From Blautia sp. (GTDB taxonomy: Bacteria > Bacillota > Clostridia > Lachnospirales > Lachnospiraceae), in NCBI GenBank assembly GCA_022769545.1, contig JALEJS010000013.1, positions 62,001-126,000 of the forward strand: a stretch of 64,000 nucleotides of DNA, in the 5' to 3' direction. The translations under genes were made by a program, and so were the position numbers. Below the pieces are notes generated by a model that saw nothing but the letters and a program-made list of their open reading frames with translations, ran no database searches and had not been told where the DNA came from. This document shows, one piece after another, positions 1-64,000 of the stretch (position 1 is its first letter; every line of letters begins with the position of its first letter).

Positions 1-47
1 GGGAAGAATCCGAACAGCTGCTCTACACAATTGCAGAAATGTGCTGA
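1..47 (+). CDS. C-terminal end of an unidentified gene (partial)
   Basis: An open frame entering from the left edge ends in EESEQLLYTIAEMC and a TGA stop at 45-47. It is followed 27 bp later by a rightward terminator hairpin, which supports a real gene end. Only about 14 codons are visible, so no function can be assigned. Confidence 0.5.
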   Translation, partial: EESEQLLYTIAEMC

Positions 48-74
48 GCATTCTGATCGGTGTGACATTCAAAA

Positions 75-116
75 GGGAGCTATGGCTTTGTGTAAGCCAT
101 AACTCCCTCTTTTTTT
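75..116 (+). terminator. Rho-independent terminator
   Basis: A stem of about 14 bp (GGGAGcTATGGCTT paired with AAGCCATAaCTCCC, loop TGTGT) is followed by a run of seven T. It ends the rightward gene at the window edge. On the other strand the hairpin is followed by TTTT, so it may also stop leftward transcription leaving xerD, whose stop codon is 11 bp away. Confidence 0.85.
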
Positions 117-126
117 CACGAATGTT

Positions 127-1011
127 TCAATGTCGGGGATGCGCCCTCATATATACATCTCTCATTTTATTCATATTAAAATTCAGATATACCTGCGTGG
201 TGGAGATGTCGGAATGTCCCAGCATTTCCTGCACACTTCTCACATCCGCCCCGTTTTGAAGCATGTGCACCGCAAAAGAATGACGCAGTGTATGTGGTGT
301 GATATCCTTTCGGATCCCTGCCTCATCCGCATATCCTTTCAGCACCTTCCAGAACCCCTGACGGCTCATGGGCTTTCCGCTGCAGTTCGTAAACAGTGCC
401 GTCTCCGCTTCACTTTTTGCAAAAGCGGCCCGTGCCTCAAAGACATACTGGGTCAACGCCTTCCGGCTCACATTCCCAATGGGGATAACCCGCTCTTTTC
501 CGCTTTCATGACAGGTAACATACCCCAGCTTCAGATTGACATCCCTGATCTCCAGATGGATCAGCTCGCTCACCCGCATGCCGGTCGCATACAAAAGCTC
601 CAGCATTGCCGTATCGCGGATTCCTTTGGGTGTATTCTGATTTGGCTGACGCAAGAGTGCATCTACCTCATCCACTGACAATATCTCCGGAGGTCTTTTC
701 TCAACCCTGGGCGATTTCAGTTCTTCTGACGGATCCGATTTAATCTTTCCCATACGGAACAGATAACGGAAAAATGCCCTCATGGATGCCACACTCCTGC
801 TGACACTGGATGACGCGAAGTGTCTGTCCTGCATTTCCTGAATATATGCCTGCAGATCCGAATCCAGTACCTCCCCCACTTCCCGGATTCCTCTCTCTCT
901 CAGAAACAGAATGATTTTTTTCAGGTCCCTCTCGTACGACACTTCCGTATTTTTTGATGTTTTCTTCGTATTATGAAGATATGATATAAATTCCCGAACT
1001 TCTCTTTCCAT
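127..1011 (-). CDS. xerD: Tyrosine recombinase XerD
   Basis: This 294-residue site-specific tyrosine recombinase is of the XerC/XerD type that resolves chromosome dimers at dif near the division septum. The N-terminal SAM-like core-binding domain covers about residues 1-90. The catalytic domain carries the expected R146 (ATGMRVSEL), K172, the H240-T-L-R243-H box, H266 (GHSDISTT) and nucleophile Y275. Length is normal for XerD. It lies downstream of spoIIM on the same strand, an arrangement typical of endospore formers, which supports XerD rather than a phage integrase. No att-like repeats or phage genes are nearby. Confidence 0.9.
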   Translation of the reverse strand: MEREVREFISYLHNTKKTSKNTEVSYERDLKKIILFLRERGIREVGEVLDSDLQAYIQEMQDRHFASSSVSRSVASMRAFFRYLFRMGKIKSDPSEELKSPRVEKRPPEILSVDEVDALLRQPNQNTPKGIRDTAMLELLYATGMRVSELIHLEIRDVNLKLGYVTCHESGKERVIPIGNVSRKALTQYVFEARAAFAKSEAETALFTNCSGKPMSRQGFWKVLKGYADEAGIRKDITPHTLRHSFAVHMLQNGADVRSVQEMLGHSDISTTQVYLNFNMNKMRDVYMRAHPRH

Positions 1012-1210
1012 TACTCTTACTTCCGCTTTTCTGTAGATTGTAAAAGTATTTTATCCTTCAAAAACGTATTGTTATTATACTTTGAATTTTACATAAAATC
1101 AAATACTTTTTTCGCGAAAAATCCTTTAAAATCAAGGGTTTTCGGCATCCAACCACCAAATGTCGCATCCGTGTGCGCAGTCCGGCACCACATCTTGTAA
1201 AAAATTTTTT

Positions 1211-1813
1211 TCAAAATAATTTCAGCACTTCCGTCATTTTTTCCACAAGCATCGGATTTACATAACATTCCAGAAGAATGCCCAAAAAATACGCCAGACT
1301 CAGAACTGCTGTCCTTAAGCAGTATTCTCTGAACCTTACGGAAAGCATCCCGTCCTTTACCCAGATTTCCCTGGACTTCCGGTAAATTTCTTCCATGATC
1401 ATCAGCCATACCGGCACATAGACCAGATACTGCGGCATCAGAAACCCAAGGCCAACCAGTCCGCCTGTCAGACCAAACTGCAGGACGGAAACGCTCAGGA
1501 CAGCGCCTGTCTGCAGCCCTGATATGCAGCTGGAAACCACAGAAAGCGGTACCCCGAATATAGAAAAGCCGCACAGCACACACAGCACCAGATAGCTTCC
1601 GCGCACTTTGAGAATTTCAAGCAGATATTCCTTTCCGGATATTCCGGTATCCATAAATGTTGTCAGAAAATACAGCGACGCAGCTGCCTCCTGACCGGTT
1701 TTTGTTTTCCACAGAACATTCGGTAATATGGTTCCCAGAAGAAATCCGATCAGAAAGAAAAGGATCATGACCGAATTCTGCTCTCTGTTTTCCCGCCTCT
1801 TAAGTCTCCCCAT
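1211..1813 (-). CDS. spoIIM: Stage II sporulation protein M
   Basis: This 200-residue protein has several hydrophobic segments (about residues 15-33, 72-95, 100-140 and 165-185) and matches the SpoIIM/DUF95 integral membrane family. In Bacillus, SpoIIM forms the DMP complex with SpoIID and SpoIIP, which remodels septal peptidoglycan and drives forespore engulfment. The start is the ATG after GGTGAGGTT. The gene lies upstream of xerD in the same direction, a conserved clostridial pairing. Length agrees with the family (about 200-215 residues). Confidence 0.88.
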   Translation of the reverse strand: MGRLKRRENREQNSVMILFFLIGFLLGTILPNVLWKTKTGQEAAASLYFLTTFMDTGISGKEYLLEILKVRGSYLVLCVLCGFSIFGVPLSVVSSCISGLQTGAVLSVSVLQFGLTGGLVGLGFLMPQYLVYVPVWLMIMEEIYRKSREIWVKDGMLSVRFREYCLRTAVLSLAYFLGILLECYVNPMLVEKMTEVLKLF

Positions 1814-1858
1814 AACCTCACCCCGTACATCTTACGTCTCCCAGTAATGGATTAGACC

Positions 1859-1917
1859 AAAAAAAGAGAGAGCCTCGCTTCACAAACTGACGAATCAGTT
1901 TGTTTGCGAAACTCCCT
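1859..1917 (-). terminator. Rho-independent terminator after rny
   Basis: On the minus strand a long interrupted hairpin, with the perfect inner stem ACAAACTGA/TCAGTTTGT closed by a four-base loop, is followed by seven T. It sits 30 bp beyond the stop of the RNase Y gene and separates it from spoIIM. Confidence 0.85.
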
Positions 1918-1948
1918 TTTATGTTTCTTATGAACTCTTCTGCCAAGT

Positions 1949-3508
1949 CTATTTCGCGTAATCCACAGCTCTGCTTTCGCGAATGACATTGACCTTGATC
2001 TGACCAGGATATTCCAGCTCTGCCTCGATCTGCTTTGCGATATCTCTTGCAAGCAATACCATATCTGCATCCGTAACATGCTCCGGAACAACCATAACGC
2101 GAACTTCTCTTCCTGCCTGAATGGCAAAAGATTTATCTACGCCCTTGAACTCGTTGGTGATGTCTTCCAGCTGTTTCAAACGATTGGTATATGTCTCCAA
2201 TGTCTCTCTTCTGGCGCCCGGACGTGCTGCAGAAATCGCATCCGCAGCCTGAACAATACATGCGATCAGAGATTCCGGTTCCACATCGCCGTGATGAGAT
2301 GCCACAGCATTGATCACAACCGGCGATTCTTTGTATTTCTTACAGAGATCAACACCAATCTGGATATGAGAACCTTCTACTTCGTGGTCAATAGACTTTC
2401 CAATATCATGGAGTAATCCCGCACGCTTTGCCAGACGAACATCCACACCGACTTCACCTGCCAGCATGCCCGACAGCTGTGCAACCTCGATGGAATGCTT
2501 TAATGCATTCTGTCCATAGCTCGAACGGAATTTCATGCGTCCCAGCAGCTTCAGAAGTTCCGGATGAATGCCATGCACGCCCACATCCATAGCAGCATTT
2601 TCGCCTTCTTCGCGAATCTGCGCCTCGACTTCTTTCTGTGCCTTCTCCACCATCTCTTCGATTCTTGCCGGATGAATACGGCCATCCACAATCAGTTTTT
2701 CCAATGCCACACGTGCAATTTCTCTTCGGATCGGATCAAAAGCAGATAAGACAACTGCCTCCGGAGTATCATCGATAATCAGATCCACTCCTGTCATTGT
2801 CTCAAGAGTACGGATATTGCGGCCTTCACGACCGATAATACGACCCTTCATCTCATCGCTTGGAAGCTGAACAACGGAAATCGTCGTTTCGGACACATGA
2901 TCCACAGCACATTTCTGAATGGCATTTACCACATATTCCTTCGCTTTCTTTCCGGCTTCTTCCTTTGCCCTGCCTTCCAGTTCCTTGTAGAGCTTTGCAA
3001 CATCAACCTTTACATCGTCCTCTACTGACCTGAGCAATTCTTCTTTTGCCTGTTCGGAGGTAAGACCGGAAACACGTTCCAGTTCCTGTACTCCCTTCAG
3101 TTCGAGTTCTTCCACTCTCTTTTCTTTCTTCTGCAATTCAGCAATTCTCGCTGCGCATTCTGCCTCTCGCTTCTCAACTGCATCCGCCTTTTTGTCTACG
3201 GATTCCTCCTTCGCCAAAACACGTTTTTCGTATTTCTGCAGTTCATTTCTACGTTCCTTGGTTTCCTTCTCCAGTTCATTTTTTGTGCGGAGAGATTCTT
3301 CCTTCACTTCCAATAAAGCTTCTCTTTTTTTCGTTTCTGATGTCTTCAGAGCTTCATCTATGATGCTTCTTGCTTTATCTTCCGCTGTCCCGATAATTTC
3401 CGCGTCCTTTTTGACTTTGTTATTGACAGCGACTTTGCAAGTAACAGGAACCGCAATAAGCAGCGCGACTACCGCAGCGACAATTGCAACAATTATTGTG
3501 CCTGCCAC
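1949..3508 (-). CDS. rny: Ribonuclease Y
   Basis: RNase Y is a membrane-anchored endoribonuclease that initiates mRNA decay in Firmicutes. The 519-residue protein has an N-terminal transmembrane helix (about 3-28), a long charged coiled coil (about 30-180), a KH domain with the [10 protein letters not shown] loop at 222-231, and a metal-dependent HD domain with H367-D368 in [12 protein letters not shown] plus ASHHGD near 403-408. Length is the family norm. Translation starts at GTG, preceded by AAGGAGG. A strong sigma-A promoter lies about 50 bp upstream, so the gene is probably transcribed separately from recA-recX. Confidence 0.96.
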
Positions 3509-3555
3509 AGGAGCACCTCCTTATTTTGTTTTCATTGTACAAATACAACACTACA

Positions 3556-3584
3556 ATTTTATCTTTTTTTTATACTTATGTCAA
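3556..3584 (-). promoter_or_regulatory. Sigma-A promoter of rny
   Basis: TTGACA (3579-3584) and TAAAAT (3556-3561), read on the minus strand, are separated by 17 bp with an A-rich spacer. The predicted start lies about 40 bp upstream of the rny GTG codon. Confidence 0.8.
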
Positions 3585-3620
3585 GATTTATATAGTATAG
3601 TTTCCTGTTTTTTTCGGCAC

Positions 3621-4097
3621 TCAGCCATACAAAGATATATCCAGTTCCTCAAGAACACTGTTTATATCATTCCACGAAAACCCTCTCCGCACAAGGAATC
3701 CATACAGTCTTCGCATCTCTTTCTCATCCAGGCGGGAATTTTCCGGATATTTTTTCAGAATCGTCCCCTTCAGTACAAGACGTTCATCGGGTTCCCATAA
3801 CTCCTGTGCTTCCTCCCATGCTCTGCATGCGGTCTCCCGGTCGATACCCCTTTGTCCCAGCTCTGCCATTATCTTTTTCCGGCTCTTCTGATGAATCCGT
3901 CCTGCTATGTAGGTTCGCGCATAGCGCTCATCGTCAAGATACCCGAAGCTCTCCACATATTCTATCGCATCCTCTGCCGTCTCTTCAGAAAAGCCTGCCT
4001 GACGCAATCTGTCAGACAGGCCTTTTTTCGTCCGATCCATATGTTCCAGAAGACGCAGTGCCTTCTCACGGGCTTTTTTACGTTCCTGCGGATCCAT
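3621..4097 (-). CDS. recX: Regulatory protein RecX
   Basis: RecX is a small helical protein that binds RecA filaments and modulates recombination and SOS induction. The 158-residue sequence has the tandem three-helix RecX repeats, with the family signature GYLDDERYARTYIAGRI near residues 51-68 and a second copy ending in RRGFSWNDINSVLEEL. It starts 6 bp after the recA stop and has a GAGGA ribosome binding site overlapping the recA end. It is therefore very likely co-transcribed with recA under LexA control. Confidence 0.92.
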   Translation of the reverse strand: MDPQERKKAREKALRLLEHMDRTKKGLSDRLRQAGFSEETAEDAIEYVESFGYLDDERYARTYIAGRIHQKSRKKIMAELGQRGIDRETACRAWEEAQELWEPDERLVLKGTILKKYPENSRLDEKEMRRLYGFLVRRGFSWNDINSVLEELDISLYG

Positions 4098-4103
4098 TCT
4101 GTA

Positions 4104-5132
4104 TTATTCCTCTTCTGCTGCCGCTGTTTCTTCATCCGGAAGAAGGTGATAATGAATACGAACCTTCTTCTCAATTTCATCACAGATTTCCGGATGCTCT
4201 TTCAGGAACGTCTTCGCATTTTCACGACCCTGTCCGATCTTATCTCCCTCATATGCATACCATGCGCCGCTCTTATTGACAATATTATTTTCCGCTGCCA
4301 GATCCAGGATGTCTCCTTCCTTTGAGATACCGGTTCCGAACATAATGTCAAATTCTGCCTGTTTAAACGGCGGTGCCACTTTGTTCTTTACCACCTTGAT
4401 TCGCGTATGGTTTCCAACCATTTCACCACCCTGCTTCAGGGTTTCCACGCGGCGGACATCCAGACGAACGGAAGAATAGAATTTCAGCGCACGTCCTCCG
4501 GTCGTTGTCTCCGGATTTCCAAACATGACTCCCACTTTTTCACGAAGCTGGTTGATAAAGATTACCACACAGTTGGATTTGCTGATCACTGCAGTGAGCT
4601 TTCTCAATGCCTGAGACATAAGGCGGGCCTGAAGTCCCACATGACTGTCTCCCATGTCACCGTCAATCTCCGCCTTCGGCACCAGTGCCGCAACAGAGTC
4701 CACGATGACAATGTCAACTGCCCCGGAGCGCACCATCGTCTCAGTAATCTCCAGAGCCTGCTCACCGTTATCCGGCTGTGAGATATACAGATTATCAATA
4801 TCCACACCGATGTTCTTCGCATATACCGGATCCAGCGCATGCTCCGCATCAATAAACCCGGCGATACCGCCTCTCTTCTGCACTTCTGCAACAATATGTA
4901 ACGCAACGGTCGTTTTACCGCTGGATTCCGGCCCGAATATTTCGACAATTCGTCCTTTTGGCACTCCGCCCACACCCAGCGCAATGTCAAGACTTAAAGA
5001 TCCGGTAGGAACTGCCTCCACCTGCATATTTGCTCCGGATTCTCCCAGTTTCATCACAGAGCCTTTTCCGTACTGTTTCTCAATATGTCCAAGGGCTGCC
5101 TCCAGCGCCTTCTGTTTTTCAGAACTGATCAT
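4104..5132 (-). CDS. recA: Recombinase RecA
   Basis: RecA forms filaments on single-stranded DNA, catalyses strand exchange and triggers LexA self-cleavage. The 342-residue protein shows the Walker A box GPESSGKT at 67-74, the Walker B region [12 protein letters not shown], the L2 loop around [20 protein letters not shown], and an acidic C-terminus ([10 protein letters not shown]). Length is standard. A sigma-A promoter overlain by a perfect LexA box lies upstream and recX follows immediately, so this is the housekeeping SOS-inducible recA. Confidence 0.98.
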
Positions 5133-5169
5133 TCCAATATTCTCCTTAACATTTATTCTGCTTTCATTT

Positions 5170-5183
5170 CGAACCTATGTTCG
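5170..5183. promoter_or_regulatory. LexA (SOS) box of recA
   Basis: CGAACCTATGTTCG is a perfect match to the Gram-positive LexA operator CGAACNNNNGTTCG. It lies 14 bp downstream of the recA -10 box, covering the start of the transcript, where bound LexA would block RNA polymerase. Confidence 0.93.
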
Positions 5184-5197
5184 TGTTTTCTGTATTC

Positions 5198-5226
5198 ATA
5201 GTATTATAAATTCTGTCGTATGTCAA
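5198..5226 (-). promoter_or_regulatory. Sigma-A promoter of recA
   Basis: On the minus strand TTGACA (5221-5226) is followed by a 17-bp spacer and TACTAT (5198-5203). Both spacing and boxes are near consensus, and the LexA operator sits just downstream. Confidence 0.85.
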
Positions 5227-5272
5227 GAAATTTATATATTTTTTTGTCCGCATGTCTCTTGACTCATGCTAT

Positions 5273-5305
5273 TACAAAACAAAGCGGCTTCTGATCAAAG
5301 CCGCC
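5273..5305 (-). terminator. Rho-independent terminator after the CotF-like genes
   Basis: On the minus strand GCGGCTT and AAGCCGC form a 7-bp stem around a TGATCAG loop, followed by TTTGTTTTGT. It lies about 35 bp beyond the stop of the downstream CotF-like gene and isolates it from the recA promoter. Confidence 0.75.
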
Positions 5306-5338
5306 TTGTATATTCAACCCGAATACAATTTTTGTGCA

Positions 5339-5587
5339 TCATCCCTGGCTGAGGATACTCTTCACATGGGCAACTTCTTCCTGCGTTGCCTTTGCCGCCG
5401 GCACATAATAGCCTTTCTCCCTGGCAATTCTGTAAATCTCCTCCTGGGACATTTCGCACTGATTACGCATCTGTTTTAAAGTGGATTTCAGCTGGGGGTT
5501 CTCTGTCTGCGAGATCATCTCCCCAAAACGTACCAGTTCCCCGTTAATGGAAACAAGTGTATCTGATACCATCGTTTTCTCATTCAT
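5339..5587 (-). CDS. CotF-like spore coat protein
   Basis: This 82-residue protein resembles the small CotF-family spore coat proteins of Clostridia. It has two amphipathic helices and a C-terminal segment (REKGYYVPAAKATQEEVAHVKSILSQG region) typical of the family's conserved end. The start is the ATG at 5587, after GGAGGTGTCGGAT; a GTG three codons earlier overlaps the ribosome binding site. It is directly downstream of a sister gene (12-bp gap), so the two probably form a bicistronic sporulation unit. The family is recognised by similarity; function beyond coat association is unknown. Confidence 0.7.
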   Translation of the reverse strand: MNEKTMVSDTLVSINGELVRFGEMISQTENPQLKSTLKQMRNQCEMSQEEIYRIAREKGYYVPAAKATQEEVAHVKSILSQG

Positions 5588-5599
5588 ATCCGACACCTC

Positions 5600-5785
5600 C
5601 TACTGCAAAAACTGCATCAGCTGCTGTTTGCTCTGCATCGCAGACTGTGATGACTTCTGGAAAAACTGTTTTACTTCCGCATCCTGTGCCTGCTGTGCAT
5701 ACGCATCCATCTTGCAGTGTGTCGTGTCAAAGCCGCCGATGAGATGGCGAAGATTCTGTAAATCCAATTCCGAAATTTCTGTCAT
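5600..5785 (-). CDS. Small CotF-like spore protein
   Basis: This 61-residue helical protein (MTEISELDLQNLRHLIGG start) is rich in Gln and Ser and resembles the N-terminal helix region of CotF-type coat proteins. The ATG at 5785 is preceded by a perfect AAGGAGG at good spacing, which decides this start over a longer frame opening inside the end of glgA. It sits between glgA and the 82-residue CotF-like gene, and the two small genes together may correspond to the two helices of a typical CotF hairpin. Confidence 0.65.
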   Translation of the reverse strand: MTEISELDLQNLRHLIGGFDTTHCKMDAYAQQAQDAEVKQFFQKSSQSAMQSKQQLMQFLQ

Positions 5786-5840
5786 GATACTACCTCCTTG
5801 ATCATATTCACAGTAGATAGTATCCCGGAAATTTCCCGGA

Positions 5841-7286
5841 TTATTCACCGATCAGCCAATTGTACATTTCTTCGTACTGACGGGCAGAATTACTCCATGA
5901 GAAATCTGCACGCATCGCACGTTCCACCATTTTGTTCCAGTCGCGTTTTTTATCGTAATAGATACGCTCCGCATTGCGGATCGTGTTGAGCATTTCATGT
6001 GCATTGTAATTGCGGAAAGAAAATCCTGTTCCGGTTCCTTCATATTCGTTAAACGGCTCAACGGTATCCTTCAGTCCGCCGGTTTCACGGACGATCGGAA
6101 GTGTTCCGTAGCGAAGGCTCATCAGCTGGCTCAGTCCGCACGGTTCAAATAAGGAAGGCATCAGGAATGCATCCGCCGATGCATAAATCCGGTGAGAAAG
6201 CGGCTCGTCATAATAGATCTGTGCCGAAACCTTTCCACGATATTTCCAGTCAAAATGGCGGAACATGTTTTCATACTGCTGCTCACCGGTTCCCAGCACA
6301 ACGATCTGAATCGCATCCTGGCACAGTTCATCCATCACATAGGCGATCAGGTCAAAGCCCTTCTGGTCAGTCAGACGTGACACAATTCCGATCATCATCG
6401 CCTTCGGATCCTCGTCCAGTCCCAGATCCTTCTGGAGCTGAATCTTGTTTTTCACCTTTTCCTTGCGGAAGTTTTCCGCATTGTAGTTTCTGGTGATCTT
6501 CGGATCGGTCTCCGGATTGAAATCCTGATAATCAATTCCGTTCACAATACCGCGCAGACTGTTGCTCCTTGCATTCAGCAGGCCATCCAGACGCTCTCCG
6601 TAAAACGGTGTCTTGATCTCTTCCGCATAGGTATTGCTTACTGTCGTAATGGCATCTGCAAAAACAAGACCGCCCTTCAGGAAGTTTCCGTCTTTGTATG
6701 CTTCCAGCTTGTCCGGTGTGAAATAATAGTCTGAAAGACCGGTGATTTCCTGAACAGTCCGGACATCATAAACACCCTGGAATTTCAGATTGTGAATAGT
6801 AAAAACGGTCTTAATATTCCAGAAGAAGCTGTTCTGCTGGAAAGAGTCATGCAGATATACCGGCACAAGGCCTGTCTGCCAGTCGTGACAGTGAATGATA
6901 TCCGGGCGGAAGCCGATCACCGGGAGAACCGAGAGCACTGCCTTGGAGAAAAATGCAAATTTTTCAAGATCCCACGGTGCGCTGTCATACGGTTTCGGAC
7001 CACTGAAATAATACTCATTGTCAATAAAATAGAACTGAATCCCATCATACTGCATCTGAAGAATGCCCACATAGCAGTTCTTATATCCCAGATCCATATA
7101 AAAATGTGTCACATATTCCATTTTGTCTTTCCATTCCTGCTTCATGCAGGCATATTTCGGCAAAATGACGCGAATATCAAAATATCGTTTATCGAAACAT
7201 TTCGGCAGAGAACCTGCTACATCGGCAAGTCCTCCGGTCTTTATAAATGGTACCGCTTCTGATGTTGCAAATAAAATATTTTTCAT
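5841..7286 (-). CDS. glgA: Glycogen synthase GlgA
   Basis: GlgA (GT5, GT-B fold) transfers glucose from ADP-glucose to the non-reducing end of alpha-1,4-glucan to build glycogen. The 481-residue protein starts MKNILFATSEAVPF. It has the ADP-glucose-binding KTGGLADV motif near residue 16, the catalytic region HCHDWQTGLVP, and the C-terminal PSLFEPCGLSQL donor-site motif with ETGGLKDTV. The ATG at 7286 follows AAGGAGGGGC; an upstream in-frame ATG lacks a site. No other glycogen genes are adjacent. Many spore-forming Clostridia accumulate granulose early in sporulation, which fits the position next to spo0A. Confidence 0.95.
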   Translation of the reverse strand: MKNILFATSEAVPFIKTGGLADVAGSLPKCFDKRYFDIRVILPKYACMKQEWKDKMEYVTHFYMDLGYKNCYVGILQMQYDGIQFYFIDNEYYFSGPKPYDSAPWDLEKFAFFSKAVLSVLPVIGFRPDIIHCHDWQTGLVPVYLHDSFQQNSFFWNIKTVFTIHNLKFQGVYDVRTVQEITGLSDYYFTPDKLEAYKDGNFLKGGLVFADAITTVSNTYAEEIKTPFYGERLDGLLNARSNSLRGIVNGIDYQDFNPETDPKITRNYNAENFRKEKVKNKIQLQKDLGLDEDPKAMMIGIVSRLTDQKGFDLIAYVMDELCQDAIQIVVLGTGEQQYENMFRHFDWKYRGKVSAQIYYDEPLSHRIYASADAFLMPSLFEPCGLSQLMSLRYGTLPIVRETGGLKDTVEPFNEYEGTGTGFSFRNYNAHEMLNTIRNAERIYYDKKRDWNKMVERAMRADFSWSNSARQYEEMYNWLIGE

Positions 7287-7365
7287 CCGTGTTGCCCCTC
7301 CTTGGTAGTTCTTCTGCACACCCCCGTGCATATTTCATAATACAATATTATACTCTAAAAGGAAC

Positions 7366-8169
7366 TTATTGGAAAGAGCGTTTTTTATATTCCAGGCGTA
7401 TTTTATCTGCAATCAGAGCGATGAATTCCGAGTTCGTCGGCTTCCCTTTTCCATTGTTTACCGTGTAGCCAAACAGTTCATCAATGGTGTCCATCTTTCC
7501 CCGGCTCCACGCCACTTCAATGGCATGGCGGATCGCACGCTCTACACGGCTCGGTGTCGTCTGATGTTTTTTTGCAATGGTCGGATACAGAATTTTCGTT
7601 ATGGAATTCAGCATTTCCGTGTCATTTACCGACAGGATAATCGCATCTCTCAGATACTGATATCCTTTGATGTGTGCCGGGACGCCGATCTCATGAATGA
7701 TATTTGTCACATCGCCCTCCAGATCATATTCCTGCGGCATCCTCTCCTCCTGCAGATCCTGTCGGCTGATTTCTCTGTTCTTGCGCTCTGCAAATCTGCG
7801 GGTATGTTTGATTCGGTTTAGCAGCACTCTGTTATCAACGGGCTTGAGCATGTAATATTCGGCCCCCAGATTAAAGGCATCTTCTGTAATCCTGTCCTGA
7901 CCCACCGCAGAAACTACGATAAATGCAGGTTTTTTCTTTCCTGTATTGTTATTGTGAAACCGTTCCATCACAGACAATCCATCGATTTTCGGCATTATAA
8001 TATCCAGAACTACCACATCCGGCTCCTTCTCGCTGATGATGCTGCAGATCTCTTCACCGTTGTGTGCCTTTCCCACCAGCTTCAGATCCTGATCCTGTTC
8101 AATCATCTGACCAAGAACCTCGATCATTTTTTCATTGTCGTCTGCTATCGCCACATTTAACTTTTCCAT
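7366..8169 (-). CDS. spo0A: Sporulation master regulator Spo0A
   Basis: Spo0A is the phosphorelay response regulator that commits the cell to sporulation. The 267-residue protein has an N-terminal receiver domain with acidic pocket D10-D11, phosphoacceptor D56 (VVVLDIIMP) and K108 region (YYMLKPVD), a linker, and a C-terminal DNA-binding domain with the invariant [20 protein letters not shown] recognition-helix region. Length matches B. subtilis Spo0A. Upstream DNA holds putative sigma-A and sigma-H promoters and a 0A-box-like TGACGAA. Unusually, spoIVB is not immediately upstream but about 4 kb away. Confidence 0.98.
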
Positions 8170-8505
8170 GAGGCTGTTTCCTCCTAACTGCTATCGTTTC
8201 TATGACTTGTACAAAAACGGGCCCTGCATTCATTCTTGCACATCACCGTTATTATAGTGGAACGCAAATGACGAAATCAAGCCGAAACTGGCGTATTTAC
8301 TGCATTTTCGTTCACTTTTTATTGACATTATTCGGTCTGTTTTTCCCGAATCCGACACCTCTTCCCCGCAGGAAAACGAACTTTTTTCCGTGAAAATGAG
8401 GCAGCAAAAAAATCCGCCCCAACGCTGAAACAACAAAGCGAAGTAATTTCCTGTAAAGTCAGAGAAAGGACAGTCTCCCGAAAGAAACTGCCCTTCCTGT
8501 CATCT
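8170..8505 (-). promoter_or_regulatory. Intergenic control region of spo0A
   Basis: This gene-free 336-bp stretch carries two candidate minus-strand promoters. A sigma-A-type pair is TTGATT (8275-8280), 18 bp, TATAAT (8251-8256). Further upstream a sigma-H-like pair is GTCGGATTC (8348-8356), 11 bp, ACCGAATAA (8328-8336), whose -10 fits RnnGAATww fully. TGACGAA at 8269-8275 fits the 0A-box consensus TGNCGAA and abuts the sigma-A -35, suggesting autoregulation. An AGGAGG ribosome binding site lies 8 bp before the ATG. The sigma-H -35 is imperfect. Confidence 0.5.
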
Positions 8506-8913
8506 TTATTCACTTAAAATCTCGTAGGCCCTCCTGTATCGTTCCAGCAAAGCTTCCGGGCATCCATCCCGCATATTGTTTTTCAGATCCGCCAGTTTGA
8601 CCTTCCTGGCAAGCTCGCATTCTTTCAGCCTCCGGATGTAATCCATGTAAGAAACTTCACGATCTCTGGTCAGGTACAGCACTGCTTCAATAATATCCTC
8701 GCCAAACCCCGCATGTCTGAGATCCTCACTGGTCAGCGCCGTGTCCTCCAGCGTATCATGCAGCATAGCCACAATTTTTTCCTCCAGAGTATCTACCGTC
8801 ATCATGATGGAAATCGGATGCAGAATATAATTCACCTGCTGCTTGTCCACCTGACCCTTATGGTATTTCGCCGCCAAATAAATTGCTTCATCTAACTGAT
8901 CACGTAAATCCAT
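8506..8913 (-). CDS. Small HD-domain (SpoT/MESH1-like) phosphohydrolase
   Basis: This 135-residue protein is a stand-alone HD domain. Visible metal-binding motifs are AAKYHKGQ with H18, the H32 of NYILHPISI, the H-D pair in AMLHDTLEDT near residues 52-53, and VKLADLKNNM near 105-114, which match the hydrolase domain of RelA/SpoT and MESH1-type enzymes. It is therefore likely to hydrolyse a nucleotide such as (p)ppGpp, though the substrate is inferred only from family. It has no synthetase or TGS domain. It lies just upstream of spo0A in the same direction. Confidence 0.72.
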   Translation of the reverse strand: MDLRDQLDEAIYLAAKYHKGQVDKQQVNYILHPISIMMTVDTLEEKIVAMLHDTLEDTALTSEDLRHAGFGEDIIEAVLYLTRDREVSYMDYIRRLKECELARKVKLADLKNNMRDGCPEALLERYRRAYEILSE

Positions 8914-9057
8914 AATACACCCCGCTCATGTTTTTTCACAGTTTCATGGCCGTATAACGACAAAATGCAAAACAGATTATTCCATACACTCGCACTACCA
9001 TTATAATAAATCTGCACAGTTATTTCAATGGATACACGAATGTTTCAGTAACTTTTC

Positions 9058-9906
9058 TCATCCGACTTTTTTACTGTCTGCCTCTTCTTTTCCTGTCCAC
9101 AAAGTATTCAAAACAACTGCCGCAAGTATGATCCCAGCTCCGACAAGCGCATATCTTCCCACTTTTTCACCATAGAACAGAAATACCCAGGCCGGATTCA
9201 GAACCGCCTCCAGAAGACCAATTAAAGAAGCACTGACCGGGCTTGTCAGCTTGGCCCCTTTATCAAACAGGACATATGCCAGTCCCACCTGAAAAACGCC
9301 CAGTATCAGCAATGCCGCAATTGCTTTCGCATCCATGGATCCCACATCCTTCAGAAAAGGAATCGAAATCAGAAAGGATAGAAAGAATGCGATCATACTG
9401 GAGTCCCTGCTGCTTGCCTCCGGGAGCGAATTGATAAAAAACACCCCGGAAAAGCTCACGCCGGCTCCGATTGCAACAAGATTTCCCAGAAGCTGTCCCC
9501 GGTCAAGCTGGTCAAAGAAAAACAGCACCATTCCCGCAAATGCCATCAGTACCACCAGGCACTGCTGCTTTTTCGGTATTTTTTTTCTGTAAATGCAGTC
9601 CCAGATCAGGACGAACACCGGCGCCGTATACTGCAGAACAATCGCATTGGCCGCTGTTGTCATTTTATTTGCGATCACATAAAGCAGATTGGTCAGAACA
9701 AGGCAGACAGCCGCTGCAAGAATCAGCGGGCTTACCTTTACCCTGACTGTCTTTCTGTAAATACAGAAAAAGAGGAATGCAATCAGAGAACGGGCACCGT
9801 TAATCGCAACCGCACTTCCCGGAATAAATTTAATTAAAAGTCCTCCTGTTGACCACAGAAGGGCCGTCAGTAATATGTACAGATTTCCTTTATTTTTTTC
9901 ACTCAT
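9058..9906 (-). CDS. EamA/DMT-family transporter
   Basis: This 282-residue integral membrane protein has ten predicted hydrophobic helices arranged as two EamA repeats of about 140 residues, starting ILLTALLWSTGGLLIK and, in the second half, from LVAIGAGVSFSGVFF. The drug/metabolite transporter superfamily usually exports amino acids, metabolites or drugs; the substrate cannot be told here. The C-terminus is hydrophilic (GKEEADSKKVG). It is one of four accessory genes between spo0A and spoIVB. Confidence 0.85.
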   Translation of the reverse strand: MSEKNKGNLYILLTALLWSTGGLLIKFIPGSAVAINGARSLIAFLFFCIYRKTVRVKVSPLILAAAVCLVLTNLLYVIANKMTTAANAIVLQYTAPVFVLIWDCIYRKKIPKKQQCLVVLMAFAGMVLFFFDQLDRGQLLGNLVAIGAGVSFSGVFFINSLPEASSRDSSMIAFFLSFLISIPFLKDVGSMDAKAIAALLILGVFQVGLAYVLFDKGAKLTSPVSASLIGLLEAVLNPAWVFLFYGEKVGRYALVGAGIILAAVVLNTLWTGKEEADSKKVG

Positions 9907-9963
9907 GGCTCCGATTATAACACAACTGACCGTATGATTCCAGTACTTTCAGGGAAATCGATC

Positions 9964-10626
9964 TCAGGCAGCTGTCACCTTCTCCCATATCCTGTTATAC
10001 ATTTTGATAATATTGCCAATCAGAACTGCTGCTATAATGCTGCCTTCGCGAACTCCCTTTAACTCTCCGACAAAAATAACACTGATCAGCACAGACAATG
10101 CAATATACAGGATATCAAAAAATATTTTCACATTCTCATACTTCTTTCCTGTCACATAAGAAACAGCCCTGTTCATCGCTTCGCCCGGAAGCATTGCAAC
10201 ATTTCCCTTAAACTGTATCCATATACCAAAGCCCAGAACAAAACAGCTGAAAATCAGACAGGCAAACTGCATCAGATAGGTATTCACATGAATACCGGAT
10301 ATCAGATAGCATGAAAAATTTGTCAGATAGCCATATGCAAATGCCAAAACTGTCTGGATCACGATTTCAACAATATTACATTTTTTGCGCAGCAAAATAA
10401 TCTGCACGAGTATTTGCATCACACTCCAGACATTTAACCATCCGCCAAATGTAAATATATGGCTGAATAAGGATACTGAATAGGGTACTGACGCAACCGG
10501 CGAAGTACCCAACCCCGCTTTTGTTGAAAATGCCACACCCAGCGATGCAATAAATAAACCAATCAAAAATAAAATGTATCTTTCAATTATTTGCCTCATA
10601 TTTAAACGGTCCGTTTTAAATCTCAT
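9964..10626 (-). CDS. YczE/YyaS-like membrane protein
   Basis: This 220-residue protein has about five or six hydrophobic segments and the family start pattern FLIGLFIASLGVAFSTKAGLGTSPVASVPY, plus MLPGEAMNRA later, typical of the YczE/YitT-like uncharacterised membrane proteins. The start at 10626 is supported by AGGAGAAATC before the ATG. A palindrome resembling a TetR-family operator overlaps the first codons. Function is unknown; no partner is evident beyond the neighbouring transporter. Confidence 0.7.
   Translation of the reverse strand: MRFKTDRLNMRQIIERYILFLIGLFIASLGVAFSTKAGLGTSPVASVPYSVSLFSHIFTFGGWLNVWSVMQILVQIILLRKKCNIVEIVIQTVLAFAYGYLTNFSCYLISGIHVNTYLMQFACLIFSCFVLGFGIWIQFKGNVAMLPGEAMNRAVSYVTGKKYENVKIFFDILYIALSVLISVIFVGELKGVREGSIIAAVLIGNIIKMYNRIWEKVTAA
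10600..10621. promoter_or_regulatory. Palindrome over the start of the YczE-like gene
   Basis: AAACGGTCCGTTT (10604-10616) is a perfect inverted repeat with one central base, and the symmetry extends outward with TTTA/TAAA flanks. It resembles operators of TetR-type regulators and lies within codons 2-9 of the gene, where a bound repressor could block transcription. No dedicated regulator gene is adjacent, so this is a sequence-only suggestion. Confidence 0.4.
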
Positions 10627-10681
10627 GATTTCTCCTGTTCCCTGCCACTTCCTGCGGATATTCCCGATACAAATCCAAACA

Positions 10682-10715
10682 AAAGACCACTTACCGGGCA
10701 GTAGGTGATCTTTTC
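10682..10715 (-). terminator. Probable terminator after the CPA2 antiporter gene
   Basis: On the minus strand AAAGATCACCTAC pairs, with one mismatch and one G-T pair, with GTAAGTGGTCTTT around a TGCCCG loop, and a short T run follows. It lies 37 bp after the antiporter stop. Confidence 0.6.
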
Positions 10716-10751
10716 TCGTCTTTCAAATATTTCTGCAGAAAGTAATCTGTA

Positions 10752-12047
10752 TTATGAATCCTTCTTGCTGATCGTTTCCAGCTTGATCTGACGACGGTTC
10801 CTGACTTCATCGGACATAGGCTTGATTTCGCCTGCTTTCATAAGGGCATCCTTGGTCAGGAGCGGACCGACCAGCTCATAGATCAGTACTGCAAACAGTG
10901 TGATATTACGGATCAGGTTTCCCTGTTCGCCTAGCTGCATAGCGGTTGCACACATACCGAGAGCAACACCGGCCTGCGGGAAAAGGGTGATACCCAGATA
11001 TTTACAGATCTCCGGTGAACAGTTTGTTGCTTTGGCACTGCATCTGGCACCGAAGTATTTACCAAGGCAACGGAATACGATGTAAATAATACCGATGATT
11101 ATAATCGCGCTGTCCTTAAAAACGGAGAGCTGCAGTTCTGCACCGCTTACAACAAAGAATAATGCAAACAGCGGAGAAGTCCATTTGTCAGATGCAGTCA
11201 TGATATCTTCGGACAGCGGACAGGTATTACAAAATACGGTTCCAAGCATCATACACACAAGCAAAGAAGAAAATCCGACATGGACCGGCCCGATATGGAA
11301 TGATGTCATGGAAAGGGATGCCGCCAAAAATACCAGTGCAATGGTCATGTTAAGACGGTTTGTATTGGAGTTGAACATTTTTTCCAGCTGTGTCAGCAGG
11401 AAACCCATGAGGGCACCCAGTGCAAGAGAAGCGACGATCTCAATGAGCGGATTCACAATGATGGAAATCAGATCCACAGAACCGCTTACCAAGGATTTTG
11501 CAATACCAAAAGAAACAGCAAATATGATAAGACCAACAGCATCATCCAAAGCAACGATTGGAAGCAGCAGTTTTGTGAGCGGTCCATTTGCTTTGTACTG
11601 GCGAACAACCATCAGCGTAGCCGCAGGAGCAGTGGCAGTGGCTATGGAACCTAACGTGATCAGCTGTGCTACGGATAATTTATCGGGTATGATAAGATGT
11701 ACCGCAAACAGGGCAAGATCTACAAGTACGGTAGCTGCCAGTGCCTGAAAAATTCCGATGATCACTGCCTGGCGACCGGTCTTTTTTAATTCCTCCAACC
11801 GGAACTCATTACCGATAGAAAATGCAATAAAGGCGAGGGAGATCTGGGAAATCAGGGAAAGATTGGATACCGCCTCCTCGGAAATAAATCCCAGGCCGTT
11901 AATTTGCAAAGAGCCTAAAAAATACGGTCCGATCAAAAGACCGGCAATAAGGTAAGCAGTTACCGACGGCAGCTTGAACGGCTTAAAGGCTCTGGTCATA
12001 AGCAATCCTGAAAGGACTGCAATGGAAACAGATAATAGAATCGACAT
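10752..12047 (-). CDS. CPA2-family cation/proton antiporter
   Basis: This 431-residue protein has about twelve hydrophobic helices and matches the NapA/KefB-type monovalent cation:proton antiporter fold. It has PSVTAYLIAGLLIGPYFLG near the start, and an Asp pair within VALDDAVGLIIFAV in the position of the ion-binding aspartates. There is no C-terminal TrkA-N nucleotide-binding domain. The ATG at 12047 follows GGAG at 9 bp and is preferred over a more upstream in-frame start. A good sigma-A promoter lies 42 bp upstream. The transported ion is not predictable. Confidence 0.85.
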   Translation of the reverse strand: MSILLSVSIAVLSGLLMTRAFKPFKLPSVTAYLIAGLLIGPYFLGSLQINGLGFISEEAVSNLSLISQISLAFIAFSIGNEFRLEELKKTGRQAVIIGIFQALAATVLVDLALFAVHLIIPDKLSVAQLITLGSIATATAPAATLMVVRQYKANGPLTKLLLPIVALDDAVGLIIFAVSFGIAKSLVSGSVDLISIIVNPLIEIVASLALGALMGFLLTQLEKMFNSNTNRLNMTIALVFLAASLSMTSFHIGPVHVGFSSLLVCMMLGTVFCNTCPLSEDIMTASDKWTSPLFALFFVVSGAELQLSVFKDSAIIIIGIIYIVFRCLGKYFGARCSAKATNCSPEICKYLGITLFPQAGVALGMCATAMQLGEQGNLIRNITLFAVLIYELVGPLLTKDALMKAGEIKPMSDEVRNRRQIKLETISKKDS

Positions 12048-12088
12048 AGTATTTTTCTCCAATATTATAAACAAGTTTAACCAACCGA

Positions 12089-12117
12089 ATTATAGTCCCA
12101 TCCTTCATAATTTTCAA
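12089..12117 (-). promoter_or_regulatory. Sigma-A promoter of the antiporter gene
   Basis: TTGAAA (12112-12117), 17 bp, TATAAT (12089-12094) on the minus strand. The leader to the ATG is about 35 nt. Confidence 0.8.
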
Positions 12118-12202
12118 GTACTAATTCGGAGAAATCCATTGGCAAAACAATTTTCAAAAAACCTGAGGATAATGCCCTCATGTATCTGTGTTGACTATAT
12201 CA

Positions 12203-12240
12203 AAAAACATAAAAATGCCAGAGGCGAACTACCTCCGGCA
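12203..12240 (-). terminator. Terminator after spoIVB
   Basis: On the minus strand TGCCGGAGG and CCTCTGGCA form a 9-bp stem with one mismatch, followed by TTTTTATGTTTTTT. It begins 6 bp after the spoIVB stop codon. Confidence 0.8.
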
Positions 12241-12245
12241 CTGTT

Positions 12246-13334
12246 TTATCCCGTCGCATCCAGCATATTCTCAATAAAAATCCCGTACCCCCTTGTCGGA
12301 TCATTCACAAAAACATGCGTCACCGCGCCCACCAGCTTCCCATTCTGCAAAATCGGCGAACCACTCATTCCGCGCAGTATTCCTCCGGTCTGCTCCAGAA
12401 GTTTTTCATCTGTCACCTGGATCACAAAGCTTTTATTGGTATCCCCGCTGTTCGGAACGATCTGTATGATTTCTGCCTCATATTCCTTTGCAGTGCCATC
12501 AATGCTGCAGTATATGCCTGCAGGACCTTCCTGTATTTCTTCCCGTCCGGCTGCCGCAACTTTCCGGACATTTTTGGGGAGTCTTCCAATTTCATACACA
12601 CCATAGATGCCATTTTCCGTGTTCCGGTTTACACTTCCGATCACATTGGAGGGTGTATAGCGAATCATCCCGGCAATTTCTCCCGGACTTCCGCGGCTTC
12701 CTTTCTGAATTCCGATCACCTCCGCACGGTAGAGCTCTCCCTCTTTGATGTCCAGCAGTTCTCCGGTATCCACATCACTGATTCCATGCCCCAGAGCCCC
12801 ATAATTTCCGTTTCCGTCAATATAGGTGAGAGTGCCGACACCCTGCGTATCATCCCGCACCCAGATACCCAGCCGATAGGTTCCTCCGGCATCCAGAACC
12901 GGCTTTACAGACACCGGTACCACTTCCCTGTTCCGGCGGATAGACAGAATCACTTCGTCCGCATCCAGCTTTTCCAGTTCCTGTATCAGTTCCTGCTTTT
13001 TGGAGATCTCATGGTCATTTACCGCCACAATATAATCTCCTGATTTTACCAGATTTCTGGCAGGATTCTTTTTGCTCCCGTCTGCCGTGACGATTTCTCC
13101 GGTATCGACCACAAGAACGCCCTGTGTTTCCAGATATACCCCCACCATCTCTCCGCTGATCAGCAGCTCGCCCGGTTCCAGTGCGGATGCAGAAACGTTC
13201 TGGCTTCCTGCTTCCTTCACCATGTCCGAAAAAACACGAACCGGATCATACACCGTCAGAAGGCCCATGAGAAAGGTTCCCGTCACCGCCAGGAATAATG
13301 TTACCTGATTGAATAATCGTTTTCCTTTGTCCAT
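12246..13334 (-). CDS. spoIVB: SpoIVB serine peptidase
   Basis: SpoIVB is the forespore-secreted S55 peptidase that signals across the intermembrane space to activate SpoIVFB processing of pro-sigma-K. The 362-residue protein has an N-terminal transmembrane anchor (about 10-30), a PDZ domain (about 85-150, containing KSGDYIVAVNDHEI) and the peptidase domain with the catalytic His in GALGHGISD near residue 183 and Ser in the RGMSGSPILQ motif near 324-326. The ATG at 13334 is spaced correctly from AAAGG. recN lies immediately upstream as in other endospore formers. Its usual neighbour spo0A is displaced by four genes. Confidence 0.95.
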   Translation of the reverse strand: MDKGKRLFNQVTLFLAVTGTFLMGLLTVYDPVRVFSDMVKEAGSQNVSASALEPGELLISGEMVGVYLETQGVLVVDTGEIVTADGSKKNPARNLVKSGDYIVAVNDHEISKKQELIQELEKLDADEVILSIRRNREVVPVSVKPVLDAGGTYRLGIWVRDDTQGVGTLTYIDGNGNYGALGHGISDVDTGELLDIKEGELYRAEVIGIQKGSRGSPGEIAGMIRYTPSNVIGSVNRNTENGIYGVYEIGRLPKNVRKVAAAGREEIQEGPAGIYCSIDGTAKEYEAEIIQIVPNSGDTNKSFVIQVTDEKLLEQTGGILRGMSGSPILQNGKLVGAVTHVFVNDPTRGYGIFIENMLDATG

Positions 13335-13359
13335 TTTCCACATCCTTTACTCATAACGT

Positions 13360-13396
13360 AAAAAAGAGAGGAAATCCTCCCGGATCATCCTCTCTT
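13360..13396 (-). terminator. Terminator after recN
   Basis: On the minus strand AAGAGAGGA and TCCTCTCTT form a perfect 9-bp stem around a 15-nt loop, followed by TTTTTT. It closes the long Asp23-to-recN operon and separates it from spoIVB. Confidence 0.82.
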
Positions 13397-13407
13397 AGTA
13401 TGTGGTA

Positions 13408-15102
13408 TCAGACCGATTTCAGTCTTGAAGTTTTATGTACCTGTGCCAATTCTTTCATTTCTTTTGCATTCTGAAGCACTGCGTCTGTGATCTGCGCACC
13501 GCCCAGCAGTCTCGCAAGCTCTCTCACCGAGGCATCCTCGTCCAGGATGTGAATCTGTGTCGATGTCTCCGTCCCGTTTACATGCTTTTCAATTTCGAAG
13601 CTGTGATCCGCCATGGCTGCAATCTGAGGAAGATGTGTGATACACAGGACCTGATGATGGGCACCTATCACAGCCATCTTTTCGGAAACCTTCTGCGCCG
13701 TCCTTCCGCTGATTCCGGTATCGATCTCGTCAAAAATCAGCGTCTCGATCTCATCCCGATCGGCCAGGATTGCCTTAATCGCCAGCATGATCCGGGAAAG
13801 CTCACCACCGGACACAATCTCTCCCAGCGGCTTTAACCGTTCCCCGGGATTGGTGGATATTTCATATTGGATCTGGTCAAATCCATTGGCGGAAAAGCTT
13901 TTCTTTTTCTCGAACGCAATGGAGAATGCAACATCCAGAAAATTCAGATCTTTCAGGCCCTCCATAATTTTCTGTTCCAGCTGTCTGCTATATTTTCTGC
14001 GGATTTCGGACAAATCATTCGATACTTTTTCGAGATTCTTCTCGCTTTCTTCCAGACATTTTTTCTTAAGCCGGAAATTCTCGTCATATTTTACAAGTAT
14101 TTCCAGTTTTTCCTGCTGCTTTTTCTGATATGCCAGAATATCCTCCAGCTGCTGTCCGTATTTTGCCTTCAGTCCATTGAGAAGATCCAGCCTTCGCTCT
14201 GTCTCATAAAACGTTTCATCGTCAAAAACAAGTGAATCCATATAGGAAGACAACTCACGGTTGAAGTCATTCAGAAGGCCGTCGATCTCCGTGAGCATCT
14301 GCTCCAGCGGCTCCAGCTCTTCATCGTACTGTGTCACTCTGGAAAATTCCCGCACCGCAGTTCCCACCATATCCCCGGCTCCCTGCATATCATATCCGGT
14401 TATCCCATGCACTTCCTGAAGGGTATCCACGATTTTCTTTGCATTCACCAGTTTCCGGTAAGAACGCTCCAGAGCTTCATCCTCTCCGGGAAGAATCCGG
14501 GCATCCTCGATCTCCCGGATCTCAAATTCCAGGAAAGCCATCTCGCGATTGCGCTGTTCCTCATCCATATCCAGAGCCTTCAGATCTGCCAGGCATCTGC
14601 GGTATTCCCGGAACGCCTCCTGCACCTTTTCCTTCACCGGAAGTATTTCTTCTTTTCCGTATGCATCCAGAATCTCCAGCTGTTTGTCCTGATACAGCAA
14701 AGACTGATGCTCATGCTGTCCATGAATATCCAGAAGAAGTGCAGCCACGGCCTTCATCTGACCTACGGTGCTGGTCTGGCCGTTGATTTTGCTGATGCTT
14801 CTTCCTTCCATGATTTTTCTGGAAAGCAGAATCTGTCCGTCCTCCGGATCGATCTCCATCTCCTCCAGACGTTCCTTCACTTTTGTATTTTCAACCTGAA
14901 ACAGCAGTTCCACCAGGGCATAATCCGTCTTTTCCCGAATCATACTGCGGGAAAACTTTCCCCCGAGAATCAGCTGCATGGAGCCCAGAAGAATCGACTT
15001 TCCCGCTCCCGTTTCACCGGTAAGGATATTCAGACCAGGGCCGAACTCCACTTCCGTTTCCTCAATCAGTGCAAGGTTTTTCACATGCAGATGAACTAAC
15101 AT
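13408..15102 (-). CDS. recN: DNA repair protein RecN
   Basis: RecN is an SMC-like ATPase that organises DNA ends in double-strand break repair. The 564-residue protein has N-terminal Walker A GETGAGKSILLGS near residue 29-41, a central coiled coil (about 150-390), the ABC signature VSGGELSRIMLA and Walker B TLIFDEIDTGISG. Size is normal. It begins after AGGAGGAAAA, 29 bp downstream of argR. No LexA box is visible immediately upstream, so its transcription probably comes from the operon promoter. Confidence 0.97.
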   Translation of the reverse strand: MLVHLHVKNLALIEETEVEFGPGLNILTGETGAGKSILLGSMQLILGGKFSRSMIREKTDYALVELLFQVENTKVKERLEEMEIDPEDGQILLSRKIMEGRSISKINGQTSTVGQMKAVAALLLDIHGQHEHQSLLYQDKQLEILDAYGKEEILPVKEKVQEAFREYRRCLADLKALDMDEEQRNREMAFLEFEIREIEDARILPGEDEALERSYRKLVNAKKIVDTLQEVHGITGYDMQGAGDMVGTAVREFSRVTQYDEELEPLEQMLTEIDGLLNDFNRELSSYMDSLVFDDETFYETERRLDLLNGLKAKYGQQLEDILAYQKKQQEKLEILVKYDENFRLKKKCLEESEKNLEKVSNDLSEIRRKYSRQLEQKIMEGLKDLNFLDVAFSIAFEKKKSFSANGFDQIQYEISTNPGERLKPLGEIVSGGELSRIMLAIKAILADRDEIETLIFDEIDTGISGRTAQKVSEKMAVIGAHHQVLCITHLPQIAAMADHSFEIEKHVNGTETSTQIHILDEDASVRELARLLGGAQITDAVLQNAKEMKELAQVHKTSRLKSV

Positions 15103-15131
15103 TTTTCCTCCTAGATTTTCGCTATCTCATC

Positions 15132-15581
15132 CTACTCCGTGATCTTACGGAGCTTATCCATCACACTCAGAGCCTGTGCCGACGTTTTGGCCGCACACAT
15201 AATGGTGTCATCTCCGGCAATGCTGCCCAGAATTTCCGGCCATTTCAGCCCGTCCAGTGCAGCCGCCACTCCCATGGCCATGCCCGGAACCGTCCTGATC
15301 ACCACCAGGTTCTGTCCCACATCGATGGACAGGAGTGCATCCTGCAGAACCCGGGTATATTTATCTGACAGCTCCTGAGGCTCCTCCTGAATGATGGCAT
15401 ACCTGGATTTTCCGTTTTTTCCGGCTACCTTTGTCATTTTCAGTGCCCGGATATCCCTGGAAACCGTGGCCTGTGTCACACAAAAGCCGGCCTCGTTCAG
15501 CCTGGCGGCAAGCTCTTCCTGTGTGTCAATATCATATTTCCGAATCAGTTCTATGATTTTTTCATGTCTTGCTACTTTCAT
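15132..15581 (-). CDS. argR: Arginine repressor ArgR/AhrC
   Basis: ArgR is the arginine-responsive hexameric repressor/activator of arginine metabolism. The 149-residue protein has an N-terminal winged helix (AARLNEAGFCVTQATVSRDIRAL) and a C-terminal oligomerisation and arginine-binding domain with the GTVxGDDT-like IAGDDTIMCA motif. The ATG at 15581 is preceded by AGGAGGATGTGG, which fixes the start. A gene of this type upstream of recN is standard in Bacillus and Clostridia. Confidence 0.95.
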   Translation of the reverse strand: MKVARHEKIIELIRKYDIDTQEELAARLNEAGFCVTQATVSRDIRALKMTKVAGKNGKSRYAIIQEEPQELSDKYTRVLQDALLSIDVGQNLVVIRTVPGMAMGVAAALDGLKWPEILGSIAGDDTIMCAAKTSAQALSVMDKLRKITE

Positions 15582-15618
15582 TCCACATCCTCCTGGTATA
15601 CTGGCCAGATGACTGTCC

Positions 15619-16479
15619 CTAGCTGTTTCGCATTTTCTGACGGAGAACCTCCACAAAGCTCAGATGATTCAGCTTCAGAATCTTCGTCTTCACATCCGCT
15701 CTGCGTATCACGATCCGGTCCCCTGTGATCATGGATATTTCCGTATCCCCGTCAAAGGACGCCAGCCCTCTCTCACAGTTGCTGTGTCTTCCCTCTCCCA
15801 GCTCCACCGTCACAATGTCTTCCGCCGGAAATATTATACTCCGGGTATTCATGGTATGAGGGGCGATCGGCGTCATCAGTGTCATGGACGCATTGGGAGA
15901 CACCACCGGACCTCCGGCTGACAGGCTGTAGCCTGTAGAACCTGTCGGTGTGGCGATGATAATTCCGTCTGCATTATAGGAATTCAGGTATTCATTATTG
16001 ACATAATTATTAAAACGTACCACCCGGAGATGTCCCTCTCTGGTGATCACGATATCATTCAGCGCAATGTCCTCTCCCAGAACCGTTTCTCCACGGTATA
16101 CCGTACCGGTGAGCATCATCCGCTCCTCCACTTCATAATCATCCTGTATCAGCTGATCCAGTGCCGGATACAGTCCCTGTCGATCCACTTCTGCAAGAAA
16201 ACCCAGGGTTCCAAGATTGATACCCAAAAGAGGAATCCCCTTGTGGACCACATCTCTGGCTGCCTGAAGAAGCGTTCCGTCTCCGCCCAGAACAATGATG
16301 CACTGGGTATCTTCCGGAATCTGTTCCGGATCCGTATAGTGAAACGCGCCGCCCGGTTCCCGGCGGGCCTGCTGTACACAGCAGACGCGTCCGCGTTCTT
16401 TCAGATACGTCTCAATCTGTCCGGTAAATTCCAGCCGGGGGTCTTTTTCATTGTTTGTTATGATATAAAATCTATCCAT
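15619..16479 (-). CDS. nadK: NAD kinase
   Basis: NAD kinase phosphorylates NAD to NADP using ATP or polyphosphate. The 286-residue protein contains the GGDGTLLQAAR motif with its conserved Asp near residue 66, the NE/D-binding ALNDIVITR, and the NADGIIIATPTGSTGYSLSAGGP signature of the family. It lies between tlyA (9-bp gap) and argR (37-bp gap) in the same direction, the usual order. Confidence 0.96.
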   Translation of the reverse strand: MDRFYIITNNEKDPRLEFTGQIETYLKERGRVCCVQQARREPGGAFHYTDPEQIPEDTQCIIVLGGDGTLLQAARDVVHKGIPLLGINLGTLGFLAEVDRQGLYPALDQLIQDDYEVEERMMLTGTVYRGETVLGEDIALNDIVITREGHLRVVRFNNYVNNEYLNSYNADGIIIATPTGSTGYSLSAGGPVVSPNASMTLMTPIAPHTMNTRSIIFPAEDIVTVELGEGRHSNCERGLASFDGDTEISMITGDRIVIRRADVKTKILKLNHLSFVEVLRQKMRNS

Positions 16480-16488
16480 AGCCGTATC

Positions 16489-17298
16489 CTAATCCAACTG
16501 TCCATGTGCTTCTCTCACCACCGCGTCCACGGTCGTATCCAGCTGTCCATCTGCAGCAGTGCCCTCCGGACACTTTTTCAGATGAAGAAGATACTCGATA
16601 TTTCCCTCCGGTCCTTTGATCGGTGAAAACGACAGATGACAGGGCTGCAGTGCGATGGACACCGCATATTCCATAACCTTGTCGATCACCTCACAGTGAA
16701 CGGCCGGATCCCGGACAACTCCCTTTTTTCCAACCTTTTCCCTGCCGGCCTCAAACTGCGGCTTGATCAGACAGACAATCTCGCCATCCCCGGTAAGGAG
16801 ATTTCTCACCGGAAGAAGAACCTTCGTCAGAGAAATGAACGATACATCTATGGAAGCAAACGCTGCCGGCTCACCGATATCCTCCGGAAGGACATACCGG
16901 ATATTTGTCTTTTCCATACAAACGACCCGCGGATCATTGCGCAGCTTCCAGTCCAGCTGTCCATATCCCACGTCGATGGAATACACCTTTACCGCCCCGT
17001 TCTGAAGCATACAGTCTGTAAATCCTCCTGTGGAAGCTCCCACATCCATACAGACCTTATTCTTCAGAACCACATCAAAATGTTTCATGGCTTTTTCCAG
17101 CTTCAGGCCCCCGCGGCTGACATATGGGAGTGTTTTTCCCCGTACTTCAATCTGCACGGTCTCAGGGAACATCGTTCCGGCTTTGTCTTCCTTCTGCCCG
17201 TCCACATATACTTCTCCGGACATAATGTAGGCCTTTGCCTTTTCTCTGGAAGGCGCCAGTGCGCGCTCAACCATCATGATATCCAAACGTTTTTTCAT
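16489..17298 (-). CDS. tlyA: TlyA-family rRNA methyltransferase
   Basis: TlyA-type proteins are S-adenosylmethionine-dependent 2'-O-methyltransferases acting on rRNA, often annotated as hemolysin A. This 269-residue protein has an N-terminal S4 RNA-binding domain (KKRLDIMMVERALAPSREKAKAYIMSG) and an FtsJ-like methyltransferase domain with the SAM loop CMDVGASTGGFTDCMLQ. The ATG at 17298, after TGAGGATTAAC, starts one base beyond the dxs stop codon. Activity on rRNA is inferred from the family. Confidence 0.92.
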   Translation of the reverse strand: MKKRLDIMMVERALAPSREKAKAYIMSGEVYVDGQKEDKAGTMFPETVQIEVRGKTLPYVSRGGLKLEKAMKHFDVVLKNKVCMDVGASTGGFTDCMLQNGAVKVYSIDVGYGQLDWKLRNDPRVVCMEKTNIRYVLPEDIGEPAAFASIDVSFISLTKVLLPVRNLLTGDGEIVCLIKPQFEAGREKVGKKGVVRDPAVHCEVIDKVMEYAVSIALQPCHLSFSPIKGPEGNIEYLLHLKKCPEGTAADGQLDTTVDAVVREAHGQLD

Positions 17299-17299
17299 G

Positions 17300-19159
17300 T
17301 TAATCCTCACAGTTTTCAATTGCCTGCAGAATTTCCGAGGGACTTAACCCCACCTTTGCCTGCAGGTCTTCCACTCTGCCCTGCTCCACAAAGCGGTCCC
17401 TGATGGCAATGGGCAGTACCCTTACCTCCGGATGGCAGGCTTCCATATATGCGGTTACGTGTTCGCCGAAACCGCCGTTTTTCACATTTTCCTCCACCGT
17501 CACGATCCAGCGGTGATTTTCTGCCAGCCGATCCAGCAATTCCGTATCCAGCGGCTTCACAAATCTGGTATTCACCAGCGTTGGATTCTTTCCCTGCTGC
17601 ACCAGCATATCGGTAACCTGTCCGCAGACAGAAACCATGCTTCCCACTGCAAGAATGGCCGTTTTTTCGCCTTCCCGCAGAATCTCACTCTTTCCGTATG
17701 CCACAGGATCCTGTCTGTCCGAAAAATCGGAAGCTGCCTTCCCTCTCGGATAACGGATGGCACAGGGACCATCCAGGGAAACGGCAAATTTCAGCATTTC
17801 CTGCAGTTCCTTTCCGTTTTTCGGAGCCATGACCGTCATATTCGGTATCATGGTCAGATAGGAAAGGTCAAAACAGCCCTGATGTGTCTCTCCGTCCGCT
17901 CCGACCAGTCCGGCCCGGTCGACCGCAAAAATCACATGAAGGTTCTGCATACACACATCGTGCAGAATCTGGTCGAACGCCCGCTGCAGGAAGGAGGAAT
18001 AGACAGCCACCACCGGAATCATACCTCCCAGAGCCAGTCCGGCGGCAAAGGTCACCGCATGTTCTTCTGCAATGCCCACATCAAAAAAGCGTTCCGGAAA
18101 TTCTTTTGCAAATTTTTTCAGTCCGGTTCCGGAAGGCATGGCTGCAGTGATCGCCACGAGCTTACGGTTCTCTCTTCCCTGTCCGCAGACAGCCTCAGCA
18201 AACACATCGGTATAGTCCGGCACGCTCTTTCTGCTCAGCAGTTTTCCGGTTTTCGGGTCAAACGGCCCCGTCCCGTGGAAACGGTCCGGATGGCTGCATG
18301 CCGGAACGTATCCTTTCCCTTTCTGGGTAAGTACATGAACCACAACCGGCCCTTCCACCCTTTTTGCTTCATTGAAGAGTTTCATCATCTGCCGCATGTT
18401 ATGTCCGTCCACAGGTCCCAGATAGGTCAGTCCCATATCCTCGAACAGCATTCCCGGAATGATCAGCTGCTTGATACTGCTTTTAGTCTTTCGCACGGTA
18501 TCCACGATCTTATTTCCCACGCCGGGTACTTTTCCCAGTGTTTTGGTCACATTCAGTTTCATACCCGTATATGCTTCTGCCGTGCGCAGGGCACTCAGAT
18601 ATGTGGACATTCCGCCCACATTTCTGGAAATCGACATATTGTTGTCGTTGATGATAATAATAAAATTCGTATGCAGCTCTGCCGCATTATTCAAAGCCTC
18701 ATAGGCCATTCCGCCTGTCAGCGCACCGTCCCCGATCACCGAAACCACCGTGTGCTTCTGTCCGAGAAGATCTCTGGCACGGACATATCCCACCCCCGCA
18801 GAAATGGAATTCGAGCTGTGGCCTGTATCAAAGGAATCACAGGGGCTCTCCTGCCGTTTCGGAAAGCCGCTCAGACCGCCTTCCTGACGAAGCCGCTCAA
18901 ACCCCTCCTTCCTTCCGGTAAGAATCTTGTGCGTGTATGCCTGATGGCCCACATCCCAGATCAGCTTATCCTCCGGAAAGTTCAGCACATTATGAAGTGC
19001 CAGTGTCAGCTCCACCGCTCCGAGATTGGAAGCGAGGTGCCCACCGGTTCTGCTCACCTTTTCGACTAAAAATTCCCGGATTTCCTCTGCCAGCTTTGGA
19101 AAATCTTTCAGCGGAATCTGGTGAATATCATTTGGAGCATTGATTTTATCAAGAATCAT
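17300..19159 (-). CDS. dxs: 1-deoxy-D-xylulose-5-phosphate synthase
   Basis: DXS condenses pyruvate and glyceraldehyde 3-phosphate, with thiamine diphosphate, in the first step of the MEP isoprenoid pathway. The 619-residue protein shows the thiamine-binding GDGALTGGMAYEALNNA motif, catalytic IAEEHAVTFAAGLA, DRAGLVGADGETHQG and a C-terminal transketolase domain. Length is normal. It follows ispA with a 13-bp gap, placing two isoprenoid enzymes together. Confidence 0.98.
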   Translation of the reverse strand: MILDKINAPNDIHQIPLKDFPKLAEEIREFLVEKVSRTGGHLASNLGAVELTLALHNVLNFPEDKLIWDVGHQAYTHKILTGRKEGFERLRQEGGLSGFPKRQESPCDSFDTGHSSNSISAGVGYVRARDLLGQKHTVVSVIGDGALTGGMAYEALNNAAELHTNFIIIINDNNMSISRNVGGMSTYLSALRTAEAYTGMKLNVTKTLGKVPGVGNKIVDTVRKTKSSIKQLIIPGMLFEDMGLTYLGPVDGHNMRQMMKLFNEAKRVEGPVVVHVLTQKGKGYVPACSHPDRFHGTGPFDPKTGKLLSRKSVPDYTDVFAEAVCGQGRENRKLVAITAAMPSGTGLKKFAKEFPERFFDVGIAEEHAVTFAAGLALGGMIPVVAVYSSFLQRAFDQILHDVCMQNLHVIFAVDRAGLVGADGETHQGCFDLSYLTMIPNMTVMAPKNGKELQEMLKFAVSLDGPCAIRYPRGKAASDFSDRQDPVAYGKSEILREGEKTAILAVGSMVSVCGQVTDMLVQQGKNPTLVNTRFVKPLDTELLDRLAENHRWIVTVEENVKNGGFGEHVTAYMEACHPEVRVLPIAIRDRFVEQGRVEDLQAKVGLSPSEILQAIENCED

Positions 19160-19172
19160 TGGTATCCTTCTT

Positions 19173-20060
19173 TCATTTTCTGCGATGAACCAGCATCTGT
19201 ATCAGATCATACAGAAAATCATTTTGTTTCTCCAGCCCGTCCAGAAGTCTCAGTGCCTTCTGTGAAAGCTCCTGCACTTCCCGGGCTGCCCGCTCCATCC
19301 CCACCAGAGTCACATATGTGACCTTGTGGTTTTTTTCATCACTGTGCACGGGCTTACCCAGTTCTTCACTGGTACTGGTCACATCCAGGATATCATCCTG
19401 TATCTGAAATGCCAGTCCAATGTTTCCGGCTGCCTGTTCTATGGTATTCAGCTGCTCCTGATCCGCACCGCCCAGGACAGCGCCTGTCATCATGGCAGCC
19501 TCGATCAGCGCAGAGGTCTTGTTTTCATAAATATAATCCAGCATGTCCTTTTCCAGAGGCTTTCCGTCATTTTCCACATCGACACTCTGGCCTCCCAGCA
19601 TCCCGTGAATGCCGGTTTTTTCCGCCATGATCTCCATCGCCCGGATCACACGCTGCGTCCGGTCCGTCATGGAAAAAGCCCGGAGCATCACCTCATAGGC
19701 ATAATTCAGAAGCGCATCTCCGCTCAGAACGCCCATCGCCTCGCCGTAGACCCTGTGCGTCGTCAGACGTCCCCGCCGGTAATCATCATTGTCAATTGCC
19801 GGAAGATCATCGTGAATCAGAGAATGGGTGTGGATCATTTCCATGGCCGCCATAAACGGGCCGATCTCTTCCCCTTCTCCGCCGAACATCCGGTAAGTCT
19901 CCTGCATCAGCATGGGGCGAAGACGCTTGCCGCCTGCCGTCATACTGTAATTCATCGCCTCCGCCAGCCTTTTCGCAAATCCGGTTTCCTCCGGAAGCCA
20001 GCTGCGAAGGACGTCCTCTATCTCTTTTGTTTTCTCTGTCAGTTTATCTTGAAAATTCAT
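19173..20060 (-). CDS. ispA: Farnesyl diphosphate synthase (geranyltranstransferase)
   Basis: IspA extends dimethylallyl diphosphate with isopentenyl diphosphate to geranyl and farnesyl diphosphate. The protein (about 295 residues) has the first aspartate-rich motif HDDLPAIDNDDYRRG, second motif FQIQDDILDV, GGKRLRPMLM and KTSALI, all typical of short-chain bacterial prenyl synthases. The start is likely the ATG at 20060, overlapping the end of xseB by 17 bp; a start six codons earlier is possible. It precedes dxs. Confidence 0.95.
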   Translation of the reverse strand: MNFQDKLTEKTKEIEDVLRSWLPEETGFAKRLAEAMNYSMTAGGKRLRPMLMQETYRMFGGEGEEIGPFMAAMEMIHTHSLIHDDLPAIDNDDYRRGRLTTHRVYGEAMGVLSGDALLNYAYEVMLRAFSMTDRTQRVIRAMEIMAEKTGIHGMLGGQSVDVENDGKPLEKDMLDYIYENKTSALIEAAMMTGAVLGGADQEQLNTIEQAAGNIGLAFQIQDDILDVTSTSEELGKPVHSDEKNHKVTYVTLVGMERAAREVQELSQKALRLLDGLEKQNDFLYDLIQMLVHRRK

Positions 20061-20271
20061 CCAGACTTCCATCCTCATTCATCTGCAGCATCTTTTTTTC
20101 CACTGTATCAAGTGTCTCGCTGCAATGCTTCAAAAGTTCCATTCCCTGTTTGTAACAATGAAAAGACTCCTCCAGAGAAGTCTCCCTGTCCTCCAGCTTA
20201 TGCACCAGGATGTCCAGTTCGGCAAACGCCTGCTCAATGGTTCTGGACTCTTTCTTTTCTGTTTTATCCAT
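20044..20271 (-). CDS. xseB: Exodeoxyribonuclease VII small subunit
   Basis: XseB binds XseA in the nuclease that degrades single-stranded DNA. This 75-residue helical protein has the family pattern FAELDILVHKLEDRETSLEESFHCYKQGMELLK. It overlaps the end of xseA by 8 bp, which implies translational coupling and balanced subunit production. Confidence 0.95.
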   Translation of the reverse strand: MDKTEKKESRTIEQAFAELDILVHKLEDRETSLEESFHCYKQGMELLKHCSETLDTVEKKMLQMNEDGSLDEFSR

Positions 20272-21478
20272 CTGCTCTGTTTTCCTCTCTCACATTGCAA
20301 ACCTCAGTCTCAATGACTCCGTCCGCCACAGATATCTTCAGCCGTTCTCCCGGCTTCGTCTGCGCAATGCTGGTGACTGCCTTTCCACGGGCATCTGCCA
20401 CATACGCATACCCCTGATTCAGCTTCCGCAGAGGCGAAAGTCCCTGAAAACGCTCCAGATAAAGCGACAGCTGATGTCTGTATGCCGTCAGCTTCCGGTT
20501 CATCAGCTCGATGAAACGGTCCTGCATATCTGCCGTATACTGGCGATTTTCACGCAGCCGGTTCGCCGGCCCCAGATACTGCAGCTGCAGCTGGTACTGC
20601 TCCAGACGGCTGCGCGCCGCATCCAGACGGTTTCCCATTCCGCGCATCAGCCGGATCTGATATACACGTAACTGCTCCATCACACTGCGAAGATCATCTA
20701 CGGCAAGCTCCGCTGCCGCAGAAGGCGTCGGTGCTCTTAAGTCTGCCACGAAATCGGCAATGGTAAAGTCCGTCTCGTGTCCCACTGCAGAAATCACCGG
20801 TGTCCGGCACTCAAAAATTGCTCTCGCCACCCGCTCATCATTGAACGCCCATAGATCCTCGATGGAGCCTCCTCCACGGCCGACAATGATCACATCCACT
20901 CCGGCCTGATCCATCATCTGCAGGCCCTTCACGATGCTCTCCGGCGCTCCCTCTCCCTGGACCAGAGCAGGATAAAGAATGATCTGAAGATAGGGGTTTC
21001 TCCGTAAGGAAATGTTCCGGATATCCTGTACCGCCGCACCTGTAGGCGCCGTCACAACCCCCAGTCTTCGGATATATCTGGGAATGGGCTGTTTATACTC
21101 GGGTGCAAACATGCCCATATCTTCCAGCTCCTGCTTCAGTGCCAGAAACCGCTCGTAAAGCGCGCCCGCTCCCTCCAGGGTAATTTCCTTTGCATAGAGC
21201 TGGTATTTTCCGTCACGCTCATATACATCCACCGAACCGCCGACAACCACCTTGTCTCCGTCTTTCATGCGGAATGCAAGTCCCCGTCTCGATCCGACAA
21301 ACATCACGCAGCTCAGCGTTCCTGTCTCATCCTTCAGGGAAAAGTAGATATGCCCGCTGGTATGGTATTTACAGTTGGACACTTCTCCCTTTACATAAAC
21401 CTTCTGCAGAAAATAATCCTGAGTAAACATGTTTTTCACATATCGGTTTACCTGTCCTACAGAATAGATATTTTTCAT
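20264..21478 (-). CDS. xseA: Exodeoxyribonuclease VII large subunit
   Basis: XseA is the catalytic subunit of exonuclease VII, with an N-terminal OB fold ([23 protein letters not shown]), a catalytic domain with [11 protein letters not shown] and [19 protein letters not shown], and a coiled-coil C-terminal region that holds the small subunits. At 404 residues it is of normal size. It overlaps nusB by 4 bp and xseB by 8 bp. Confidence 0.96.
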
Positions 21479-21891
21479 TTTTTCTCTTCTTCGCCCGCAA
21501 TCTTACCCAGAATTCCGTTGACAAAGGAACCGGAGGTCTCTCCCCCATAATGCTTGGCCAGCTCCACAGCCTCATTGATGGCCACGCCGGTGGGAACATC
21601 CTCATCGTATTTCATCTCATAAACAGCCAGGCGCAGCGCCGTCAGATCCACACGGCTCATACGCTTTGTCTTCCAGCCTTTGCTGATCCCGTTCAGGATC
21701 CCGTCAATCTCTTCCAGATGCTCTGTCACCTTATCAAATTTTTCCTGCATATATTTCTGGTCTTTTTCCGACAGCTCAGACAGTCCGTCGAAATAAAGAG
21801 GCAGCTGCTCCGATGTCATTTCTTCCTCTGAATTAAACTCTTTCATGAACAGCAGTTTGAATATATGCTCCCGCAACTCACTTCTACGCAT
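21475..21891 (-). CDS. nusB: Transcription antitermination factor NusB
   Basis: NusB is the all-helical RNA-binding factor of the rRNA antitermination complex with NusE. The 138-residue protein starts [19 protein letters not shown] and has the family motifs [29 protein letters not shown] and [29 protein letters not shown]. The ATG at 21891 follows GGGAGGAAACA. It lies between the Asp23-like gene and xseA. Confidence 0.96.
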
Positions 21892-21922
21892 TGTTTCCTC
21901 CCATATAGAAAAAAGGAAAGAA

Positions 21923-22309
21923 TTACTTTCCTTTTTCGTTTTCCATATCCACGCTGGCAATATTGATATTTACTTCCGAAACCTCCAGGCCGGTCATGGT
22001 CTCAATGGAGGACTTAACCTTTTCCTGTACCGTTTTGCTTGTTTCCAGAATATTTTTGCCATATTTGATATTTAATGATAAATCTACGGTAATCACATCT
22101 CCGGAAATATTTACTTTCACACCCTTGGACAATGTCTTCATGCCAAGCTTGCTGACCAGATCATATGTGATATTGCCTGCCATGGAAGCTACTCCGTCAA
22201 CCTCTGTCGCTGCAAGACCGGCGATGATTGCGACCACCTCGTCTGCCACATGCACTTCACCCACCGGGCCCAGATCCTGTATTTTATAGGTCATTCTTTT
22301 TTCTGCCAT
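21923..22309 (-). CDS. Asp23/Gls24 family envelope stress response protein
   Basis: This 128-residue protein has an Asp23/Gls24-domain pattern: [69 protein letters not shown]. Such proteins are linked to cell-envelope homeostasis and are the commonest gene upstream of nusB in Firmicutes (YqhY). The start follows AGGAGGGTTTGAA. It opens the ten-gene operon that runs to recN. Confidence 0.92.
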
Positions 22310-22365
22310 TTCAAACCCTCCTGTATCTCCGGAACATAGCTACTCCAGAATATCTGATAGAATCT

Positions 22366-22397
22366 ATTATACCAAAATGTCAAATAAATGAAAAGGG
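22366..22397 (-). promoter_or_regulatory. Probable promoter of the Asp23-nusB-recN operon
   Basis: On the minus strand an extended -10 element TGGTATAAT (TATAAT at 22366-22371) lies 57 bp upstream of the Asp23-like ATG. A TTTTCA box 17 bp upstream is a weak -35 overlapping the region just after prfC. No terminator is apparent until after recN. Confidence 0.55.
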
Positions 22398-23987
22398 TTA
22401 TTTGCTGAATTCTGTCAGGATCAGCCCCGGATTCCGTTCCTGTGTCATACCGACACTCCAGGAATTCACCCACAAAAGCAGCGGATTTCCCTTCAGATCC
22501 GTGACCTTTTTCATATCAGAGGTTCCCGTGATTTTTTCCACATTGACTTCGTCCTTGTTTGCGATCCAGCGAATATGCTCATACGGCAGATTTTCCAGAC
22601 GGATATCCACATTATATTCATTTTCCAGACGGTATTTCAGAACATCAAACTGCAGGACACCTACGACGCCAACAATGATCTCCTCCATACCGGTATTGAA
22701 TTCCTGGAAGATCTGAATGGCGCCCTCCTGGGCAATCTGGTTGATTCCCTTGACAAACTGCTTTCTTTTCATGGTATCCAGCTGACGCACTCTGGCAAAA
22801 TGCTCCGGCGCAAACGTTGGGATTCCCTCAAAGGCAAATTTCTTTCCGGGAACACAGATCGTATCCCCGATGGAAAAGATTCCCGGGTCAAACACACCGA
22901 TGATATCTCCCGCATAGGCTTCCTCCACCACATGACGCGACTCGGCCATCATCTGCTGCGGCTGAAGAAGACGCATCTTTTTATCTCCCTGAACATGATA
23001 TACCTCCTGGCTGGCATCAAATTTTCCGGAACAGATCCGCATAAACGCGATTCTGTCACGATGTGCCTTATTCATGTTTGCCTGGATTTTAAAAACAAAT
23101 GCGGAGAAGCTGTCATCCATGGGATCAATCTCTCCCTCATCCGACATTCTGGGAAGCGGAGACGTGGTCATCCTGAGGAAATGTTCCAGAAATGTTTCCA
23201 CACCGAAGTTTGTGAGCGCAGAACCGAAAAATACCGGAGTCAGTTCTCCTCTGCTGACCTTTTCCTGGTCAAACTCCGCGCTGGCACCGTCCAGAAGCTC
23301 AATTTCCTCCAGAAGCTGTTCTTTCTGTTCCGCATCCATGACCTCATCGGCTCTTGGGTCATTCAGCGGGATCTCCTCGATAATTCCCTCTTTGGTACCC
23401 TTCTGCGTATCCGAAAAGGTGAGGATTTTCTCCGTGTTCCGGTCATAGACACCACGGAATTTTTTTCCGGAGCCTATGGGCCAGTTGATCGGACATGTGG
23501 CGATCCCCAGCTCTTTTTCTATTTCATCCAGAAGATCAAACGTATCATTGGCATCCCTGTCCATTTTATTGATAAATGTAAAAATCGGGATATGACGCAT
23601 CACACAGACCTTAAACAGCTTTCTGGTCTGCGCCTCCACACCCTTGGAACCGTCGATCACCATGACAGCCGAATCTGCCGCCATCAGCGTGCGGTAGGTA
23701 TCCTCCGAGAAATCCTGATGTCCCGGAGTATCCAGAATATTGATGCAGTATCCCTCATAGTGGAACTGCAGTACGGATGAGGTAACGGAAATACCTCTCT
23801 CCTTCTCGATTTCCATCCAGTCTGAAACCGCATGGCGGGCCGTTGCCTTTCCTTTTACACTTCCGGCAAGGTTGATGGCTCCGCCATACAGCAGAAATTT
23901 TTCTGTCAGTGTGGTTTTGCCGGCATCCGGATGGGAAATAATGGCAAAGGTTCTTCTTTTTTCTATTTCTTTCGTATACTTTGACAC
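22398..23987 (-). CDS. prfC: Peptide chain release factor 3
   Basis: RF3 is a translational GTPase that recycles RF1/RF2 from the ribosome. The 529-residue protein has the G1 loop ISHPDAGKTTLTE, G3 DTPGHQDFSEDTYRTL, G4 INKMDRD, and RF3-type domains II and III ending VGMTQERNPGLILTEFSK. Length matches E. coli RF3. It has its own promoter in the 116-bp gap after spoIIIAH. Confidence 0.97.
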   Translation of the reverse strand: MSKYTKEIEKRRTFAIISHPDAGKTTLTEKFLLYGGAINLAGSVKGKATARHAVSDWMEIEKERGISVTSSVLQFHYEGYCINILDTPGHQDFSEDTYRTLMAADSAVMVIDGSKGVEAQTRKLFKVCVMRHIPIFTFINKMDRDANDTFDLLDEIEKELGIATCPINWPIGSGKKFRGVYDRNTEKILTFSDTQKGTKEGIIEEIPLNDPRADEVMDAEQKEQLLEEIELLDGASAEFDQEKVSRGELTPVFFGSALTNFGVETFLEHFLRMTTSPLPRMSDEGEIDPMDDSFSAFVFKIQANMNKAHRDRIAFMRICSGKFDASQEVYHVQGDKKMRLLQPQQMMAESRHVVEEAYAGDIIGVFDPGIFSIGDTICVPGKKFAFEGIPTFAPEHFARVRQLDTMKRKQFVKGINQIAQEGAIQIFQEFNTGMEEIIVGVVGVLQFDVLKYRLENEYNVDIRLENLPYEHIRWIANKDEVNVEKITGTSDMKKVTDLKGNPLLLWVNSWSVGMTQERNPGLILTEFSK

Positions 23988-24029
23988 GTCTGGCCTCCTG
24001 TTTCTATGTCCAATGTTTACAGCATTCCT

Positions 24030-24059
24030 ATTCTAGTATAGGAACATCCTCACTGTCAA
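24030..24059 (-). promoter_or_regulatory. Promoter of prfC with an overlapping inverted repeat
   Basis: TTGACA (24054-24059), 18 bp, TAGAAT (24030-24035) on the minus strand. The -10 region is overlapped by TTCCTAT-6 nt-ATAGGAA (24025-24044), a perfect 7-bp inverted repeat that could be a protein site or a 5' leader hairpin. Confidence 0.6.
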
Positions 24060-24103
24060 GGCTATTTCACGATTCTCGCCATCTGCTTTGCCATCCCCGG
24101 ACG

Positions 24104-24859
24104 TCAGTCATAGATTCCTTCTGTCTCAATACCATAGACATCATATACCCCGGCCGAGGTTTCACTTTCCCCGTCCTGTTCTTCCTGAGATTCCCCGGAT
24201 TCCTGCGCATCTGCCGAAGCTTCTCCGGATGTATCCTCCTCACTCTCGCTCAGCGGTGTGATCACGATGTTTTCCGCCGCAATTCCGGTTTTCCGCTTTA
24301 CGATGTCCTCGATCTGCGCTCGTTTCGCATCCTCCAGATCCGTCTCCGGAACTACAACATCTGCCGTCTCTCCCGTCAGATTCACAATGACATTGTCAAA
24401 GCCCTTTGCCTCCAGAAGAAGCTCCGCCGCCGCTTCTTTCTCCGCCATTTCCGCCATGGCGACCATTGAATTCACCGCTTCCTGTTTCTGATCATCTCCC
24501 AGCTGAGAATTGTTGATGATCGACTGCAGGTCCTCTTTGTTCTGCGATCGGATCTGTTCTCTGGACAGCTTTGCCTGTGCTGCAAAATTTGTGGCTCCGG
24601 TAAGTACGGCTTCACCGGGAGTGCTGGTATCCTGACTGCTTTCATCCTCGGAAAAGCCATCTGCCCCGTTCTCATTCAGAAGGGCTGTTTCGTCTGTCAG
24701 ATCGTAATCCACATCCTCCAGAATGGTACTGCTGTCTGTGCTGGCTTCCTCATTCTTCAGTCCCAGATCCACGTCCGCGAAATTCAGATATCCGGCGATG
24801 GCGATCAGAATGGCTAGTGCAGTTATAATAACCTGGTTCCTTTTAAAAATCTTTTTCAC
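24104..24859 (-). CDS. spoIIIAH: Stage III sporulation protein AH
   Basis: SpoIIIAH is the mother-cell membrane protein whose extracellular YscJ-like domain meets forespore SpoIIQ to form the channel across the engulfment septum. The 251-residue protein has a transmembrane segment at about 9-28 (VIITALAILIAIAGYLNF), an acidic Ser-rich linker (about 30-85), the ring-building domain with EQIRSQNKEDLQSIINN and the terminal VNLTGETADVVV region, and an unusual acidic C-tail. Translation starts at GTG after AAGGAGATATC and overlaps spoIIIAG by 17 bp. It is the last gene of the operon. Confidence 0.94.
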   Translation of the reverse strand: MKKIFKRNQVIITALAILIAIAGYLNFADVDLGLKNEEASTDSSTILEDVDYDLTDETALLNENGADGFSEDESSQDTSTPGEAVLTGATNFAAQAKLSREQIRSQNKEDLQSIINNSQLGDDQKQEAVNSMVAMAEMAEKEAAAELLLEAKGFDNVIVNLTGETADVVVPETDLEDAKRAQIEDIVKRKTGIAAENIVITPLSESEEDTSGEASADAQESGESQEEQDGESETSAGVYDVYGIETEGIYD

Positions 24860-25313
24860 ACGATATCTCCTTTATCATTTTCATTACTTTAATTTTATGG
24901 GCTTCCAGCTGAAATAATGCCATTATGGCTTCTTTTATATTCTGAACCACGGTAAAATCATCTGCTCCCTGTGCACAGATCAGTGCTCCGGTAACCACCT
25001 CCTCAGACGAGGAAAACACATCCTGGGAGCGCTCTTTCGTCATCAGTACCACCTCTGCCTTTCCTACGCCTTCCACATCCGACAGAAGCATTTCCAGCTT
25101 CTGTTCCAGAACCGTTTTCCCCCCGGCAGTAAGATTCTCCTCACTTTTTTCTGCTGTCCACACACTCTTCTGGCTGTTTTCCTTTTTATCGGATACCGGC
25201 ATGGCGATCGCCATCAGAAGAAGCCCCAGAAGAATCAGAATCAGCCACTGCTGTCTCCCCATTTTGCTCAGCCGCTGTATCCAGGCTCCGGCTTTCGTCT
25301 CCATTTTTCTCAC
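24843..25313 (-). CDS. spoIIIAG: Stage III sporulation protein AG
   Basis: SpoIIIAG forms a large ring in the mother-cell membrane of the feeding-tube complex. The 156-residue protein has a transmembrane helix at about 23-41 (WLILILLGLLLMAIAMPVS) and a YscJ/EscJ-like ring domain with LEMLLSDVEGVGKAEVVLMT and QNIKEAIMALFQLEAHKIKVMKM. The start at 25313 is a GTG, with an ATG three codons on as an alternative. Its first 42 codons overlap the 3' end of spoIIIAF in another frame, an unusually long overlap. Confidence 0.94.
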   Translation of the reverse strand: MRKMETKAGAWIQRLSKMGRQQWLILILLGLLLMAIAMPVSDKKENSQKSVWTAEKSEENLTAGGKTVLEQKLEMLLSDVEGVGKAEVVLMTKERSQDVFSSSEEVVTGALICAQGADDFTVVQNIKEAIMALFQLEAHKIKVMKMIKEISCEKDF

Positions 25314-25644
25314 TTCCCTCCTCCGCTTCTTCCTGCTCTTCCATCATGTCCTGCAGCGTTCTTTGTGTCTCCTGCTCCAGAAATTCCTCCCGGAAGCTTT
25401 CCAGCTCCCTCTGCTCCTTCTTAAGGTTATTCTCCAGATAATGCTCCTGAAACACCGTCATGAAATCCCTGCTTTTCCCAAGAAGCGCCAGAATGGGGGT
25501 ACTCATGATCACAATCAGCAGAATTCCCATAAAGAACCGCACGTACCGCTCATATGCCGGATCCGGCACAAGATGCAGAAAGCTGGTCAGTACAATGTAA
25601 AACACGGCAACGTTCTGCATCCACAGATATATTTCCTCCCGCAT
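25186..25644 (-). CDS. spoIIIAF: Stage III sporulation protein AF
   Basis: SpoIIIAF is a membrane component of the SpoIIIA-SpoIIQ transport channel made in the mother cell. The roughly 152-residue protein begins MREEIYLWMQNVAVFYIVLTSFLHLVP, with two transmembrane segments (about 9-27 and 37-57) and a charged coiled coil (EQRELESFREEFLEQETQ). The ATG overlaps the spoIIIAE stop after GGAGGTGG; two adjacent ATG codons (25647 and 25644) are both possible. Its acidic Ser-rich tail is encoded over the beginning of spoIIIAG. Confidence 0.88.
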   Translation of the reverse strand: MREEIYLWMQNVAVFYIVLTSFLHLVPDPAYERYVRFFMGILLIVIMSTPILALLGKSRDFMTVFQEHYLENNLKKEQRELESFREEFLEQETQRTLQDMMEEQEEAEEGSEKNGDESRSLDTAAEQNGETAVADSDSSGASSDGDRHAGIR

Positions 25645-26804
25645 CATCCACCTCCAACGCTTACCATCAGAATCACAAAGATCAGCATTCCAAGCACCTG
25701 CGCCGTCAGAAGAATCCGCATCAGGACAGAACATCCTTCTCCCATCGTCCCAAGAGCCCGCACCATGCGGCGATCCGAAATGGGCTGGCACAGAGCTGCC
25801 AGAAGACGGAATACCAGTGACATTCCGGCATATTTCAGAACCGGCCTGGCGCCCGCAAGAACCAGTGCAAGAAGCACCGCTGTTCCCAGGCTGTTCCGTA
25901 CCAGAACGGCGCTGGAAAGAACCAGCTCCGTTACCATATTCACCGCATTTCCGATCCCCGGAATCGCACCGGCAGTTTTCCCGATCACGCTTCTGCGCAG
26001 TGTATCCAGTATGGGCGCGACCAGATTTTTCACCACCTGCAGACCCACCACCATTCCCAGCATGGTTTTCAGCCCCCAGCCGGTAACCGTTTCCACCAGC
26101 TCTGCCATCTTGCTGAGCATTTCTTCTCTGGACAGATGATTCACCAGTTCCAGAAGGACATACAGATTTGCCGCCGGCAAAAGAACGGCCATAAGTACCC
26201 ACTGGATCATCCAGACCAGCAGGATCACTCCTTCATAAAACACCGCAGCAGAGGACACCCCGGAGGCGGCTGTTACCGCGATCAGATAGGAAGGCATCAG
26301 TGATTTCATAAATTCCGTCATCCATTCCAGCGTATCTGCCAGATCCATGCTCAGGCGCTGAAACAGATTCACGAGCAGAACAAACAGCATCAGGTACGTC
26401 GCATAAAATCCCACCTCACTGATCTGGGCATTCGAAAAGACAGAGCTGAAATTCAGAAACACCGCTCCTGCGATCACCAGCATCAGAATCTTCAGAATCA
26501 TATCCTTCATCTGAAGATATTCCGAAAAAAAAAGACCCCGCAGATATTCCTGCAAAGTCTCTTTGGAAAGGACCGTCTCGCCCGCCATTATTTTTTTTAC
26601 CGCCTCAGAAACAGAAAACGATTTTTCCGGCACCATGCTGTCCAGCAGCTCCTGCACCTGCGTCAGATCCAGCTCCTGAAAAAGCCGTTCCTGTGTGGAA
26701 GACGCTTCTCCTTCCGCTTCGCTGCCCCACACCGGAACCCGGCACAGCCAGAGAAAACCGGCAGCCAGCAGGATCCGGCACAGGAGCCGGCCGTTTTTTC
26801 TCAT
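25644..26804 (-). CDS. spoIIIAE: Stage III sporulation protein AE
   Basis: SpoIIIAE is the polytopic membrane component of the SpoIIIA channel. The 386-residue protein has a cleavable-looking signal peptide (about 1-28), a periplasm-like N-terminal stretch, and about eight hydrophobic helices with the family motif LGLQ-like MVVGLQVVKNLVAPILDTLRRS. It overlaps spoIIIAD by 4 bp and spoIIIAF by 1-4 bp, indicating translational coupling. Confidence 0.94.
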   Translation of the reverse strand: MRKNGRLLCRILLAAGFLWLCRVPVWGSEAEGEASSTQERLFQELDLTQVQELLDSMVPEKSFSVSEAVKKIMAGETVLSKETLQEYLRGLFFSEYLQMKDMILKILMLVIAGAVFLNFSSVFSNAQISEVGFYATYLMLFVLLVNLFQRLSMDLADTLEWMTEFMKSLMPSYLIAVTAASGVSSAAVFYEGVILLVWMIQWVLMAVLLPAANLYVLLELVNHLSREEMLSKMAELVETVTGWGLKTMLGMVVGLQVVKNLVAPILDTLRRSVIGKTAGAIPGIGNAVNMVTELVLSSAVLVRNSLGTAVLLALVLAGARPVLKYAGMSLVFRLLAALCQPISDRRMVRALGTMGEGCSVLMRILLTAQVLGMLIFVILMVSVGGG

Positions 26805-27187
26805 ACCAGGAACTCCCGGATCGTCTCCAGAAGCGCCATCATGACGGGAATGCTCAGCACGAGGATGGACAGTTTGCAGAACAGTTCGATCTGTGCGCCG
26901 GTAGCCTGATAACCCGCATCCCTGCAGATGCCTGCCGAAAACTGTCCAATGTAGGTAATTCCGATCATCTTCGCCAGAACGGATATATTTTCGCTGCTCA
27001 CCGGCAGTATCTCCTTCAGACTTTCCAGCGACTCAAACAGGTACTTCAGCTTTCCCACGGCCAGTCCCAGAATCAGAAGGCCGATACCCATCGTCACAAA
27101 GGAAGCATATTCCGGTCTTGTTCCCTTCAGAAGAAAACACAATATCACGCCTCCCATCCCAATCAGCGAAACCTTTGCAATATCCAT
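26801..27187 (-). CDS. spoIIIAD: Stage III sporulation protein AD
   Basis: This 128-residue membrane protein of the SpoIIIA complex has four hydrophobic segments and the family pattern KMIGITYIGQFSAGICRDAGYQATGAQIELFCKLSILVLSIPVMMALL. Size and position between spoIIIAC and spoIIIAE are as in B. subtilis. Confidence 0.95.
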   Translation of the reverse strand: MDIAKVSLIGMGGVILCFLLKGTRPEYASFVTMGIGLLILGLAVGKLKYLFESLESLKEILPVSSENISVLAKMIGITYIGQFSAGICRDAGYQATGAQIELFCKLSILVLSIPVMMALLETIREFLV

Positions 27188-27202
27188 GACCTGCTCCTGT
27201 TC

Positions 27203-27397
27203 TCACAATTCAAATAACTGCTGAATACTCTCAAACAATTCATAAATATAGGGCACGATCCAGTACAGAACGACCAGAAGGCCGGCCAGACTTACCAGAA
27301 ATGCCTGCTCATCACGTCCGCTGTGCTTCAGTATCTGGGAAAGAATGGAAACCAGAATCCCCACAGCCGCAATCTTGAAAATTATCCCGACCTCCAC
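27203..27397 (-). CDS. spoIIIAC: Stage III sporulation protein AC
   Basis: This 64-residue two-helix membrane protein (MEVGIIFKIAAVGILVSILSQ, then LVSLAGLLVVLYWIV) matches SpoIIIAC, including the KHSGRDEQAF connection. It is a small membrane component of the SpoIIIA channel. It lies 15 bp upstream of spoIIIAD. Confidence 0.95.
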   Translation of the reverse strand: MEVGIIFKIAAVGILVSILSQILKHSGRDEQAFLVSLAGLLVVLYWIVPYIYELFESIQQLFEL

Positions 27398-27426
27398 CGG
27401 TTCCTCCTTTCCTTATCTCACAAAAA

Positions 27427-27945
27427 TCACCACATAAGAATTACCAGAAAAAAACCGCCCAGGATTCCAAGCCGCCAAAAGATCCGTTTCTTTTCCTCCA
27501 TGGAATTCTGAGCCTGCCGTATTTTCTGCTGAATCTGCTCTTCGAACATCTCAATCTGGCGAATCTGCACAGCCAGATCCAGATAGCCCAGATGCTTTCC
27601 AAGAAGAATCAGCTCTCTTTTTTCTTCTGTCCGCATATAAGACACACAGAAATATTTTCCGACACATTCCCGGATGATCACATCCACCGGCTTTCCTGTG
27701 TGCTTTTTCAGCTCTTCGGATACCGCCCGGAGAAAATCCCGGTAATTTCCGTCCATCCGCAGCGAGGCCGCCTCAAATGCCTCCGGAAGTGAGGCATTGG
27801 CACAGCGCAGCTCCCCCTTGAGCAGCTCTGCCATCTGAAGAATGTTTCTCCACTCCTCCACACGCCCGGCGATTTCCTGCCCTTCATGCATCCCAAGTCC
27901 ACAGGCCCCTGCCAGAATCAGTGCCACTCCAGAAAGCTTCAGCAT
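27427..27945 (-). CDS. spoIIIAB: Stage III sporulation protein AB
   Basis: SpoIIIAB resembles GspF-type membrane proteins and is thought to partner the SpoIIIAA ATPase. The 172-residue protein has an N-terminal hydrophobic segment (LSGVALILAGACGLGM), a helical cytoplasmic body and a C-terminal membrane helix (LGILGGFFLVILMW). It overlaps the end of spoIIIAA by 7 bp. Confidence 0.94.
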   Translation of the reverse strand: MLKLSGVALILAGACGLGMHEGQEIAGRVEEWRNILQMAELLKGELRCANASLPEAFEAASLRMDGNYRDFLRAVSEELKKHTGKPVDVIIRECVGKYFCVSYMRTEEKRELILLGKHLGYLDLAVQIRQIEMFEEQIQQKIRQAQNSMEEKKRIFWRLGILGGFFLVILMW

Positions 27946-28859
27946 CGGTTTCCTTCTCCGTCATAAATTCCATCCACAATTCCGGCACGTTCCCTCTTTT
28001 TCAGAACAATATAACGCTGAAATACTTTCTCCCTGCGCAGCCGTACAAAAAAGGGCTGCTCCAGCACATCCTCCAGAGAGTCCCCGTGTGCCGTCGCCAG
28101 AAGCCGGCAGCCACAGTGAATCACATTCTCCACTGCCCGGTAGTCTTCTTCTTTCCCAAGCTCATCCACCGCAACTACCACAGGAGACATGGACCGAAGA
28201 AGCATCTGCATTCCTTCCGCCTTCGGACATCCGTCCAGGATATCGGTGCGCATCCCGAGATCATTCTGGGGAATTCCCTGACAGCAGCCTGCCAGTTCAC
28301 TCCGCTCATCCACCACACCAACCGTCACACCGGGATGCTCCGGATCGCCGTTGCTGATCTGACGGATCATATCCCGCAGAAGTGTGGTCTTTCCGCATCG
28401 GGGCGGAGAAATCACCAGTGTGTGTGCAATGCTGTTCCCCTCGCGGATATACGGCATCACCGGATCCGCGCAGCCGCTGATCTGATGTGCCAGACGCACA
28501 TTGATACAGGAAATATATTTCATTCCGCGGATGTGATCTCCGTCCAGGATCACCTTTCCGGTCACACCCACACGATGCCCTCCCTGAACGCTCAGATAGC
28601 CCTGCCGGAGTTCCTCTTCATATGCGTATAAGGAATATCCGCTCACACATTCCAGCGTTTCCCGCAGATCCTCTCTGGTCACAACATACGGTGTTCTCCC
28701 TTTTGTCCGAAGGAAGCGCTCACCCCCGTCATACATCAGAAACAACGGCCGACCTGCCCGAAGGCGGATTTCATATAATTTTTCATAGTCCAGATCTGTG
28801 TGAGCCAGCAGCTGGCGGATATTTCCCGCAAACAGATTCTGGATCCTGGTTATATCCAT
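27939..28859 (-). CDS. spoIIIAA: Stage III sporulation protein AA (ATPase)
   Basis: SpoIIIAA is the secretion-type ATPase proposed to energise the mother cell-forespore channel. The protein (about 306 residues) has Walker A in SPPRCGKTTLLRD, Walker B VVVAVDELGKEEDY and the ATAHGDSLED region of the family. The ATG at 28859 is favoured because GTGAGGGGTGAGG precedes it; a GTG three codons earlier lies inside that site. It is the first gene of spoIIIAA-AH, with a sigma-E-like promoter just upstream. Confidence 0.95.
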   Translation of the reverse strand: MDITRIQNLFAGNIRQLLAHTDLDYEKLYEIRLRAGRPLFLMYDGGERFLRTKGRTPYVVTREDLRETLECVSGYSLYAYEEELRQGYLSVQGGHRVGVTGKVILDGDHIRGMKYISCINVRLAHQISGCADPVMPYIREGNSIAHTLVISPPRCGKTTLLRDMIRQISNGDPEHPGVTVGVVDERSELAGCCQGIPQNDLGMRTDILDGCPKAEGMQMLLRSMSPVVVAVDELGKEEDYRAVENVIHCGCRLLATAHGDSLEDVLEQPFFVRLRREKVFQRYIVLKKRERAGIVDGIYDGEGNRC

Positions 28860-28879
28860 ATGCCTCACCCCTCACACAT

Positions 28880-28907
28880 AATATATGTGGACAATCTCAC
28901 TTTATGA
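28880..28907 (-). promoter_or_regulatory. Sigma-E-like promoter of the spoIIIA operon
   Basis: On the minus strand CATATATT (28880-28887) matches seven of eight positions of the sigma-E -10 CATACAnT, and TCATAAA (28901-28907), 13 bp upstream, resembles the ATA-containing -35. The spoIIIA operon is sigma-E dependent in other endospore formers. The -35 overlaps the stop codon of the upstream transferase gene. Confidence 0.55.
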
Positions 28908-29462
28908 TAAAACATCCGGCAATTCCATCTCCACATTCTGCATACACAGTTCCATTTCCCCTGCGCTCCAGCAGGCACAGCTGTAGCCCGGCTCCAGATC
29001 CAGTAGCATGTAACATCCCTGTGTCATGTCAATGGTCCGAAAATCCTTTGACATCCCCTCACCGGTCCATTTCACATAAGCCTCACGCAGTACCCACTGT
29101 GTATAAAATGCCTGCTCAGGATCATCGCTGTCCAGGATTTCCCGGATCATGTCCTGCGGTACCATCCGCTCCAGCATCCGTTCATAATTCACTTTTTTAT
29201 GCTCCTGCACATCAATGCCCACTTCCTGATCTGCCAGAAAGCACACCACATATTTTCCGGAATGGCTGATATTGTAATGGATTTCCGGCTGTCTGGTCAG
29301 GAACGGCTTTCCATGAGAACCTTTTGCTCTCGGTTCCGCAGACAGCTCCAGCCCATAACGGTCCCGAAGTGCCGTCTCCAGAAGCTTTTCCCCGATCATG
29401 TGATCCAGGTTTTTCCTCTGATAGTTTTCTCCGATTCTTGTAAAATAAATCACACCGCTCAC
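28902..29462 (-). CDS. Sfp-type 4'-phosphopantetheinyl transferase
   Basis: These enzymes move 4'-phosphopantetheine from CoA to a Ser of carrier proteins. The 186-residue protein has the Mg-binding motif VGIDVQEHKKVNYERM and the second motif WVLREAYVKWTGEGM, the two signatures of the superfamily, plus PEIHYNISHSGKYVVC. At about 190 residues it is at the short end of the Sfp class. It starts at GTG, overlapping the helicase stop by 4 bp. acpP lies about 3.4 kb upstream in the same direction and is a possible substrate; no polyketide or peptide synthetase is in the window. Confidence 0.87.
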   Translation of the reverse strand: MSGVIYFTRIGENYQRKNLDHMIGEKLLETALRDRYGLELSAEPRAKGSHGKPFLTRQPEIHYNISHSGKYVVCFLADQEVGIDVQEHKKVNYERMLERMVPQDMIREILDSDDPEQAFYTQWVLREAYVKWTGEGMSKDFRTIDMTQGCYMLLDLEPGYSCACWSAGEMELCMQNVEMELPDVLS

Positions 29463-31285
29463 AGTCCTGCCTCCTCAATAAATCGTGATGGTTCTGTTTC
29501 TTTTTCATACTGTATTCTTGCCCGGCATAAAACAAGCCGCTTTTTTGCTCTCGTCATTCCCACATAGAACAACCGGCGCTCTTCCTCAACCGCCTCCTCC
29601 AGCACCGCCTTCCGGTACGGAATCGTTCCTTCGTTCAGATTCAGAATATACACCTGATCGTATTCCAGGCCCTTCGCCGCATGCATGGTGGAAAGGATCA
29701 CACCTTCTTTTTTCCGCTCCCGGTCCTTCGCCTGCTCATCGAGCTTTTCTGTATATTCCCGGATACAGGACTCCCATTCTTCGAGAGACCGCAGCGACTT
29801 CGCACTTTCCTGAATCCGGTCCAGCACCTCCAGCAGCTCTTCCGGTCTGAGCTTCCGAAAATCCGCATATTCCATCAGATACTCCTCATAGCCCATTCCT
29901 TTTCGGATAAAATTGATTGCCGCATAAGGTGCAAGCTTTTCCAGAATCCGAAGATGTGTCTGCAAAGTGGTCAGCCGGTCACACATCCAGTCCCGGTCTT
30001 TATAATATTCCTTCAGCTTCCCGATATCAACCTGCGGTTCCGTCAGTGCCTCCCTGGCAATGTAACGGTTCGGACGATTCATGACCTCCAGAAAGGTTTT
30101 TCTGCTGCGGTCCCCTCTGGATAAACGGAGATATGCCAGCATATTTCTGCAGATCCAGTGCTGAAACAGATTGGGCAGCTTTTCCTTCATATGAAACGGG
30201 ATCTGGTACTCCATCAGGATTCCCACCAGCCCCTCCGCCTCCTGATTGGTCCTGAGAATCACTGCGGTATCCTCCAGCCGTTCCCCGTTTTCCAGTCTGC
30301 GCTTCAGTTCCTTTGCCACATACAGATATTCCTCTCTCATATGGTCAAATTCGTAACAGACAACCGGCTCCCCCGCCTCATTGGGAGTGGAAAGTTTTTT
30401 CGGAAAACGACGCTCGTTGTTTTCAATCACCCTCATCGCCCTGTCCAGGATATTTCTGCTGCACCGGTAATTCACATCCAGCAGCACCGTCTGTGCCTCC
30501 GGATAATCCCTCGTGAAGCCCTGCATGATCTCCGGTCTGGCTCCCCGGAAGTGATAGATGGACTGATCGTCATCTCCTACAATGAAAAGATTTCTCCTGG
30601 GCTCTGCCAGAAGCTTTATGATCTCATACTGAAGAAGATTGATGTCCTGAAACTCGTCCACAAGTATGTACTGAAATTTTTCCTGCCATGCAGACAAAAT
30701 ATCCCTGCGCTTTGTCAGAAGCTCATAGCAGTATACCAGCATGTCGTCAAAATCCAGCTTTCGTCTGCTTTGCAGCATCTTTCCGTACCCGGAAAAAATC
30801 TGCCGGAATACCTCATGGGAGCAGCAGGCAGAATAATAATGCTCCAGAGAGATCCGGTTTCCCTTCACCTCACTGATCTCTCTTGCAAGATCCTCCAGAA
30901 AATCTCCCTCCTGGGACAGATCCTGCCCGCACCGTATTGCCAGTTCCTTAAGGATCTCATATTTTTCCTCCTCTGAGAGGATATTTTCGCTGCCGAATCC
31001 ATAGGCATGCTTCAGGATCCCATAAAATACGCCATGGAACGTCCCAAAGGTCACCTGAGACCTTGAAAGCTTCGTGTATTCCAGGAACCGTTCCTTCATC
31101 TGCACAGCTGCCGCCCTGGAAAAAGTGACAACAAGAACAGAGGAAGCCGGTACCTTCCCCTCACGGATCAGATATGCAGTTCTCTCAACAATCACGGAGG
31201 TTTTCCCCGAACCGGGGCCTGCCAGAACCATCATCGGTCCTGACAGGTGGGCGATCGCCCTTTTCTGAGATGGATTTCTGTTCAT
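29459..31285 (-). CDS. UvrD/PcrA-like ATP-dependent DNA helicase
   Basis: This superfamily 1A 3'-5' helicase has motif I LAGPGSGKTSVIVERT, motif II ILVDEFQDIN, motif III VGDDDQSIYHFRGA, motif IV-like LDVNYRCSRNI, and motif V/VI STMHAAKGLEYDQVYILNLNEG and EERRLFYVGMTRAKK. At about 608 residues it is shorter than PcrA/UvrD (about 720-770) and lacks their C-terminal extension, so its role in repair versus replication is uncertain. The ATG at 31285 has no clear ribosome site and lies 9 bp after the gltX stop, suggesting coupled translation. Confidence 0.92.
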   Translation of the reverse strand: MNRNPSQKRAIAHLSGPMMVLAGPGSGKTSVIVERTAYLIREGKVPASSVLVVTFSRAAAVQMKERFLEYTKLSRSQVTFGTFHGVFYGILKHAYGFGSENILSEEEKYEILKELAIRCGQDLSQEGDFLEDLAREISEVKGNRISLEHYYSACCSHEVFRQIFSGYGKMLQSRRKLDFDDMLVYCYELLTKRRDILSAWQEKFQYILVDEFQDINLLQYEIIKLLAEPRRNLFIVGDDDQSIYHFRGARPEIMQGFTRDYPEAQTVLLDVNYRCSRNILDRAMRVIENNERRFPKKLSTPNEAGEPVVCYEFDHMREEYLYVAKELKRRLENGERLEDTAVILRTNQEAEGLVGILMEYQIPFHMKEKLPNLFQHWICRNMLAYLRLSRGDRSRKTFLEVMNRPNRYIAREALTEPQVDIGKLKEYYKDRDWMCDRLTTLQTHLRILEKLAPYAAINFIRKGMGYEEYLMEYADFRKLRPEELLEVLDRIQESAKSLRSLEEWESCIREYTEKLDEQAKDRERKKEGVILSTMHAAKGLEYDQVYILNLNEGTIPYRKAVLEEAVEEERRLFYVGMTRAKKRLVLCRARIQYEKETEPSRFIEEAGL

Positions 31286-31294
31286 GCTATTCAA

Positions 31295-32764
31295 TCAGGC
31301 CTGTGCACAGACACAGCCTTCCAGTTTTTCAACGGCTGCCTTCACACGTTTCAGCGTTTCTTCTTTTCCGATGATCTCCATAATTTCCGTCGCGCCTGCC
31401 GGTGTCATCTGCTTGCCGGAAACAGCCGTACGAAGAGGCCACATCACATAACCGTTTTTGTATCCCTTTTCTTTCACAAATGCGCTGAGAGATTCATACA
31501 GCGGATCATTGGAATAATCCTCCTGCGCCTCCAGAACCGGAAGCACCTCCCGGAGCACTGCAAGGGATGTCTCTTCTGTGGTTTTCATCTTTTTATGGCG
31601 ATACATGGATGCATCATATTCCGGCACTTCCTGGAAAAAGTCCACCAGCTTGGGAATATCCGGAAATACCTCGATACGGGTCTGAACCATTCCCGCAATC
31701 TTCCGGAAGTTAAAGTCTTTTTTCAGCACCTGCTGCAGATAAGGAAGTGCTTTTTCATAAAATGCTTCCGGATCCATTTTCTTAATATACTCCCCGTTCA
31801 TCCAGCGAAGCTTCGGAATATCAAACACTGCCGGGGATTTGTTGATATGGTGATAATCAAATGCCTCCACAAGCTCCTCAAGAGAAAAGATTTCCCGGTT
31901 ATCCGAAGGACTCCAGCCAAGCAGCGCCACATAATTTACCACTGCCTCAGACAAAAAGCCCTGATCCAGAAGATCCTCATATGAGGAATGTCCGGATCGC
32001 TTGGAAAGCTTCTGATGAGTCTCATCCGTAATCAGCGGACAGTGTACATAAACCGGAATTTCCCAGCCAAAGGCCTCATAAATGCGGTTGTATTTCGGAG
32101 CCGAGGAGAGATACTCATTTCCTCTGACTACATGTGTGATTCCCATCAGATGGTCATCCACAACATTTGCAAAATTATATGTGGGGTATCCGTCGGATTT
32201 GATCAGGATCAGATCCTCCATCTCCTCATTGTTCACCGTAATATCTCCATAGATCACATCGTGAAAGGTGGTGGTTCCCTCCGTCGGCATGTTAAAGCGG
32301 ATCACATGCGGTTCCCCCGCATCGAGGCGTCTGCGCACTTCTTCCTTTGAAAGCTTCAGACAGCGTTTGTCATAAATGGAGATTTCCTTGCCGGATACCA
32401 CTCTCTTCATAGATTCCAGTTCTTCCTGCTTACAGAAACAGTAATACGCATCTCCCTGCTCAATGAGCTGTTCTGCGTATTTCATGTAGATTCCTGCGGC
32501 CTGACGCTCACTCTGGACATACGGTCCCACACCGCCGTCCTTATCCGGTCCCTCATCATGGATCAGGCCGGTTTTTTCCAGTGTCCGGTTGATAATGTCT
32601 ACCGCACCGTCCATCAGACGGACCTGGTCGGTATCCTCAATGCGGAGAATGAAATCTCCTCCCTCATGTTTCGTAATGAGATATGCATATAATGCAGTTC
32701 TTAAATTTCCAACGTGCATCCGTCCCGTCGGGCTCGGTGCAAATCTTGTTCTGAGCTTGCTCAT
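31295..32764 (-). CDS. gltX: Glutamyl-tRNA synthetase
   Basis: This class I aminoacyl-tRNA synthetase charges tRNA-Glu (and, in most Firmicutes, tRNA-Gln for later amidation). The 489-residue protein begins [20 protein letters not shown], with the HIGH-equivalent HVGN at residues 17-20 and a KMSKS-equivalent KLSKR in [12 protein letters not shown]. The anticodon-binding domain follows. The ATG at 32764 comes after AGGAGAAAAA. Confidence 0.97.
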
Positions 32765-32786
32765 CTTTTTTCTCCTATCCAAATTA

Positions 32787-32815
32787 AGGTCCTGAAACGA
32801 AACGTTCCAGGACCT
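32787..32815 (-). terminator. Hairpin between acpP and gltX
   Basis: AGGTCCTG and CAGGACCT form a perfect 8-bp stem just after the acpP stop. Only TTAATTT follows on the minus strand, so it may be a weak terminator or an mRNA-stabilising 3' hairpin that sets acpP expression above gltX. Confidence 0.45.
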
Positions 32816-32823
32816 GCCTTTTC

Positions 32824-33057
32824 TTAGTCTTCTACACCTTTTTCTCTCAGGAAGTCCATGACCTTTCCGACGGTCGTAAGCTCTTCCAGCTCTTCTGCTT
32901 CGAATTCCACATCGTATTCCGTTTCCATCGCTGTGATCAATTCAAACAGATCCAGGGAATCGGCACCCAGATCATCTTTAAAGGAAGCATCCGGATAAAC
33001 CTCCTCCGGGCGGCAGCCTAACTGCTCTGAAATAATTTCTTTCATTTTCTCCAACAT
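32824..33057 (-). CDS. acpP: Acyl carrier protein
   Basis: ACP carries growing acyl chains in fatty acid synthesis on a phosphopantetheine arm. This acidic 77-residue four-helix protein has the attachment site [13 protein letters not shown] with S34. It is preceded by AAGGAG and a strong, nearly consensus sigma-A promoter. It is separated from the fab genes, which are not in this window. Confidence 0.95.
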
Positions 33058-33114
33058 GATCTTCTTTTCTCCTTTATATACGGCATCGCCAAAAGTGGGC
33101 TCTTAATGTCTCAA

Positions 33115-33143
33115 AGTATATATTCCGCCTAACCATTTGTCAA
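33115..33143 (-). promoter_or_regulatory. Sigma-A promoter of acpP
   Basis: TTGACA (33138-33143), 17 bp, TATACT (33115-33120) on the minus strand gives a near-consensus promoter with a leader of about 50 nt. Confidence 0.87.
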
Positions 33144-33167
33144 GAGGATTCCCAACATTTCCATTGC

Positions 33168-34370
33168 CTACAGAAGCACCTCCGGCTCCTGGAATTTGAT
33201 CTGCCTTGCCACACTGAGGGCAAGCCCCATCTCTGCCATCAGGAATACGATGGACGTGCCTCCATAGCTGATGAATGGCAGCGTCACGCCGGTATTCGGA
33301 AGCAGATTGATCACAACGGCAATATTCAGAATCACCTGAAGCGCAATGTGAATAAAAATGCCGCTGACCATCAGAGAGCCAAACATATCCGGTGCATTCT
33401 GCGCAATAAAGAACAGTCGGTAGAGAAGATATGCGAACAGTCCAAGCACAAGCATCCCGCCGAAAATTCCCAGTTCCTCACAGATAATGGAAAAAATCAT
33501 ATCGTTCTGTGCTTCCGGCACACTGCCCAGCTTCTGTATGCTGTTTCCAAGTCCCCGTCCGAACAGGCCTCCGGAGCCAATGGCATAAAGTGCCTGCAGT
33601 GTCTGATAACCGTCCCCGGATGCATAATCTTCCGGATGCAGCCATACCAGAACACGGCGGATGCGGAAGCTGCTGCTGGTATCCATGGTCGTTACCAGAA
33701 AAAATACGATTGCCGTCACCAGAACAATCACCACAGCAGCAATGATGATAAACGGCTTCATTTCAGGATGTGCAACGAAAATCAGTCCGGCTGTGATACA
33801 GAAAATAATGATCGCCGTACTAAGATTGTCCGTAAACACATAAGCGATCAATGCCAGAAGGCCTCCCATCGCCGCAAGGGTCATACATGCCTTCAGCGTA
33901 CGGACCTGCCGTCCCATCTGCACGATCATATAGGAAAGACAGACGATCACGGCAATTTTCGCAACCTCCGCCGGCTGAAACTGTATCGGTCCCAGCTGCA
34001 GCCATCGTCTGGCGCCGTGAGAAGTCACCCCCAGCGGCGTCTTTACCAGAATCATCAGAATCACTGCCAGCACATACAAAAATGTAACAAACGGAATCAG
34101 CAGGTGATAGTCCAGCCTGGATATCAGCAATGCTCCCAGAATACAGACCAGACTGATCAGCGCCTGTTTCTTAAAATAAAACATATCGTCACCGTACTGG
34201 ATCTGTGCGGTATATGCACTGGTACTGTACAGCATGATCAGACCAAAACAGGTCAGAAGTACAATGACAGCAACCAGACTGTAATCATAATAATCGTTTT
34301 TCTTTCCCGCGGCACTCCTGCCGGAGCTGTGGGACAGCAATGATTTTCTCTGCTGTTTTACCCTATCCAT
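33168..34370 (-). CDS. ftsW: SEDS-family peptidoglycan glycosyltransferase (FtsW/SpoVE-like)
   Basis: SEDS proteins polymerise lipid II into glycan strands with a partner class B PBP. The 400-residue protein has a basic cytoplasmic N-terminus, about ten transmembrane helices and signature segments GARRWLQLGPIQFQPAEVAKIA, LVWLHPEDYASGDGYQTLQALYAIGSGGLFGRGLG and TGVTLPFISYGGTS. The sequence fits FtsW/SpoVE better than RodA, but division versus spore-cortex roles cannot be separated here because no PBP gene is adjacent. Confidence 0.88.
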   Translation of the reverse strand: MDRVKQQRKSLLSHSSGRSAAGKKNDYYDYSLVAVIVLLTCFGLIMLYSTSAYTAQIQYGDDMFYFKKQALISLVCILGALLISRLDYHLLIPFVTFLYVLAVILMILVKTPLGVTSHGARRWLQLGPIQFQPAEVAKIAVIVCLSYMIVQMGRQVRTLKACMTLAAMGGLLALIAYVFTDNLSTAIIIFCITAGLIFVAHPEMKPFIIIAAVVIVLVTAIVFFLVTTMDTSSSFRIRRVLVWLHPEDYASGDGYQTLQALYAIGSGGLFGRGLGNSIQKLGSVPEAQNDMIFSIICEELGIFGGMLVLGLFAYLLYRLFFIAQNAPDMFGSLMVSGIFIHIALQVILNIAVVINLLPNTGVTLPFISYGGTSIVFLMAEMGLALSVARQIKFQEPEVLL

Positions 34371-34407
34371 CTATTCACCCTGCTTTCTGCACTCGTTATT
34401 ATCAGGT

Positions 34408-34436
34408 ATTATAGCAGATTCCTTTTTTTAAGGCAA
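34408..34436 (-). promoter_or_regulatory. Promoter of the SEDS gene
   Basis: On the minus strand TTGCCT (34431-34436), 17 bp, TATAAT (34408-34413) lies 37 bp upstream of the ATG. Confidence 0.7.
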
Positions 34437-34483
34437 GCGGGCGATGAAAAGGCCTTCCGGAATCCGTAACCGTTTGCAGAATA

Positions 34484-37400
34484 TCACGGGACTACTATTT
34501 CCACAGGTTCTGTCTCATAAATAAATTTCACACTGCCGTCCATGGATGCCTCCCTGCCGGAATAAGTCGTATATGTGACATCTTCCGACTGCAGCGCCTG
34601 GATCCGATCAAGCAGATCATCCAGCTGATCCGTCACTGCATCCTGAAGCTTCTCAATTCCTTCTTTATAAAATTGTTCTTCTCCTTCCTTCAGTTCTTTC
34701 GCACCGTCATCCAGCTTCTGAATTCCCTCTTTCAGCTGATCACTTCCATCCGTCAGTTCTTTTGTTCCACTTAACAGTTCTCCGGTTCCCTGATACAGCT
34801 GTCCGGTTCCTTCCGTCAGCGCCATCGTTCCATCCGTCAGTTCCTCCGTTCCGGAGTAAAGCGTCTGCGTTCCGGCATGCAATTGGCTGGCACCGGATGC
34901 AAGCTGACCGGCCCCGCTGTTCAAGGCCGCACTGTTTGCCATCAACTGATCGGCTCCGGCATACAGAGCCCCGCTGTTCGATGTCAGAAGATTCACTCCG
35001 GCCATCAGCTGGCCCGTCGCAGAGCTGATCTGCCTTACCCCACTGTCCAGTTTTGATTTCGCAGCCTGCAGATCCTCTGCCCCCTTCAGCAGAGCCTGAG
35101 CATTCCGGTTGTTCTTTCCCTGAAGACCGGATATTCCGTTTTTCACGGTACTGCTGCTGTCCATCAGATCCTGCGCTCCGGCAGAAAGCTGACCGGCACT
35201 GTCCTTTGCCTTCTCATAGCCTTTCTGCAATGCAGTCTGACCGGTCTGAAGCTCTTTGACACCCATTTCCAGACTTTCCACGCCCTGCCTTAACGCAGGC
35301 AGTTTCTCCTGAAGCGCCAGAAGCATCGGCTGCAGCGAACCTACCCCGTCAGCCAGCACCGAACCGGTTCCTGCCAGCAGATTTCCTGCCTGGATGAGAG
35401 CCTCGTTATTTGCCGTCAGCTGGGAAAGCCCGCCCTGAAGCTGCCGGATCTTCTCTGACAGGGTACTCATTGCCTCCTGCATGGCTGTTCCTGCCGCTTC
35501 CATATTTGCAGAAGCTCCGGCTGCACCGGAAGTCATGTCTGACTGCAGGGAACCTGCACGGGCACAAAGATCCTGTGTGTTTGCCTGCACATTCTGTACA
35601 ATATCCGCATTCGCATTTACTAAAGCCCTGGCCTGGGAGATCTGCCCGTCCACATCCGCCTTTGCCGCAGCGACCACATCCCCTGCCGCATTCACCGTTC
35701 CTCTTGCTTCATCCAACTGGGCATTGGCCGCGTCGATCTGTCCGTTTGCATTTGCCACTGCACCATTCCATGCCTGTGCAAGCTGGGCATTGGCCTCCTG
35801 AATCGCACTGTTTACCAGACTCTGTGTCTCCGGATCCATTCCGCTGGTATCTACACAGATTCCTCCGATTTCTCCCCCGATATATTCCACCGAAGGGATG
35901 CCGGCTGCCGCACCATATACCTGTGCCGCCGCGTTTCCCACAGAATCGGTGCTGATCTGTATATCTATCGTCACGGAATCCATCTGTCCTTCAATCGCCT
36001 GTGCATCTGCCGTCATCGCCGCAGCTGCCGAAAGTCCGCTTTGCGCCATTTCCTGCACATTTTCTCCCGCTGCCGAAAGAGCTGTCTGAACACCGCCGTT
36101 TCCCTGTGCTTCCAGCGCAGCTGCCAGTGCATCTGCACCGCTTTTTATCTGGGCCGCACTGTCTGCATACTGACCGACCTGCGAGACATATTCCTGTGTT
36201 TTTCCGGAAAACTCCTGCATGCCGGAAACCAGTTCGCCCAGCTTCTGCTGCTGTTCCTCTGTCATACTGCCTGCCAGTTCTGACAGCTGCTGCGAGACAG
36301 CGGAAATACCTTCCACCGCTTTCGAAATTCCGGGAACCATTTCTCCCACACCGTCAACCAGCGCTTTTGTTCCACTGACATATTCTTTTGTTCCGGATGC
36401 AAGAGTATCCGCTCCCTTTAGATACCTGCTCATGCCATCGGTCAGTGCCAATGCCCCCTCCACATAGGATTCCAGTCCGTCGGCCAGTGTGTTTCCGCCG
36501 GTCACATACTGATTGATCCCGGCAGTCAGCTGATTCAGCCCCGCCTGATACTGTGAGAAATTTTTGCCTAATGTATTTACTCCTGTGGTATAGGTTTTGA
36601 CTCCCTTTGACAAAGTATCTGCACCGGCCGTATAGCTTCCCACTCCATTCTCCAGAGAAAAAGCCCCGCTTTCCAGAGAGGCTGCTCCGTCATTCAGCTC
36701 TGCCGCTCCGCTTTCCAGCTTCCGTGCTCCGGTCTGCAAAGATCCGGCACCTTCATCCAGCTGCTCTGCACCCTCCTTCAGTTCCTTTACACCGGAGTCA
36801 AGTGTCTTTATTCCTTCATAAAATTCCCGGTACTTTTCATTCAGCTCGTCGGTACCGTCGCGAAGCTCTCCTGCGCCATCCATCAGCTGCACTGCCGCAT
36901 CGGTCAGTTCCTCCATGGAATCCTTCAGATCATCCAGTTCGGATATGTCATCCAGCTTCCGTTTACTCAGAATGTCCGTCAGCGCCACAGTAAATGTGGA
37001 GGACATCTCGAAGTCCCTGACATCCGCTTCCACCGTGAAGGACTCGGGAATATCCAGCTGATCCGAAAGCTCCCTGGAGAGGCGGAGACTGTCCTTCAGT
37101 CCCGGCATGCCGAATCCTACGACCATGTCTTTATCGCCGTCGGAAATCAGCTTTCCATTCTCCACGGATACATTGGAAAATACATCTGTCGGAAGGATCA
37201 TTCCTGTCATCATCGCAAAGGGAGAATACACGGTCTCCTTTTTTCCGCTGATCTGTACCTGCGTTTGGGCATGATTGATATAGGAGACTGTCATCTTCAG
37301 ATGCCCCGTCTTCCCGGCCAGTTCCTCCGGCGAGACGCTCCTGCCATCCAGTTCATACTCCAGCTTCACGTCTACCGGAAGCTCTTTATCCGAAGTTCCC

Positions 37401-37711
37401 TGATAATATATATCTTCCCCCTGGCTCTCCCAGGTCAGCCTGCGGTCTTTCTGTGAAAAGGTCTCGTCACCTTTCACATTCTCAATGTCCTCCAGATCAG
37501 AAACATCCTCACAGGAGTCTGTACTTCCGGAATTTTTCAGCCAGTCAGACACGATCACATCCTGGACTTCTCCGTCCGCCGATGCGCGTACATATACCGT
37601 CTCCTCCTTTGACACAGCCGGTCCGGATGCGTCTGCCATCACCGGGCAGACGCCAAGAACCGCTGCCATACCTGTTGCCAGAAAACCTGCTGCCTTTCTG
37701 TTTTTATTCAT
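34484..37711 (-). CDS. Secreted protein with LxxG heptad repeats (YhgE/Pip-like)
   Basis: This 1,075-residue protein starts with a signal peptide (MNKNRKAAGFLATGMAAVLGVCPVMADA) and then contains two long tracts of xxxLxxG heptads, about residues 270-470 and 780-1020 (LDEGAGSLQTGARKLESGAAEL and LYSGTEELTDGTMALTEGT type). A helical Ala/Gln-rich segment lies between them. Such repeats occur in YhgE/Pip-type surface proteins. No C-terminal anchor or sortase motif is visible, so it is probably released or held by a partner. It is divergent from tetR and shares a mirrored promoter-operator with the MMPL exporter gene. Function is unknown. Confidence 0.75.
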   Translation of the reverse strand: MNKNRKAAGFLATGMAAVLGVCPVMADASGPAVSKEETVYVRASADGEVQDVIVSDWLKNSGSTDSCEDVSDLEDIENVKGDETFSQKDRRLTWESQGEDIYYQGTSDKELPVDVKLEYELDGRSVSPEELAGKTGHLKMTVSYINHAQTQVQISGKKETVYSPFAMMTGMILPTDVFSNVSVENGKLISDGDKDMVVGFGMPGLKDSLRLSRELSDQLDIPESFTVEADVRDFEMSSTFTVALTDILSKRKLDDISELDDLKDSMEELTDAAVQLMDGAGELRDGTDELNEKYREFYEGIKTLDSGVKELKEGAEQLDEGAGSLQTGARKLESGAAELNDGAASLESGAFSLENGVGSYTAGADTLSKGVKTYTTGVNTLGKNFSQYQAGLNQLTAGINQYVTGGNTLADGLESYVEGALALTDGMSRYLKGADTLASGTKEYVSGTKALVDGVGEMVPGISKAVEGISAVSQQLSELAGSMTEEQQQKLGELVSGMQEFSGKTQEYVSQVGQYADSAAQIKSGADALAAALEAQGNGGVQTALSAAGENVQEMAQSGLSAAAAMTADAQAIEGQMDSVTIDIQISTDSVGNAAAQVYGAAAGIPSVEYIGGEIGGICVDTSGMDPETQSLVNSAIQEANAQLAQAWNGAVANANGQIDAANAQLDEARGTVNAAGDVVAAAKADVDGQISQARALVNANADIVQNVQANTQDLCARAGSLQSDMTSGAAGASANMEAAGTAMQEAMSTLSEKIRQLQGGLSQLTANNEALIQAGNLLAGTGSVLADGVGSLQPMLLALQEKLPALRQGVESLEMGVKELQTGQTALQKGYEKAKDSAGQLSAGAQDLMDSSSTVKNGISGLQGKNNRNAQALLKGAEDLQAAKSKLDSGVRQISSATGQLMAGVNLLTSNSGALYAGADQLMANSAALNSGAGQLASGASQLHAGTQTLYSGTEELTDGTMALTEGTGQLYQGTGELLSGTKELTDGSDQLKEGIQKLDDGAKELKEGEEQFYKEGIEKLQDAVTDQLDDLLDRIQALQSEDVTYTTYSGREASMDGSVKFIYETEPVEIVVP

Positions 37712-37747
37712 ATTTCACAACTCCTTTTTCTTCTCATTCTTCATTTA

Positions 37748-37760
37748 TGACCATCGGTCA
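37748..37760. promoter_or_regulatory. TetR operator copy 1
   Basis: TGACCATCGGTCA is a 13-bp inverted repeat (TGACC/GGTCA) in the leader of the LxxG-protein gene. It lies 43 bp from copy 2. It matches the other three TGACnnnnnGTCA sites of this locus. Confidence 0.75.
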
Positions 37761-37775
37761 CTTTTCTTGTAACAG

Positions 37776-37804
37776 TATATACACCAAAAATGACTATTAG
37801 TCAA
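37776..37804 (-). promoter_or_regulatory. Promoter of the LxxG-repeat gene with operator copy 2
   Basis: On the minus strand TTGACT (37799-37804), 17 bp, TATATA (37776-37781). The -35 hexamer is embedded in TGACTATTAGTCA (37791-37803), a 13-bp palindrome of the same type as the sites at the MMPL promoter. Repressor binding would directly occlude the -35. Confidence 0.78.
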
Positions 37805-37855
37805 TATCTATTTTATTCTTTTTCATACGGATGTAACCATTCAGACTTTCCTGTG

Positions 37856-37884
37856 TTGACTTTTCTCCCTTTTTGAAATAGAAT
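37856..37884 (+). promoter_or_regulatory. Sigma-A promoter of tetR
   Basis: TTGACT (37856-37861), 17 bp, TAGAAT (37879-37884). No TGACnnnnnGTCA palindrome overlaps it, so the regulator appears to be expressed constitutively. Confidence 0.72.
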
Positions 37885-37925
37885 CAAAGAATCTGAAGGA
37901 TCCGGAAATACGAAAGGAGGGTTCC

Positions 37926-38534
37926 ATGAAAAAGATCGAACAGAACAAAATCAAAAAAAAGGAAGCCCTTTACAATACCGCTTTTTCCCTGTTTACCACG
38001 AAAGGTACCACAAAGACCACCATTTCCGATATTGTGGAAAAAGCCGGTGTGGCCAAAGGAACCTTCTACCTGTATTTTAAGGACAAATATGATATCCATA
38101 ATAAGCTTGTGATCCACAAAACGACCGAAATGTTTTACCGCGCGCATGAGGCGCTTCTGAAAACAGAACTGAACAGTTTTGAGGAAGAATTTTTCTTTAT
38201 CATTGATTCGATCCTGGAGGAGCTGGAACAGAACCATCCGCTCCTGACTCTGATCTATAAGGATCTTTCCTGGGGCGTTTTTGAAAGTGTCTGTCAGAAG
38301 CTTCCGGATGAGGATTATGAGTTTTATCAGTCCTACCTGGAACTGCTCGCCAAATACAACCGGAATTTCACCAATCCGAAGCTGATGCTTTACACCATTA
38401 TCGAGCTGGTAGGATCCACCTGCTACAGCTGCATTTTATTCCAGCAGCCTGCTTCCCTTTCGGAATACAAGCCTTATCTGTACCGGGCCATAAACGGTAT
38501 CCTGAATGAGTTTTCCGCCGATATATGCGAATGA
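37926..38534 (+). CDS. TetR-family transcriptional regulator
   Basis: This 202-residue protein has an N-terminal TetR helix-turn-helix (about residues 14-60: TKGTTKTTISDIVEKAGVAKGTFYLYFKDKYDIHNKL) and a helical ligand-binding and dimerisation domain. The ATG follows AAAGGAGGGTTCC. It lies between the LxxG-repeat gene and the MMPL exporter gene, whose promoters share four identical-type palindromes, so it very probably represses both and responds to a compound handled by them. The ligand is unknown. Its stop codon lies in the loop of its own terminator. Confidence 0.92.
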   Translation: MKKIEQNKIKKKEALYNTAFSLFTTKGTTKTTISDIVEKAGVAKGTFYLYFKDKYDIHNKLVIHKTTEMFYRAHEALLKTELNSFEEEFFFIIDSILEELEQNHPLLTLIYKDLSWGVFESVCQKLPDEDYEFYQSYLELLAKYNRNFTNPKLMLYTIIELVGSTCYSCILFQQPASLSEYKPYLYRAINGILNEFSADICE

Positions 38535-38559
38535 CCGCATATATCGGTTTTTCTTTTTT
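38518..38559 (+). terminator. Terminator overlapping the end of tetR
   Basis: CCGATATATGCG and CGCATATATCGG form a perfect 12-bp stem, followed by TTTTTCTTTTTT. The tetR stop codon is in the loop, so the last codons encode the 5' arm. It isolates tetR from the exporter promoter. Confidence 0.88.
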
Positions 38560-38569
38560 GATATTGATA

Positions 38570-38598
38570 TTGACTTTTGGTCATTTTTAGAGTATAAC
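38570..38598 (+). promoter_or_regulatory. Promoter of the MMPL exporter gene with operator copy 3
   Basis: TTGACT (38570-38575), 17 bp, TATAAC (38593-38598). TGACTTTTGGTCA (38571-38583) covers the -35. The layout is a mirror image of the LxxG-gene promoter. Confidence 0.78.
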
Positions 38599-38613
38599 CT
38601 TAATATCATTAAA

Positions 38614-38626
38614 TGACTATTGGTCA
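38614..38626. promoter_or_regulatory. TetR operator copy 4
   Basis: TGACTATTGGTCA lies just downstream of the expected transcription start of the exporter gene and exactly 43 bp from copy 3, the same spacing as between copies 1 and 2. Confidence 0.75.
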
Positions 38627-38673
38627 CTTATTTGAAATATCAAATATTTTTTTCATTCAAGGAGGCGTTTATC

Positions 38674-40770
38674 ATGGTAAAACTGGGTCGGAAAATTGTT
38701 CAGTTCCGCATACCCATCTTTCTTTTATCACTGCTTCTGCTGATTCCTTCTGCGATCGGCTATATCAACACAAAAGTCAATTATGATATTCTCTATTATC
38801 TGCCGGACGAAATCGAAACCATGCAGGGGCAGAATATCCTGGTGGATGAATTCGGCACTGGTGCCTATTCCATGTTCATCTGCGAGGGAATGTCCAACAA
38901 AGATGTGGCAAAGCTGAAAAAACAGATCGAACAGGTGGATCATGTCTCACAGGTCATCTGGTATGATTCCTTTGCAGATCTGTCTCTTCCCATAGAGATG
39001 CTGCCGGAAAATATCCGCTCTGCCTTTAACACGGATCACTCCACAATGATGTTCATCATTTTTGAAACCACTACTTCTGCCGATGAAACCATGGATGCCA
39101 TTCAGGATATCCGTGCTCTGTCCAAAAAGCAGTGCTTTCTCAGCGGCATGTCTGCCATCGTCACCGACACCAAGGAGCTGGCAGAACAGGAGGTTGTCAT
39201 TTATGTACTCATTGCAGTCCTGCTGTCTCTGATCGTACTGATGCTGACCATGGAATCCTGGCTGGTCCCCGTACTGTTTCTGACCAGTATCGGAATGGCT
39301 ATCCTGTATAATATGGGCAGCAATGTTTTCAAGGGGGAAATTTCCTATATTACCAAAGCACTCAGTGCCGTGCTTCAGCTTGGGGTTACCATGGATTATT
39401 CCATTTTCCTCTGGCACAGCTATCAGGAACAGCAAAAGAACTTCCCCAGAGATCACAAAGAGGCCATGGCGCAGGCAATTGCTGCCACATTGAAATCCGT
39501 CGTCGGCAGCTCGGTCACCACCGTGGCAGGCTTTGTTGCCCTGTGTTTTATGAGCTTTACCCTGGGACTTGACCTTGGAATTGTCATGATCAAAGGGGTC
39601 GTTCTGGGTGTTCTGGGCTGTGTCACGATTCTGCCGTCCATGATCATGATTTTTGACAGAGCCCTGGAAAAAACAAAGCACCGGCAGCTGATCCCGGATA
39701 TGCCTTTTCTCACCAATGTGGTGGTAAAACATCACCGGCTTCTCGCCGTACTTTTTCTCGCACTGTTTATCCCGTTCGCATGGTTCCAGGCTCACACGGA
39801 CGTCTACTATAACCTTGACACCACATTGCCGGAAACGCTTCCCAGCCGGGTTGCCAACACGAAACTGGCGGAAGATTTCCAGATGGGCGCCGCCCATATG
39901 CTTCTGCTGGACAATCAGGATTTTTCTTCCAGAGACAAGCATAAAATGATCAAGGAGATCCGGCAGACAGACGGCGTAAAATCCGTGCTGGGAATCGAGA
40001 CCCTTGCAGGGCCGTCCATCCCGGAAAGCATGATTCCGGATTCCGTTAAATCGATACTGGAAAATGACCATTATGAGCTGATGCTGGTTCTGAATGAATA
40101 TGCCGTTGCCTCTGACGAAGTCAATGCTCAACTGGATGAAATAGGCCGGATTCTGAAAAAATATAACCCCGGCGGCATGCTGGTGGGAGAGGCCCCGTGC
40201 ACAAAGGATCTGATTGAAATCACCGACCATGACTTCAAAGTTGTCAGCGCGGTATCCATCCTGGCTGTGTTCTTCATCATTGCCTTTGTATTCAAATCGG
40301 TCTCACTGCCGTTTATTCTGGTTCTGGTCATCGAAGGAGCCATTTTTATCAACATGGGCATTCCCTGGCTCACCGGAACGACACTGCCGTTTATCGCCTC
40401 CATCGTCATCGGAACCATACAGCTGGGGGCCACCGTAGACTATGCCATCCTGATGACCAGCCGCTACGAAAAGGAACGCAGCGCAGGAAAAAGCAAAAAC
40501 GAGTCCATCGCCATCGCACACCGCTCCAGCCGCCGGTCTGTGGTCGTATCCGCCCTCACCTTTTTCTCGGCAACCTTCGGTGTGGGCCTGTATTCCCAGA
40601 TTGACATGATCAGTTCCCTGTGTCTGCTCATGGCCCGGGGTGCCATCATCAGCATGCTGGCTGTGCTTTTGTTCCTGCCTGCCATGTTCTACCTGTTTGA
40701 CGGACTGATCGTGCGGACCAGTCTGAATTTCCGCAAGGGAAGAAAGCTCTGCGGCAACGGGTCCGTATAA
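38674..40770 (+). CDS. MMPL/RND-family exporter
   Basis: This 698-residue membrane protein has the two-fold RND layout: a transmembrane helix and large outside domain followed by five helices, repeated. TM4-type motifs with the proton-relay residues are visible as GVTMDYSIFLWHSYQEQ in the first half and QLGATVDYAILMTSRYEKE in the second. MMPL proteins export lipids or hydrophobic compounds by proton motive force. The ATG at 38674 follows AAGGAGGCGTTTATC. It is divergent from the LxxG-repeat gene and probably co-regulated by the adjacent TetR. The substrate is unknown. Confidence 0.9.
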   Translation: MVKLGRKIVQFRIPIFLLSLLLLIPSAIGYINTKVNYDILYYLPDEIETMQGQNILVDEFGTGAYSMFICEGMSNKDVAKLKKQIEQVDHVSQVIWYDSFADLSLPIEMLPENIRSAFNTDHSTMMFIIFETTTSADETMDAIQDIRALSKKQCFLSGMSAIVTDTKELAEQEVVIYVLIAVLLSLIVLMLTMESWLVPVLFLTSIGMAILYNMGSNVFKGEISYITKALSAVLQLGVTMDYSIFLWHSYQEQQKNFPRDHKEAMAQAIAATLKSVVGSSVTTVAGFVALCFMSFTLGLDLGIVMIKGVVLGVLGCVTILPSMIMIFDRALEKTKHRQLIPDMPFLTNVVVKHHRLLAVLFLALFIPFAWFQAHTDVYYNLDTTLPETLPSRVANTKLAEDFQMGAAHMLLLDNQDFSSRDKHKMIKEIRQTDGVKSVLGIETLAGPSIPESMIPDSVKSILENDHYELMLVLNEYAVASDEVNAQLDEIGRILKKYNPGGMLVGEAPCTKDLIEITDHDFKVVSAVSILAVFFIIAFVFKSVSLPFILVLVIEGAIFINMGIPWLTGTTLPFIASIVIGTIQLGATVDYAILMTSRYEKERSAGKSKNESIAIAHRSSRRSVVVSALTFFSATFGVGLYSQIDMISSLCLLMARGAIISMLAVLLFLPAMFYLFDGLIVRTSLNFRKGRKLCGNGSV

Positions 40771-40916
40771 AAAGGTACATTGCCCTAAAACATTTTTTTG
40801 CATTTGTTGAAGCATGCCGTATGATGTACGATTGGCTGAACGGATTTTCACAATTTCACCCATCACGGCAATCCGCATAAAATATAATGTAATTGCTTTT
40901 ATGAAAGGATTTGTCC

Positions 40917-41243
40917 ATGGATAATTATAGAATGAGCCGTCCGGGATGCCGCCCGTATCAGCATACCTGCGGCATGAACAGACCATCTGTCCCGTCCCGG
41001 GAACGGGCAGCGGAAGCTTCCGATGACAGCTGTCCGAAGGACGACTGCAGCTGTCACATGCCCGGTACCGTCTCGAAAGACCGGGAAATGTATGAGCACC
41101 TGAATCATCTGCGCACAGGAATGGGATATGTTCCCTGCCAGAAATTCACAGAATTGTACACACCGGAATTCGGACTTCAGGTCGGAACCATCTTCCCGGA
41201 TCTGTGTAAACCCTTCTGTGGAAAAAGGAGGTGCTGTCGATGA
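40917..41243 (+). CDS. cotJA: Spore coat-associated protein CotJA
   Basis: This 108-residue protein has a Cys-rich, variable N-terminal half and the CotJA signature at its end, FTELYTPEFGLQVGTIFPDLCKPF. CotJA is co-expressed with CotJB and CotJC in the mother cell under sigma-E in B. subtilis and is required for CotJC assembly there. The ATG at 40917 follows AAAGGAT. It overlaps cotJB by 4 bp. Confidence 0.88.
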   Translation: MDNYRMSRPGCRPYQHTCGMNRPSVPSRERAAEASDDSCPKDDCSCHMPGTVSKDREMYEHLNHLRTGMGYVPCQKFTELYTPEFGLQVGTIFPDLCKPFCGKRRCCR

Positions 41244-41518
41244 GAAATGAGCGTCCTTCCCAGACACGTATGATGAGGGAAATCGACGAAGTCAGTTTCG
41301 TGATCAGTGATCTGATCCTTTTCTTAAATACACATCCCTGTGACAAAGAAGCGCTTGCCTGTTTTGAAAAAATGTCAGGCAAGCGCAATGGGCTTTTAAA
41401 AGAATATGCAGAGTATTATGGTCCTCTGACCATTGACACCGCCGCAGGCAGCTGCGGTGATACCTGGAAATGGATGGAACAGCCATTTCCGTGGGAACCG
41501 AAAGGAGGGTGCCGATAA
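41240..41518 (+). CDS. cotJB: Spore coat protein CotJB
   Basis: This 92-residue protein carries the CotJB pattern: IDEVSFVISDLILFLNTHPCDKEALACFEK and YYGPLTI, ending WKWMEQPFPWE. It begins at the ATG after AAGGAGGTGCTGTCG and precedes cotJC by 3 bp. It is the middle gene of cotJABC. Confidence 0.92.
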   Translation: MRNERPSQTRMMREIDEVSFVISDLILFLNTHPCDKEALACFEKMSGKRNGLLKEYAEYYGPLTIDTAAGSCGDTWKWMEQPFPWEPKGGCR

Positions 41519-41521
41519 CGT

Positions 41522-41714
41522 ATGTGGAACTATGAAAAAAGGCTTCAGTATCCCATAAATATCACAACTCCCAACGCCAAACTGGCGCAGTTCATAGCCA
41601 GCCAATACGGAGGCCCTGACGGCGAAATCGCCGCCTCTCTTCGCTATCTGTCTCAGCGTTTCGCCATGTCAAACCGCATGGTGATCGCCACTTTGACCGA
41701 TATCGGTACCGAAG
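41522..41714 (+). CDS. cotJC: CotJC manganese catalase-like coat protein, 5' part (interrupted)
   Basis: These 64 codons encode the N-terminus of CotJC (MWNYEKRLQYPINIT start), a ferritin-like dimanganese catalase of the spore coat, including the first ligand E35 in GGPDGEIAASLRYL. The coding sequence stops matching the family after LTDIGTE, at the 10-bp repeat GGTACCGAAG. Reading on into the element gives unrelated residues from DNA antisense to the kinase gene. The remainder of cotJC resumes at 45829. Joining 41714 to 45829 gives an uninterrupted 214-residue protein. Confidence 0.93.
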
Positions 41715-41719
41715 CATCG
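41705..41719 (+). repeat. Left attachment site of the cotJC element
   Basis: The core repeat GGTACCGAAG (41705-41714) belongs both to cotJC and to the element. Bases 41707-41719 (TACCGAAGCATCG) form one arm that is a 12-of-13 inverted match to the arm at the other end of the element (45806-45818). Confidence 0.85.
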
Positions 41720-41729
41720 AACGGAAATA

Positions 41730-44549
41730 TCATTCCTGTTTTCCATTCTTCCGATCATAGATTTCCTTCAGATGACCGTAAAGCTCCTTCACATCAATGG
41801 GCTTGGAAATATGTGCATTCATTCCGGCCTCCACGGATGCCTGCACATCCTCACTTCCGGAGTTTGCCGACAGTGCAAATACCGGCAGGCCGGCATCTTT
41901 GCGGTGTGATCCCCGAATCCTCCGGCTGGCTTCCAGACCATTCATCACAGGCATCTGCAGATCCATCAGAATCACATCATAGAAGCCTTCTTCGGATGCC
42001 TGAAACTTCTCCACACCGTCCATTCCGTTCTCCGCCCAGTCCACAGATACTCCCATGTCCTCAAGCAGTACCAGGGCAATTTCCCGGTTCAGCTCATTAT
42101 CCTCGACCAGGAGCAGGCGAAGTCCATGCAGCATTCCCTGCTCTTCGCATTTTTCCGCCGGTTCCGGTTTTGCCTCTTCCTTCTTCGGCTCTTCCGGCAG
42201 GATTTCCAGCGGAATCCGCACTGTGAATTCCGTTCCGGAACCCTCTTTGCTTTCCATCCGGATATTTCCATCCATAAGTTCCACAAATGCCCTTACAATG
42301 GTCAGGCCAAGTCCCGTCCCCTGTACGCGGGACACTCTGGAATCCTCTGCCCGGAAAAATGCCTCATAAACCATAGTCTGATACTGTTCCGGAATTCCCA
42401 TGCCGTTGTCCTTCACCTGGAAGCAGAATACGCCATCCGGCTCTGCAAACGCCTTCAGACAGATTTCGCCTCCTGTCTGTGTATATTTCACGGCATTTCC
42501 AAGAAGATTCAGCAGAACCTGCTGGATTTTCCGGAAATCTCCATTCACATTCCTGTCGGGAATTCCCTCCAGATCCACCGTGAATTTCTGCTTCTTCGCA
42601 TCGCTTAGCGGTCTGACCATCACAGCTGTTTCTTCCAGCATATTGCGAATCAGAAATGGCTGTTTCTTTATCATAAGAGTCCCGTCTTCAATCTGACTCA
42701 TGTCCAGAATCTGATTGAGCATCGTGAGCATATACTGCTCGGAAACACGCATCTTTTCCACATATTCCCGAACCGTTTTCTGATCGGAAGCATTGCGCTC
42801 CACCACCTCCGTCATCCCGATGATGGCATTCATCGGCGTTCGGATATCATGACTCATTTTGGAGAAAAAGTCTCTCTTAACGTTATTTGCTGCCCGCAGC
42901 TTATCATAGGCAGCCTGCAGCTTTTTCTGATTTTTTTTGCTGATCACTGCAATTGCTGCAATGCACAGAAAAAGTATCGAGGCCGCCACCAGAAGCATTC
43001 CGTACAGAGGATTGCGGTACAGAAATTCCCTCAGTCCCTGTTCCTGGTGCAGGTGCTCTGTCTTTTCCAGAATGATGCTTTCCGCCTCTGTATTTTTAAT
43101 TCGCCCCATCACCTTATTCAGTGATGTGAGCAGATTGCTGTCACAGTCTCTGCGGACACCGATCGAAAAAGAGACATATCCGCCTCCCATGATACCGGAG
43201 ACAAATCTGTCATAAAAATCCTCATTCATGATTTCCTGCACGGTATAGGTATAGAAAAAGGCCGCGTCCGCTTCGCCTTTTTCCACCGCATTCACACATT
43301 CCTCTATGGAATCATAATATCGGATTTCCTTCCCGGCAAAATGATCTTCCAGATATTCTGTCAGAAGAAACGGTTTTTCCATCGACGCAATGGATTTCAT
43401 CTCTCCGGTGAAATCTCTCCGTGTGATTTTCGAGAAACCGGTGGACATATAAGCGTCCGTGATCTCAAAGCCGATCTCCTCCGCCTCGGAATAATCCGAT
43501 CCGCAGTCCATACAGATGTCTGCTTCCCCGGCTTCCAGCTTCTGATAATATTCCTCTCTGCTGCCGGTTTCCAGAACCTCATACGCAATGCCGAGCTGAC
43601 CGGCTGCCCGCTCAAAAATTGCCGGAATGATTCCCTTTGCCTCCCCGTTCTCAAAATAAGAATAAGGACTTCTGTCCGGATTTACCAGAACCTTCAAAAC
43701 GGTCTTCTGCTCTTTCAGAGCATCGATATATTCCTGCTCCTCTCTGGTAAGAGATATATTCTCCTCATCGTATTCCATGTAGGATTTATGCATCAGACTG
43801 GTTCGCCAGCCCGGTTCATCCCGGTCAAGCAGCTCGATTGCCGCATCGATTTCATCCAGAATTTCCCGCTCTCCCTTGGGCGCCATCACGTAAAAATCAT
43901 TATGGTCAAACTGCTCAATCACCCATTCATTTCCCAGCTTTCTCAGATTACTGCTGACGATTCCGTCAAGGACTCCCGTCTGAAGATCCTCCGCCATCTC
44001 AGAATAGGTGTCATAATACACTCCTTCGTACTCAAATCCCTTTTCCTTTGCAAATTCCTGAAAACGCTCATTCCGATAGCTGTTTTTCAGAAATCCCAGC
44101 CTCGCTCCCTGATACGTTTTATAATCCTTCGGAACAAAACGCTCATCCCCTGCCTTCACCGCAATCATCGTGACCGTCGTTCCGATTGCATTCTCCGAAT
44201 ACTCGTAGCGCTTCTCGCGCTCCTCGGTCTTTCCGCCGGAGGTAAGAATATCAATCTCCCCCCGCTCCAGCATTTCCAGCATTTCCTGCCAGCTTTTGTC
44301 ATAGCCCACATACTCATATGTATAAGGCAGATACCGGCCGACTTTCTGAAGAAATTCATAGCCATAGCCGGAACGATGGCCGTCCTCATCCTGCATGTGA
44401 TACCCGTCAAGAGCATAATACCCCACACGAACCACCTGTTCTTCTGCCCGGACCTGCACGGGAAGCAGAGTCAAAAGCCACAGGATCACACATACCATAC
44501 CGTAACGCATAAAAACATGATGATTTTTTCGCACTCCCGGATTTCTCAT
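41730..44549 (-). CDS. Hybrid sensor histidine kinase with two SBP domains
   Basis: This 939-residue protein has a signal peptide (about 14-35), two tandem extracellular SBP_bac_3-like domains (about 38-255 and 283-500), a transmembrane helix (about 515-536), a HisKA domain with phospho-acceptor H567 (KMSHDIRTPMN), an HATPase domain (N685, DNGMGIP, GTGLGLTI) and a C-terminal receiver domain with D863 (ILMDLQMP) and K916. Such kinases sense small ligands, often amino acids, and normally pass phosphate to an HPt protein; none is encoded nearby. The gene lies wholly inside the cotJC element, opposite to cotJC. Confidence 0.93.
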   Translation of the reverse strand: MRNPGVRKNHHVFMRYGMVCVILWLLTLLPVQVRAEEQVVRVGYYALDGYHMQDEDGHRSGYGYEFLQKVGRYLPYTYEYVGYDKSWQEMLEMLERGEIDILTSGGKTEEREKRYEYSENAIGTTVTMIAVKAGDERFVPKDYKTYQGARLGFLKNSYRNERFQEFAKEKGFEYEGVYYDTYSEMAEDLQTGVLDGIVSSNLRKLGNEWVIEQFDHNDFYVMAPKGEREILDEIDAAIELLDRDEPGWRTSLMHKSYMEYDEENISLTREEQEYIDALKEQKTVLKVLVNPDRSPYSYFENGEAKGIIPAIFERAAGQLGIAYEVLETGSREEYYQKLEAGEADICMDCGSDYSEAEEIGFEITDAYMSTGFSKITRRDFTGEMKSIASMEKPFLLTEYLEDHFAGKEIRYYDSIEECVNAVEKGEADAAFFYTYTVQEIMNEDFYDRFVSGIMGGGYVSFSIGVRRDCDSNLLTSLNKVMGRIKNTEAESIILEKTEHLHQEQGLREFLYRNPLYGMLLVAASILFLCIAAIAVISKKNQKKLQAAYDKLRAANNVKRDFFSKMSHDIRTPMNAIIGMTEVVERNASDQKTVREYVEKMRVSEQYMLTMLNQILDMSQIEDGTLMIKKQPFLIRNMLEETAVMVRPLSDAKKQKFTVDLEGIPDRNVNGDFRKIQQVLLNLLGNAVKYTQTGGEICLKAFAEPDGVFCFQVKDNGMGIPEQYQTMVYEAFFRAEDSRVSRVQGTGLGLTIVRAFVELMDGNIRMESKEGSGTEFTVRIPLEILPEEPKKEEAKPEPAEKCEEQGMLHGLRLLLVEDNELNREIALVLLEDMGVSVDWAENGMDGVEKFQASEEGFYDVILMDLQMPVMNGLEASRRIRGSHRKDAGLPVFALSANSGSEDVQASVEAGMNAHISKPIDVKELYGHLKEIYDRKNGKQE

Positions 44550-44746
44550 CTGAACATTCCTTCCTGAGTTTATTTTTTACTGCTGGCGTTACTATATAAA
44601 AATTATTGATTTACCTTAAAATTCTTTTTTATTATACACTATTTTCGGCGGTAAATCCACTTGAAATAATCTTCTTTTTCTTTTTATCCATCCCTTTTTT
44701 CTACGATTTTCCTACGAATCTTCCGGCGATTTTCCCCTTTTTCCAT

Positions 44747-45676
44747 TCATGCTTTGTGTCTGTTCTTCCGGGTATTTGCTCTTTCATCCAGCATGCGGTT
44801 TGCTTCCTCAAACAGCTCTCTGGAAACGATCGGCTCATGATGATCCCGCAAAATAATAAATTCCTCCTGACCCCTGTTATATTTTTTCTCATGGGTCAGA
44901 TAATCGGGTGTATATGTCTTTTTCTGCACCAGGTCTCCGCAGTATTTTTCGTTTCGCAGAATCCGCAGAATCACCGAATTCTGCCACTCCTTTCCCCGCA
45001 TCGGAGTGATTCCCTCCTGCTTCAGTTCACGGGCAATCGTGTGTGTTCCCTTTCCCTCCAGGACAAACTTCTGAAAGATCAGACGCACCGTCCCGGCCCC
45101 CTCTTCATTCAGAAACATCCTGCCGCCGCGTACATCATATCCAAGCATGCTTCTTCCGAATACCACGCCCTGCTCCATCCTGCGTTTCTGTCCCCACTTC
45201 ACCCGCTCCGATGTCTTCCGGCTCTCCTCCTGGGCAATGGAGGACAAAATCGCCAGCCGAAGCTCTGCATCCGGATCCAGCGTATTGATGTTGTCACTCA
45301 TAAAGATCACACCCACCCCATGGGCTTTCAGCTCACGGGTATAATAGATACTGTCCAGCGTATTTCTGGCAAATCTGGAGATTTCCTTTGTGATAATCAG
45401 ATCGATCTTCCCCTCCAGGGCACTGCGGATCATACGCTGAAATTCCCTTCTTTTTTTCGTGTTTGTCCCGGATATTCCCTCATCTGCAAAGATATCATAA
45501 AGCTCCCAGCATGGATTTGCCTCAATATACCGCCGAAAAAAAGCACACTGATTTTCAAAGGAATTTGCCTGATCCTCTCGATCCGTGGAAACACGGCAAT
45601 ATGCAGCCACTTTTTTCACGGAATCCCTGTTTCTGCGCTCCAGGTTCATACGCTCATAACGGTTCCTGCTGCCCAT
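44747..45676 (-). CDS. Compact serine recombinase of the cotJC element (SpoIVCA-like)
   Basis: This 309-residue protein has a serine resolvase catalytic domain (about 20-165) with nucleophile S30 in AAYCRVSTDRED, GISGT, and arginines in KEISRFARN (R101, R104). A Recombinase domain (about 185-285: GYDVRGG, KGTHTIARELKQEGI, ILRNEKYCGDLVQKK) follows. It ends after HEPIVSRELFEEANRML without the zinc ribbon and coiled coil usual in 450-550-residue large serine recombinases such as SpoIVCA. The ATG follows GGGAGGAAGGAACT. Its position beside the right end and the att sites imply that it excises the element. Confidence 0.9.
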   Translation of the reverse strand: MGSRNRYERMNLERRNRDSVKKVAAYCRVSTDREDQANSFENQCAFFRRYIEANPCWELYDIFADEGISGTNTKKRREFQRMIRSALEGKIDLIITKEISRFARNTLDSIYYTRELKAHGVGVIFMSDNINTLDPDAELRLAILSSIAQEESRKTSERVKWGQKRRMEQGVVFGRSMLGYDVRGGRMFLNEEGAGTVRLIFQKFVLEGKGTHTIARELKQEGITPMRGKEWQNSVILRILRNEKYCGDLVQKKTYTPDYLTHEKKYNRGQEEFIILRDHHEPIVSRELFEEANRMLDERANTRKNRHKA

Positions 45677-45732
45677 AGTTCCTTCCTCCCGCCGCTGTAC
45701 GGAACTCTGCGGTACGGCCCCTTCTTCCTCTC

Positions 45733-45762
45733 AGTATATGCAGCAGTGCCTGTCCGATATCC
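45733..45762 (-). promoter_or_regulatory. Sigma-E-like promoter of the element recombinase
   Basis: On the minus strand GGATATC (45756-45762), 15 bp, CATATACT (45733-45740). The -10 matches seven of eight positions of CATACAnT and the -35 about five of seven of KMATATT, with consensus spacing. A strong ribosome binding site lies before the ATG about 57 bp on. Mother-cell expression of the recombinase would fit the model of skin-type excision. Confidence 0.5.
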
Positions 45763-45805
45763 CGGCCGGAACTCTCCACGGAAGCTTCGGATTCTTTTCA
45801 TCCTG

Positions 45806-45828
45806 CGATGCTTCTGTAGGTACCGAAG
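45806..45828 (+). repeat. Right attachment site of the cotJC element
   Basis: The arm CGATGCTTCTGTA (45806-45818) is followed by the second core copy GGTACCGAAG (45819-45828), which is continuous with the cotJC 3' part. When the element ends are joined, this arm and the left-end arm face each other around GG as a near-perfect palindrome. Confidence 0.85.
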
Positions 45829-46280
45829 AACTGGCGCACATGGAAATGATCGCCACCATTGTCCATCAGCTTACCCGCGATCTCTCCATGGAGGAAATCG
45901 AAAACTCCGGACTGGGTCCTTATTATATCGACCACACGGTAGGGATCTGGCCACAGGCGGCAGGCGGTATCCCGCTCAATGCCTGCGAATTCCAGTCCAA
46001 GGGAGATCCCATCACCGACCTGTTTGAGGATCTTGCCGCAGAGCAGAAAGCCCGCTCCACCTACGACAACATCCTGCGGGTCGTAAAAAACATGCCGGAA
46101 ATCGCGGATCCCATCCGCTTTTTGCGTGCCCGTGAAATCGTTCATTTCCAGCGGTTCGGAGAAGCGCTGCGCGCAGTGCAGGAGGAGCTGGATGCCAAAA
46201 ACTTCTATGCCTTCAATCCGGTCTTTGACGAACCCTGCATGGCCACCTGTGACTGCCCGGACAAAGAAAAAATGTCATAA
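45829..46280 (+). CDS. cotJC: CotJC manganese catalase-like coat protein, 3' part (interrupted)
   Basis: This part encodes residues 65-214 of CotJC: the ligand motif E65-L-A-H68 in EELAHMEMIATIVHQL, HTVGIWPQAAGGIPLNACEFQSKGDPITDLFEDLAAEQKARSTYDNIL, and REIVHFQRFGEAL with the last His ligand. It has no start codon or ribosome site of its own and would not make an active protein alone. In the excised form it is fused to the 5' part with no extra or missing bases. CotJC-type proteins are dimanganese catalases expected to degrade hydrogen peroxide at the spore coat. Confidence 0.93.
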
Positions 46281-46295
46281 TCCGAAATTTCTGCA

Positions 46296-46328
46296 AAAAG
46301 GAAGCCGGCACCCACGCCGGCTTTCTTT
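46296..46328. terminator. Bidirectional terminator between cotJC and the antiporter gene
   Basis: AAGCCGGC and GCCGGCTT form an 8-bp GC-rich stem around ACCCAC, with T-rich tracts on both strands. It lies between the convergent ends of cotJC (+) and the antiporter gene (-). Confidence 0.85.
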
Positions 46329-46342
46329 CATATACCTGTAAA

Positions 46343-47515
46343 TTATGCTTTCGCTTCTTTTGCGTAAGCCAGCTTCAGGAGCACCGGCGTCAGCACAGAA
46401 GAAACAATAATCAGAATGATGACAGACGTAAACATTGTGGCATCCATCAGGCCTGTGTTCAGCCCCTTCTGGGAAACAATCAGGGCAACCTCTCCTCTGG
46501 TCATCATACCAAGGCCGATCCGGACAGAATCCTCTCTGGAAAAGCCACACGCTTTTGCCGCCAGACCGCAGCCGACCACCTTTCCCAGTAGCGCCACAAT
46601 CACAAACGCAACGGTAAACAGAATCAGTTCTCCGGAAATGTGGTCAATGGTCGTCTTCAGACCGATGCTGGCAAAGAACACAGGGCCGAAGAACATATAA
46701 GAACCGATATCCATTTTCCGCTCAATGTATGCAGAATCGGAAATGTTGCAGAGAATCACTCCGGCAACAAACGCGCCTGTAATATCCGCAATTCCAAAGA
46801 CACTTTCCGCAATATACGCCATGGTCAGGCACAGTCCCAGTCCCATGATCGGGATCCGCCGCGTGTGCGGATATCTGGCATCCACTTTCTTAAATATCCG
46901 GTAAATAATCATACCCACAACGATTGCAAACACGAAAAACAATATGGTGTTCAATACCACCTTGCCCGGATTCGCATCCGGATTCTTGAATCCGATCACC
47001 ACGGTCAGTACAATGATTCCGATAATATCATCGATAATCGCCGCACTCATGATCGTCGTTCCACATTCTCCCTGGAGCCTGCCCAGTTCCCGCAGCGTCT
47101 GCACCGTAATGCTGACCGATGTGGCCGTCATGATCACGCCAATAAAGACGGAGCGGTAAAAAGCTTCCGATCCCAGCGGCGAAGCACCATAAAATGCCAT
47201 ATGCAGCCCCGTTCCCAGAAGCAGCGGAACAAATACGCCCGCACAGGCGATCACAAACGCCTTCGGTCCCGTCTCGATCAGATCCGACAGCTTGTTCTGA
47301 AGTCCTGCCGAAAACATCAGAAGAATCACTCCGATTTCTGCCATCTGCGTAAGAAAATCGCTCTGCTGTACCAGTCCCAGTACACTTGGTCCGATGAGCA
47401 GACCGGCAATGATCTCACCTGCCACCTGAGGCACTTTGACTTTTCTGGCAAACAATCCGCAGAATTTTGCCGCAATCACAATAATTGCCAGATCCCTCAA
47501 TATGCTGTATTCCAT
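46343..47515 (-). CDS. CPA2-family cation/proton antiporter
   Basis: This 390-residue protein has about twelve hydrophobic helices, the CPA2 start KVPQVAGEIIAGLLIGPSVLG and the paired aspartates in SAAIIDDIIGIIVLTVV. It lacks a TrkA-N domain, as does the other antiporter in this window, but the two differ enough not to be a recent duplication. The ATG at 47515 follows AGGGAGGAAGGAAA. A sigma-A promoter lies about 105 bp upstream. The ion is not known. Confidence 0.88.
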   Translation of the reverse strand: MEYSILRDLAIIVIAAKFCGLFARKVKVPQVAGEIIAGLLIGPSVLGLVQQSDFLTQMAEIGVILLMFSAGLQNKLSDLIETGPKAFVIACAGVFVPLLLGTGLHMAFYGASPLGSEAFYRSVFIGVIMTATSVSITVQTLRELGRLQGECGTTIMSAAIIDDIIGIIVLTVVIGFKNPDANPGKVVLNTILFFVFAIVVGMIIYRIFKKVDARYPHTRRIPIMGLGLCLTMAYIAESVFGIADITGAFVAGVILCNISDSAYIERKMDIGSYMFFGPVFFASIGLKTTIDHISGELILFTVAFVIVALLGKVVGCGLAAKACGFSREDSVRIGLGMMTRGEVALIVSQKGLNTGLMDATMFTSVIILIIVSSVLTPVLLKLAYAKEAKA

Positions 47516-47620
47516 TTTCCTTCCTCCCTTATTCCTCACGAATCCTTTTTCCAGAGAATGAATTCTGCTTTGAAGAATTCTCTTTCTGTGCGATCCAACC
47601 ACTCTAATCTGCTGCCGATT

Positions 47621-47648
47621 ATTATAGCACCTCGGCGGGTAAAATCAA
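47621..47648 (-). promoter_or_regulatory. Sigma-A promoter of the second antiporter gene
   Basis: TTGATT (47643-47648), 16 bp, TATAAT (47621-47626) on the minus strand. The leader of about 100 nt contains an imperfect inverted repeat (GAGAAT...ATTCTC) near 47555-47582 that may fold. Confidence 0.65.
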
Positions 47649-47684
47649 TGGTTTTTCCACATTGTGAAAGGATTCTGAAGACAG

Positions 47685-48380
47685 TCAGGACGTTTTGCTT
47701 CTCACACACCGGACAGTGACACGGCTTGCCCCTCCAATGGTACAGGTAAAAAGTGTCAGGTCCCAGCTTCCGCTCTTCATTTCCCGTTCAGCCATCGGCT
47801 GCAGGGTCTCGCAGCCTGCCACTTCATAGGAAAACCGGTTTCCATCCATATCCGTGAAATACACCACATCTCCCTGCGCAAGGTATTTCAGATTTCCGAA
47901 GTGGGAGACAAAATTGTGGGCTGCGATAATCATGTTATTGGTGTAAACCGAACCGAAGTAACGGCAGGGGGCAATTTTCAGCATGGGATAGCTCCAGTCC
48001 GCAATGACAGGAAGCTCCAGTCCATACGCCGGGATCTCCAGTTTTCCGATATAATCCACTCCGTCAATGGTCTGTACCGGCATTTCCATATGCGGATTCA
48101 GGATATAATCCGGTATTTCCCGGTCCTTCGCCGAAACCGTCTTCCCTGCTTCGCCGGCCGTATTGGAACCTTTTTTCGAATCTGTCCCATCCGTACCGGA
48201 AGCATCGGTGCCATCTTTGCTTTCCTGTGCGGGGAAATATGCTTCCAGCTTCTTCAGCGCCTGCTCCGCCGAATGCCGGGCCTGATTCTCCTCGCGCATA
48301 TTGTATAAAACAAGCAGGAAGGCTGCCGCGATCAGCAGCAGCCCCATGACGATAAAACCCTTCCCTTTTCTATTTTTCAT
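47685..48380 (-). CDS. Sortase-family transpeptidase (second sortase)
   Basis: This 231-residue protein has an N-terminal membrane anchor (about 8-27), a charged Asp/Ser/Gly linker (52-85) and a sortase beta-barrel with catalytic H155 (IIAAHNFVSHFG), C213 (LFTCTIGG) and R220 (ASRVTVRC). It lacks the C-terminal membrane helix of class C pilus sortases and is more like the classes that anchor proteins to the wall. It overlaps the CnaB-protein gene by 11 bp and is the last gene of the pilus operon. It may anchor the finished pilus or base subunit to peptidoglycan; this is inferred. Confidence 0.87.
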   Translation of the reverse strand: MKNRKGKGFIVMGLLLIAAAFLLVLYNMREENQARHSAEQALKKLEAYFPAQESKDGTDASGTDGTDSKKGSNTAGEAGKTVSAKDREIPDYILNPHMEMPVQTIDGVDYIGKLEIPAYGLELPVIADWSYPMLKIAPCRYFGSVYTNNMIIAAHNFVSHFGNLKYLAQGDVVYFTDMDGNRFSYEVAGCETLQPMAEREMKSGSWDLTLFTCTIGGASRVTVRCVRSKTS

Positions 48381-49449
48381 CGCGTTTTCCTCTCTGACGA
48401 AGCAGCCCGATCACAAGCATCAGAAGTCCCCCTGCCAGAAGGACCGGTACCGGCCACCAGAGCTGTCCCGTCTGCGGAAGCTTCGTCCCGGAACCGGAAT
48501 ACGAGCTGCCGGAACCGCCGGAAGAACCGGAGCTGCCCGGGGAACCGGAACCACCCGGTCTGCCGGTCGTACCGGGTCTCGGCGTGGGCGTCGGTGTCAG
48601 CTTGTCCGGTGCAGGTGCATCCGGAAGTGGTGCATAGTAGTTGGTCACCACAAAGGTGATCCCTTCCTCTGTAATAATCGGAACATAATCCTCAATTTCA
48701 TTCTCGGTCAGAGTCCATTTGTGATCGCTTTCCAGCTCCTCCCAGGTATACCGCCAGTTGTTTTTCCCGTTCAGGATCACCGTATCATACAGCTCTCCGT
48801 CGCAGAAAAGCTGAACGGTCACTTCTTTGGGGCGGTATTCCGCATGGTCATCATCGTCCCAGACTTTCAGAACCTTGCGGCTGACCGGCTCCGGTGTCGG
48901 TGGAACCTCCTGGGAGCTGAATTTTCCATTCACCGTCACATCGTAGATCCACTCATTGGCTTCCTGATCCAATCCCGGCAGCATCGCCATAAAAGGAGTG
49001 GATTCATAAATATATCCGTCCTGTGTATGCCTGCTGCCCAGCACCAGGTACAGACCCGGTGTCAGTGTATTTTCTCCCGTCGGAAAAACAGCCTTTCCGG
49101 TCTCATCGGTGACACTGGTATCTGCAGGCGCGATCTGATCCCGGATGACATACGCTTCCAGCGTGGTAGCCAGTGTTCTCCAGGCCTCATCGTTTTCTCC
49201 GCGGATCATGACATTGAACAGTTCAAAAGGAGCCACCGGCGTCAGTTCTCCGTATTCATCCACTGTCGCCACCAGATAAAGGCTGTATGGAACCCCAACA
49301 AGAGATGTCTCATTCTCCTGACAGGAAATACAAAGGCTCGTCTCACGGTTTAAATCAATGGATCCGGCGGCAAACGCCTCGACCGGAAGAAATGCCATCA
49401 AAAGCCAGAAACCGATCCACACAGCGGTCAGATATTTACGCACCTTCAT
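48370..49449 (-). CDS. CnaB-type LPXTG surface protein (probable minor or basal pilin)
   Basis: This 359-residue protein has a signal peptide (MKVRKYLTAVWIGFWLLMAFLPVEAFAAG), a pilin-like N-terminal domain, a CnaB-type beta domain (KVWDDDDHAEYRPKEVTVQLFCDG...WKYTW-like), a Pro/Gly/Ser-rich wall-spanning stretch and the sorting signal LPQTG at about 324-328, then a membrane segment and a basic tail. The ATG at 49449 follows AAGGGGGTGACACCA, inside the end of the class C sortase gene. A small size and a Pro-rich stalk suggest the wall-anchored basal subunit. Confidence 0.87.
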   Translation of the reverse strand: MKVRKYLTAVWIGFWLLMAFLPVEAFAAGSIDLNRETSLCISCQENETSLVGVPYSLYLVATVDEYGELTPVAPFELFNVMIRGENDEAWRTLATTLEAYVIRDQIAPADTSVTDETGKAVFPTGENTLTPGLYLVLGSRHTQDGYIYESTPFMAMLPGLDQEANEWIYDVTVNGKFSSQEVPPTPEPVSRKVLKVWDDDDHAEYRPKEVTVQLFCDGELYDTVILNGKNNWRYTWEELESDHKWTLTENEIEDYVPIITEEGITFVVTNYYAPLPDAPAPDKLTPTPTPRPGTTGRPGGSGSPGSSGSSGGSGSSYSGSGTKLPQTGQLWWPVPVLLAGGLLMLVIGLLRQRGKRDEK

Positions 49450-50293
49450 TGGTGTCACCCCCTTTGTCTTTCTTTCGCCGCCTCGGCAGCAGCAATAATA
49501 TCAAAAGCAGAAGCAGCATGGGAATCGCCACCACCGGAGCCACCAGAAGCGGTTCAATCTGCATGGCATCCGCCGTCACGCGGACGGAGCCGGCATTTGC
49601 CCGGTTCTCCACCCGGTGCCCCCGCACCAAAAGCCTGTGGGAATTGATTCCGTAAGGAGTACAGGTGACAAGGGTACAGTAATCCTTTCCCTCCACGATC
49701 TCCAGATCATTCAGCTCATCCGGAAGCACGATCCGTATCTGATCCACTTCATAGGTCAGCGTCTCGTCCAGCACACACAGCATGAAATCGTCCCCGACCA
49801 CCAGCTTGTCCAGATCTGAAAAAAGCTTTGCCCTGGGCAGTCCGCGGTGCCCGGATATCACACAGTGCGTGCTCTCTCCGCCCACCGGAAGAGAAGTTCC
49901 CTCGATATGCCCGATGGCAATCTGCAGAACGCCTTCATCGGTACCGTGATAAATCGGCAGCGAACAGTTGATGGCCGGAATTTCGATGTACCCGATGATC
50001 CCGGTACCGGAAACATCCAGCAGACTCTCGTATGTTTCCCGCTCCTCATCCGTCATCTGGTACCGTCCGGACTTACCGACCAGAGTCTGATTGTACTCCT
50101 GTGCTTCTGCCCACAGTCTCTCATAGTCTGCCGTATCAATCTCCGCCACCTGTTCCGCATAGGAAGCAATGGCCCTGGACTGATGAAAGGAATTCCAGTA
50201 ATCACTCACGGTAGGATACAGCAGTAAGGACAATCCGGCAAGAAGGATCAGGACCAATGTCATGTTTATGAATTTGTTTGCCTTTTTCTTCAT
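49436..50293 (-). CDS. Class C (pilin-polymerising) sortase
   Basis: This 285-residue protein has an N-terminal signal/anchor, the class C lid region, the catalytic H149 (VISGHRGLP), C211 (TLVTCTPYG) and R220 (INSHRLLVRG) and a C-terminal transmembrane helix (LLVAPVVAIPMLLLLLILLLL) with a basic tail. Such sortases join pilin subunits through isopeptide bonds between a sorting-signal Thr and a pilin Lys. It lies directly downstream of the major pilin gene. Confidence 0.94.
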   Translation of the reverse strand: MKKKANKFINMTLVLILLAGLSLLLYPTVSDYWNSFHQSRAIASYAEQVAEIDTADYERLWAEAQEYNQTLVGKSGRYQMTDEERETYESLLDVSGTGIIGYIEIPAINCSLPIYHGTDEGVLQIAIGHIEGTSLPVGGESTHCVISGHRGLPRAKLFSDLDKLVVGDDFMLCVLDETLTYEVDQIRIVLPDELNDLEIVEGKDYCTLVTCTPYGINSHRLLVRGHRVENRANAGSVRVTADAMQIEPLLVAPVVAIPMLLLLLILLLLPRRRKKDKGGDTNEGA

Positions 50294-50318
50294 GCAGAAT
50301 TCTCCTTACTGTTGTAAA

Positions 50319-50342
50319 CCGGGGAGACCTGGGTCTCCCCGG
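50319..50342 (-). terminator. Intercistronic hairpin between major pilin and sortase genes
   Basis: CCGGGGAGACC and GGTCTCCCCGG form an 11-bp GC-rich stem, followed on the minus strand only by TTTAC. The hairpin lies between the pilin stop and the sortase gene. It could act as a partial terminator or stabilise the pilin mRNA 3' end, giving far more pilin than sortase. Confidence 0.6.
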
Positions 50343-50387
50343 AAACAATCATTTAGTTATCGTAATCGTATCTGTCTTTTTGTCAGA

Positions 50388-51902
50388 TTATTTCTCTGCG
50401 TTGCTCATACGCTTTCTGGTGATCAGCAGGATGGCTGCTGCCAGAACAAGGATCGAACCAGCCACGTAGAAGATTGTGGTACCCATGCCACCGGTCTCCG
50501 GAAGGGTGGAACCCTGTTTGTTCTCGATGGTATTGGTTACATTGGAATCACTGCTCAGAGTCGTTGTCGCAGATGCACCGCCCTCAGCCTCAACGTGTGT
50601 CGCATTAATGACAACAGTTACATCGGCACACTTGTTATATCCTGCCGGAACTGTGGTCTCCTTCAGAACATAAGTACCTGCATCCAGCCCCTTGATATTA
50701 AATACACCCGTGGAATCTGCAGAAGTCATTTCCTCTGCTGTCTCGCCATCTCTCACCGGACGATAAGCGCTCAGTGTTTCATCATAAATCAGACCAATTT
50801 CATTCGTTCCGATGGAGTCATACAGACGGAAGCCGGCACCTGCAAGAGGTTTCTTATTAGCAGAGTCAGTTGCATCCACTTTTGTGTTATCCACTTCATA
50901 AGTAAATACCCAAACGATATCTTCCGGTGTTTTACCAAGTTCTCCTTCTCCACCGACATTCGGGTTATTGGAGTATTCCAGATATACCTTATTCTGGTTG
51001 GTTGTATTGCCAGATTCATGATTTACCTGTGCTTTTTCATTCAGATGTGCATTGTAGATCACCACAATATTCGCTCCGTCAGTCAGATTCACATCAGAAA
51101 TGGATTTAATATCTGTAATCGTAAGTGTCCAGCTTCCACCAGCCTGACCAGCAGTGGCAGTAGCAGTATACTGATCCGCTGTTAACGTCACGCCATCTAC
51201 TGTGACGCTTGCAATAGACTCAAACGTCACACCCGTAGACATGGTATCGGTAAATACGACTTTATACTTCTTATATGCATTGAAAGCAGTATCTGCCGGA
51301 AGATTTGCAATCAACTTAAACTGGAAGGATTCATTGATAGCATGGTCAGCAGATTCACCCCATCCATCTGTTGCGCCTGCTTCTGCATCGGCTGTTTCAT
51401 CATGTACCTGTTTATCCACGGTGGGTTTTGCGGATTTCGGAGAAATAGTAACGTCTCCAGCTACTTGCACAATATAAGTTGTATAAGCATCATCTTTTCC
51501 ATTCTGAGAATTATCTATGTCTTTGATAAGATAATAACCTGCTGAAACCTGTAAAGCATTTGAAGAACTTACCTGACCAAACGCATCATTATTCAAATTA
51601 ACATACCGGCTAATTACAGTAAGTTTTTCAGAATCAGAACCCGTCGCACTTTGCAATTCATTCAGGATGGTTTCAGATACTGTCTCTCCTTCTGTTTCCG
51701 TTCCATTCTTTCCCCATTTTACATTAGACAAAACACCTTGATGTAAATCGCCTGTAAATATCTGATAAACCTCATAAGTATGCCCGTTATCCGGAGCCGT
51801 AATGGTATAAGTAGTAGTTCCTTCTGCAAATACAGATGCTGTCATGCTTACTACCATAACCAGTACCAGTAATAAACTGGCAATTTTTTTAAATTTTTTC
51901 AT
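50388..51902 (-). CDS. Major pilin subunit (SpaA-type, isopeptide-forming)
   Basis: This 504-residue protein has a signal peptide (about 1-26), an N-terminal domain (TYTITAPDNGHTYEVYQIF), a probable pilin Lys in SAKPTVDKQVHD, a central beta domain, a CnaB/SpaA domain with E-box YVLKETTVPAGY and the sorting signal LPETG at 467-471, then a membrane helix and charged tail. It matches the Spa-type fimbrial shaft protein. The start follows AAAGAAAGGGAAAAACA. It precedes the class C sortase. Confidence 0.94.
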   Translation of the reverse strand: MKKFKKIASLLLVLVMVVSMTASVFAEGTTTYTITAPDNGHTYEVYQIFTGDLHQGVLSNVKWGKNGTETEGETVSETILNELQSATGSDSEKLTVISRYVNLNNDAFGQVSSSNALQVSAGYYLIKDIDNSQNGKDDAYTTYIVQVAGDVTISPKSAKPTVDKQVHDETADAEAGATDGWGESADHAINESFQFKLIANLPADTAFNAYKKYKVVFTDTMSTGVTFESIASVTVDGVTLTADQYTATATAGQAGGSWTLTITDIKSISDVNLTDGANIVVIYNAHLNEKAQVNHESGNTTNQNKVYLEYSNNPNVGGEGELGKTPEDIVWVFTYEVDNTKVDATDSANKKPLAGAGFRLYDSIGTNEIGLIYDETLSAYRPVRDGETAEEMTSADSTGVFNIKGLDAGTYVLKETTVPAGYNKCADVTVVINATHVEAEGGASATTTLSSDSNVTNTIENKQGSTLPETGGMGTTIFYVAGSILVLAAAILLITRKRMSNAEK

Positions 51903-51953
51903 TGTTTTTCCCTTTCTTTACATTTTTATGGTTTGTATTTTGCTGCTGACACA

Positions 51954-54900
51954 TTAAGAAGAAATTCGGTCCTCCTTTCTGCGTCTGAAATGATTATACA
52001 ACAGGAATCCGCCTGCGCTCAGCGCCATAAGCAGGCCTCCCAAAGTATACAGTCTGGTTCCGGGACCTCCGGTATTCGGAAGGGTGTATTCCGGACTGTC
52101 TGTCGCCTGGTTTACCACCGTGATGGTTCCATTTGCAATTCCGTTATTGTTGTCATAGCTGGTGGCATAATTGGCAACCGGTGATTCCACCACATAATAG
52201 TAATAGGTAACCGTGCTTCCATCTTCAGCCGTCCCGGTCTTGGGAAGATGATTGAATTCATGATACCAGTTATCCGAAGCTGAAATAGTAACTGTTTCTA
52301 CCAGCTCATCTCCCGTGGCATCCGTATCGGAAGAATCCGGAGTAGATGCAGATGGCAATGAAAGCTCGGTGATTTGTATTATTTGAAAACTGCTTGAATC
52401 CTCATCTGAGCAGAGGATACTAACCTCCCCCGTTACAATCCCCTCATATGTATACGTGGATGGATTGTCCCGAATCCAGCCTTCAGAAGTCCCATCAACT
52501 CCACTAATTGTTACAGAAGGTGTCCAGGTCCAATCGGATGGAATTTGGTATGTTAGAGTTAACACAATCCGAATTCGTGAACCAACGATAACATTTTGCT
52601 TTGATAATTGTATTTCACTACTATTTCCATATTTTTTCGAATATGCAGTCACCGGAACTTCTGTTCCACTTCCGCTGATTTCTCCGGAACCGGATTCTTT
52701 TTCCGTCTTTTTGTAGAGACTCAGCGTCACACTTCCATTGTTATGGTCTGTCACATTTCCGCTGCTGTCTTTCCATACTTTATTCACGGAAATATCTGTA
52801 GTGGTTTTCACATTATCCGCAAATACCGTATAAGAGGACGAAGCCAGCTCCATTGCGCCTGTTGGCAGCTCTGTCGGTAGGACGATCTCTGTATTACTCT
52901 CATCGGAAAAGTAGAAGTAGTATTCCTGTTCTGTATCCGGAAGCTGATACCCATCTGGCGGAGTCGACTCCTTTACCTTATACAGGGTATTACATTGATA
53001 AACCGGGGCGCCTTCCTTTTGATCCGTATATTTGATCTGGAATGTACCGTTATGATCCGTTGTATATGTCATAACGGCTTCAGCGCTATACGCTTTATTT
53101 TGTGTATCATACTGATAGACAGAAAATACTGCATTCGGCAGGACTTTTTTATAATTGTCACTGTCCACTTTATACAATCTAAAGCTTTTTTCTGTCGAAA
53201 CGCCACCCGAGGATGAGGAATGCTCCCAGCTGGAGGAACTGCCGGACGATGAATCACTGTAACCGGTTCCTTCCAGAACTGCTGTGTTATTCATTCCCAG
53301 ACTGAAACTGATCTGTTCACTCTGTTCATGATATTCCGCACTGGATGAAATCTGGTATGCGTATCGGAAAAGCAGAGGAACTCCATCCGGCACATTTTTC
53401 ACTGTGATTACACTGGTGACATATGCATTATTCCAACCACTGATCTCTGAACTGTATGTCCAGCTCCAGCCGGTCACCTCATCTCCTTTTATCCATTCGC
53501 CACTGCTGTTCTGCACTGCTTTATACAGTTTCACGCTGCCTGGTATCAGAGTCGCATCAATGGAAAATGTACCAGAAACCGGCCAGTATAAAGTAACCTG
53601 ATTTTCATAAGTCATCGTATCCGTAAGTGTCAGTGTCTCGACACCTTCCACGAGATCCTTCCCCTCCGGATTTAGCACAATGCTGTAATCCATGCGTCGG
53701 TTCGTATTATCCCATTCACCGGATTTGTCCACCACCTTCACTTCCGGTGTGGAAGAATCATACGTCCATTCCTGTGTCTGTGATGCGGATCCGATTTCTC
53801 CATTATTCGTCTCTGCGGTCACGGTATTCGTCAATGAATGTACAGCTCCGTCTTTGAGCGTTTCTTCTGCATGACAGGTAAAGGTAATGGTATAATTACT
53901 GTTGTTCTGTATAATTGCACTGTCATCCCGCGGACACATTGTTAATGTTACGGTTCGATTCCCACGATTGTAATTTCCGCTGACCTGATACGTGTCACTG
54001 CTGCCTGTAATCGTTCCGTCTTCTCCAATCGTCAGATCCATGCTGGTTGAACCAGTCATAACCAGGCCGTCCAGAACAACGCCTTCCGGCAGCGTATCTT
54101 CAATTGTAACCTGCTGGTTATTCTGCTGATCCATGACTACCTTGACCTTCCAGGTCAAAACACCGTCTGAACTAACCGTTGTCGTACCCTCCCGGTCATT
54201 TCCGTCATACTTAAAGACCCCGGGCTTATAATACACATATTTATTATTGGCAGATTTTCCGTTCATTTCCACTTCGTTGGCATACTGGGTTTCTCTGCCG
54301 GGAACAGACTTCGTCAAATCTGCCGTTGTGCAATAGGTAAATGACAGGCTGGTTGCCCCTTCCGGCACAGACAGTCCATTGGGAAATTCTATAGCAAACG
54401 AAGTAAATGTACAGTTGTCATATGAATCGTTTACATTATTGTAAATATCATGATAGTTGCAGCTATTCCCGTCGGAATCTTGAAACGTAATATTCATGCT
54501 TCCGGCTTCTACCGTTGTGTTGTTACTGTCATTCCAGATGAGAGTTCCGCCCCAGCGGACAATCTGATCCCGCGTCATCCACTGCTGTGAATTCCAGATC
54601 GTCATATTATCATTCAGCTTTGTTCCTGCAGCCAGACCACCGGCAGGTATATTCAATGTAACGGTCCAGGGAATCTCGGCTTTTGTGCGATCCTCTGATA
54701 TAACCGCCTCGCCCACAGCCTTGGATATGCTTCCATCCCCCCAGACCGTCGGCGTGTCGTCGTCTGTTACTTCCACTCCATCCAGAGAAAGACGGGCCGT
54801 GTTCGTTACCGTATAATCACTCCACTGCTTCTGTGCATCCGTATAATACTCCACAACATATTTTCCGGTGTTTTCGCCGGTATCTCCAAGTCCACGGAAA

Positions 54901-57900
54901 ATGATTTTTTCGACATTCCCCTGTGTATCCGTCTGGACTGTATATATTCCACTCTCCGGAGAAACCACCTGCCAGTTTGCATCATAAACTTTGATATCAT
55001 CCGCCCTGATTATACCAAACATGTCATCCGTCAGTTCTGCACCGGCAATGTTGCACTGACTCTCATTGACTGTGATTGTCCACTTGATACGTCCATTCCA
55101 ATTTTCGTAGCTTCCACTTTTTGCGATTTTCAAGGGTTCCACGGTCACTGTGTTCTCCTTGCCTATCGGTGTTTCTTCACCATTCCCCGAAGAAAGAGTG
55201 GCTGTGTTGGAAACAGTGACACCTTCACTGATACTGCCCGATTCTAATACAGTGGAATATCGGATGGTGTAGCTCTGTGTATTTTTACCCTCCCCTTCTG
55301 TCACCTCAGTAAACAGGATTCCGGTAATCTGACTGTTCTCCTCATTCCACATAAAACTATAATGATCATCCGGTTCAATCGTGAAATCCGTCTCTGACAG
55401 AACTGAGAACATACTATCGGTCAATGTGGCACCGGCAATATTTCTATGGCCGGCATTCACCGTGATCACCCAGTCAATTTTACCGGTTGAGCTGTTGTAG
55501 CTGCCGCTCTTATCCAGCTTCACGCCATCCACCGTCACAGTGGCTGTGGCAGTCTTTTCGTCTCCTTCGCTGCCCGGATCCGGATCAAAAGTCGCACTGT
55601 TTGTCACAGTACCTTCATTCCATTTTTCCTCCACCGAAGTGTAGTATGTTATGGTATACTGATTTTTGTTTACCTCACCGTCTGCAGCATTAAATGTAAT
55701 ACCCGTAATCGATCCCGGATTCAGATCATCACCTACACTTCCATAATTCACCGTATAACCGTTGGATGGCTCAATCGTAAGATCTTCTGCTTTTTCCACC
55801 AGACTAAGCATCTCATCCGTCAGTGTTGCACCGGCGATACTCACTTTGTTTCGGTTAACCGTCACAGTCCATTTTATCCGGCCTTTGTCTGCCTCGTATG
55901 AACCGCTTTTATCCAGAGTGTAACTGAAATCCTTATTCACATTGATGGTAGCTGAATCCGAATCTGACACCGTCTGGTTTTTACTGCTGTCCGTCGCACT
56001 TACCTGAACATTGTTCGTCACAGACACATTGGATAATGTCTGATCTGTAATCGGATATGTGTATGTGATTTTATAAAACTGAAGATCTGTATGTGCAGAA
56101 TCTGAAGAATTATGTCCCTCTGTCGGCGTCGCCGACAGACCATTCAAGCCCATTGAAATCGTACCATCTGCATAACTTGCCGAAACATCCATGCTCTCAG
56201 CTTCGCTATCCCATGAATTGTACTGTCCATATGAATGTTTCGTATATCGTTCCACCGACACGACGGGATCTCCCAGCGTCAGTCCCTCCGGTGTGGTAAT
56301 CGTATCGCGAAACGATATCGGATCCGGGGTTCCCTTGGTGGTACGCACGTACACGGTATAGATCAGTTTGTCTCCGTCACTCGACCAGTATCCTTCTTTA
56401 CTGACATCAATGTCGTAGCTTTCCGTTTCCTCCTTCGGATATGTGATCTCTTCAGCTGGAATTGTCAGTGAATTCGAATCACTTCCGACCACAATGTTTC
56501 CGGTACTCTCTTCCACATTTTCTTTCCCGATCGCTCCTTCAAAAGCAATATAACCGGTAACCGTATCACCTGCTTTTCCGACATAGTCACTGTCAAAAAT
56601 GACCTGAACAGAATAGGTTCCGTCCTCATTTCTCACAAAGGTACGTGTCCCTGCATACGTCTGTCCGTCATACAGTTTTTCTGTTTTGTTCAGTTCGCCG
56701 TCCGGGACAATGATTCCCGCCGGATAGGTGTATGTATAAACGACCCCGGCCTGAATACTCTTATTTTTAAACTGAAATTCGATTCTAAGATTTGTTTTAA
56801 ACCAGTCGTTTTTTGCATCATACTCTGTACCGGTACCGGAAATGGTGGTAACCGGAAGGACCTCATTCTGTGTCGTGCCGGTGGTATCCTCCGTCTCCCC
56901 GGTACCATCTTCTCCGTCTGTTTCTCCGGTTGTTCCACCGCTTGTTTCCGAGCCGCCCAGCCAGTCATTTTCTTCCATGATCATGGTATCGTCCACGATC
57001 TCTTCGGTATCTTCTTCTGCCTCCATGGTATCGGGATTTACCGGCAGCGCGGCATAACCCATGATTCTGGAATCATACATTCCATAGCTGACATACTGAA
57101 CACAGTCGGAGCTGTTTCCCTCTATGGTGACCAGACCGCTGTCCTCTCCCGCTTCCGCGACAAGCCCGACATGATCAGCCCCTCCGTCGCCGTCATTATC
57201 AAAGAAGACGATGTCGCCCTTCACCGGCAGATAGCTTCCGGAGCCGTAGTAAATATCTGACAGGGAATACTGCCAGTTGCTGCAGGATGCCTCTAACGGA
57301 AGGGGAACATTTGCATAATTCAGGCAGAAGGATGCAAACATGGCACACCAGTCTCCGTAGGGGTCTCCGTACCACTGTCCATACCGGGTAATTCCTTTTA
57401 TCTGATTCTCTTCGGTTACGATGTAATTTCTGGTACTTTCCGTATACCCCAGCTGACTCTGGGCAATCGCGATCACATCATCCGCCCAGATCCCGGTCAG
57501 TGACACACCGGAAACACTGTTCCGCCATACCGCCTCCGACTCGATATCCGCATTCGGATCAGAGTAGCAGGGCAGGCTGTGCGTATGCTCTTCCCTTTCG
57601 CAGGTCAGAACACGCTCATAACACGCCTCTGTGTGAGCATGTGCATTTTCATTTTCTTCCTGCCCGCAGACCAGAACATCGTAAGACGCATAGCATTCCG
57701 GACCGTGTGTATGGCTTCCTTCTCCTTCGGCCAAACCGCAGACATAGCTTTCCACCGTCTGATAGCAGGCATCCGTATGCCCGTGCTCCTCCATGCAGAC
57801 CAGTACCCAGTTCACCTCATAGCAGGCTTCGGTATGTTCATGGTCTTCCGCACAGATCAGCACCTGTTCCGGCGCATAGCAGGCATCCGTATGTCCATGC

Positions 57901-58262
57901 TCCTCTGTACAGACCAGTACCTGCTCCGTCTGTACACAGCCTCCATCATGGATATGACCCGGCGTTTCTTCCAGCCCGCAGATCAGCTCATATTCCTGCT
58001 GATAGCAGGAGGCATCATGAACGTGCGGAACCGTCTCCTCTTCCTGACAGACCAGACGCTGTTCATAGCAGCTCTCATCATGCCGGTGTTCTTCATAGCC
58101 GCAGAATGTGTTCTGTTCCATGGTGATTGCAGGCAGAATCAGCATGTATGTGGTAATGAACACCACCACACAGGCAAGACTGCTCACGATTTTTTTCCAG
58201 ATATTGTGCCGTTTATGTTTTATTATGTATTTCTCCGCCCGGGGCAAATCACTTTTTTTCAT
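51954..58262 (-). CDS. Giant LPXTG adhesin with His/Cys repeats and a CHAP domain (probable pilus tip)
   Basis: This 2,102-residue protein has an N-terminal membrane/signal segment (about 25-47), nine short EHxHxxxCY-type repeats (about 54-232), a CHAP/NlpC-like domain (about 260-410, C306 in GDWCAMFAS, H364 in ADHVGLV, N383), a Thr/Glu-rich linker, and several beta domains of about 120 residues with the motif KSGSY...GRIKWTVTVN...IAGATLTDEM. Two CnaB-like domains follow, then LPNTG (about 2061-2065). The ATG at 58262 follows AAAGGGAGAAGGCTGTAT. It precedes the major pilin and is the likely tip adhesin. Confidence 0.88.
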   Translation of the reverse strand: MKKSDLPRAEKYIIKHKRHNIWKKIVSSLACVVVFITTYMLILPAITMEQNTFCGYEEHRHDESCYEQRLVCQEEETVPHVHDASCYQQEYELICGLEETPGHIHDGGCVQTEQVLVCTEEHGHTDACYAPEQVLICAEDHEHTEACYEVNWVLVCMEEHGHTDACYQTVESYVCGLAEGEGSHTHGPECYASYDVLVCGQEENENAHAHTEACYERVLTCEREEHTHSLPCYSDPNADIESEAVWRNSVSGVSLTGIWADDVIAIAQSQLGYTESTRNYIVTEENQIKGITRYGQWYGDPYGDWCAMFASFCLNYANVPLPLEASCSNWQYSLSDIYYGSGSYLPVKGDIVFFDNDGDGGADHVGLVAEAGEDSGLVTIEGNSSDCVQYVSYGMYDSRIMGYAALPVNPDTMEAEEDTEEIVDDTMIMEENDWLGGSETSGGTTGETDGEDGTGETEDTTGTTQNEVLPVTTISGTGTEYDAKNDWFKTNLRIEFQFKNKSIQAGVVYTYTYPAGIIVPDGELNKTEKLYDGQTYAGTRTFVRNEDGTYSVQVIFDSDYVGKAGDTVTGYIAFEGAIGKENVEESTGNIVVGSDSNSLTIPAEEITYPKEETESYDIDVSKEGYWSSDGDKLIYTVYVRTTKGTPDPISFRDTITTPEGLTLGDPVVSVERYTKHSYGQYNSWDSEAESMDVSASYADGTISMGLNGLSATPTEGHNSSDSAHTDLQFYKITYTYPITDQTLSNVSVTNNVQVSATDSSKNQTVSDSDSATINVNKDFSYTLDKSGSYEADKGRIKWTVTVNRNKVSIAGATLTDEMLSLVEKAEDLTIEPSNGYTVNYGSVGDDLNPGSITGITFNAADGEVNKNQYTITYYTSVEEKWNEGTVTNSATFDPDPGSEGDEKTATATVTVDGVKLDKSGSYNSSTGKIDWVITVNAGHRNIAGATLTDSMFSVLSETDFTIEPDDHYSFMWNEENSQITGILFTEVTEGEGKNTQSYTIRYSTVLESGSISEGVTVSNTATLSSGNGEETPIGKENTVTVEPLKIAKSGSYENWNGRIKWTITVNESQCNIAGAELTDDMFGIIRADDIKVYDANWQVVSPESGIYTVQTDTQGNVEKIIFRGLGDTGENTGKYVVEYYTDAQKQWSDYTVTNTARLSLDGVEVTDDDTPTVWGDGSISKAVGEAVISEDRTKAEIPWTVTLNIPAGGLAAGTKLNDNMTIWNSQQWMTRDQIVRWGGTLIWNDSNNTTVEAGSMNITFQDSDGNSCNYHDIYNNVNDSYDNCTFTSFAIEFPNGLSVPEGATSLSFTYCTTADLTKSVPGRETQYANEVEMNGKSANNKYVYYKPGVFKYDGNDREGTTTVSSDGVLTWKVKVVMDQQNNQQVTIEDTLPEGVVLDGLVMTGSTSMDLTIGEDGTITGSSDTYQVSGNYNRGNRTVTLTMCPRDDSAIIQNNSNYTITFTCHAEETLKDGAVHSLTNTVTAETNNGEIGSASQTQEWTYDSSTPEVKVVDKSGEWDNTNRRMDYSIVLNPEGKDLVEGVETLTLTDTMTYENQVTLYWPVSGTFSIDATLIPGSVKLYKAVQNSSGEWIKGDEVTGWSWTYSSEISGWNNAYVTSVITVKNVPDGVPLLFRYAYQISSSAEYHEQSEQISFSLGMNNTAVLEGTGYSDSSSGSSSSWEHSSSSGGVSTEKSFRLYKVDSDNYKKVLPNAVFSVYQYDTQNKAYSAEAVMTYTTDHNGTFQIKYTDQKEGAPVYQCNTLYKVKESTPPDGYQLPDTEQEYYFYFSDESNTEIVLPTELPTGAMELASSSYTVFADNVKTTTDISVNKVWKDSSGNVTDHNNGSVTLSLYKKTEKESGSGEISGSGTEVPVTAYSKKYGNSSEIQLSKQNVIVGSRIRIVLTLTYQIPSDWTWTPSVTISGVDGTSEGWIRDNPSTYTYEGIVTGEVSILCSDEDSSSFQIIQITELSLPSASTPDSSDTDATGDELVETVTISASDNWYHEFNHLPKTGTAEDGSTVTYYYYVVESPVANYATSYDNNNGIANGTITVVNQATDSPEYTLPNTGGPGTRLYTLGGLLMALSAGGFLLYNHFRRRKEDRISS

Positions 58263-58279
58263 ATACAGCCTTCTCCCTT

Positions 58280-58864
58280 TTATTTTACCCTTCCGAACCG
58301 GTTCAGCGGCCAGACGCGGAACAGGATCTTTCCTACAATCTGTTCCTGTGCGACACATCCAACTGCAGTGTTTCTGGAATCCACCGAAGTGGAACGGTGA
58401 TCTCCCATCACAAATACCTTGCCCTCCGGCACCTGATACGGAAGGCTGATGTCACAGTCTCCGAATGCTTTCTCCACAAGATACGGCTCGTCCAACACCT
58501 CATTGTTCACATATACCGTTCCGTCTTCATCGATGTCCACCCATTCTCCGGCACGGGCGATCACACGCTTCACGAGAATCTTGTTATTATAGTAGAATGA
58601 AATGATATCACCCGGTTCAAATTCCGAAGTTTTCACCGAAAAGATGATCTCTCCATCCTGCAGTGTGGGTGTCATGGAACTGCCGTAAATCTGCAGGACA
58701 GGCAGCCACAGAGTTGCCACCAGCACCGCAATTGCAGCCACTGTGATCAGAGTATAAATGGTACTGCGTAATACCGATCGATAGCGTTTCCTGTAACGCA
58801 CCCTGTTCAATTCTGCTTTCAGTTCGCTGATCTGCGGCATCTGCTTTTCTGTTTTCTGCTTCAT
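58280..58864 (-). CDS. lepB: Signal peptidase I
   Basis: This 194-residue type I signal peptidase has one N-terminal transmembrane helix (about 32-55), catalytic Ser in YGSSMTPTL, Lys in ILVKRVIARAGE, and the box GKVFVMGDHRSTSVDSR. It is encoded between the coiled-coil gene and the giant adhesin gene, an arrangement common in Gram-positive pilus islands, where a dedicated signal peptidase assists pilin export or assembly. Confidence 0.94.
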   Translation of the reverse strand: MKQKTEKQMPQISELKAELNRVRYRKRYRSVLRSTIYTLITVAAIAVLVATLWLPVLQIYGSSMTPTLQDGEIIFSVKTSEFEPGDIISFYYNNKILVKRVIARAGEWVDIDEDGTVYVNNEVLDEPYLVEKAFGDCDISLPYQVPEGKVFVMGDHRSTSVDSRNTAVGCVAQEQIVGKILFRVWPLNRFGRVK

Positions 58865-58876
58865 ATATGTATCTTC

Positions 58877-59374
58877 CTACTCTCTGCCTGATGTGGAAAC
58901 TGCCAGAAGCTCCCGCAGTCCGGTATGTGCATCGTAATATGCCTCCAGTTTCCCGGAAACATCCTCCCAGTATTTCTGCGATTCGCGCTTTGCTTTCTGA
59001 ATCATTTCCGCACACACAGACTCTGTCTCCCGTACCCGGTCCGCACGCTGCTTTTCTGCCTCGGCAAGCATCCGCTCCACTTCCTCACGGCTTTCTTCCT
59101 TCAGTTTTGTACAATCTGCCTCTGTATTCTCATTCAGCTGCCGGACGTTATCGATATACTGCTGGCAGGCAGCCTGCGCTGCCTCAAACACCCCATTCAG
59201 CTGAAGGGCAGCCTCAGCGATGGATCCGGCATTGTCAAGAATTACTTCTTTCTTATTCCGCTCTGCCTTTATCTCATCCAGTTCCCGCCTGAGCTGTTCA
59301 TTCTCCTCCATCTGTGCAATGAGCATTTCCAGCAATTCACTGCGGCTCAGACGCTTCAATTCCTTTTCGTTCAT
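58877..59374 (-). CDS. Coiled-coil protein of the pilus operon
   Basis: This 165-residue soluble protein starts MNEKELKRLSRSELLEMLIAQMEENEQLRRELDEI and is almost wholly helical and charged, with a coiled-coil profile (about 10-40 and 85-145) and no signal peptide. The ATG at 59374 follows GGAGGTTCGC. Similar short proteins occur at the head of pilus loci in Lachnospiraceae, but no function is known. It is the first gene of the operon. Confidence 0.72.
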   Translation of the reverse strand: MNEKELKRLSRSELLEMLIAQMEENEQLRRELDEIKAERNKKEVILDNAGSIAEAALQLNGVFEAAQAACQQYIDNVRQLNENTEADCTKLKEESREEVERMLAEAEKQRADRVRETESVCAEMIQKAKRESQKYWEDVSGKLEAYYDAHTGLRELLAVSTSGRE

Positions 59375-59386
59375 GCGAACCTCCAA

Positions 59387-59723
59387 AACTTTTTATTTTA
59401 ATATAATAATGTCAAATTAAAATCAAATTACTGTAAAATAATCTATTTTGTTTTATTTTATCAGCATTACTCTTTCTTCAACTCTTTCTCCAGTTTCGAT
59501 TCTATCAAAAGTACACCTTTTTTCGTGTGAAAATCTTACTATTTTTGTATAATATTTTACATTTTCGTGATTTTTGTGATTATTGCACAATAAAATCACA
59601 TAATTTCAAAAGCTGTATCTGCTCACGAATTATCAGATTTTTCATTGTCTTCCCCGTATGGGTTGCACAGCTGCCAGGATCAAGTCGAACGCATGAAAGA
59701 CACTTTTGGACAGCAAAGCATTC
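59387..59723. other. AT-rich intergenic region between divergent operons
   Basis: This stretch has no credible gene. It is much more AT-rich than its surroundings and must hold the promoter of the pilus operon on the minus strand, though no single site stands out (a TTGAAG, 15 bp, TAAAAT pair is possible). At 59575-59600 there is an imperfect palindrome, TGTGATTATTG / CAATAAAATCACA, that could bind a regulator. Confidence 0.5.
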
Positions 59724-59753
59724 TTTGCCTTTTCCGGGGAAGTATGGTATACT
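59724..59753 (+). promoter_or_regulatory. Probable promoter of the type IV pilus-like operon
   Basis: TTTGCC (59724-59729), 18 bp, TATACT (59748-59753) with an extended TGG before the -10. The start would lie about 55 bp upstream of the lipoprotein ATG. Confidence 0.55.
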
Positions 59754-59813
59754 TTCCTATGATTAACAACATTCTGTTTTTGGAAATAACACTGCCTTTT
59801 ATTCAGGAGTTTC

Positions 59814-60752
59814 ATGATAAATATGACCAGACATTTTTTCCTGTACAGCCTGTTGTGGCTGATGTGCGTTTTTCTGGCCGGCTGCGGCGATGCAGGCTCC
59901 GCTTTGGAAGCTCCCGGTTCTGCCTCCGGCACCTCTGCCGGAAGAAATAACGAGCCGCAGGTTCTCGTCCCCTCCGCAGACGGTCTGACCGTCGCATCCT
60001 CGGATATCACCTCCATCGATGCCTCCCACACCGATCAGGGATACGTCATGGTTCGCTGTTCCGAAGAAATCGACAATATCCGGCTGCAGATTCTGTCTCC
60101 GGACGACGTCACCTACACCTATTTCATGACCAGCACGGACAGCTACGAAACCTTTCCGCTCACAGCCGGAGACGGTTCGTACATGGTGTGCGTCTATGAG
60201 AATATTGCCGAAGACAAATATGCGCTCATTCTTTCCCAGGACCTGGACGTGACGCTGGAGAACGAATTCCTTCCTTTTTTGTATCCCAATCAGTATGTGA
60301 ATTTTTCCCCGGATGACAAAACCGTTCAGAAAGCGGCGGAGCTTGCCCGGGACTGCGAAACCGATCTGGATGTGATCCGCAACGTATTTTATTATGTAGT
60401 CGAAAACATTACCTATGATTATGACCTGGCCGAAAACGTGGAATACGGCTATCTTCCTGACAACACCCGCACACTGGAATCCAAAGCCGGCATCTGCTTT
60501 GACTTTGCGTCTCTGATGACTGCGATGCTTCGCTCCCAGAAGATTCCCACCCGGCTGGATGTGGGATATGCCGGAGACGCCTACCATGCCTGGCTGAGCA
60601 CCTACACACCGGAGACCGGATGGATTGAAAATATCATCCGCTTTGACGGCAGCTCCTGGACTCTGATGGATCCCACCTTCGCCTCACAGACCGACGGCAA
60701 AGAAGATGTGGTGGGAGACGGATCGTCCTACCTGGTAAAATATGTTTATTAA
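59814..60752 (+). CDS. Lipoprotein with transglutaminase-like domain
   Basis: This 312-residue protein has a lipoprotein signal (SLLWLMCVFLAGCGD, lipid Cys near residue 24) and a C-terminal transglutaminase-like domain (about 190-310) with the Cys-His-Asp set in ESKAGICFDFASLMTAMLRS, DAYHAWLST and LMDPTF. Such domains are often cysteine proteases or transglutaminases acting at the cell surface; activity is not proven. The ATG follows AGGAGTTTC. It is the first gene of the operon leading to gspF/pilT-like genes. Confidence 0.88.
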   Translation: MINMTRHFFLYSLLWLMCVFLAGCGDAGSALEAPGSASGTSAGRNNEPQVLVPSADGLTVASSDITSIDASHTDQGYVMVRCSEEIDNIRLQILSPDDVTYTYFMTSTDSYETFPLTAGDGSYMVCVYENIAEDKYALILSQDLDVTLENEFLPFLYPNQYVNFSPDDKTVQKAAELARDCETDLDVIRNVFYYVVENITYDYDLAENVEYGYLPDNTRTLESKAGICFDFASLMTAMLRSQKIPTRLDVGYAGDAYHAWLSTYTPETGWIENIIRFDGSSWTLMDPTFASQTDGKEDVVGDGSSYLVKYVY

Positions 60753-60767
60753 GCAAAGGAGTCCATC

Positions 60768-61817
60768 ATGGAAAAAAAGCATTTTACTCCCCTTTCCGCC
60801 CCGGAGATTTCCGCCTTTTCTTCACAGGTCGCCATGATCCTGAAGGCCGGGATTTCCTCCATGGAGGGCATGACACTGATGCTCGAGGATACCGATGATC
60901 CCCGGGAGCGGCAGCTCCTGACAGTGATTCATGATACCCTTCTGGAGACCGGCAGCTTTTTCGAAGGTGTGAAAGCCTCCGGCGTCTTTCCGGCGTATTA
61001 TCTGGAAATGGTAAAAATCGGAGAAGTCTCCGGAAAACTGGACGAGGTCATGCATCGTCTGGCTGCCCACTATGACCGGGAAGCTTCCATTTCCCAGTCC
61101 ATCCGCAGTGCACTGCTTTATCCCTGCATCATGATATTCATGATGCTCCTGGTGATTCTGGTCATTCTCACAAAGGTCATGCCGGTATTTCAGCAGGTGT
61201 TCCGCCAGCTCGGAAGCGAGATGACCGGGTTTTCCGGCGCTGTCCTGCATTTCGGAAACGCCATTCGCCGGTATTCCTTTGTCCTGACTGCACTTTTGAT
61301 CCTGTTTGTCGCTGCAGTCCTGTATTTCACCAGAACCAGGAACGGCCGCCGCAGACTGAATCATTTTCTCACTGGATTTTCCTGGACACGCACCTACACA
61401 GACCGTCTCGCTTCCTGCCGTTTTGCCGGCGGGATGGCCCTGACGCTTTCCAGCGGTATGAGCCCTGAGGAGAGCCTGGATTATGCCTGTATGCTCACAG
61501 ACAATCCCCGGTTCCTGGAAAAGCTGGAGCAATGCCGCCAGAAGATGGCGGAGGGAGAACCGCTTTCCTCCGCACTGGTACAGACGGACATTTTCTCCGG
61601 TACCTGCGCCCGCATGGCATCCATCGCCGCGCGGACCGGTACCCTGGACGAAGCCATGCAGGAGATTGCCGACCAGTATCAGGAGGAGGTGGATCAGCGT
61701 CTGAACAGCATGATCGGCGCCATTGAGCCTACACTGGTCATCCTGCTGTCCGTGATCGTCGGCATGATCCTTCTTTCTGTCATGCTGCCGCTCACCGGTA
61801 TACTGGCCGATCTGTAA
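60768..61817 (+). CDS. GspF/PilC-like type IV pilus platform protein
   Basis: This 349-residue inner-membrane protein has two T2SSF domains (about 15-135 and 215-340) with the motif GEVSGKLDEVMHRLAAHYDRE and its second copy RTGTLDEAMQEIADQYQEEVDQRL, and three transmembrane helices. It forms the platform on which type IV pili or type II pseudopili assemble. The PilT-like ATPase gene lies 1.9 kb downstream in the same direction. Confidence 0.93.
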   Translation: MEKKHFTPLSAPEISAFSSQVAMILKAGISSMEGMTLMLEDTDDPRERQLLTVIHDTLLETGSFFEGVKASGVFPAYYLEMVKIGEVSGKLDEVMHRLAAHYDREASISQSIRSALLYPCIMIFMMLLVILVILTKVMPVFQQVFRQLGSEMTGFSGAVLHFGNAIRRYSFVLTALLILFVAAVLYFTRTRNGRRRLNHFLTGFSWTRTYTDRLASCRFAGGMALTLSSGMSPEESLDYACMLTDNPRFLEKLEQCRQKMAEGEPLSSALVQTDIFSGTCARMASIAARTGTLDEAMQEIADQYQEEVDQRLNSMIGAIEPTLVILLSVIVGMILLSVMLPLTGILADL

Positions 61818-61869
61818 CCGGCAGACACACTGATATGCGGCGACGCATTTTCGTCTTAGGAGGAGCCAT

Positions 61870-62208
61870 ATGAAGCATCGTTTTGAAACCGGGAAGCAGC
61901 CCTCCCTGCTGCGAAATCTGATCCTGTCTGCGGGACTCTTTTTTCTGATCGCAGGAATCTTTCTGTATGGTGTCACTGCAGTCTCGCAAAAAAGCAGTGC
62001 CCTGGAAGAGCGGACCCTGCAGCAGGCAGTCCGCCGGGATATCGTCCGCTGCTATGCCCTGGAGGGACGTTATCCGGAAAGTCTGGAATACCTGAAAGAG
62101 AATTACGGCCTGCATTATAACGAAGACCGTTTCTTTATTGACTATCATGCCATCGGCAGCAATCTCATGCCCGATGTCACCATCATCGACAGGAGGGCCG
62201 CATCATGA
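61870..62208 (+). CDS. Small membrane-anchored protein of the type IV pilus-like operon
   Basis: This 112-residue protein has one N-terminal membrane helix (LLRNLILSAGLFFLIAGIFLYGVTAV) and a short extracytoplasmic domain with the segment RDIVRCYALEGRYPESLEYLKENYGL, which resembles the first residues of the soluble part of many pseudopilins. It lacks a classical prepilin peptidase site. It overlaps the next gene by 4 bp. Function not recognised; likely a pilus assembly component. Confidence 0.65.
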   Translation: MKHRFETGKQPSLLRNLILSAGLFFLIAGIFLYGVTAVSQKSSALEERTLQQAVRRDIVRCYALEGRYPESLEYLKENYGLHYNEDRFFIDYHAIGSNLMPDVTIIDRRAAS

Positions 62209-62690
62209 AGATTTCTCCGAAGCGACAGCACTCCATTGATCTGATTTTCCCCATTGCTCTTTTCTTCGTCTTTGCCGCTTCGGCACTGATGGTACTGATC
62301 CTCGCTGCGGATCTGTACAGCAGTGCGGGAAAACAGCAGCAGAAAAAGGAAGAAATCTATACGCCTCTGTCCTATCTTTCTGAAAAAATCCGTCAGAATG
62401 ACACCGGCGGAGCAATCAGAATCATCCGTCTGGAAGACACCGACTGTCTTTCCATTGCCGCAGACTACGACGGCACCGTTTATTACACTTATATTTATGC
62501 TTTTGAAAACATGCTGAAAGAGCTGTTTGTCCCGGAACATGCCGATGTATCGCCAGGAAGCGGAACCGACCTCATGCCGGTACAGGACCTCCAGATGGAA
62601 GAACTCTCCCCCGGCCTTTTCCGTTTCACGGCGGCAGACAGTGACCATCAGCAGGTATCGGTCATCATTGCACAAAGGAGTCAGCCATGA
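62205..62690 (+). CDS. DUF4860-like membrane protein
   Basis: This 161-residue protein has an N-terminal membrane helix (LIFPIALFFVFAASALMVLILAA) and an extracytoplasmic beta-rich domain with TPLSYLSEKIRQND and ITIEDTDC-like RLEDTDCLSIAADYDG. It resembles the DUF4860 proteins found in clostridial type IV pilus-like operons. Translational overlaps of 4 bp on both sides couple it to its neighbours. Confidence 0.68.
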   Translation: MKISPKRQHSIDLIFPIALFFVFAASALMVLILAADLYSSAGKQQQKKEEIYTPLSYLSEKIRQNDTGGAIRIIRLEDTDCLSIAADYDGTVYYTYIYAFENMLKELFVPEHADVSPGSGTDLMPVQDLQMEELSPGLFRFTAADSDHQQVSVIIAQRSQP

Positions 62691-63232
62691 AAAAAACATT
62701 TCTTCTAAGCGGCAGGCGTTCCGGCCTTCTGCTGACAGAAATCATGATCGCGATCCTCTTTTTTTCCGTCATGAGTGCGCTCTGTCTCCAGGTGTTTGCA
62801 CGTACTGCCGAACTGAACCGGCAGACCGATGCCCTGGAGCGGGGGATCTATGAAGCCGCTTCTGCTGCCGATCTGCTGAGCTGCGCCGCCCGGGACGACA
62901 CCGGAATCCGGTGGCCGGACACGAACGAGGAAGTCCCCGGACAGACAGACTGGAAAAACCGCGGGGAGACCATGGCTTCTCTTGCGGAAATCCTGAAGCC
63001 TTATTCGGATCGGTGCACCGTTCTGGAAAACGAAATCCGGATTCCTCTGGATTCCTTTCGCCTGACGATCACGGTCACTGCCGAAAATTCCCGCATGCTT
63101 TGCTGTACACTGGACTTTTCCGATGATCCGTACGCCTCCCGAAAAGAAGAGGGCTCTTCCGGACCGATTTATCAGACCCGGACGCTGCTGTTCCGCCTTT
63201 GTCCATCGGAGGAAGGAGGCGATGACCTGTGA
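62687..63232 (+). CDS. Pseudopilin-like protein
   Basis: This 181-residue protein has an N-terminus of the type IV prepilin kind: a short basic leader (MKKTFLLSGRRSG), then LLLTEIMIAILFFSVMSALCL, with the Glu5-like Glu. The soluble domain is unrecognised. It may be a minor pseudopilin processed by a prepilin peptidase. It overlaps its neighbours by 4 bp. Confidence 0.7.
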   Translation: MKKTFLLSGRRSGLLLTEIMIAILFFSVMSALCLQVFARTAELNRQTDALERGIYEAASAADLLSCAARDDTGIRWPDTNEEVPGQTDWKNRGETMASLAEILKPYSDRCTVLENEIRIPLDSFRLTITVTAENSRMLCCTLDFSDDPYASRKEEGSSGPIYQTRTLLFRLCPSEEGGDDL

Positions 63233-63693
63233 AAAAAAGGCGCACCGGACCCGTCTCAAACATCGGAGGCGTCTCGCTTCTTATGACCTTCATCGTCCTC
63301 TGTCTGACGGTCTTTGCCGTGCTTTCCCTGTCCGACGCGGTCAGCGAAGCACACTATGTTCAGAAGCTTGCCGGGGCCCAGGATGCCGCTGCCCGTGCCT
63401 CAGAAGAGGCAACCCGCAGACTGCAGGAAATCTGTATGCTTCTGGAAACCGATCCCGGACGGCTGCTGCAGGAAAAAGGCCTCACGGTTGACTGTGAAGG
63501 TCCGGGGCCTGTCATCGCCTGGGACACCCCTGTGGACGACTCCACCATGCTTCACATAGAGCTCACTTTACCGGAAGGCACATCTCTTTCTTCCGGCCGG
63601 CCCGTCTCAGGGACGCCGCGGATCACCGCCTGGAAAAAGGTGCCATCCGCCGACTGGACTGCCGATCACTCTGTCACACTGCTACAACCATAA
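63229..63693 (+). CDS. Small membrane protein of the type IV pilus-like operon
   Basis: This 154-residue protein begins at GTG, overlapping the preceding stop. It has an N-terminal hydrophobic helix (VSLLMTFIVLCLTVFAVLSLSDAV) followed by an Ala-rich helix and a beta-rich tail, a shape like that of pseudopilins or PilX-type proteins, but it is not assignable to a family by eye. Confidence 0.62.
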   Translation: MKKRRTGPVSNIGGVSLLMTFIVLCLTVFAVLSLSDAVSEAHYVQKLAGAQDAAARASEEATRRLQEICMLLETDPGRLLQEKGLTVDCEGPGPVIAWDTPVDDSTMLHIELTLPEGTSLSSGRPVSGTPRITAWKKVPSADWTADHSVTLLQP

Positions 63694-63706
63694 TCAGGAG
63701 GAAAAC

Positions 63707-64000
63707 ATGGACGCAAAAGAACTGCTGCAGCATGCCATAGACCGGAACGCTTCCGACATTTTTCTGGTTGCCGGTCTTCCCGCATCTGCCCGTATCGATC
63801 ATAAAATTGAACGCTATGATTCACAGAAGCTTCTGCCGGATGACACGCGGGAGCTGATCACCCAGATTTACGAAATGGCTGGAAACCGGTCCACCGAAAC
63901 ACTGATGCTTCACGGAGACGACGATTTCTCCTTTGCCATTCCCGGCCTGTCCCGCTTTCGCGTGAGTGCCTTTAAACAGCGCGGCAGCCTTTCTGCCGTC
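63707..64000 (+). CDS. PilT/PilB-like ATPase, N-terminal part (cut by window end)
   Basis: The first 98 codons of a gene that starts MDAKELLQHAIDRNASDIFLVAGLPASARIDHKIER, the PAS-like N-terminal domain of the PilT/GspE secretion ATPases (compare ASDIHL). It follows AGGAGGAAAAC. The Walker A and catalytic parts lie beyond the window, so retraction (PilT) versus extension (PilB) cannot be proven, but the short N-domain favours PilT. Confidence 0.85.
   Translation, partial: MDAKELLQHAIDRNASDIFLVAGLPASARIDHKIERYDSQKLLPDDTRELITQIYEMAGNRSTETLMLHGDDDFSFAIPGLSRFRVSAFKQRGSLSAV

Follow-up and report, generated by a model that had tools for sequence, protein, structure and literature searches.

The coat gene cotJC is interrupted by a 4,114-bp element in the window, the whole 64,000-nucleotide stretch of DNA analysed here. 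The insert falls within a sporulation gene's coding sequence, and its precise removal in silico restores the frame (Table 1). Our best explanation, which we regard as fairly probable, is an element of the Gly62 family that would be excised in the sporulating mother cell. The window copy would be a reduced form with an excision-only recombinase.

Anatomy of the split cotJC

Profile searches place both halves of the gene in PF05067 (CotJC / manganese catalase). The alignment of the N-terminal piece to CotJC reaches codon 64, via the repeat. The sequence GGTACCGAAG occurs at 41705 and 45819 and nowhere else on either strand of the window, with a spacing of 4,114. Joining the flanks gives a frame of 214 residues reading G62-T-E-E65-L-A-H68, which counts in favour of the best explanation. 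A single copy of cotJC was found in the source genome, G000.

Table 1. Positions in the window of the split cotJC gene, its element and neighbouring features.
Feature	Position	Strand	Basis or detail
spoIIIAE match (context)	25668..26711	-	TIGR02829, E 6.6e-43
cotJA	40911..41243	+	PF11007, E 1.6e-14
cotJB	41231..41518	+	PF12652, E 1.1e-27
cotJC codons 1-61	41522..41704	+	PF05067 profile 1-65 of 284
attL	41692..41719	+	crossover GG 41705-41706; repeat GGTACCGAAG 41705-41714; arm extent inferred
Element, 4,114 bp	41705..45818	.	repeats and junction
Cargo: hybrid sensor histidine kinase, 939 aa	41730..44549	-	SBP_bac_3 x2, HisKA, HATPase_c, Response_reg
Short serine recombinase, 309 aa	44747..45676	-	PF00239 resolvase and PF07508 recombinase, no PF13408
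Possible sigma-E-like box before recombinase	45733..45761	-	GATATCGG, 13 bases, CATATACT
attR	45806..45833	+	crossover GG 45819-45820; repeat 45819-45828; arm extent inferred
cotJC codon 62 to stop	45819..46280	+	PF05067 profile 60-198 of 284

These results bear out an earlier note on this DNA, which had described an interruption between short repeats, a 214-residue in-frame protein after removal of one repeat copy with the intervening DNA, and an insert with its own serine recombinase. The same note held that neither fragment alone has GTEELAH. This is wrong: the right-hand ORF (45738-46280) has the motif, because a repeat copy lies inside it.

No phage genes were found in the element. The best listed relatives of its kinase in 64 genomes of the genus are 34-39% identical. 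This kinase does not look like a cargo common to related elements, with no close relative among the matches listed in the genus. Relatives of four small ORFs from related elements were not found in the window, a comparison to be read knowing that directionality factors share little sequence. The sigma-E-like box before the recombinase is weak (shuffle p 0.037, sought post hoc) and counts against the best explanation. Our scan gave no such box before cotJA.

The host has matches to SigG and SpoIIIAE. Both score below the curated cut-offs, like those of its relatives, and count in favour. For TIGR02829, the match falls under the cut-off in all 12 genomes matched. No SpoIVA match was found in G000 (50 contigs, 91% complete), which counts against. 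A host devoid of sporulation genes was rejected on the SigG and SpoIIIAE matches, the missing SpoIVA match notwithstanding.

Recurrence and constraint across the genus

Across the genus of the window, 14 genomes have cotJC split within a single contig and 19 have it intact. SpoIVA presents no comparable split in 42 genomes. The earlier note had treated one gene in one genome; the split is real, and the phenomenon is wider.

The resolved splits fall at Gly31, Gly62, Glu136 or Glu176. The recombinase groups follow the split codon in the tree, from which five non-recombinase ORFs caught by the pattern had been removed beforehand. Codon 62 is the junction in other genomes too, with exact junctions. 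Both results favour the best explanation. With locus L091 (Clostridium sp. E02) excluded, 18/19 joined frames and 20/21 junctions remain; it is kept as one of seven Gly31 tree rows and of seven loci split near 31. On the sequences compared, codon Gly62 is a site-specific target. Since different elements occupy the same few codons in relatives, cotJC appears to be a preferred target for elements, which are probably removed at spore formation. Isolates with a seemingly split cotJC include Bacterium 1XD8-76 (L065) and Cuneatibacter sp. NSJ-177 (L105). A sigma-E-like box precedes a small ORF in 6/12 loci tested. Viral contigs yielded recombinase loci (four) and cotJC loci (two); we do not count them as evidence of excision.

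We compared the selective constraint on split and intact genes. Across the family, the split halves are about as constrained as intact genes. Two species, G024 and G364, have a common Gly62 element about as old as the flanking genes. Their cotJC shows a dN/dS of 0.02, the insertion having been kept through the species split, which favours the best explanation. This old shared insertion, together with the low dN/dS, is good indirect evidence that split cotJC genes get rebuilt. Likewise, G004 (with an insert) and G372 (with none) encode an identical CotJC of 207 aa, also in favour. For the window, pN/pS is 0.16 in the N part and 0.10 in the C part, versus 0.08 and 0.08 in the intact gene of G005, and this counts against. 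The overall value is 0.121, within the intact range of 0.076-0.136.

A short recombinase and a reduced site

The earlier note did not mention that the window recombinase is short. This enzyme has the catalytic and recombinase domains of a large serine integrase. The zinc ribbon (PF13408), the domain that would contain the coiled coil, is absent by profile search and alignment, and present in 7/7 relatives scanned. The single-contig genome G405 shows the same short form and layout. An L122-type layout was rejected for the window element, as the recombinase sits at the opposite end in that type.

Centred on the GG of codon 62, the rebuilt window attP is nearly palindromic (14/20 arm positions), and 0/500 shuffles were as good. 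On this and the recurrence of the codon-62 site, we rejected a chance repeat. Around the central dinucleotide, the inner part is symmetric at 12/13 positions and the outer part at only 4/12. In the window and G405 elements, the outer arms are lost and the inner palindrome is kept (12-13 of 13), which counts for the best explanation. A strong inner palindrome is also present beside the full-length enzyme of G329 (12/13), which counts against it. The short enzymes of the window and G405 keep 72/72 invariant columns, in favour. The pN/pS of the window recombinase is 0.19, inside the 0.13-0.23 of the full-length rows tested. Conversely, the short form of G434 seems to have arisen recently by deletion in a G090-like element, with a full-length sister alongside, and counts against. 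One clear origin for the short enzymes was unsupported.

The LI (A118) integrase offers a comparison. Its deltaZD form (1-264) roughly equals the window enzyme in domain content. Deletion of the zinc domain is reported to make site binding about 25-fold weaker (PMC3783163), which counts against the best explanation. The coiled-coil deletion, deltaCC, is reported to excise attL x attR factor-free and not to integrate (PMC3783163), which counts for it. In this, deltaCC is like the proposed enzyme, as it acts on attL x attR like a resolvase free of regulation (PMC3783163). However, the LI mutants described there were laboratory-made (PMC3783163), and the window short form is natural.

Proposed excision and its rivals

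We infer that the element is excised, when this happens and that no factor is needed, as follows. The vegetative chromosome would hold a site-specific serine-recombinase element of the Gly62 family, with the sensor kinase as cargo. During sporulation, its recombinase would cut attL and attR in the mother cell at the codon-62 GG. A circle would be released, and the sole cotJC copy found in the genome restored. In full-length relatives, a small directionality factor is probably made under a sporulation promoter. The window copy, with catalytic and recombinase domains only, would work on an attP reduced to the inner palindrome. Its recombinase would be an excision-only resolvase, needing no directionality factor and timed by its own promoter.

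The main rival to the excision-only reading is a locked fossil. After site-specific integration, the recombinase would have lost its C-terminus and the element its directionality factor, leaving the element stuck and cotJC dead in this lineage. We consider this somewhat unlikely. The missing zinc ribbon, the lack of a recognised directionality factor in the window, the weak binding reported for the LI zinc-domain deletion (PMC3783163), the looser constraint seen in the two cotJC halves of the window, the G434 short enzyme beside its full-length sister and the absence of a SpoIVA match in G000 all speak for it. However, both cotJC halves are open and their overall pN/pS lies within the range of intact genes. 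The short recombinase keeps its invariant columns and a pN/pS inside the full-length range, and G405 repeats the same layout and attP change.

An ordinary integrative element with no developmental timing, leaving any cell at a low rate with enough cells keeping an intact cotJC, seems clearly improbable. The splits concentrate in cotJC, a sporulation-only gene, and not in SpoIVA, and the sigma-E-like box that precedes the small ORF at half of the loci tested also speaks against it. Precedents for such behaviour are reported: at every time point tested, yin of C. botulinum is excised in a fraction of the culture (PMC10747680), and genes of many kinds are entered by serine integrase elements (PMC10083194). 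An assembly artefact might be suspected in a genome of 50 contigs, 91% complete. Comparable codon-62 inserts in independent genomes and the short layout in single-contig G405 make it highly improbable.

The earlier note had extended the logic of skin and SPbeta to cotJC. For the family this is well supported by comparison, with site-specific insertion, exact junctions, constrained halves and the low dN/dS in G024/G364. The window copy is less sure, having no zinc ribbon, no recognised factor and somewhat less-constrained cotJC halves. SPbeta in spsM and skin in sigK of Bacillus, and skin of C. difficile, are described as serine-recombinase elements that split sporulation genes and restore them by excision (PMC5595907, PMC4191935, PMC5025042). 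In contrast, the window target is cotJC, the element has no phage genes and its recombinase is short. By sequence, the full-length G014 enzyme is distantly related to the solved SPbeta integrase YokA. Also comparable is gin in gerE of B. cereus ATCC10987, reported as a non-prophage that excises at a short shared sequence; however, gin is 28.6 kb, has three recombinases, required the extra factor GirX and lies in gerE (PMC5595907). Likewise, yin lies inside a coat-related gene, yabG of C. botulinum, and its circle was seen, but it is described as prophage-like, with a full-length recombinase bearing a zinc ribbon, and termed unique by its authors (PMC10747680). No element inside cotJC was found in the open literature searched, in agreement with the earlier note, which knew of no such description. 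The nearest case is the phi027 prophage of C. difficile R20291, reported to integrate beside the CotJC homologue cotG/CDR20291_1465 (PMC11222575), although this gene is downstream of attR and unsplit in the accounts cited (PMC11222575, PMC12122855).

We also put forward a wider proposal, which we see as evenly balanced. In it, cotJC would be intron-like, entered by four separate serine-recombinase lineages at one conserved codon each (Gly31, Gly62, Glu136, Glu176), with crossover at the codon's first two bases. The Gly62 lineage would include a natural recombinase free of the zinc ribbon, co-evolved with a shortened attP; its element could leave in the mother cell with no factor and could no longer integrate.

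Only a handful of sporulation genes are known to undergo rearrangement. In a large share of this genus, separate recombinase lineages split one and the same coat gene, which therefore allows the study of how integrases adopt developmental genes and how elements become tame. Judging from cargo like a sensor kinase or a serine dehydratase, the coat gene would seem to be a safe spot for hitch-hiking genes. If a short recombinase is matched to a short site, directionality would have been lost in nature, and the enzyme would be a compact candidate for one-way excision.

The split cotJC of the window

The cotJC gene of the window, which encodes a spore-coat manganese catalase, breaks after codon 61, and both halves match PF05067. 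The repeat GGTACCGAAG is found at 41705 and 45819 only, with both strands of the window searched. Joining the flanks in silico gives a 214-residue frame. These results bear out the earlier note, which had described cotJC as split between repeats by a 4,114-bp element with its own serine recombinase. The insert has that length, and its minus strand encodes a serine recombinase of 309 aa along with a hybrid histidine kinase. The same note had held that no fragment alone has the motif GTEELAH. This was incorrect: the right fragment reads GTEELAH by itself. The split copy is the only cotJC found in the source assembly.

Features of the window and of a related element
Feature	Position	Strand	Basis
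cotJ operon	40911-46280	+	gene calls and Pfam matches
Genes of the element shared by genomes G024 and G364: L-serine dehydratase alpha/beta pair as cargo, small ORF, recombinase			Pfam (dehydratase pair)

The best named matches of this cotJC are largely Lachnospiraceae records. For B. subtilis, PMC3416734 lists cotJC with the sigma E genes. The source genome matches SigG (E 1.2e-131) and, within the window, SpoIIIAE (E 6.6e-43); both scores are under the curated cut-off, as they are in all relatives with a match. SpoIVA gave no match in a profile search of this assembly (50 contigs, 91% completeness), though SigG and SpoIIIAE did; either missing sequence in the assembly or a true loss may account for this.

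Among the matches listed for open PubMed Central papers, the scope of the search, none showed an element inside cotJC. The nearest case among them is phi027, whose attR adjoins a CotJC homologue of C. difficile. The main text of a large serine recombinase survey (PMC10083194) contains neither spore nor catalase.

Frequency and position of cotJC inserts

We surveyed 64 genomes of the genus at a match threshold of E 1e-6, and 44 had a cotJC match. The comparison with intact relatives, proposed in the earlier note, could be made within the genus: the table, read by eye, gives 19 intact genes and 14 split within one contig. In another 7 genomes the pieces fall on separate contigs, and 4 show a single piece. 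The control was SpoIVA in the same genomes, one gene only and more than twice the length of cotJC. It was matched in 42 genomes (37 full length, 5 partial), and none of the 42 had two widely separated pieces within the same contig. Two partial matches lie at contig starts, two are adjacent pieces, and the one in G017 is without explanation. Against this single control, split to intact counts of 14/19 and 0/37 differ (Fisher p = 4e-6). A further sample, biased by its query, consists of the 80 named loci that best match the cotJC 3' half. Classed by where the best alignment starts, 62 of them count as intact; the start is close to codon 62 in 8, close to codon 31 in 7, at other places in 2 and at the edge of a contig in 1.

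Junctions were resolved for 21 inserts in 20 loci, or 20 inserts with locus L091 left out. The smallest is 2.1 kb and the largest 54.9 kb. For 20 of the 21, the best attP centre coincides with bases 1 and 2 of a conserved codon, which are the GG of Gly31, the GG of Gly62, the GA of Glu136 or the GA of Glu176. The attP palindrome reached p <= 0.02 against shuffles in 18/21 and was weak in G024 (p 0.16), G255 (p 0.19) and the Gly62 insert of G358 (p 0.79), which holds two recombinase genes. The 18 joined frames counted have 200-214 codons and no internal stops. This openness is not an independent test, because the join register was taken from the protein alignment.

Several loci are more complex. 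In G358 (C1:200998-242552; L188, L204, L205) cotJC lies in three pieces, with an insert of about 12 kb at Gly62, the one that bears two recombinase genes, and another of 29 kb at Glu136. G052, from another family, has cotJC-like pieces 1-31, 28-65, 63-136 and 134-191 apart on contigs C2, C15 and C5 (L144-L147), which suggests three inserts. Three IMG/VR viral contigs (L186, L187, L219) carry inner cotJC pieces, residues 30-62, 30-79 and 63-136, like small exons between elements. Two unannotated human faecal sample records filed as phage, MT839280.1 (L261) and MT837874.1 (L262), contain a Gly62-like recombinase together with part of cotJC. By eye, the Gly62 insert at L060:5626-10018 has its own cotJA/cotJB-like frame as well as a second, complete cotJC that is about 67% identical. 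This element splits cotJC and may bring a spare copy.

Recombinases, attP arms and possible control of excision

The recombinase tree has 29 rows, and the tool warns of long branches. Among labelled rows, Gly31 (7 rows, support 100/100), Gly62 (11, 99/98) and Glu136 (3, 100/100) each occupy one side of a branch, and Glu176 is one long row. Judged from these sequences, the recombinase group follows the cotJC codon. L159 and L161, neither known to lie in cotJC, were placed within the Gly62 side. Extending the search to 397 genomes of the family (at most 5 candidates scored per genome, pass mark E 1e-95) gave at least 24 matches beyond the mark in 23 genomes, the window counted. A cotJC fragment lies in the fetched stretch at 16 of the 23 other loci; G434 adds one in a longer stretch.

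Resolvase, recombinase and zinc ribbon domains are all present in each of the 7 relatives scanned, of which 5 come from Gly62. The window enzyme ends just short of the zinc ribbon. The same is seen in G434 and in G405, a single-contig genome. In the alignment, the gap from the C-terminus to NRYPFSGK of the G014 enzyme is 1 residue for the window, 7 for G405 and 5 for G434. On the tree, these short enzymes need at least two origins, and those of the window and G405 may have arisen together or separately. The G434 form looks like a deletion, because its sister G090 has the same cargo and a full-length recombinase. By eye, the Gly62 cargo of both (L253 in G090, L252 in G434) includes a Spo0A-like response regulator; a sporulation regulator-like gene thus sits in an element within a sporulation gene. 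At 72 columns invariant in 36 other rows, the window and G405 keep 72/72 and G434 departs at 1. The pN/pS is 0.19 for the window enzyme and 0.22 for G405, with 0.13-0.23 in the ten others computed. No natural zinc-ribbon-free integrase appeared among the matches listed from titles and abstract starts of open papers.

The idea of inner and outer attP arms was formed on the window, and the other elements were computed afterwards. Outer pairing is 9-11/12 in the close full-length relatives (G014, G255, L115, L054, G329), versus 4/12 in the window and 5/12 in G405, near chance. Inner pairing is 12/13 and 13/13 in these two. Of the 78 pairs that can be drawn from 13 Gly62 elements, these two have the most extreme inner-minus-outer difference. 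However, there are counter-cases: G329 combines inner 12/13 with an enzyme of full length, L096 tends in the direction of the short forms (inner 10, outer 6), and G182 is without either arm (inner 5, outer 0). In LI integrase (PMC3783163), the attP half-site is covered jointly by the recombinase domain and the zinc domain. Deletion of the zinc domain weakens binding about 25-fold. Deletion of the coiled coil permits attL x attR excision without the factor, with no integration. The window element fits an enzyme that abandoned the outer attP contacts.

Six loci whose recombinases are close to that of the window have a small ORF upstream of the recombinase gene. In 4/6 this ORF is preceded by a box of the type GTTATAT-N-CATATATT, a pattern drawn up after looking at the loci and presumed to resemble sigma-E promoters. 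The box is present in 2 of six further loci (G191, G392; shuffles give 6e-5). The short elements have a weaker box, placed ahead of the recombinase (p 0.037 in the window, 0.03 in G405 and 0.17 in G434). The recombinase of the window and G405 elements is on the cotJC 3' side, with its start toward attR. A passage of the gin paper (PMC5595907) sets apart elements with a sporulation-controlled factor and those with a sporulation-controlled recombinase. We propose that full-length and short forms may match these two designs.

Selection on split genes

Estimates of dN/dS cover 24 rows, made up of 22 genus members plus G255 and L040; most pairs approach saturation at synonymous sites. Medians were 0.039 for split versus split (29 usable of 91 pairs), 0.036 for intact versus intact (18/45) and 0.033 for split versus intact (39/140). 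Measured against the intact set, the window cotJC has a pN/pS of 0.121, which falls within the range of the intact genes (0.076-0.136). Its two halves give 0.16 and 0.10; the corresponding values in the intact gene of G005 are 0.08 and 0.08. Therefore, constraint on the window gene may be weaker. G004, with a 39-kb insert, and G372, with none, have an identical 207-aa CotJC and 26 nucleotide differences.

The best test of split-gene use is G024 (L190) against G364 (L189), which share the same element at Gly62. Between them, dS is 0.85, 0.80 and 1.07 for the three long genes of the element, and 0.88 for cotJC; four upstream frames give 0.58 to 1.07. Because these values are similar, the insertion seems to date from about the time when the two species separated. 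The cotJC dN/dS of this pair is 0.020. Such constraint over the life of the insertion is hard to explain without rebuilding of the gene.
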